Shown here in pieces: positions 1-22,646 of a stretch of 22,646 nt of DNA (its first letter is position 1; the number at the start of each line of letters is the position of its first letter). This DNA is from a virus. A program made the translations under genes and the position numbers. The stretch is from IMG/VR virus record IMGVR_UViG_3300017775_000010, positions 1 through 22,646 of that record; one strand, given 5' to 3'. The notes under the pieces were generated by a model, which saw only the letters and a program-made list of their open reading frames with translations, did no database searches and was not told the DNA's origin.

Positions 1-723
1 AGAGGGTTGTCTTAATATATTATGTTCTTCATCATCTGGTTCTTGTAGCTGAACATTTATTGTTGTGTGGAATGGTAGTAATTTTTGATAATAAATATTT
101 AATACATCCTGAACATCTAAGTCTTCTGGTAGGGGTTGTGCTAATTTTAATATGGTTGAATTTGGAGTGCCATATTTATCTCTTTTCCATGCAACAACCA
201 TACACTCATATGTTGCATTAAACCAAGCTATAGCTGTTTCTTGTACAATATCATTTGATACTACCTCGCCCTTATCAGACCAATCTCTAAAAGCTTCTGC
301 TACTTTTTCATTATCAGTATATGCTAATTCTACTCTTATTTCTGTTCTGTCTGAGCTTATTTCTGTTAGCACAAGTGATGCATCTATGTCAAATATTCTT
401 TGATAAAAATTACCTACTACTGCAAACTCACCATGAGTAATTTGAAAGTGTTCAGTGACAAGACCATACATATCTATTTTGAATTTATTTTCTGAAAATG
501 CTGTATATATCTCTTCAGCGTCTCCTGTATAGATATATTCTATATTGTTATTTTGATAAAATTTTAATATGAAAAAGTCATTTGTTTTTGGGCCTAAAAT
601 TAACGACTCATCTGAAAACCTCGAAAGTGTTTGTATCCAAGTTTTTGCAGGTAGATGTACAACCCTTTCATCAAAGGTGTATCTACTGTTATCTTTCATC
701 CCATTATCTAAAAAAAGCTTCAT
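1..723 (-). CDS. Tail/baseplate-region protein, partial (3' end off the window)
   Basis: The frame is open from an ATG at 723 to the left edge, giving 241 residues with no stop. The start overlaps the stop of the upstream gene as TAATG, which supports co-translation. The N-terminus (MKLFLDNGMKDNSRYTF) has no signal peptide or membrane segment, and the composition is that of a soluble, beta-rich virion protein. I do not recognise the family. The position, third gene after the gp6-like wedge protein in the same operon, suggests a baseplate or tail-fibre-attachment component. Its full length is unknown. Confidence 0.8.
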   Translation of the reverse strand, partial: MKLFLDNGMKDNSRYTFDERVVHLPAKTWIQTLSRFSDESLILGPKTNDFFILKFYQNNNIEYIYTGDAEEIYTAFSENKFKIDMYGLVTEHFQITHGEFAVVGNFYQRIFDIDASLVLTEISSDRTEIRVELAYTDNEKVAEAFRDWSDKGEVVSNDIVQETAIAWFNATYECMVVAWKRDKYGTPNSTILKLAQPLPEDLDVQDVLNIYYQKLLPFHTTINVQLQEPDDEEHNILRQPS

Positions 724-2213
724 TATTGTGGCTCCTTATAGTCCCAAAATTCTGCAACAATCCCGGCATTCTTAGAGAAGTGAATTTCATTTTCAAATAC
801 CTTGAATGGTATATTAACTTTTCTTATAGTATTTGTATTAGGTATAACTATTGGGTGTGCTCCAGACGTATAGTTTTCAGTAGGTCTTCCAGCTGCTGTT
901 CTTCCAATCTTAGTTAGATTAAGTGTTGGAGGATTAGCTGGGTCTGCCCAACATGAAAACTTTCTTTCGTGTAAGTCCCTTAGTGTCATTATTCTTTTTC
1001 TTATTCTATAATCTGCACCCGATGCATCTGTAGTAGAATTTAATGTTGCATAGTTGTTTGTAGTCTTGCCGAATTCATAGGCAAATAATTCTATTTCTAT
1101 ATTCCAATTGTCCTTAAAATAATCTGGTATGTCTTTCCAATTTCTGCATTCAAAGTGTAACAAAAACATTTTATGTTCAAATGTACCCGAATGAGCAAAC
1201 CCCAATCGTCGATTTTGTCTATCTATACAAAATAAGCCTCCGTGCCTTGTTCGGGGCCTTAGTATTAAATCATCCCATGCCCAATAATAGCCCGTTTGAT
1301 GTCTATTGGATGAGTATGTATCATCTACATAAAATGTAGCATTTACTGTTTTACTTCCAAATTCATTATACACTTCTGCAGTTATTGTTTGTATTGCAGA
1401 ATCACTTACGCCAACATTGAACAATTGTATATATTCATCTACACCATAGTCACCCTCCTTAATTAAATCACCATCATGATAAAATTTATACTTTAAACCC
1501 TTTGATACTGGAAGCTTTGAATCTAAATCATAATAATTAACAGCATCAAAAATAAAAAATAAAGGGTTACTGTCTTGGGGAAAATAATAATCAAAATTCA
1601 TTGCATTTTCTGATGTTGGAGATGGAGAGTCTGGAAATTGCCACCAATCTGCATCTGGTATCTTTTGCCCCCCAATATTTCTAATGTCCTTGAAGTTTCT
1701 TGCACCCAATTTTATACCTACTGGTCCTGCATCTGGCAGTGGATTTGTTGCTAATAGTTCCTCTGAGAATTCACAATCAACTTTATCTCTAAATGTTTGT
1801 GATTCATATTGAATATTTTTTGGTGGTACTTCTATAATTGGATAGCCATCCAAGTCTTTATCTATTAAAAACCTTCCATTACTATCAAATTTATATACAA
1901 TACTATTGTCATCTTCATATAGTGTTGGTATAGCAGAAAAATCAGATAGATTAAGAAATTGTGGCATAGTTGCAGTTTGTGATTGCAAATTTTGTATTGC
2001 AGTATCTCTCAAATTTCCACCAGTTGTATTTAGTCTTGCACTTTGAAGTTCATTAGCTGCTATTGAGTCTATCTCGTTTAGTACTGAGAATTCATCTACG
2101 GGAACCATTGCCATTCCTGAACTACCAAAAACTAAATTACCCCATTCATCTAGACCTACAGTTCCTGTTCCACCTGTTGGATTTTCATCATGTATGCTTA
2201 CAACTTCGGCCAT
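723..2213 (-). CDS. Putative virion structural protein of the baseplate region
   Basis: This is a 496-residue soluble protein with no membrane segment. The ATG at 2213 follows a good ribosome site (GAGG, about 9 bases upstream). Around residues 215-300 there is an Ig/PKD-like stretch with hydrophobic-polar alternation, including YKFYHDGDLIKEGDYGVDEY and ITAEVYNEFGSKTVNATFYV, as in phage proteins with added beta-sandwich domains. The C-terminal third is rich in aromatic and basic residues. It lies between a DNRLRE-like protein and the partial gene at the left edge, downstream of the gp25-gp6 pair, so a baseplate or fibre role is inferred from position. In T4 the slot after gp6 holds gp7 and gp8, but I see no similarity that would let me name it. 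Confidence 0.85.
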   Translation of the reverse strand: MAEVVSIHDENPTGGTGTVGLDEWGNLVFGSSGMAMVPVDEFSVLNEIDSIAANELQSARLNTTGGNLRDTAIQNLQSQTATMPQFLNLSDFSAIPTLYEDDNSIVYKFDSNGRFLIDKDLDGYPIIEVPPKNIQYESQTFRDKVDCEFSEELLATNPLPDAGPVGIKLGARNFKDIRNIGGQKIPDADWWQFPDSPSPTSENAMNFDYYFPQDSNPLFFIFDAVNYYDLDSKLPVSKGLKYKFYHDGDLIKEGDYGVDEYIQLFNVGVSDSAIQTITAEVYNEFGSKTVNATFYVDDTYSSNRHQTGYYWAWDDLILRPRTRHGGLFCIDRQNRRLGFAHSGTFEHKMFLLHFECRNWKDIPDYFKDNWNIEIELFAYEFGKTTNNYATLNSTTDASGADYRIRKRIMTLRDLHERKFSCWADPANPPTLNLTKIGRTAAGRPTENYTSGAHPIVIPNTNTIRKVNIPFKVFENEIHFSKNAGIVAEFWDYKEPQ

Positions 2214-2214
2214 A

Positions 2215-3303
2215 TTATACTACCTCAAAATAATCTTTATTATCAAAATACTCATAATTATTAGTTGTTACTCTATCAACAACCCTTATAACTGGTTTAT
2301 ATATTCTACCTATCTCAAATGAATTCATTTTTACATCAAAATACATACCACTACTATCGGCACAAACACGTGTAAATGTGTCATCAAACCTTATTATTTC
2401 TTCGTCTGTCTTTTCATCAATAATTGAATATACAGCCTTTGCTGCAGTAAATGTTCTTATTGTATCTGCTACTGAAGCTGTTCCATAAGAAGCAGTTGGA
2501 AAAGTTTCTCTAACTACTGGTCTAAATCTTACAGTAGACTTTTTATCATATTTACCAGAATTACCTTTGTAGTATACTGTTGCCTGTTCTGTCCCTATAG
2601 TTGTTTGTGATGTTGACCATGTATAGTCATCATATTTTAATTCTAGTCTTGGATAATAAATTGTATTTGTATTATTAGAAAAATACTTCATTGAACCAAA
2701 TGTACTTGTTGAAGCTTCATTACTAATCTTTATTACTAATCCGTTCTCCATTAAGCTACCAGTGACAAGATTATAATAGTTTGTTATATCGAAGTTTACA
2801 TCGAATAAAGAACTGTCGTGGTCTACACCCTCTGTTGTTGTTTGGTATGTTGTACTACCGCTATTACTTCCAGTTAAATATGTTGTACCTCCAATTACGT
2901 ATTGAGAGCTACTAGCTTCACCATCTGCTGCTGTTGGGTCTGTCCATGCCGTTTGAGATGATAAGCTACTGTATCTCCATGTTGCACCATCTGTGCTGGT
3001 TATTGGATTGTCGTAGTATTTTCCGTAGCCTTCTTCCCAGCTATCTTTTACTGGAGAAACAATTGCATTAAATGCCGATTTATGTCCTTCTACATTAGAA
3101 GCAAATAGTCTTATACTTGCACTATGATAGCTATCTGTATATTTTGCAATGCCTAATATTATTCTACTAGCTTGATTAGTAGTCATCCCCCAATCTGTAG
3201 CATTCCTTACTGTTAGTTCTAGTTGCTCGTCTTTGCCAGAATTTAAGTCCTTATTCCATTCATATATAGATGTTGCCTTATTTATTTTCTTTACTGTTAT
3301 CAT
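2215..3303 (-). CDS. DNRLRE-like beta-sandwich virion protein
   Basis: This is a 362-residue protein. The ATG at 3303 follows AGGA. Residues 45-220 look like the DNRLRE (disaggregatase-related repeat) fold found in secreted and surface proteins: an early segment with small-side-chain strands (SIRLFASNVEG), then V-x-D-S-W-E-E-G-Y-G and GATWRYSS matching the family pattern with W and GATW, then FDITNYYN followed by NGLVIKIS, and a closing strand YYPRLELKYD. These repeats often bind carbohydrate or stabilise extracellular beta structures. The rest of the protein (residues 240-362) reads as a second beta domain. It sits directly after the gp6-like gene, so it is probably part of the baseplate periphery or a fibre. 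The domain call is from pattern recognition only. Confidence 0.8.
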   Translation of the reverse strand: MITVKKINKATSIYEWNKDLNSGKDEQLELTVRNATDWGMTTNQASRIILGIAKYTDSYHSASIRLFASNVEGHKSAFNAIVSPVKDSWEEGYGKYYDNPITSTDGATWRYSSLSSQTAWTDPTAADGEASSSQYVIGGTTYLTGSNSGSTTYQTTTEGVDHDSSLFDVNFDITNYYNLVTGSLMENGLVIKISNEASTSTFGSMKYFSNNTNTIYYPRLELKYDDYTWSTSQTTIGTEQATVYYKGNSGKYDKKSTVRFRPVVRETFPTASYGTASVADTIRTFTAAKAVYSIIDEKTDEEIIRFDDTFTRVCADSSGMYFDVKMNSFEIGRIYKPVIRVVDRVTTNNYEYFDNKDYFEVV

Positions 3304-3312
3304 AGTCTATTC

Positions 3313-5178
3313 CTAGTAATTTACTACTCTTCCAATTATGTCTTTCTTAGGGTATTTTATTTCAAATACACTTGGGTCTAATGATGGATATATCATATCC
3401 TGTCTTGTTGCCTCCTCCATATCATATTTGTTTCCAGAGTATCCATCGCTTGCCTTCCACTTATTTTCATATCTTACATCAATTACAGATTGTACTCCAC
3501 TAATACCTGCTAAGTCTAATATTATATCTTTTTTAATTATAGGTTTACCAAAGTGTGACTTTTCTGTTAAGAATCTTTCTTGTAGTCTATCTATACATCT
3601 TAATAGCACATCATTTGAGTTATATGTAGGTAAAACAACAACATCAAAAAATATACCAAAGTTTATTATAAAACCATCTTTAATGTTTACTGCATCTGTT
3701 AGCATTCTGTATTGTGATAAATAGTTTCTAAGATTTAACTTTGTTGCAGCATTTATTTGTGTTAAGTACCCATTTTCATTTTCGCCTAATACATATAGAT
3801 TAACTGCAAGTGGGTTTATTATTTCTTCTTTTGATTGTGCATTTAATTGTTGGTCTTGAATTACATATGCCTTAGATATATGCCCAAACCTTTGGGGCAT
3901 AGACATAGCCCTTAACATATAATCATCTTTAGTTACTATTCTTTTTTGTGCAGAGAAGTGTGCTAATGCATTTCTTTTTGTATCTTCAACTCTTTCTGCA
4001 CCTGCACCACCAGTTGCTGGTTCATCATTTATAACAGCTAAAGAGTCTTTTACTATATCTACTGTAGCTGTTACTAGGCCTTGTTCATCTAGTTGTTTTG
4101 TTGCAGAGGAAATATTTACAATTTCTTTTGAGGGTACATTACTTGAGACTCCCTTTCCAACTCTATAGCTTACTGTTAGTGTTGTGTTTGCTGGAGCTAG
4201 TCCATAGGTTCTAGAATATAAAAAGTTTGAAGGGTCAAATGCTTTATCTATTTTTGATTTTTCACCCGGCAGTGCTGTTCCAAGATTATTTGCATCAGGT
4301 AATATCTTTTCATCATTATAAGATGACACTCCAGAACCAAAACTTATCTTGTGTCGATTTTGATTCGTTATAGATGTCTTAAATCTTCTTGGTGTTGTTA
4401 ACATACTTAGAATTTTAGGAGTTTGAGTTTTATAAGCTGATAGTTGTGGGTCAAAGTCCCATTCATTTATATCTTCTTTAAATATAGTATCTTGTGCAAG
4501 ATTATCAACCTCATACCAAATATTATCCTCAGAGTCTACTATACTATCTATTGCAATTACTTTTTCATCTACTATTGTCACTGAGTCATTTGGCTTTGCA
4601 GTACTAAATTCAAAAGCTACTGTTCTTGCTTCACCATGTTCTGCATCAACAGTCTTTTTTAATAAGTAATATTCAGGTGCACCAGTTGTTTGATTGATTT
4701 GATATACACTAATATTAGTAGGGCTTGCAGAACTAGATGCTGCAAAGTCAACTTGTGTTGATGTTGAGAATTCTATACTGTTGTCTGTTCTTAGTATTGC
4801 TCCATCATTAATTATCATACAGTAGGCAAAATCTGGTCTTGAAGATGCACCAGAATTGATTGATGGTATTAGTTGGTATATAGATATTCTTGCTGATGAT
4901 GGTGTAGTTACTCTTGGTTTATATCCAAATGTTTGTGCAATTGCATATACGTTTTTAGTTTCTTGAGCTCTATCTAATAATGCCTCCTTCATTGAATAGT
5001 CGGTGTACATTGATAATACATCACCTACATATGCAGCCATTTCTACAAACATCATTCCAGGTGAAGCTTCACTAAAGTCATTATATGTATTTGGAAAATA
5101 TGTTTTTGCAAATTCTATTAAAGACTTCTTATACGAATCAAAATCCTTTGTTAAATAATTTATTGTTTTTTGTGCCAT
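3313..5178 (-). CDS. 6: Baseplate wedge protein, gp6-like (baseplate J family)
   Basis: The protein has 621 residues, close to T4 gp6 (about 660). The N-terminus (residues 1-95) has the layout seen in T4-like marine phage gp6: INYLTKDFDSYKKSLIEFAK, then SEASPGMMFVEMAAYVGDVL and an LLDRAQ helix. The middle contains the baseplate-J-like core, with a VSYRVGKGVSSNVPSKE strand-turn near residue 340 and the RNALAHFSAQKRIVTKDDYMLRAM segment near 400-425 that is typical of J/gp6 proteins. In T4, gp6 dimers form the inner iris of the baseplate wedge around the hub. Its ATG overlaps the gp25-like stop (TAATG), the same gp25-gp6 order as in T4-like and P2-like (W-J) baseplates. The family identity is secure. 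Confidence 0.92.
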   Translation of the reverse strand: MAQKTINYLTKDFDSYKKSLIEFAKTYFPNTYNDFSEASPGMMFVEMAAYVGDVLSMYTDYSMKEALLDRAQETKNVYAIAQTFGYKPRVTTPSSARISIYQLIPSINSGASSRPDFAYCMIINDGAILRTDNSIEFSTSTQVDFAASSSASPTNISVYQINQTTGAPEYYLLKKTVDAEHGEARTVAFEFSTAKPNDSVTIVDEKVIAIDSIVDSEDNIWYEVDNLAQDTIFKEDINEWDFDPQLSAYKTQTPKILSMLTTPRRFKTSITNQNRHKISFGSGVSSYNDEKILPDANNLGTALPGEKSKIDKAFDPSNFLYSRTYGLAPANTTLTVSYRVGKGVSSNVPSKEIVNISSATKQLDEQGLVTATVDIVKDSLAVINDEPATGGAGAERVEDTKRNALAHFSAQKRIVTKDDYMLRAMSMPQRFGHISKAYVIQDQQLNAQSKEEIINPLAVNLYVLGENENGYLTQINAATKLNLRNYLSQYRMLTDAVNIKDGFIINFGIFFDVVVLPTYNSNDVLLRCIDRLQERFLTEKSHFGKPIIKKDIILDLAGISGVQSVIDVRYENKWKASDGYSGNKYDMEEATRQDMIYPSLDPSVFEIKYPKKDIIGRVVNY

Positions 5179-5744
5179 TATGAAACTCCACTTGTTATTT
5201 CAATTATTTCAAATATATTATATTCTTTAACAGAAAATCCTAACATTATATGAATTAGATGCTCATCTTGTGTGATTTGCAGGTCTTCTATTTTTGCTAA
5301 TGGTATATACCTCTTAAATGCACCTTCTATACTTTCTCTTATTTGTTCATCAAGTTCTGGCATATTATTTTCAAATAATAGATGATATATATCTGTACCA
5401 AATTCTGGGTTCATAATTCTTTCACCCTTATTAGTTAATATTAAATTTCTAATGTTACTAATTAATTGGTCTTTTGTAAGATAAGATAACTTAAAAAGTG
5501 TATTTCCCTCTGTTCCTGGCTTTGTTCCTGCAGGAATACCTTCAGTACTTGTATGTGTCCTAGAATACCCAGTATCTGTTATAGCTTCTGAACCAAATGG
5601 TAGTAGCACCCCAATTGCTCTGTCTTCTTCGAGGTCTATAGGGTTAATCAGCTGTGTTTCTGGTATCTGCGTTCTTTTTGCAAATCTTGCATGAACTGAG
5701 GTTGCCCCTGTGTATGTACTTTGTTCTAGTCCTGGTTTTTGCAT
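5178..5744 (-). CDS. 25: Baseplate wedge protein, gp25-like (GPW/gp25 family)
   Basis: This is a 188-residue protein. The C-terminal 100 residues carry the GPW/gp25 fold: LISNIRNLILTNKGERIMNPEFGTDIYHLLFE, with the conserved R-x-M-x-P-x-F-G-x-x-I-x-x-x-L-F signature, followed by an amphipathic helix and beta strands ending in IFEIIEI. T4 gp25 has 132 residues, so this one has about 70 extra N-terminal residues rich in Thr, Ser and Pro. gp25 sits in the wedge core and helps start sheath assembly. The ATG at 5744 is three bases past the previous stop, and no strong ribosome site is visible, so translational coupling is likely. Confidence 0.92.
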   Translation of the reverse strand: MQKPGLEQSTYTGATSVHARFAKRTQIPETQLINPIDLEEDRAIGVLLPFGSEAITDTGYSRTHTSTEGIPAGTKPGTEGNTLFKLSYLTKDQLISNIRNLILTNKGERIMNPEFGTDIYHLLFENNMPELDEQIRESIEGAFKRYIPLAKIEDLQITQDEHLIHIMLGFSVKEYNIFEIIEITSGVS

Positions 5745-5747
5745 TTT

Positions 5748-6155
5748 TTACTTTTTCTTAAATCTTTTTACTAATTCTGTATAGTCTCTTGTTAGTGCTT
5801 TTTCTGTTGCCTTATCTACTGTTTTATTTGCTAAATCTTGCGGTATCATACTTTCAACCGTTGGTTTTCCTCCGTCACCTTGCATTTGCATAAATTGACT
5901 TCTAGCATCTGCAGAATCATACTTTTTCATTGTTTTATAACCCTCATCATTTGCAGTTGCATTTAATGCCTCGTTTAATGATGCGTCCTTTGTATAACTT
6001 GTATTAGTTGCAGAAAAACTATCTAACATTTCGTTTTGAGCCTTCTGCAGACTAGGACCTTCTTTATCACCAAATATTTCAATAAGTTGTTTCTCAACCT
6101 CTTGTTGAACTATTTCTTTAATGATATTTGATAACTTCTTTTTAGCGTTGGCCAT
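5748..6155 (-). CDS. Small charged protein at the head of the baseplate gene block
   Basis: This is a 135-residue, Lys-, Ala- and Gln-rich protein, predicted soluble and largely helical, with a possible coiled coil near residues 8-28 (IIKEIVQQEVEKQLIEIFGD) and a polar, low-complexity middle. The ATG at 6155 follows a strong ribosome site (AAGGAG, 8 bases upstream), and a candidate promoter lies at 6179-6213. It is therefore likely the first gene of the gp25-gp6 transcript. I do not recognise a family. A virion or assembly role is inferred only from its place between the gp5-like hub gene and gp25. Confidence 0.8.
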   Translation of the reverse strand: MANAKKKLSNIIKEIVQQEVEKQLIEIFGDKEGPSLQKAQNEMLDSFSATNTSYTKDASLNEALNATANDEGYKTMKKYDSADARSQFMQMQGDGGKPTVESMIPQDLANKTVDKATEKALTRDYTELVKRFKKK

Positions 6156-6178
6156 GTTTTACTCCTTATTCATATATA

Positions 6179-6213
6179 AATATAAACTTTATTGTTTTAT
6201 TGTTTTAACTTCT
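6179..6213 (-). promoter_or_regulatory. Candidate promoter (AGAAGTT motif class) for the gp25-gp6 block
   Basis: On the minus strand AGAAGTT (6213-6207) is followed after exactly 20 bases by TTTATATT (6186-6179), the spacing seen at six other sites. The predicted start would be near 6173, giving an 18-base leader before the ATG at 6155. The motif overlaps the end of the gp5-like gene. The assignment rests on the shared motif, not on a perfect -35 box. Confidence 0.6.
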
Positions 6214-7195
6214 TGATGTCTTGTGATATTTTTGCTGTTAGTACAGAGTTCGTTGCTGCACCAGTTGGCCCTACTCCAGTTGAGAATGTTGCTTGTGCCT
6301 TTGTTAGTGCTGTTAATTCTTTTGATAGCCTCTCTACTACGTCCATTAATTTATCAATGTCTACCTTCCACTTCTTTGTTGATATTCCCACCTTGTCTGC
6401 AGATGATAGTATTATTTGGTCCCTTTTTGAGCTCAAAATTAATCTATCAGACCTAACTACTATTTGATTGCCTTCATAATCATCTACCTTTTGATAACTT
6501 TTATCAATATTAGATTCAAGCTTTAATGTCTTGAGAGGAGTTTCTGAGCATAAATATATTGAATTATTATCTGTTAATATGTCCTCATTCCCCAAGCCCT
6601 CCTCTTCATCATTGTGGCACGTTATCATCATGACAGGTTTATTCTCAGACTTACCACCAAATAATTTTTTTAAAAAACTTTCCTCTGATGTTGATGTAAA
6701 TCTTATACTTTGCCCCGCCCTTCCTTCGAGCATGACGTCACCCTCTGTTGGGTCCATCTTTTTTGTTGGTCTTGGCTTACCAAATAAACCAAAGAAAAAA
6801 TCTGTTGCATCTGGTAACCATGCTGCTCCCTTAGGTGGAATATTATCTCCCAGCTGACCTCTATAGTTTATTATTGATGAATAATAATATCTATCTCCCG
6901 CACCCTTCATTACCATCACTTGTTCGCCCGGCATAGGTATGCACTTAAAATAGGGATTCAAGGGATTTGCATTAAAGGACTTAGGCTTAGAACCTAACAC
7001 TGGTTCTAGTCCTGCTATTTCAGAAACTTGTATTGAATCTATACCCTTAAAGCCTTCAATTTCTCTTCCAGTTGTTGCATCACTTACTGTTGCTGGAAAT
7101 ATTGCTGGTGTCTCTCCTCCAGCTGGTGTAGTCTCAGATTGTTGCCAAAGAGCATAAAATGGAGACTTAGTATTTCCCCCCTTAATCTTTGACAT
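6197..7195 (-). CDS. 5: Baseplate hub/spike protein, gp5-like, without visible lysozyme domain
   Basis: From the ATG at 7195 this encodes 332 residues. That start has an AGGA site about 10 bases upstream and overlaps the preceding gene by 14 bases; an upstream TTG at 7231 has no ribosome site. The N-terminal half has the OB-fold-like region of gp5/VgrG proteins (GEQVMVMKGAGDRYYYSSIINYRGQLGDNIP is split over residues 90-120). Near residues 152-168 there is GDVMLEGRAGQSIRF, the signature of gp5 proteins of T4-like marine phages. The C-terminus has polar beta-repeat character and then a coiled coil. T4 gp5 is a trimeric cell-puncturing needle with a lysozyme insertion; I see no lysozyme motif here. 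The family call is firm for the gp5 core. Confidence 0.85.
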   Translation of the reverse strand: MSKIKGGNTKSPFYALWQQSETTPAGGETPAIFPATVSDATTGREIEGFKGIDSIQVSEIAGLEPVLGSKPKSFNANPLNPYFKCIPMPGEQVMVMKGAGDRYYYSSIINYRGQLGDNIPPKGAAWLPDATDFFFGLFGKPRPTKKMDPTEGDVMLEGRAGQSIRFTSTSEESFLKKLFGGKSENKPVMMITCHNDEEEGLGNEDILTDNNSIYLCSETPLKTLKLESNIDKSYQKVDDYEGNQIVVRSDRLILSSKRDQIILSSADKVGISTKKWKVDIDKLMDVVERLSKELTALTKAQATFSTGVGPTGAATNSVLTAKISQDIKKLKQ

Positions 7196-7544
7196 TATTA
7201 ATATCCTTTTCTGACTTAGCGAAGTCTTCAACAGCTTCTAATAGCTGCTTTTTTTCATCTTCTGACAACAAAGGTGAGTCACTATTTTTGTTTTCGGGTC
7301 TTGCCATTGCTCTTTGTACAATAGCTGCCATCTTAACAAGGTGTTCATCATTTTTGACCGAAGCTTCTAAGTATTCTTTTATAAGAGGTACTATTATAGT
7401 AGCATCCCCTGAGTTCTTAATTAGGGGTTGTAAGTCTGCAATTAGAAGTTTTATCTGTCTATCTTTTGTTTTAGAATTGACGTATATGTCCTCTAACAGG
7501 CCTGAGAAGGTTTTTCCCTTAAATATTTCTTGATTTCCATCCAT
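7182..7544 (-). CDS. Conserved-looking helical protein between gp5-like and sigma factor genes
   Basis: This is a 120-residue soluble, all-helical protein with a Lys/Glu-rich C-terminus and no membrane segment. It starts at the ATG at 7544 and ends 14 bases inside the gp5-like gene, so translation of the two may be coupled. I recall a similar small protein upstream of gp5 in T4-like cyanophages, with a TIIVPLIKEYLEASVKNDEHLVKM-type helix pair split across residues 54-77, but I cannot name it. A hub-assembly role, as for T4 gp26 or gp51, would fit the position but is not shown by sequence. Confidence 0.8.
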   Translation of the reverse strand: MDGNQEIFKGKTFSGLLEDIYVNSKTKDRQIKLLIADLQPLIKNSGDATIIVPLIKEYLEASVKNDEHLVKMAAIVQRAMARPENKNSDSPLLSEDEKKQLLEAVEDFAKSEKDINNVKD

Positions 7545-7565
7545 ATATAATAAATATCAAATAGC

Positions 7566-8348
7566 CTAAAATCTACCGACCTTTTGGTATTCAATAAATT
7601 TCTGTTTGAACTTTTCTTTTACTATATTAACAACCCTTGTTATATATTGAGTCTTTACGTCAGACATTTCTCTAATCATAATATATATTGCCTTTTTATT
7701 AAAATTTTCAATATCTTCTCTTCTTTTAAAAATTTCTACAATTGATTGTAATATCTTTATGTCTCGCTCCTTTGTAACCAAATCTTCCGGGTGGCGTTCC
7801 AAATAATTTGTAAATTTGTCCATAAACTCAGATAACTCTGATTGTTCCTTGTCCTTTATGACTTCATTTGTTACATTTCTTGTCCTATCGATCATGTCAA
7901 CAGAACGCTTTTGAATCATCTTTTTATAGTTGTTATTATTGTGTAATATTAGCCAATTCTTTGCAACTATACTAAAATATGAAAATGCCTTACCCTTATC
8001 TGCAGTAAATTTATCTAGTTTTTCTAAAAGGTGTACTATAACTTCGTGTTGGACTTCTCTTGTTGGATAATCAAAATAATAAAACTTAAATCTATGAATC
8101 AAGTTTTCTGTAAGCTTCATAAACGGATAGTTTATATACTCTTCATAGACCCTATTTCTCTTATTATAGTCTGGTTCGTTGTTGTATGCTATTATTGCTG
8201 CCTGAGTGTCTTCAGTGAAGTATTGCTTTTTTGAGCGGGGTCGTCCCCTCTTTCTCTTTTGGGGGCCCAATTCTGCTAGCCTTAATTGTTCTATTTTTTT
8301 ATGTTGGAGGTCTATATAAAATTGGTCTACGGAACTTAATTTTGGCAA
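7566..8348 (-). CDS. 55: Late-transcription sigma factor, gp55-like, with N-terminal AT-hook-like segment
   Basis: This 260-residue protein carries a sigma-70 region 2-like block at residues 73-134: YPFMKLTENLIHRFKFYYFD, then a helix ending EVIVHLLEKLDKF, then GKAFSYFSIVAKNWLILHNN. This matches gp55 of T4-like marine phages. gp55 binds host RNA polymerase and directs it to late promoters (TATAAATA). It is longer than T4 gp55 (185 residues). Residues 31-41 (KRKRGRPRSKK) form an AT-hook-like basic patch with the RGRP core. The start is TTG at 8348, directly after the stop of the upstream gene, with GGGAG seven bases before it; there is no usable in-frame ATG before the conserved block. The identity is strong from region 2. 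Confidence 0.9.
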   Translation of the reverse strand: MPKLSSVDQFYIDLQHKKIEQLRLAELGPQKRKRGRPRSKKQYFTEDTQAAIIAYNNEPDYNKRNRVYEEYINYPFMKLTENLIHRFKFYYFDYPTREVQHEVIVHLLEKLDKFTADKGKAFSYFSIVAKNWLILHNNNNYKKMIQKRSVDMIDRTRNVTNEVIKDKEQSELSEFMDKFTNYLERHPEDLVTKERDIKILQSIVEIFKRREDIENFNKKAIYIMIREMSDVKTQYITRVVNIVKEKFKQKFIEYQKVGRF

Positions 8349-8621
8349 TTATATTCTCCCATCTAGCTTTTCAAGGACTTCAACCAATTGTTGAAATGTT
8401 TGTCCCACCTCATCATCTGATTCAAATATATTTTTTGAATCTATTTTTTTCATATCATTATATGTAGTTCGTATGGCCTTTTTTAAGTCTGCATTGTCGT
8501 CTTCTAGGTCTAATACTGCATCAACTTGAAGTTCAATCTTTCTTAAAACATTCCAAATTATGAAGCCCATAATTGTTATTATAATACCTAATAGTATATA
8601 TATGTATATATGTATGTCCAT
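8349..8621 (-). CDS. Small single-pass membrane protein with helical tail
   Basis: This is a 90-residue protein. Residues 3-26 are a hydrophobic membrane segment (IHIYIYILLGIIITIMGFII), followed by a charged helix likely to form a coiled coil (residues 28-87) and probably cytoplasmic. The ATG at 8621 has a good GGAG site. The stop is followed immediately by the TTG of the sigma factor gene, so expression of the two may be coupled. The family is unknown to me. Confidence 0.8.
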   Translation of the reverse strand: MDIHIYIYILLGIIITIMGFIIWNVLRKIELQVDAVLDLEDDNADLKKAIRTTYNDMKKIDSKNIFESDDEVGQTFQQLVEVLEKLDGRI

Positions 8622-9334
8622 TATTTATCTCCAAAAAGTTCATCAAACAACTTTGTTTTATCATTTTTGGGTTTAACTTCTTTTTTATATTGCCACTTTT
8701 CAAATTCAATCCTAGATGCCATGTGGTCTGCATGGTGCATAACTATTGGTAGATTTGTCCTTAGACTTCTTTCTGGTAGATATGACTTTAAATATGTAGT
8801 ATTTGCTTCGTCATATACTCCGTCATGAGTAAGAATGCCTATCATCTCATTTTGAGATACTTTAACTTCGAATTCTTGAAGTAACCAAAGACTTCTATGT
8901 GGTACAGACATATGAACTATATCTGGATTGTTAGTATAAATTTTACCCTGATTCTTTCTATGCCATTCACTTGGATTTGGAATATAATACTCATTGTCTA
9001 AATCTCCAACCTTTCCCAGGTCATGATTAAGTGCTACAAACATTAACTCCTCGTGGCTATAATTATCCATATAAGCACCCATAACCTTCCACTGCTCATA
9101 TAGTATGCCTGCACACTTCATAACATTTAATACATGGTCAACATATCCTCCAATAAATGAATTGTGAAAGTGTTCTATACCAGATGCTGGTGCCATCATT
9201 ATTTGGTCTTGTAACTTTGAGTATAACTTAATTAACTGGTCTTTTCTTTCACCTGAAAAATTATTATTTATTTTAGCTAGTAAATTATCCCAATTCTCTT
9301 TTAATTGTTCTGCTGTTAAATCTATAGTGTGCAT
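8621..9334 (-). CDS. HD-domain metal-dependent phosphohydrolase-like protein
   Basis: I prefer the ATG at 9334 (237 residues): it has AAGGG upstream and overlaps the previous gene by 13 bases; an ATG at 9367 would overlap by 46 bases with no clear ribosome site. HD-family residues, counted from 9334, are H67 (GGYVDHVLNV), H104-D105 (ALNHDLGKVGD) and a distal H201/D203 (MHHADHMAS), the usual metal ligands. HD enzymes hydrolyse phosphomonoesters or phosphodiesters of nucleotides, often dNTPs or (p)ppGpp-type signals; the substrate cannot be told here. T4-like cyanophages encode similar HD proteins. It sits between the oxygenase and the small membrane protein in one operon. Confidence 0.8.
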   Translation of the reverse strand: MHTIDLTAEQLKENWDNLLAKINNNFSGERKDQLIKLYSKLQDQIMMAPASGIEHFHNSFIGGYVDHVLNVMKCAGILYEQWKVMGAYMDNYSHEELMFVALNHDLGKVGDLDNEYYIPNPSEWHRKNQGKIYTNNPDIVHMSVPHRSLWLLQEFEVKVSQNEMIGILTHDGVYDEANTTYLKSYLPERSLRTNLPIVMHHADHMASRIEFEKWQYKKEVKPKNDKTKLFDELFGDK

Positions 9335-9936
9335 TTGTTTTCCCTTATCCATTTTGTTGCTATCCATTTTTCACCACTTAACACAGGTAGACCTGAGTGA
9401 TATGATGCTTTATTTTCTATTAATTTTCTTTTACCAAATACCATTTGTTCTAGTAGGTTATGCCATATAACACACCTTCCCTTTTTTGGTACTATATTAA
9501 GCTCATCACACATTATAAATTGTGTTTCACCACCCCCAAAATTATCATTAAGATAAAATAGTGCAGTTGCTATTCTATTTCCCCCAGATTGTAGCATTCT
9601 ATTATAATGGGGAGACTCTTTATTAAAAAAATCATTATGGGGTTTATATTCCTGACCTTCTTGATATCTAATTATAGATGTACTTTCAAAGTTTTCCCTA
9701 TTAATTTTTGTTAGATATTCAGCTGCGGTATCTAGGTCATTTACAATATCTGAATCTTTTTGTAAAAAGCACTGATTGCTAGTTCTATAATTTTTACTAT
9801 AGTGGCCTTTTGGTGCACTATCTAGGGGCTGCTTAAATAATAAACCAGTTGAAAAGTCAATTAATTTATCACAATATTCCCCTGACAATACGTTGTCATA
9901 TACCTTAAACCAATTTGATTCTAAAACTAATTCCAT
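9322..9936 (-). CDS. 2-oxoglutarate/Fe(II)-dependent oxygenase (prolyl-4-hydroxylase-like)
   Basis: This 204-residue protein has the double-stranded beta-helix pattern of P4H-type oxygenases. The HxD pair is H100-N-D102 (YKPHNDFF), the distal histidine is H180 (ASYHSGLPV), and K190 (GEKWIATKWIRE) sits where the 2-oxoglutarate-binding basic residue is expected. Between them are the typical ATALFYLND and FGGGETQF strands. All iron ligands are present, so it is probably active. Such enzymes are frequent in marine T4-like phages; targets (proteins, DNA bases or lipids) are unknown. The gene lies between the ClpP-like protease and the HD protein, with one base between its start and the protease stop. 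Confidence 0.88.
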   Translation of the reverse strand: MELVLESNWFKVYDNVLSGEYCDKLIDFSTGLLFKQPLDSAPKGHYSKNYRTSNQCFLQKDSDIVNDLDTAAEYLTKINRENFESTSIIRYQEGQEYKPHNDFFNKESPHYNRMLQSGGNRIATALFYLNDNFGGGETQFIMCDELNIVPKKGRCVIWHNLLEQMVFGKRKLIENKASYHSGLPVLSGEKWIATKWIRENKCTL

Positions 9937-9937
9937 A

Positions 9938-10555
9938 TTAACCTATTATATCTATCAAACCAAGCTTAAGTGCTTCTTCTGCAGTTAAGAACAAATCTGT
10001 TCTTGTATTTTCTTTCCACCAAGCCGAATCTTTTTTTGTAGATTCTTCTAGTAGTGATAAACAATTTTCTTCCATCTTTTTATATTGTTTTGCAGAAGCT
10101 TGTATATCTGAGCTTTTTCCAATTTGTTTTGCGGAAGCTTCATGAAGCATAATTGTTGAATGTTTGCTACAAATTCTAGAACCTGTTGTGCATCCTAAAA
10201 TTACTGCAGCTGCACTCATTGCTTGCCCTCTAACAATAACATTTACCTTTACCTTTAATGACTTTATATAGTCTATAATACCAAACATCTCAAACATACA
10301 TCCCCCACTAGAATTTATAACTATTGTTATTGGTTCCTTTGCCTTTTCTTTTGGTCTTTCTCTTAATATTATTCTACATCTTGTCACTAAGTCGTATAGT
10401 GTAAACTCACCAATTTCACCTATCATATAAATTATACTATCATTAATATTCATGCTATTAAATATTTCTGAATATTGGTCCTTTGCTGTGTCTTGTACAG
10501 TAGTCTCTGGGGTAGCTATTGCCCTTTCGGGTTTATCATCATATACTTTTTTCAT
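9938..10555 (-). CDS. ClpP-like serine protease
   Basis: This 205-residue protein has the ClpP catalytic set: S114 in GQAMSAAAVILG, H138 in STIMLHEAS and D187 in NTRTDLFLTAEEALKLGLID, plus an oxyanion-type NSSGG at 81-85. Length matches bacterial ClpP (about 200). The ATG at 10555 lies one base after the upstream stop; a TTG three codons earlier is possible. ClpP forms barrels fed by AAA+ unfoldases such as ClpX, which are not in this window, so it would need a host partner or one elsewhere in the genome. Phage ClpP-like proteins can also be capsid-maturation proteases; here it is not next to capsid genes. It shares the window with a tmRNA that adds a ClpXP-type tag. Confidence 0.9.
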   Translation of the reverse strand: MKKVYDDKPERAIATPETTVQDTAKDQYSEIFNSMNINDSIIYMIGEIGEFTLYDLVTRCRIILRERPKEKAKEPITIVINSSGGCMFEMFGIIDYIKSLKVKVNVIVRGQAMSAAAVILGCTTGSRICSKHSTIMLHEASAKQIGKSSDIQASAKQYKKMEENCLSLLEESTKKDSAWWKENTRTDLFLTAEEALKLGLIDIIG

Positions 10556-10556
10556 A

Positions 10557-10778
10557 TTAGTCAAATAAAAGCTTTAATTGTCTTTTGTCTTCTTCGTGTT
10601 TGTTGTCTTTTGGTTTTGGAAATGCATTTTTAACACTACTATCTGCATAGCCTAGTGACTTAGCCATCCTTACACAGATATTTCTAAATTCAAATGCTGT
10701 TAAGTTATTTCCAATTTCAAAATTTATCTTTTGAGGCTCCTTTGTGCCGTCTCCTCTTATGTAAGTCAATTTATCCAT
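10557..10778 (-). CDS. Small soluble protein upstream of the ClpP-like gene
   Basis: This is a 73-residue protein with a lysine-rich C-terminus (PKPKDNKHEEDKRQLKLLFD) and no membrane segment. The ATG at 10778 has AGGAG nine bases upstream, and a candidate promoter sits at 10815-10849, so this may be the first gene of the protease-oxygenase-HD transcript. I do not recognise a family. Confidence 0.75.
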   Translation of the reverse strand: MDKLTYIRGDGTKEPQKINFEIGNNLTAFEFRNICVRMAKSLGYADSSVKNAFPKPKDNKHEEDKRQLKLLFD

Positions 10779-10814
10779 ATTATAGTCTCCTACTAGATTT
10801 GTTTAATTAAGTTT

Positions 10815-10849
10815 AATATAATAAAAATTTATGAAACTAGAAAATTTCC
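10815..10849 (-). promoter_or_regulatory. Candidate promoter (AGAAGTT motif class)
   Basis: On the minus strand GGAAATT (10849-10843) is followed after 20 bases by ATTATATT (10822-10815). The predicted start near 10809 gives a 31-base leader containing AGGAG before the ATG at 10778. It overlaps the 3' end of the zinc-ribbon gene. Confidence 0.6.
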
Positions 10850-11380
10850 TTCGCGGTATTTTTGAATTATTTCTTGAGATATCTTTCCATTTATTATTCT
10901 ACTATAGAATTTAATCTCTTTCATTATAACCTTTTTGTCTTTTTTCCATCTAGCCTTTGCAAGTTGCTTTTTAAGCCTATGTACTTGAACGCTAGCTCTT
11001 CTTTTTATATCTTCTTTTTGTTTTGGTTTTAATCTAAGTCTTTCTTTTACTTTGGTTGGTGAGAGTGTACCTTTAAGCTTAACTTGTTCTATGCCCTTAT
11101 AAAATACCCTACCATCTTTGTGTACAAATTCCTTCATCCACCTCCAACCCCTATGAAAACCAGAGGGACCCTTTGTCTGACTTTCGGGGCCTCCAAATTG
11201 TGCATTCATAGATTCACCAATACAATCTGAACATGTTATGGCTGTTGTTTCTTCACCAGCCTCTGTCATCTGGCCGCACAACCTACACTCCATATACCTA
11301 TATAGTGAATCTTTATTTTGATTCCACTTAGAACCTTTTCTAAATTCTGTTGAGTATTCTATTTTATTTTCATTTTTCAA
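10829..11380 (-). CDS. Zinc-ribbon protein with basic helical C-terminus
   Basis: The protein has a C-x2-C pair (CRLCG) and a second C-x2-C (CSDC) about 17 residues later, a four-cysteine zinc ribbon. The C-terminal half is very basic and helical (LRLKPKQKEDIKRRASVQVH, KKQLAKARWKKDKKVIMKEI), which suggests nucleic-acid binding. I choose TTG at 11380 because GAGGTGA lies about 8 bases upstream; a GTG at 11392 would sit right on that site. Both starts overlap the upstream membrane-protein gene. Length is 183 residues. The family is unknown; a transcription or packaging accessory would fit but is not shown. Confidence 0.75.
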   Translation of the reverse strand: MKNENKIEYSTEFRKGSKWNQNKDSLYRYMECRLCGQMTEAGEETTAITCSDCIGESMNAQFGGPESQTKGPSGFHRGWRWMKEFVHKDGRVFYKGIEQVKLKGTLSPTKVKERLRLKPKQKEDIKRRASVQVHRLKKQLAKARWKKDKKVIMKEIKFYSRIINGKISQEIIQKYREGNFLVS

Positions 11381-12431
11381 AGCCTGTATCACCTCTAAAT
11401 ATATCTTTGCCGTGCTTATCTTTTGTCATACCTTTAGCTATCCATTCTTCTATTTTTTTTACTCTACCCTCACCATAAATATCTGATTTATCTACTGATG
11501 TATCTACTGATGTATCTTCCTCTACATTATTTTCTTTATTGGACACAATATTGGTTGGGGGTTTGGCATCATGAGTTCGTAGTGTTGGTTCTTTTTTATT
11601 TATCTTTATTTTTCGCGGTCTTAAATCTGGTCTTTTTATTTGAGAAAAAGCCATATTAGTAGCTACTACAAGTGCTATAGCGAGTGGGTCAAATACAAAT
11701 ACAATTAAAAGCAAAAAATAATTAACAACTTTGTCCATAGACCAACCAGTTGTCTTTGCCAGGTACTTAAGTGGACCTAATTCTCTTTGGTCTTCATTAG
11801 ATATTTCTTTTTCTAGTAAAGCTATATCAGTTGTTGTAATTGAATCTAATATAGCTTCTAATTTTATACTAAGATTATCCCTATCTGCAATTGTAGTTTT
11901 TAGTTCTGCTTGTAACGCTCTTCTTGCTGAGCTGGATGATGATGTGATTACTGTTTCAGAATTTTTATCATACCATGATACTGAATGTGGGTTAGATAAT
12001 GATGTTCTTAAATCTGAGATTGATTGATTTATTTGAGTCTTCTCAAGTGTTAAGTCTTCTTTCGTTTCTTGAAACCTAATTTGTTTTTGGCTAAGGATTG
12101 CAAGTGACTTGTCAAGTAGTTCCGACTGAGTTGCAGTTGATTGATAAGCTCCAGATAAAAATCCATATATGCCCCCTGATGTTATTATCATTAAAACAAA
12201 ACATGCAACACCTAAATAAAATCTTAAGAACTTATTTATAGTATCCCAATATTGATATAATAAAGATGCTACTACTAATTTAGCAAACTCTAATGAGCCA
12301 GCCATTATTATCACCTCTGTACTGGCTCCTGCAAATAACTTACTTAAGCCAAATACTGAATAGAAGGCTGCAGATGCTGACACTAAAAGTGCCGATACTA
12401 AAATCAACAAGGGAAATAATATTCTTTTCAT
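11370..12431 (-). CDS. Multi-pass membrane protein with central coiled coil
   Basis: This 353-residue protein has membrane segments at about residues 4-25, 38-60 and 70-95, then a helical coiled-coil region rich in Gln, Ser and Glu (about 100-210), and another membrane segment at about 234-258 (VNYFLLLIVFVFDPLAIALV). The tail after 260 is basic then acidic and contains an imperfect repeat (DTSVDTSVDKSD). Similar large membrane proteins with DUF4407-like layout occur in marine T4-like phages, and their role is not known. It may act at the host envelope. It is preceded by two small genes in the same operon. Confidence 0.82.
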   Translation of the reverse strand: MKRILFPLLILVSALLVSASAAFYSVFGLSKLFAGASTEVIIMAGSLEFAKLVVASLLYQYWDTINKFLRFYLGVACFVLMIITSGGIYGFLSGAYQSTATQSELLDKSLAILSQKQIRFQETKEDLTLEKTQINQSISDLRTSLSNPHSVSWYDKNSETVITSSSSSARRALQAELKTTIADRDNLSIKLEAILDSITTTDIALLEKEISNEDQRELGPLKYLAKTTGWSMDKVVNYFLLLIVFVFDPLAIALVVATNMAFSQIKRPDLRPRKIKINKKEPTLRTHDAKPPTNIVSNKENNVEEDTSVDTSVDKSDIYGEGRVKKIEEWIAKGMTKDKHGKDIFRGDTGFEK

Positions 12432-12635
12432 TTATCTTTCTAAGCCAATATAGTATCTTATTTTCTCATTGATGTTGTGAATCTTATTTAATTCTTTTCT
12501 AATATCACTTACGTGAATTTTATCTGCTGCAGACCTTACCATCATCTCTTCAACCTTTTTAACTTGCATTTCTAGGTTCTTTGAAAGTTGAGTAACTTCA
12601 TCTTTATATTTCATTGCTGTCCATACTTGTGCCAT
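12432..12635 (-). CDS. Small coiled-coil protein
   Basis: This is a 67-residue charged, all-helical protein with heptad-like spacing of hydrophobic residues (VTQLSKNLEMQVKKVEEMMV). The ATG at 12635 follows GAGAG about 11 bases upstream, and its stop abuts the start of the membrane-protein gene. It could partner with that protein's coiled coil; this is inferred only from adjacency and shape. Confidence 0.7.
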   Translation of the reverse strand: MAQVWTAMKYKDEVTQLSKNLEMQVKKVEEMMVRSAADKIHVSDIRKELNKIHNINEKIRYYIGLER

Positions 12636-12637
12636 AA

Positions 12638-13300
12638 CTAATTCTCTCCAATTCTTTCATACATTAGTGTATGAATTTTCTTTTTATTATAGGGATTTTC
12701 TATTATTCTATAAGCAATATCTTCTATCCCCTCATTACTTAATTTTTCTTTTATTTTTTCTATACTTGTAAGATGATATGAGCTTAATACTACTGTTCCT
12801 GTCTTTGGTAATACAGAAACCTTAATAGAATCAAATAAATCATTATCAGAATGATTATAGTATATTGTATTAATAATATTATATATATTACGCATGTCTT
12901 CTTTATTTTCAGCTATCGGACTCATTAGGTCTTCTAGTGTTGATAAAAAATCAGACTTTTCATTAACAGACATAGAAAGTAAGCCAGTAATAAAGTCATC
13001 TAATATATTATCAAATCTTCTCTCTGTTATAAAGTCTTGATAATTAGATACGTCTACGCCCTTTCCAGTTGGCCATACTCCATCCGTACGACCACTATTT
13101 CTTTTTTTGTAGTTTGTTTTTATCCACTTGTCGTAGTCCATGTTAAATATATTGCCAACTGGACTTTTCATGGTGAGCCTTTCATTTACACCATGAGCGT
13201 AACTAAGTATATGCTTTCTAAGTATCTTATCTTTAATCAAGTAAGAATTTTTTAAAAAGTCCTTTATATTACATAAAAATAGCTTTTTCTTATTAGTCAT
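12638..13300 (-). CDS. Hypothetical protein downstream of the tmRNA
   Basis: This is a 220-residue soluble, Lys/Asn/Asp-rich, mainly helical protein with no recognised motif. The ATG at 13300 follows AAGGAA. It is the first protein gene after the tmRNA and may share its transcript. The family is unknown. Confidence 0.78.
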   Translation of the reverse strand: MTNKKKLFLCNIKDFLKNSYLIKDKILRKHILSYAHGVNERLTMKSPVGNIFNMDYDKWIKTNYKKRNSGRTDGVWPTGKGVDVSNYQDFITERRFDNILDDFITGLLSMSVNEKSDFLSTLEDLMSPIAENKEDMRNIYNIINTIYYNHSDNDLFDSIKVSVLPKTGTVVLSSYHLTSIEKIKEKLSNEGIEDIAYRIIENPYNKKKIHTLMYERIGEN

Positions 13301-13380
13301 ATCTTATTCCTTTAAAATTTACCAACCATCCTCCGGGCTTTTACGACAAAGGCCCCATTATACCGTCCGGGTCAAGGAGC

Positions 13381-13413
13381 CTAAGCTGCCATCGCCATTT
13401 CAACTGATTCGCC
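13381..13413 (-). other. tmRNA tag-peptide reading frame ending AMAA
   Basis: The frame GGC GAA TCA GTT GAA ATG GCG ATG GCA GCT TAG encodes GESVEMAMAA and a stop. The C-terminal A-x-A-A matches known proteolysis tags (ALAA, AVAA), where the last residues are read by ClpX. The exact resume codon is uncertain: the frame stays open upstream through CGT-GTA-ACT, so the tag may be one to three residues longer. Confidence 0.8.
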
Positions 13414-13468
13414 AGTTACACGTGACCTCCCTATACCCTTATCTTGCTGTCAATTCCAAAACACCCCC

Positions 13469-13488
13469 ATATCGTAAATATGTTTTAG
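13469..13488 (-). other. tmRNA intervening spacer removed in maturation
   Basis: These 20 bases lie between the discriminator A and the first G of the acceptor stem. Five bases on each side of a TTACG loop pair (CATAT with ATATG, the last G being part of the acceptor run). This caps the acceptor stem in the precursor. In known two-piece tmRNAs this loop is cut out by host RNases. Confidence 0.75.
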
Positions 13489-13538
13489 TGGAGGTGACGG
13501 GATTCGAACCCGTGTCCAAACAAGCAGCTAATATAAGT

Positions 13539-13820
13539 CTAACGGCCATTTTTCTTTAGTTTAACTAATATAGCACATCTTTCATACCATTCCATTTCTG
13601 TATAGTGTTCAATTAGTGTGTCAATTACTTCAGTGAAGTTTACATTTTCACTATATGGGTTAAATGGTAATGCAACTCTATTAGCATCTTCTTCAAATAG
13701 TGATTCAAATGTATCACTGCCCGTAAGAATGTTATATGCATTCTCCATTGCATTATTTACTAATTCAAGTTCATTAGTTTCAAATTTACTATTTTCAAAT
13801 AGGCTATCCATTCCTTCCAT
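13539..13820 (-). CDS. Small acidic protein directly upstream of the tmRNA
   Basis: This is a 93-residue acidic protein (many Glu and Asn) with no membrane segment. The ATG at 13820 follows AAAGGA. Its stop codon touches the first bases of the tmRNA acceptor piece, so the two probably share a transcript and must be separated by processing. Within the gene a TGTGCTATATT stretch near 13568-13578 could be a -10 element for the tmRNA itself. The family is unknown. Confidence 0.75.
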   Translation of the reverse strand: MEGMDSLFENSKFETNELELVNNAMENAYNILTGSDTFESLFEEDANRVALPFNPYSENVNFTEVIDTLIEHYTEMEWYERCAILVKLKKNGR

Positions 13821-13843
13821 ATTATTATCCTTTATTATAAATA

Positions 13844-14254
13844 TTACTTATTACTTAATAATTTACTTATTCTCTTATGCTTATTAAAAATTTTATTAAT
13901 GTCCTTCAAAGCATCTTTGGCTGGTTTTATACCAGTTGATAAATATTTTGACTTTATATTAAAAATTTTATTTTTGTCATCTTTGTATTCTTCAATGTCA
14001 AAATTAGAATGTCCAGCTGACAACTTTATATTAATTTTAATTAAATCTAATACCTTATCTAATTTGACTAATATTACATTGTCCTTACCACTAATATCTG
14101 TGGCTGCATCAAGTGCAGACTTTACATTGTCAAATATCTTATCTAGATTATAATCTCTATCTTTTCCCAGATTCTTTAGCTTTTTTGTTTGTTGGTCTTT
14201 TTTTATAAGACTTCCACCCATTTGAGCTAGTTTTTTTCTTACCTCTTTGTCCAT
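13844..14254 (-). CDS. Lysine-rich helical protein
   Basis: This is a 136-residue, Lys/Asp/Asn-rich, helical soluble protein. Its start at 14254 lies 98 bases inside the upstream small membrane-protein gene, an unusually long overlap here; a second ATG at 14221 shortens it to 65 bases. No family is recognised. Confidence 0.65.
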   Translation of the reverse strand: MDKEVRKKLAQMGGSLIKKDQQTKKLKNLGKDRDYNLDKIFDNVKSALDAATDISGKDNVILVKLDKVLDLIKINIKLSAGHSNFDIEEYKDDKNKIFNIKSKYLSTGIKPAKDALKDINKIFNKHKRISKLLSNK

Positions 14255-14408
14255 TTCTACTTTTTTCTAATTCCTCTTTTAATAGCCTATTCTTTAGTTG
14301 GCTATCAAAAAGAGATTGTTCTAGGTTAGCTAACCTCTTTTCGCTTCTAATTATTAGCGCTGTATAAATTCCTAGCGCTATAATAAATAATATACTACTT
14401 ACTATCAT
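14157..14408 (-). CDS. Small membrane-anchored protein with basic tail
   Basis: This 83-residue protein has an N-terminal membrane segment (residues 1-20, IVSSILFIIALGIYTALII), a charged helix (21-52) with coiled-coil pattern, and a strongly basic tail (GKKKTSSNGWKSYKKRP). The ATG at 14408 has AAGGAG about 14 bases upstream. The last 98 bases also encode the start of the next gene in another frame, so the basic tail may be a by-product of the overlap. The shape recalls an inner-membrane spanin, but nothing specific supports that. Confidence 0.65.
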   Translation of the reverse strand: MIVSSILFIIALGIYTALIIRSEKRLANLEQSLFDSQLKNRLLKEELEKSRNGQRGKKKTSSNGWKSYKKRPTNKKAKESGKR

Positions 14409-14425
14409 ACATTTAACTCCTTCTT

Positions 14426-14749
14426 TTAATCGGCATAATGAGTGCCTATGTTTTTCCCAATCATGCCTAATCTTGATGATACATTAAATGTGTGTTTTGC
14501 ATCATTTAGTGTATCAATAATTCTATTGGCTTCAGTAAAGGTAATTTCATGTCTTTTACCTCCAATAAGTAAAAACCCCATAGTCGTTTGTGTAGCTGGT
14601 GGAATGATATTTTCATTGTCTGTCATTCTAAATTCTATGCCAGACCAAAGCTTACCATACTTTTCAGCATTAAAGGGTTTGTGTTGATTGTGAATTGTTT
14701 TTTTTACTTGGTGACTTCCTTTCCAAGGTTTTTTATTGTACTTTGACAT
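14426..14749 (-). CDS. Hypothetical protein
   Basis: This is a 107-residue protein with a basic N-terminus (SKYNKKPWKGSHQVKK) followed by a compact alpha/beta domain. It contains GFLLIGGKRHEITFTEANRI, which resembles a short strand-turn-strand-helix unit. No ribosome site is visible before the ATG at 14749; translation may follow from the upstream gene, whose stop lies 10 bases away. The family is unknown. Confidence 0.72.
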   Translation of the reverse strand: MSKYNKKPWKGSHQVKKTIHNQHKPFNAEKYGKLWSGIEFRMTDNENIIPPATQTTMGFLLIGGKRHEITFTEANRIIDTLNDAKHTFNVSSRLGMIGKNIGTHYAD

Positions 14750-14759
14750 TTTTTTTATT

Positions 14760-14975
14760 TTAATGTTTATTAATAAATTCTTTTTGTTTCTCTATTGCCT
14801 TATCAAGCTCAGATTTATCTGTTATTCTAGTATAATCATTTGTTGCTTTATAATAGCATCTATCCATTGCGTAATGATGAAAATTTGCATTACCTTTTTC
14901 TACTTCCTTACCAATTTTTACTAGTGACTTAGAATCACTAATTTCTGCTGATAAAAATCCATTTGTGTATTTCAT
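14760..14975 (-). CDS. Small soluble protein
   Basis: This is a 71-residue protein with a helical C-terminus (KSELDKAIEKQKEFINKH). The ATG at 14975 is preceded by an AT-rich leader with no ribosome site, about 14 bases after the predicted transcription start of the promoter at 14995-15029. The family is unknown. Confidence 0.7.
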   Translation of the reverse strand: MKYTNGFLSAEISDSKSLVKIGKEVEKGNANFHHYAMDRCYYKATNDYTRITDKSELDKAIEKQKEFINKH

Positions 14976-14994
14976 ATAATTTTTTATTTATTTT

Positions 14995-15029
14995 AATATA
15001 ATCATTTTTTCTTAATAATAAAAACTTTT
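14995..15029 (-). promoter_or_regulatory. Candidate promoter (AGAAGTT motif class)
   Basis: On the minus strand AAAAGTT (15029-15023) is followed after 20 bases by ATTATATT (15002-14995). A TTTTTA run occupies the -35 position. The predicted start is near 14989, 14 bases before the ATG at 14975. It lies in the gap after the nuclease-like gene. Confidence 0.65.
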
Positions 15030-15035
15030 ATTCAA

Positions 15036-15485
15036 TTATTTTTGTAATAAGTCCCACCTTTCAAAATAGTTATCTACATTATCTCTCCACTGAATGTGGG
15101 GAGATGGAAGGTCCTTATATTCTTTTGCTTCTAGTCTTCGCATATGATTAGCAATATATTGCTTTATAATCTTAGACGGTACAACATAAAAGTCTGGTCT
15201 ATATCCTGGCTTTTTTAGTTTTACAAATATATAAAACAAATTCTTTAAGCTATTTTCTCTGCATCTTTCAGCACCAATACTCCAAGAGCTATATCCGGGC
15301 CTACTACACTTTACTTGAAAAAGCTTTGATTCATTTTTGTTGTCATCATAAGCCATTATATCATATACGGGATTGTTTTTTAAGCATCTTAGTGCATTAA
15401 GGCCTAGACCTGCTAATTCTGCTAGTGCATAAAATTCACCTGCAATACCTACCTGCCCTTTATCTAGCTTATACGTTTCTTCCAT
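15036..15485 (-). CDS. PD-(D/E)XK nuclease-like protein
   Basis: This 149-residue protein shows the PD-(D/E)XK pattern: E17 in an N-terminal helix (GIAGEFYALAELAGLGLNA), D42 in NPVYDIMAYD, and Q57-V-K59 in KLFQVKCSRPG, matching E...D...(E/Q)xK of Holliday-junction resolvase-like and restriction-like enzymes. The ATG at 15485 overlaps the ligase gene by 17 bases; a TTG two codons earlier is also possible. Fusion-free adjacency to DNA ligase suggests a role in DNA repair or recombination, or host DNA breakdown. The fold call is from motif spacing only. Confidence 0.75.
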   Translation of the reverse strand: MEETYKLDKGQVGIAGEFYALAELAGLGLNALRCLKNNPVYDIMAYDDNKNESKLFQVKCSRPGYSSWSIGAERCRENSLKNLFYIFVKLKKPGYRPDFYVVPSKIIKQYIANHMRRLEAKEYKDLPSPHIQWRDNVDNYFERWDLLQK

Positions 15486-16764
15486 TTTCAAATATGTGTT
15501 TTATTACTGGGAATCTTAAAGAAAATTCTCCATTTTGATTTTTACTTTCTTCAAAGTATTGTACTGTAATAGTTTTACCTAAAATTTTATTATGGTCATT
15601 TCCAAATTCTTTTCTTTGTTCTAAAGAGAATCCAGAACCTACACCAACATCAGTACCTTTATGTTTTATTGTTATATTACTTAGACAATTTATAGTCTTT
15701 TCTTTTCCTTCTTCTACTATTCTAATGTCTCCATTAGTAGCTCCAATGACTATATATTCTGCATCTTGCATTTTCTTAACCTTTAGGAGATTTCTATTTC
15801 TTTTGCCTTGATATTCACAATCTTTTCTTAGCATAACCCCTTCGTATCCACTTTCTTCTGATGCATTAACTATTTCTAATAGTTCTTCATTGTCTGATAT
15901 TTTTACTTGCTTTAATGTTTGTACGTATTTTCCATTAAAATTACAAGCTGTTCTTTCTGAAAGCTTTCTTTTACTGGTTTTTGAGTTAAATTCTTCTAGC
16001 TTTAGTTGGTCAAACACAACAAATCGTGGTGACTTTATTGTATGGTCTTTGCGTCTAATTTCTTTCATTATTCCTTGAAAGTCTTCATTGCCATCTTCAT
16101 CAACCATACAAACCTCACCATCATAAACAGTGTTAGGTTCCATCAAAGAAAATGTAGTCCCTATTAAATCTTTTCTTATGTTATCTAGTGTTTCAAATTC
16201 TTTGCCTTGACGTGAATAAAATTTTATATCACCATCAATATTTATAGCCAAACATCTAACACCATCCAACTTACGACTAGCATACCAGTCTTCATTTTCG
16301 AAGTCACAATAGTTTGGTTTATATTTTTCAGCTAATGCCACATCAAATGTAGGAATACAATTTGGTATTACTTTGTTTATTGTAGAAGTATTAGCTCTTA
16401 ATTTTAAATCTTTATCGAGAATGCAAAATATTAAATCTTTATAATCAATATTTTTTACTATAAAACCATTAACAAGTCTAATTGCATCATGGCCAGTTAC
16501 TGTTCTACTAGATAGCATTTCAAGAATATCAAATAAGTCATGATGAATGGGCATAACTAAGTCAGCCCTCTTCTTACATTGATTACTTGTTACTCCAAAT
16601 TGTTTGTGGGGACTGTAAGTGTAGTGTAGGGCTAGATGAATTATAGATGCATCATGATATAGTCCTAAAATACTTTTCTTTTCATTAGTACTTGTTGTTG
16701 ATTGCATTTCAAGTTGAAATTGCTTTAACATCTCTAAGTAATGTGGGTTTATTAATCTTGCCAT
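15469..16764 (-). CDS. 30: ATP-dependent DNA ligase, T4 gp30-like
   Basis: This 431-residue protein has all core nucleotidyltransferase motifs: motif I with the AMP-accepting lysine K165 (SRKLDGVR), motif III YDGE near 214-217, motif IIIa SPRFVVFDQL near 245, motif IV SGYEGVMLRKD near 305-315 and motif V LLKVKKMQ near 326-333, followed by an OB-fold. The N-terminal 150 residues form the helical DNA-binding region of T4-type ligases. T4 ligase has 487 residues, so this is slightly short. It seals nicks in replication and repair. The gene is followed by a nuclease-like gene and preceded by a HAD phosphatase. Confidence 0.93.
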   Translation of the reverse strand: MARLINPHYLEMLKQFQLEMQSTTSTNEKKSILGLYHDASIIHLALHYTYSPHKQFGVTSNQCKKRADLVMPIHHDLFDILEMLSSRTVTGHDAIRLVNGFIVKNIDYKDLIFCILDKDLKLRANTSTINKVIPNCIPTFDVALAEKYKPNYCDFENEDWYASRKLDGVRCLAINIDGDIKFYSRQGKEFETLDNIRKDLIGTTFSLMEPNTVYDGEVCMVDEDGNEDFQGIMKEIRRKDHTIKSPRFVVFDQLKLEEFNSKTSKRKLSERTACNFNGKYVQTLKQVKISDNEELLEIVNASEESGYEGVMLRKDCEYQGKRNRNLLKVKKMQDAEYIVIGATNGDIRIVEEGKEKTINCLSNITIKHKGTDVGVGSGFSLEQRKEFGNDHNKILGKTITVQYFEESKNQNGEFSLRFPVIKHIFENGRNV

Positions 16765-16766
16765 AT

Positions 16767-17222
16767 CTATTTATTTAATGCGTTTATTGTTGTCATAGTT
16801 TCCATAATATATTTCCAATCCATTCCATTTTTACCAAAATGAAACCATGTACCCTTAAATTTGGGCTGTCCTCTATAGCTTGTATCATCAATAAGAATGT
16901 CTCCCCTGAGTAAATCTTTCCTATGTGTTAAAAACATTTTCCTTGCCAACATTGGTACATGTTCTATTACCCAATCTCTTTTTTGAGCCCAAGCTTCTGG
17001 ATGGCTCCAGGGTGGAGTGGTTGCAATAAATACATCATGACCCATATCAATTAATTTTTTAACAGAGTCTATTGCATCTGGCATTGGTTCAAACTTTGAA
17101 AAGTCTAATACTAAATCTGGTCTGAAACCCCTCTTTTTAGAGTATTCGTGTGAGTCAGCTGCCTTTTTGAAGTTGCAAAGTACCCCATCCATATCTATAA
17201 ATATTGTTAATTTACCTTCCAT
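16767..17222 (-). CDS. HAD-family 5'-nucleotidase-like phosphatase (NT5C type)
   Basis: This 151-residue protein has HAD motif I D10-x-D12-G (FIDMDGVLCNF), motif II T68/T69 (FIATTPPWSHP), a lysine near K102 (LTHRKDLL) and acidic motif D112-D113 (ILIDDTSYRG). The short cap and the ATTPPW and RKDLLRGDILIDD blocks match 5'(3')-deoxyribonucleotidases (NT5C). It likely dephosphorylates deoxynucleoside monophosphates, which would fit with the dCMP deaminase and MazG-like genes nearby. It lies two bases before the ligase gene. Confidence 0.85.
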   Translation of the reverse strand: MEGKLTIFIDMDGVLCNFKKAADSHEYSKKRGFRPDLVLDFSKFEPMPDAIDSVKKLIDMGHDVFIATTPPWSHPEAWAQKRDWVIEHVPMLARKMFLTHRKDLLRGDILIDDTSYRGQPKFKGTWFHFGKNGMDWKYIMETMTTINALNK

Positions 17223-17224
17223 AA

Positions 17225-17998
17225 TTATATTGATTCATTTGCCATTTTATTATCTAATTCTTTTGAACAAGGAACTTCTAGTTCTAATTCTCTATGATAG
17301 TTTTTGAATTTAACTGACCACCAATATAAAATAATTGGTCTTCCACCATCACCTTCTCCATCATCATCTTCATAACAATCAACATAAGCATCAACATCAT
17401 TACAATTTAGTGCGAATGCTAATGATTCTGCCTCCTGTTCATTTGAACACTTTATAGATGGTTCCTTCCATTGTCTTCCATCTCCATTAGTACAGCTAAT
17501 CCAGCTTAATTTATCACCAGCAATTTGTTTGATTCTATCAATCTTACTTCTAGTGTCTACTAGTGAATCTGTATAATAAACATAAAATGGAACTTTATGC
17601 CCAACCATACCTTGTTTGATTTTAGGTACAAGGCCTTGATGACAAGCATCTGAATATGTTTCATGTAGTTGCCAATTAGCCATATTCTCTAGTTCATTTA
17701 TAAATTCATCATTAACATCTTGAATGGTATATCCTGAACCATAACCTGACCAACAAATTCCTCTTTGAAGTTTAACAAGTTTAGAATCATCACTAATTTC
17801 CTCCCATTCTTGTTCCATCACATCCTCATTAAAGGTGTAATTGGTTTTTAAGTCTGAAATTAGCTCTTTCCAAGATTTAAGGATATTACCTTTCATTTCC
17901 TCAGCAATCTTTTCATTGTGAGTGTACATTTCTTTTGAGTGTGGTTTTGTGATTTGAATACCGAAGTGGTATTGTGTTACTTTTTTAGTTTTTGTCAT
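17225..17998 (-). CDS. Hypothetical protein, first gene of the ligase block
   Basis: This is a 257-residue soluble protein rich in Trp and acidic residues, with a glycine/acid loop (CYEDDDGEGDGGRP) near the C-terminus. No membrane segment and no recognised motif. The ATG at 17998 has no ribosome site, only an AT-rich leader; the promoter at 18063-18097 would give a leader of about 59 bases. The family is unknown. Confidence 0.78.
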   Translation of the reverse strand: MTKTKKVTQYHFGIQITKPHSKEMYTHNEKIAEEMKGNILKSWKELISDLKTNYTFNEDVMEQEWEEISDDSKLVKLQRGICWSGYGSGYTIQDVNDEFINELENMANWQLHETYSDACHQGLVPKIKQGMVGHKVPFYVYYTDSLVDTRSKIDRIKQIAGDKLSWISCTNGDGRQWKEPSIKCSNEQEAESLAFALNCNDVDAYVDCYEDDDGEGDGGRPIILYWWSVKFKNYHRELELEVPCSKELDNKMANESI

Positions 17999-18062
17999 TT
18001 TTATATATAGTTTAATTATAAGTTATTAATTATTAATATCATTTATTTATTAATTATATATA

Positions 18063-18097
18063 AATATAATAAAAATACCGCAGGAAAAAAAACTTCT
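18063..18097 (-). promoter_or_regulatory. Candidate promoter (AGAAGTT motif class) for the ligase block
   Basis: On the minus strand AGAAGTT (18097-18091) is followed after 20 bases by ATTATATT (18070-18063). Between them lies a T-run and CCTGCGGTA, shared base for base with the promoter at 22442. A GTTAATAAC palindrome sits upstream at 18117-18125. The predicted start is near 18057. The surrounding stretch 17999-18129 holds no gene. Confidence 0.72.
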
Positions 18098-18129
18098 AAC
18101 GTACTCATTTCAGAAAGTTATTAACAATC

Positions 18130-18210
18130 TTAAAGCAATCCAAGTGTGAACACAGCAGCCATTATTAAGATGTACAGAGCTACAGACATATCGTATTGTT
18201 TTGTTTCCAT
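18130..18210 (-). CDS. 26-residue single-pass membrane peptide
   Basis: The frame encodes METKQYDMSVALYILIMAAV followed by FTLGLL. A charged N-terminus precedes a membrane segment that runs to the end. There is no ribosome site, but a canonical promoter TTAACA-17-TAATAT (18241-18269) lies upstream with a leader of about 24 bases. The family is unknown; small toxins, lysis regulators and membrane-effector peptides can look like this. Confidence 0.55.
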   Translation of the reverse strand: METKQYDMSVALYILIMAAVFTLGLL

Positions 18211-18240
18211 ATAAATAAGTATTTCATTGTTTGTATTATC

Positions 18241-18269
18241 ATATTAACTAAGTGTTAATTGTTTGTTAA
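18241..18269 (-). promoter_or_regulatory. Sigma-70-type promoter for the 26-residue membrane peptide
   Basis: On the minus strand TTAACA (18269-18264), a 17-base spacer and TAATAT (18246-18241) match the bacterial consensus well. It differs from the AGAAGTT class. A plus-strand TTGTTT-16-TATAAT (18259-18286) overlaps it. The gap 18211-18319 holds no gene other than these sites. Confidence 0.5.
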
Positions 18270-18319
18270 TTTTTCGCGGGTATAATTCTAACATTTTCTC
18301 TGGCGCGTATGGCGATTTT

Positions 18320-18436
18320 TTAACAATGTGCTATTAGAATCATTATTACAACACTTATAATAATACATACTATCCCACCAAAAGCAGCTTTTTCAGCAAA
18401 TTCTATTTGGTCTTTTCTTTTACCTTGTCTATTCAT
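18320..18436 (-). CDS. 38-residue single-pass membrane protein
   Basis: The N-terminal 18 residues are charged (NRQGKRKDQIEFAEKAAF), followed by a membrane segment (GGIVCIIISVVIMILIAHC) to the end. The ATG at 18436 overlaps the upstream gene's TAG (ATGAATAG), so translation is coupled. The family is unknown. Confidence 0.6.
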   Translation of the reverse strand: MNRQGKRKDQIEFAEKAAFGGIVCIIISVVIMILIAHC

Positions 18437-18593
18437 TTTCTTCTATATACTTTTTATAAGCCCATTGGTAAATATTTACCTTACTCATTTCCCAAAAGCC
18501 TATTCTTGTTTCAGCAAGTTCTTTAACTTCTTGTCTTAAGCCATAAGCATTAGCCTCTAGTAAAATTTCTTCTATTTGTTGTTCCTCGCTCAT
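18429..18593 (-). CDS. 54-residue charged helical protein
   Basis: The protein (MSEEQQIEEILLEANAYGLR and onward) is acidic and helical, ending WAYKKYIEENE. Its ATG overlaps the MazG-like stop as ATGA, which supports it as a real gene. The layout, with helix and aromatic residues, would suit a small regulatory or inhibitor protein; the role is unknown. Confidence 0.65.
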   Translation of the reverse strand: MSEEQQIEEILLEANAYGLRQEVKELAETRIGFWEMSKVNIYQWAYKKYIEENE

Positions 18594-18886
18594 AATTCTC
18601 TTATAAAAGTTCCATCAACCGTTTTGCCTTTACGGTCTTTAATTTCATTCCAAGCTTCTTGCAAGCAATCTTTTGGCTCCAATCCAAGTTGGTAGCAAAG
18701 AATTATTAATGTAACAAAACTATCACCCAATCCATCTATAACTTCATGGTTATTTTTCTTAAGCATAGCTCCAGCAGTTTCACCTACTTCTTCTATAACC
18801 TTTAGCATTTGAGCTTGACTATTCTCTTCTACTAAGAGACCTTTAGCATCTGCCCAAGCTTTTACATTGTTAATTAATTCATCCAT
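18590..18886 (-). CDS. MazG-like nucleoside triphosphate pyrophosphohydrolase
   Basis: This 98-residue protein matches the all-alpha MazG/NTP-PPase fold: E32-E33-V-G-E36 (KVIEEVGETAGAML) and, after 14 residues, D51-x3-D55 (VIDGLGDSFVTL), the metal-binding ExxE...xxD pattern. It is single-domain size. MazG enzymes hydrolyse NTPs or dNTPs to monophosphates and PPi and are common in marine phages, where lowering of ppGpp has been proposed. Its ATG overlaps the upstream stop (TAATG). Confidence 0.86.
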   Translation of the reverse strand: MDELINNVKAWADAKGLLVEENSQAQMLKVIEEVGETAGAMLKKNNHEVIDGLGDSFVTLIILCYQLGLEPKDCLQEAWNEIKDRKGKTVDGTFIREL

Positions 18887-19053
18887 TATTTTTTCCTTTT
18901 GTTATTGCAGGAATGTCTCTTTATATTTTTATCAATTCCTTTTTCTATTTGACTTGATATGTACATACCTCCTGCAAAGCCCATAGCTCCAGTTACTACC
19001 ATTATAATTAACCAATCCCAATTTATCTGAGATACTTCACTAACTAATTCCAT
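18886..19053 (-). CDS. 55-residue single-pass membrane protein
   Basis: The N-terminus MELVSEVSQINW is followed by a membrane segment (about residues 14-32, DWLIIMVVTGAMGFAGGMY) and a basic tail (KNIKRHSCNNKRKK), so the tail is probably cytoplasmic. The ATG lies 14 bases inside the dCMP deaminase gene and the stop overlaps the MazG-like start. The family is unknown. Confidence 0.65.
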   Translation of the reverse strand: MELVSEVSQINWDWLIIMVVTGAMGFAGGMYISSQIEKGIDKNIKRHSCNNKRKK

Positions 19054-19468
19054 ATATTTCCTTTTTATTTAATTTAACTATATTGTCTAATATTTCAAGA
19101 CCAGACATGTCTCTATTTCCTTCTAAGTATACTATCCGCTTTATGCCAGATTGCAATATAAGTTTAGCACATTCTTTGCAAGGTGCTAATGTTACATAGA
19201 GTGTAGCACCTTCACAGCTAGTACCATGTCTAGCACACTTTAATATTGCATTGGCTTCTGCGTGTATAACTTTCCAATCTGTTTTTCCTTCTACTTCACA
19301 CTTGTTATCAAACCCAGAAGGCATCCCATTATAGCCATCGGATATAATCATTTTACCCTTTACTATAAGTGCTCCTACTTTAGCTCTATTACAATGAGAT
19401 AATTTGGCCCATTCAAGTGCCATCTTCATGTAAGCTATATTATATCTGTATTGTTTAGCTGGATGCAT
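19040..19468 (-). CDS. cd: dCMP (deoxycytidylate) deaminase
   Basis: Counted from the ATG at 19468 (142 residues), the zinc ligands are H69-A-E71 (VIHAEANAIL) and C97-x2-C100 (LAPCKEC), the cytidine/deoxycytidylate deaminase signature. The enzyme makes dUMP from dCMP for dTTP synthesis. A longer start at 19504 is open but overlaps the upstream gene by 50 bases; the shorter start gives a 14-base overlap like its neighbours. The protein is shorter than T4 dCMP deaminase (193 residues) and close to cyanophage versions. Confidence 0.9.
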   Translation of the reverse strand: MHPAKQYRYNIAYMKMALEWAKLSHCNRAKVGALIVKGKMIISDGYNGMPSGFDNKCEVEGKTDWKVIHAEANAILKCARHGTSCEGATLYVTLAPCKECAKLILQSGIKRIVYLEGNRDMSGLEILDNIVKLNKKEIYGIS

Positions 19469-19685
19469 TCTTGCTGTAATGATTGTATTGTTTATGAAAG
19501 CCATTTAACTGCTGAAGGTAATAGGGAGGGGGAGTATAGTTAACATCAGTATTACAGTGTTCTATACATGTATGTAAGTCACTAAAGACTTCCTGATTAA
19601 TATGTTCACCATCAACCTCTGTATTTACATAGCTTAATAGCTCTAGTAATATTTCTAGTCTACGTATAAATTTATTCCTTTGCAT
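19455..19685 (-). CDS. Small hypothetical protein
   Basis: This is a 76-residue helical protein with a Pro/Tyr-rich C-terminus (YTPPPYYLQQLNGFHKQYNH). It starts at the ATG at 19685 inside the end of the upstream gene and overlaps the deaminase gene. No family recognised. Confidence 0.65.
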   Translation of the reverse strand: MQRNKFIRRLEILLELLSYVNTEVDGEHINQEVFSDLHTCIEHCNTDVNYTPPPYYLQQLNGFHKQYNHYSKNASS

Positions 19686-19956
19686 TATCTAATCTTAATT
19701 TTCTGTGTGTCTTGCCTACACCTAATTCTTGAGGCTTTAATTTGTAGTCCCAATCCATTCCATCTATTCTTATAATAATGTTTTCTGAATTGTAAGGTAT
19801 GTTAGTTACTATACCTCTCTTCTCTTCATAGCCGTATTTCATTAGTGGCCCTTTCCAGCTACTTCTTGGATTGCCATCATCATCTAACATGGGAGTGTTG
19901 AGTCCATATATATCAACTATTATTCTATCTCCAACTTTTAATTTTTTTCTTGCCAT
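19672..19956 (-). CDS. Small basic protein with SH3-like beta fold
   Basis: This 94-residue protein begins ARKKLKVGDRIIVDIYG, a KVGDxxxV strand pattern seen in SH3-like and KOW-like domains, with further strands RGIVTNI and NIIIRIDGMDWDYKL. That resembles small beta-barrel nucleic-acid or protein-binding modules. No ribosome site precedes the ATG. The function is unknown. Confidence 0.7.
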   Translation of the reverse strand: MARKKLKVGDRIIVDIYGLNTPMLDDDGNPRSSWKGPLMKYGYEEKRGIVTNIPYNSENIIIRIDGMDWDYKLKPQELGVGKTHRKLRLDNAKE

Positions 19957-20114
19957 TTGTCATTTTTTAAATTATTAATATTTTCTAGTAGTTTTTTATC
20001 TTGCTTCCCAGGTCTACTAACTGAGATAAATATGTATTCCACTATTGTCCACCCTATACATATCATTATTATTCCTACGAATCCTAAACCTACTATCTGT
20101 ATTATAATTTCCAT
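19938..20114 (-). CDS. 58-residue single-pass membrane protein, possibly leaderless
   Basis: Residues 5-30 form a membrane segment (IQIVGLGFVGIIMICIGWTI and on), and the rest is charged (RPGKQDKKLLENINNLKNDK). The promoter at 20121-20155 would start transcription at or within a base of the ATG, so the message may have no leader. The stop lies inside the start of the next gene. Confidence 0.65.
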   Translation of the reverse strand: MEIIIQIVGLGFVGIIMICIGWTIVEYIFISVSRPGKQDKKLLENINNLKNDKWQEKN

Positions 20115-20120
20115 ATAGTT

Positions 20121-20155
20121 AATATAACAATTTTCTGTGAATTACTTAAACTTTT
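20121..20155 (-). promoter_or_regulatory. Candidate promoter (AGAAGTT motif class), possible leaderless start
   Basis: On the minus strand AAAAGTT (20155-20149) is followed after 20 bases by GTTATATT (20128-20121). With TATATT as the -10 element, the start falls at about 20114, the A of the ATG of the membrane protein gene. Confidence 0.6.
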
Positions 20156-20348
20156 AATCAATTATTTTTGCTTCTTCTATCTTATTACAAAAATAGAAGT
20201 TTCCTTCTGCCCTTAAGACTGTGTCGCAATGAAACCATTGCTTCAATATCTTCATATCTGGGTTTTTAAGCTGTGCTTCTGGTATAACTCTTTTGATAAC
20301 ATAAGCTTCACCCCCATTAGTATACTGTATGTAACTAACTCCTATCAT
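20154..20348 (-). CDS. Small hypothetical protein
   Basis: This is a 64-residue beta-rich soluble protein with no membrane segment. The ATG overlaps the stop of the upstream gene (TAATG). Short charged regions surround an FHCD segment; no motif is recognised. Confidence 0.65.
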   Translation of the reverse strand: MIGVSYIQYTNGGEAYVIKRVIPEAQLKNPDMKILKQWFHCDTVLRAEGNFYFCNKIEEAKIID

Positions 20349-20842
20349 TAAACTCTAACAAATTTAGTGAATAACGTATTTGTTTCATATTGCTTCCACC
20401 ATATATTATACTTTTTTAGTCTGTATGCTGGTAATTTATAGTTTGAATTAGACTTACATAATCTTATAGCTTCATCTAGGTCTTCTCTATTTGAACCACA
20501 AATCTCCCATTCAACCTCTGTACAAGCTTTTCCAAGTTGTTTCCATTCTCCCATTCTATCCATTAAAGCTTCTAGTCTTGGTAAATAAGGGTGCTTGGAA
20601 TCTTTTACTGCCCAAACCCGTCTGTAATATCCGTTAGGACCTTTTGTTATGTAGTCTTTTCTACCACGAGCGGGATTCTTAGCACATATCCAGATACCAC
20701 TAGTTCCCCAACCTCTATGAGTTGATGATGGGTCGTATTTCCCTCCATCGCATAGTTCTTCTACTATAAATTTTTGTATATCTGTCCAAGTACAAGGGCC
20801 TTTAGTCCCTACATAGTCTATTATTCGTTGTGTTTTCGTCAT
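20348..20842 (-). CDS. Putative winged-helix-like small protein
   Basis: This 164-residue protein starts with a helix-turn-helix-like segment (TKTQRIIDYVGTKGPCTWTD followed by IQKFIVEEL), often seen in winged-helix modules, followed by an aromatic-rich middle and a helical C-terminus. No ribosome site precedes the ATG at 20842. A DNA-binding role is possible but the evidence is weak. Confidence 0.68.
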   Translation of the reverse strand: MTKTQRIIDYVGTKGPCTWTDIQKFIVEELCDGGKYDPSSTHRGWGTSGIWICAKNPARGRKDYITKGPNGYYRRVWAVKDSKHPYLPRLEALMDRMGEWKQLGKACTEVEWEICGSNREDLDEAIRLCKSNSNYKLPAYRLKKYNIWWKQYETNTLFTKFVRV

Positions 20843-20874
20843 AGCTTAATTGTATTTAATTATCTTTTTATTAA

Positions 20875-20888
20875 CATGTATGTACATG
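20875..20888. repeat. 14-base perfect inverted repeat
   Basis: CATGTA-TG-TACATG reads as an inverted repeat between the structured RNA and the start of the gene at 20842. It could be an operator for that gene. Confidence 0.4.
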
Positions 20889-20911
20889 GTTGATTGTTTA
20901 ACGTTCCTTCA

Positions 20912-21061
20912 GTGCTATCTGCTTCGATGATATACATGTCGACCAAAGCGATTACTGCACAAAAAATTACTTGCCGGTTACAAGTAATTAGCTGAGAGGA
21001 CCCCTTTTCACGTCCGGTATGTTTCTAGAACATTTCTCTTGTGAACTTAGGGGCCATCAGC
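20912..21061 (-). ncRNA. Uncharacterised structured RNA candidate
   Basis: This gap between the ATPase and the next gene is GC-richer than its surroundings and folds into three minus-strand domains. Domain 1 nests GCTGA/TCAGC (21061-21057 with 20995-20991), GGCCCCT/AGGGGTCC (21055-21049 with 21005-20998, one bulge), TTCAC/GTGAA (21045-21041 with 21011-21007) and ATGTT/AACAT (21033-21029 with 21023-21019). Domain 2 is a nine-pair hairpin AATTACTTG/CAAGTAATT (20989-20981 with 20973-20965) followed by six T, like a terminator. Domain 3 nests GTGC/GCAC (20960-20957 with 20915-20912), TCGA/TCGA and short inner pairs. CCGG occurs in both the domain 1 internal loop (21014-21017) and the domain 2 loop (20974-20977). 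No known RNA family is recognised. Confidence 0.6.
20961..20989 (-). terminator. Terminator-like hairpin with T tract
   Basis: A nine-pair perfect stem (AATTACTTG/CAAGTAATT) with a seven-base loop is followed by TTTTTT at 20966-20961. It could end the ATPase transcript about 95-120 bases after its stop codon. It also forms the middle domain of the structured RNA candidate. Confidence 0.6.
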
Positions 21062-21082
21062 CTGCAAACAAACAACTAAATT

Positions 21083-22273
21083 TTATTCATTGTCCTCATT
21101 AGTTTCTTCAGCGTTGAACAAGTCCTCATCTGTTCCATCATCCACATACTTTTGAACGATTTGTTTGATGAATGTTCTTTCACTGTCCACCCCACCACTT
21201 GAATCATATTGTGGGTATATAGTTACTTCCGCAGCTTCTATTAAATCAAAGCCATCATACATTATACTAGCCATTTCAACTGCTGTTCTTGTACTTATAG
21301 CGGTACCTATTCTAGGTGTTTCTGTATTTATTTCTTTTCTTGATGCTTGAGCTATTTCACATATATTGTCTATAACCTGTATATCTAAGTTTGGATATAA
21401 TTCTTTTAATAGCGAAGATTCATCTTGCTTATCTAGAAGGTCCATTTCAATTATTATAAACCTGTCCATTAGAGCTTTATCCATAACCCTTGTTGACGTA
21501 TATTCGTTACCTATATTGGCAGTTGCGATAAAACAAACACCTGGAGCAACGTTTATAGTAGGAGAACCATCAGCCTCATCTAATCTTAAATAACGTTGCC
21601 CCTGATCGAGTACAGTCATTAAAATATTCCAAGCATCTGGGTGAGCCCTTGATAATTCATCTAACAAGATTACCGCATTTTTCGTTTGAATAGCCTTAAC
21701 AAAGGTAGATTCAGAAAAATAGGTACCGTCTTCTTTGTTGAAGTGTGTATTACCTATAAGAGTAGCCCTAGGGTCCTGAGTGGCACCAAGGTTGAAGTAA
21801 AACTCCGGTCTATCCAAAGCGTTTACAAGTGATTTTGCAGCCATTGTTTTACCACAACCTGCAGCACCAGTCATCATTATATTCTTTCCCCTAACAGCTG
21901 AGCGTATAAGGTATTTCCATTTAAGGTCACCCATTTTCATCAAGTTAGGTTTTAGTTCTGGAGACTTGTTAATAAAAGCCATCATCTCTGCCTGTTCCTT
22001 TGGTACATCAGCAGCTATTGTTTTAATCTGTAAGTCTATTGGAAGGGGTTTACATCCTTTAAGCAAGCTATCAACTTGCTGAGTAGTAACCATTTTTACA
22101 ATATCACCATCTATGGTAACTTTGATAGCTTTACCTTCACGTATAGCCTTAGTAATTGTAGCTTTGTTAGTTTTGATTGCCTGACTGTTATTATAAGTGT
22201 TACCAGATACATCAACTAATGTATGTGTTGTCCCCTTAAGTAGTTCAGGTCTTAGAAATGTTGTTGTTTGCAT
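21083..22273 (-). CDS. CobS/MoxR-type AAA+ ATPase
   Basis: This 396-residue protein has Walker A GAAGCGKT at 136-143, Walker B VILLDE at 201-206, sensor 1 asparagine near N253 (FIATANIGNEY) and an arginine near R271 (KALMDRFIII), the order found in MoxR/CobS ATPases. The first 120 residues are a separate N-terminal region. T4-like cyanophages carry a cobS-like ATPase of this type. Such ATPases usually act with a von Willebrand A-domain partner, which I do not see here; one could lie to the right or elsewhere. The ATG at 22273 has no ribosome site and is driven by the promoter at 22326-22360. Confidence 0.88.
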   Translation of the reverse strand: MQTTTFLRPELLKGTTHTLVDVSGNTYNNSQAIKTNKATITKAIREGKAIKVTIDGDIVKMVTTQQVDSLLKGCKPLPIDLQIKTIAADVPKEQAEMMAFINKSPELKPNLMKMGDLKWKYLIRSAVRGKNIMMTGAAGCGKTMAAKSLVNALDRPEFYFNLGATQDPRATLIGNTHFNKEDGTYFSESTFVKAIQTKNAVILLDELSRAHPDAWNILMTVLDQGQRYLRLDEADGSPTINVAPGVCFIATANIGNEYTSTRVMDKALMDRFIIIEMDLLDKQDESSLLKELYPNLDIQVIDNICEIAQASRKEINTETPRIGTAISTRTAVEMASIMYDGFDLIEAAEVTIYPQYDSSGGVDSERTFIKQIVQKYVDDGTDEDLFNAEETNEDNE

Positions 22274-22312
22274 ATTTCAATTTTTAATTATTATTCAGTT
22301 ATTCGTTGTTGT

Positions 22313-22329
22313 TATTTATAGTATAAATA
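22313..22329. repeat. Palindrome of two late-promoter-like octamers
   Basis: TATTTATA-G-TATAAATA is a perfect 8+1+8 inverted repeat overlapping the -10 region and predicted start of the ATPase promoter. Each arm is the T4 late promoter octamer TATAAATA, one on each strand. Confidence 0.55.
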
Positions 22330-22360
22330 TAATCATTTTTCCCCAATTCTAACAACTTCT
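22326..22360 (-). promoter_or_regulatory. Candidate promoter (AGAAGTT motif class) for the ATPase
   Basis: On the minus strand AGAAGTT (22360-22354) is followed after 20 bases by ATTATATT (22333-22326). TTGTTA overlaps the motif at a -35-like spacing of 18 from TATATT. The predicted start near 22320 gives a leader of about 47 bases with no ribosome site. Confidence 0.72.
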
Positions 22361-22369
22361 GACGTATAA

Positions 22370-22398
22370 GTTATTAACATTTAACAAGAGTTATTAAC
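22370..22398. repeat. Two copies of the GTTATTAAC palindrome
   Basis: GTTATTAAC occurs at 22370-22378 and 22390-22398, 20 bases apart, upstream of the ATPase promoter. A third copy lies at 18117-18125 upstream of the ligase-block promoter. Each is a 4+1+4 inverted repeat. Confidence 0.55.
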
Positions 22399-22441
22399 AT
22401 TTTGGTCATCATAGATCGTAGGTTTAATGGTTTATAAGACT

Positions 22442-22476
22442 AATATAATCAATTTACCGCAGGAAAAAAAATTTCT
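22442..22476 (-). promoter_or_regulatory. Candidate upstream promoter (AGAAGTT motif class)
   Basis: On the minus strand AGAAATT (22476-22470) is followed after 20 bases by ATTATATT (22449-22442). It shares TACCGCAGGAAAAAAAA (plus strand, 22455-22471) base for base with the promoter at 18063. It would read through the second promoter into the ATPase gene; only an 11-codon frame (22388-22423 region) lies between them. Confidence 0.6.
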
Positions 22477-22480
22477 CGTA

Positions 22481-22515
22481 TGACAATGTGTCAGGTTACG
22501 CGTGACAATGTGTCA
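22481..22515. promoter_or_regulatory. Pair of TGACA-N3-TGTCA operator-like sites
   Basis: TGACAATGTGTCA occurs at 22481-22493 and again at 22503-22515, identical, with centres 22 bases apart (two helical turns). They sit about 41 and 63 bases upstream of the centre of the -10 element at 22442-22449, a place suited to an activator or to cooperative dimers. Confidence 0.6.
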
Positions 22516-22556
22516 TATCGTTAAATCATAGTTCCATTGATTCTAGTTACGTATCT

Positions 22557-22646
22557 CTATACCATATATATGTATATACCATAATTATTTATTGTTTGCT
22601 TAGACACGTACTCTTGTTGTGTAGTACGACTGTAGCCATGGGATAA
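22557..22646 (-). CDS. Possible 3' end of a gene entering from the right
   Basis: The minus-strand frame is open from the right edge to a TAG at 22557-22559, giving 29 residues (LSHGYSRTTQQEYVSKQTIN and then NYGIYIYMV). It is the longest of the three frames there and has a mixed, protein-like composition, but it is too short to name or to be sure of. Confidence 0.35.
   Translation of the reverse strand, partial: LSHGYSRTTQQEYVSKQTINNYGIYIYMV

What the first reader, a model, noticed from the sequence alone, without database searches (positions are those of the whole stretch)
13325..13540. Phage-borne circularly permuted tmRNA
The tRNA-like 3' part precedes the 5' part, joined by a 20-base spacer. 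A seven-pair acceptor stem and helix P2 form only across the permutation, and a tag frame ends in AMAA. tmRNAs are known in a few phages (for example phage G), but a permuted, two-piece form in a T4-like phage is, as far as I know, little described. It may have been taken from an alphaproteobacterial or cyanobacterial host.
Basis: partly seen in the sequence, partly recalled or inferred. Interest (0 to 1): 0.9.

Follow-up and report, generated by a model that had tools for sequence, protein, structure and literature searches.

The report
Two-piece tmRNA in Bacteroidota phages
This marine phage carries a rearranged, two-piece ribosome-rescue RNA (tmRNA) that is conserved across dozens of related phages that appear to infect Bacteroidota, a bacterial group whose own tmRNAs, where seen here, are the ordinary one-piece kind.

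Summary
Minus strand 13547-13331 encodes a circularly permuted tmRNA: the acceptor piece lies first, then a 20-base spacer, then the coding piece with tag GESVEMAMAA. It matches Rfam RF04321 (tmRNA_permuted) at 63 bits (gathering score 47). I found 66 distinct family members, nearly all in marine viral contigs. In 58 of them the acceptor, T, three P2-type and post-tag pseudoknot helices are kept by many compensating changes (256 double-change cells against 72 in shuffles).

The interpretation needs changing. Two-piece tmRNAs in phages, mostly marine, were already reported in 2022. The proposed alphaproteobacterial or cyanobacterial source is not supported. The phage clade groups with a Flavobacterium phage. 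Relatives carry T9SS-sorted proteins, and nearly all recognisable signal peptides follow the Bacteroidetes "Q-rule". The tag has the Gly-Glu start and Ala-Ala end of Bacteroidota tags. The Bacteroidota-type tmRNAs I retrieved are one-piece, and three other Bacteroidota-phage records also carry permuted genes.

I found no description of this lineage. Whether the permutation arose independently is unresolved by my tree. One sub-branch has 36-37-residue tags.

Most likely function: a host-SmpB-dependent, phage-supplied ribosome-rescue RNA, processed by tRNA enzymes. Verdict: new variant of a known kind.

The parts
13331..13547 (-). Permuted tmRNA gene, from the distal P2 helix to the end of the P5-like helix after the tag
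   Evidence: RF04321 63 bits; 66 distinct family members; covariation
13486..13547 (-). Acceptor piece (3' half of the tRNA-like domain, encoded first). Its extreme 5' end is not known
13497..13513 (-). T arm ACGGG-TTCGAAT-CCCGT
   Evidence: helix 4: 100% of cells paired, 2 of 5 pairs with double changes
13490..13496 (-). Acceptor stem, 3' strand CACCTCC; discriminator A at 13489, then CTA, so no encoded CCA
   Evidence: helix 5: 58 of 58 sequences paired; pair 59-93 is CG 31, UA 22, GC 4, UG 1
13469..13488 (-). Intervening spacer, 20 nt, expected to be cut out
   Evidence: relatives hold a whole tRNA here (L077, cr114_1)
13462..13468 (-). Acceptor stem, 5' strand GGGGGTG; expected RNase P-made 5' end at 13468
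13441..13447 (-). P2 proximal helix, coding-piece strand, paired with 13525-13520
   Evidence: helix 3: 4 of 6 pairs with double changes
13431..13436 (-). P2 middle helix, coding-piece strand, paired with 13536-13531
   Evidence: helix 2: 4 of 7 pairs with double changes
13424..13427 (-). P2 distal helix GGTC, paired with 13547-13544 (GGCC)
   Evidence: helix 1: 100% of cells paired, 3 of 4 pairs with double changes
13401..13418 (-). Resume hairpin TAACT-(GGCGAATC)-AGTTG; the resume codon GGC (13413-13411) is in its loop
   Evidence: helix 6: 99.7% of cells paired; one pair with a double change (AACA..TGTT in L133, L134, L145)
13381..13413 (-). Tag reading frame GESVEMAMAA and stop TAG
   Evidence: same frame and the same AMAA end in relatives
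13331..13379 (-). P5-like helix CTCC/GGAG (13379-13376 with 13334-13331) enclosing an H-type pseudoknot: ACGGT 13366-13362 with 13347-13343; GGGC 13355-13352 with 13338-13335
   Evidence: helices 7 and 8 (99.3% and 79.9% paired; 2 and 5 pairs with double changes). The CTCC/GGAG helix was read by eye and not counted

Best explanation
A functional, phage-encoded, circularly permuted tmRNA gene. The precursor folds so that its two halves form one tRNA-like domain across a short spacer. Host RNase P (5' end at 13468) and a tRNA 3' nuclease with CCA-adding enzyme (after 13489) remove the spacer, leaving two RNAs held together by the acceptor and the three-part P2 helix. Host alanyl-tRNA synthetase charges it through the G3.U70 pair. 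Host SmpB brings it to ribosomes stalled on cut or damaged mRNA during infection. Translation resumes at GGC and adds GESVEMAMAA, whose AMAA end marks the product for host (or phage) ClpXP-type proteolysis. The phage belongs to an uncultured myovirus clade that infects Bacteroidota. Shown here: architecture, conservation, covariation, tag frame, clade and host signatures, and absence of a phage SmpB in the searched records. Inferred: expression, processing, charging, and the benefit to the phage.
For: Rfam hit above cut-off. 58-sequence alignment with strong covariation in the acceptor, T, P2 and pseudoknot helices. Invariant G.U at the alanine identity position (column pair 61-91, 58 of 58). 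All relatives with enough upstream sequence share the permuted order. Tags always end AMAA, or LMAA in L128; L177 is cut by its contig end. A transcription-like context in many relatives: ATATTTATA motif upstream of 42 of 64, and terminator-like hairpins after some. A tRNA in the spacer of two genes, consistent with processing by tRNA enzymes. Host evidence: T9SS sorting domains in four family contigs and in immuto; Q directly after the hydrophobic run of nearly all signal peptides (rule); terminase and GroEL near Flavobacterium phage immuto. One-piece Bacteroidota-type tmRNAs with GENNYALAA and GEYNYAMAA. No SmpB in 15 records.
Against: No RNA or protein data. The host was not observed, and the T9SS, Q-rule and bS21 evidence comes from clade mates, not from the window itself. 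Shine-Dalgarno motifs are clearly enriched in the clade, which is unusual for Bacteroidota, although phage-encoded bS21 may explain it. The usual PK1 upstream of the tag is missing, so efficiency is unknown. CCA is not encoded (CTA), so CCA addition is needed.
Confidence: 0.9

Rival explanations
1. The gene descends from the known permuted lineages (alphaproteobacterial or cyanobacterial, or a marine-phage branch of them). It moved between phages and only its tag segment was converted to the Bacteroidota style.
For: 'All permuted genes monophyletic' is not rejected (AU p = 0.18). L205 lies in a phage with a 60%-identical terminase but carries an ANDNFALAA tag, so tags do change within the clade. 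ANDNFALAA-type genes such as L021 and L049, and L005, also lack PK1 and an encoded CCA.
Against: Placing the family only with the alpha/cyano-type permuted genes is weakly rejected (AU p = 0.044). Sequence just upstream of the T arm matches standard Bacteroidota tmRNA closely (ATTAGCTGCTTGTTTGGAC against TTTAGTTGCTTGTTTGGAC in L116). The alpha and cyano models score below cut-off.
Confidence: 0.4
2. A decayed or decoy tmRNA that titrates host SmpB or blocks host trans-translation, like the tRNA-like-domain-only gene of mycobacteriophage DS6A.
For: DS6A's short form inhibits host tmRNA. Phages without their own SmpB would compete for the host's.
Against: Full tag frame, stop codon, G3.U70 and pseudoknot are all conserved and covary. 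A decoy would not need the tag.
Confidence: 0.08
3. A chance fold or a tRNA-gene fragment.
For: ARAGORN misses it in the window.
Against: E 2.9e-10; 66 distinct family members; covariation far above both controls.
Confidence: 0.01

Closest known systems
Two-piece (permuted) tmRNA of phage Melnitz, pelagimyophages and other marine phages (PMC9004378)
   Same: Phage-borne, permuted, two-piece, marine myoviruses, no phage SmpB reported in the passages read
   Different: Those were assigned to alphaproteobacterial or cyanobacterial-type lineages and hosts. Here the tag and phage clade are Bacteroidota-type, and the family is separate
Rfam RF04321 tmRNA_permuted (merged alpha, beta and cyano families; PMC11915505)
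   Same: Order of segments, tRNA-like domain, above the gathering score
   Different: Below the curated scores of the alpha and cyano models; no PK1; resume hairpin; Gly-Glu tag
Standard one-piece Bacteroidota tmRNA (tag GENNYALAA or GEYNYAMAA; L114-L120, L217)
   Same: AACTGGCGAA around the resume codon, TTGACAGC D region, sequence next to the T arm, no encoded CCA
   Different: One-piece order, longer, with PK1 and further pseudoknots
Permuted tmRNAs of Chryseobacterium phage MA9V-3, Maribacter phage Panino and crAss-like phage cr114_1
   Same: Permuted, tag starting with Gly, Bacteroidota phages; all above RF04321's cut-off
   Different: Longer tags (13-17 residues), longer spacers (one holds a tRNA), unrelated sequence in the P2 strand; annotated only as 'SsrA'

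Membership tests
Permuted (two-piece) tmRNA | tRNA-like 3' part encoded before the 5' part, forming one acceptor stem | tested here: met
Permuted (two-piece) tmRNA | G3.U70 pair and A73 for alanine charging | tested here: met
   Present in the window (13466/13492, A13489); G.U pair in 58 of 58
Permuted (two-piece) tmRNA | Tag frame with resume codon, stop and hydrophobic -AA end | tested here: met
Permuted (two-piece) tmRNA | P2 helix across the permutation, kept by compensating changes | tested here: met
   helices 1-3
Permuted (two-piece) tmRNA | Two pseudoknots flanking the tag (PK1, PK2), typical per PMC3985003 | tested here: not met
   One pseudoknot after the tag, with covariation; no room for PK1 before it (P2 ends at 13424, resume codon at 13413). 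PK1 is typical rather than strictly defining
Permuted (two-piece) tmRNA | Two separate mature RNAs in the cell | not testable with these tools
   Needs RNA-seq or Northern blots
alpha_tmRNA (RF01849) | Score above curated cut-off | tested here: not met
   33.2 bits against 50
cyano_tmRNA (RF01851) | Score above curated cut-off | tested here: not met
   41.4 bits against 70
beta_tmRNA (RF01850) | Score above curated cut-off | not tested
   No separate search was run

The most novel reading that the evidence does not exclude
Phages of Bacteroidota hold a fourth, independently arisen lineage of permuted tmRNA, in a phylum where only one-piece tmRNA is described. Part of it has grown 36-37-residue tags (e.g. 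GKQVNTTIASIFASLSAIRSLSQETIVAKEQVFAMAA) that may do more than mark proteins for destruction.
Probability: 0.4. Interest if true: 0.75.

Novelty: new variant of a known kind. Interest (0 to 1): 0.6.

Why it matters
Permuted tmRNA has been treated as three bacterial lineages plus their phages and organelles. A large, covarying family in Bacteroidota phages, absent from the one-piece host-type genes seen here, offers a further case of the same rearrangement, possibly one that lives in viruses. It gives sequences for testing why phages bring their own ribosome-rescue RNA. In this clade the gene sits in genomes with other translation-takeover features: phage bS21 and Shine-Dalgarno motifs in a phylum that mostly lacks them.

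Tried and rejected
Alpha or cyano origin: models below cut-off and host signatures disagree. An early working label 'SAR11-type' for the ANDNFALAA genes was dropped: their hosts are not established. A tree of 108 columns could not settle the origin; E. coli and an Enterococcus-phage tmRNA fell at odd places in it, so the domain holds little signal. dN/dS-like counts on the long tags show only weak constraint (pN/pS 0.31-1.35), so I do not claim that the peptide is under strong selection. In one search my regex mis-started tags for rows with ACTGGATTTGAC; one search supersedes it. Searches failed and were repeated. Paper searches for Bacteroidota-phage tmRNA found nothing relevant.

Full report
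WHAT IS THERE. On the minus strand the Rfam model for permuted tmRNA (RF04321) matches 13546-13381 end to end, 63.0 bits against a curated cut-off of 47, E 2.9e-10 for the window. The standard tmRNA model catches only the acceptor half, 42.2 bits, below its cut-off. ARAGORN reports nothing in the window but calls a permuted tmRNA with tag GEQVEMAMAA in a close relative. Reading the sequence: distal P2 strand 13547-13544, middle P2 13536-13531, proximal P2 13525-13520, T arm 13513-13497, acceptor 3' strand 13496-13490, discriminator A 13489 followed by CTA, 20-nt spacer 13488-13469, acceptor 5' strand 13468-13462, the P2 partners 13447-13441, 13436-13431 and 13427-13424, resume codon GGC at 13413, tag GESVEMAMAA, stop 13383-13381. 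After the tag come an H-type pseudoknot and a P5-like helix.

IT IS MORE THAN CHANCE. Two pattern scans of IMG/VR for the acceptor-spacer-acceptor layout and one for the tag gave 66 distinct family members. Every member with enough upstream sequence has the permuted order. RNAalifold, given 58 of them and no structure, drew the T stem, acceptor, three P2 segments, resume hairpin and first pseudoknot stem: 47 pairs, 18 with changes on both sides. Counting a fixed structure: 96.9% of cells paired, 256 cells changed on both sides against a shuffled mean of 72 (none of 500 shuffles reached it), and 4-40 when the partner is slid by 1-3 columns. Examples: acceptor pair 59-93 is CG 31, UA 22, GC 4, UG 1, with none broken; P2 pair 31-115 is UA 27, CG 18, AU 12, UG 1, with none broken. 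The structure was partly drawn from the same alignment, so the slid control leans towards it; the double changes in the acceptor and P2 pairs do not depend on that.

WHO CARRIES IT. The window is a whole 22.6-kb IMG/VR record. Its gp6-like baseplate protein is 44-50% identical in 9 of 10 tested tmRNA-bearing contigs. The best cultured relatives of that protein are Microcystis phage Mel-JY01 and Flavobacterium phage immuto, neither of which has a permuted tmRNA match. The 170.8-kb relative G013 has a gp23-type capsid and a T4-type terminase; its terminase is 59% identical to Mel-JY01's and 55% to immuto's, and its GroEL is closest to immuto's. Four family contigs (G013, L091, L147, L176) and immuto carry proteins ending in a type IX secretion sorting domain. 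PMC5837995 describes T9SS as typical of Bacteroidetes, with possible occurrences in a few related phyla. Nearly all recognisable signal peptides in family contigs place glutamine at the first mature position (for example ...ANA|QEK...FMFG|QEV...SAIS|QTT, read from a heuristic list), which PMC5837995 gives as a Bacteroidetes feature. I therefore infer a Bacteroidota host. The window's own fragment shows none of these host markers.

THE TAG AND THE HOST TYPE. Standard one-piece Bacteroidota-type tmRNAs found in IMG/VR contigs have tags GENNYALAA (L114-L120; RF00023 130-153 bits) and GEYNYAMAA (L217). The window shares their AACTGGCGAA around the resume codon, TTGACAGC D region, 17 of 19 bases next to the T arm (against L116), and absence of encoded CCA. 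The assignment of L114-L120 to Bacteroidota rests on my knowledge of their tags. Permuted genes with Gly-start tags also occur in Chryseobacterium phage MA9V-3 and Maribacter phage Panino, both on named Bacteroidota hosts, and in crAss-like cr114_1. In cr114_1 (tRNA-His) and L077 (tRNA-Ala) a whole tRNA sits in the spacer, a natural hint that tRNA processing enzymes release the two pieces; the tRNA identities are read from the anticodons.

ORIGIN UNRESOLVED. The alpha and cyano models score 33.2 of 50 and 41.4 of 70 bits. A 108-column tree weakly rejects grouping the family only with alpha/cyano-type permuted genes (AU p 0.044) but does not reject one origin for all permuted genes (p 0.18) or a grouping with Bacteroidota standard genes (p 0.42). 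L205, from a phage with a 60%-identical terminase, has an ANDNFALAA tag, so tags switch within the clade. I give an independent Bacteroidota-phage permutation about 0.4.

HOW IT PROBABLY WORKS. Shown: conserved architecture, alanine identity pair, tag frame, pseudoknot, and no SmpB in 15 records (control genomes rang). Inferred: RNase P and a 3' nuclease cut out the spacer, CCA is added, host SmpB delivers the alanylated two-piece RNA to stalled ribosomes, and AMAA sends the product to ClpXP. Many relatives have an ATATTTATA motif just upstream (42 of 64), which also precedes G013's terminase and other genes on the coding strand (31 of 35 occurrences on that strand), so a phage-type promoter is likely; the window itself lacks it and has an ORF running into the gene.

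UNUSUAL FEATURES. There is no room for PK1 before the tag. The resume codon sits in the loop of a conserved hairpin (helix 6). A sub-branch (L126, L127, L128, L147, L174, L176; L177 cut by its contig end) has tags of 36-37 residues that keep the G..V/I start and the MAA end. Synonymous and non-synonymous rates differ little, so constraint on the added residues is weak. PMC11915505 gives 10 as the commonest tag length; I did not establish the longest known.

WHAT IS KNOWN. PMC9004378 already reported 53 two-piece tmRNAs in phage genomes, 50 from marine or aquatic samples, and Melnitz in detail. PMC11915505 merged the three known permuted lineages into RF04321 and lists 79 phage tmRNAs without lineage detail in the text I could read. 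I found no description of a Bacteroidota-phage lineage, but supplements and most subscription papers were out of reach. Filed as a new variant of a known kind.

Noticed in passing
L194-L202 (G013), window, family loci: Clear Shine-Dalgarno peak at -10 to -12 in the clade (G013: 50 motif starts at -11/-12 over 107 ORFs), while immuto shows none; and G013, G014, G032 and Mel-JY01 encode ribosomal protein bS21. In Bacteroidia bS21 helps hide the anti-SD (PMC9976891), and phage bS21 is proposed to redirect ribosomes (PMC9723584). SD-bearing phage genes plus phage bS21 fit that idea.
   Followed up: partly
L126, L127, L128, L147, L174, L176, L177: tmRNA tags of 36-37 residues with homologous helical-looking inserts between the GKQV-type start and MAA end.
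   Followed up: partly
L077, spacer of its permuted tmRNA (minus strand), and L062:545-616: A complete tRNA (Ala and His, read from anticodons) lies between the two pieces of a permuted tmRNA gene.
   Followed up: no
L194-L202 and family loci: Strand-biased ATATTTATA motif upstream of late-type genes (31 of 35 on the coding strand of G013), a likely promoter element of this clade; 42 of 64 tmRNA genes have it.
   Followed up: partly
window 9938-10564 (-): ClpP-family serine protease (PF00574, E 1.8e-31; PHROG head maturation protease) with GQAMSAA and MLHE motifs, a few kb downstream of the tmRNA.
   Followed up: no
window 11370-12431 (-): Unnamed membrane protein (AFYSVFGLSKLFAGAS) found downstream of the tmRNA in 32 of 66 family contigs, usually about 1 kb away; no Pfam, PHROG or NCBIfam match.
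   Followed up: partly
window 13539-13820 (-): The upstream ORF runs into the tmRNA: its stop codon (13541-13539) lies inside the acceptor piece, past the distal P2 strand.
   Followed up: no
L113 (CALBOT010000027.1): A contig of a Nitrosopelagicus (archaeal) MAG carries this phage tmRNA and is probably a misbinned phage contig; such binning could feed reports of archaeal tmRNA.
   Followed up: no
L205 (G028): A phage with a terminase of the same clade (60% identity) has a permuted tmRNA with an ANDNFALAA tag instead of a Gly-Glu tag.
   Followed up: partly
L062:21-188 (cr114_1): A RAGATH-9 RNA (153.7 bits) lies about 290 bases upstream of the permuted tmRNA.
   Followed up: no
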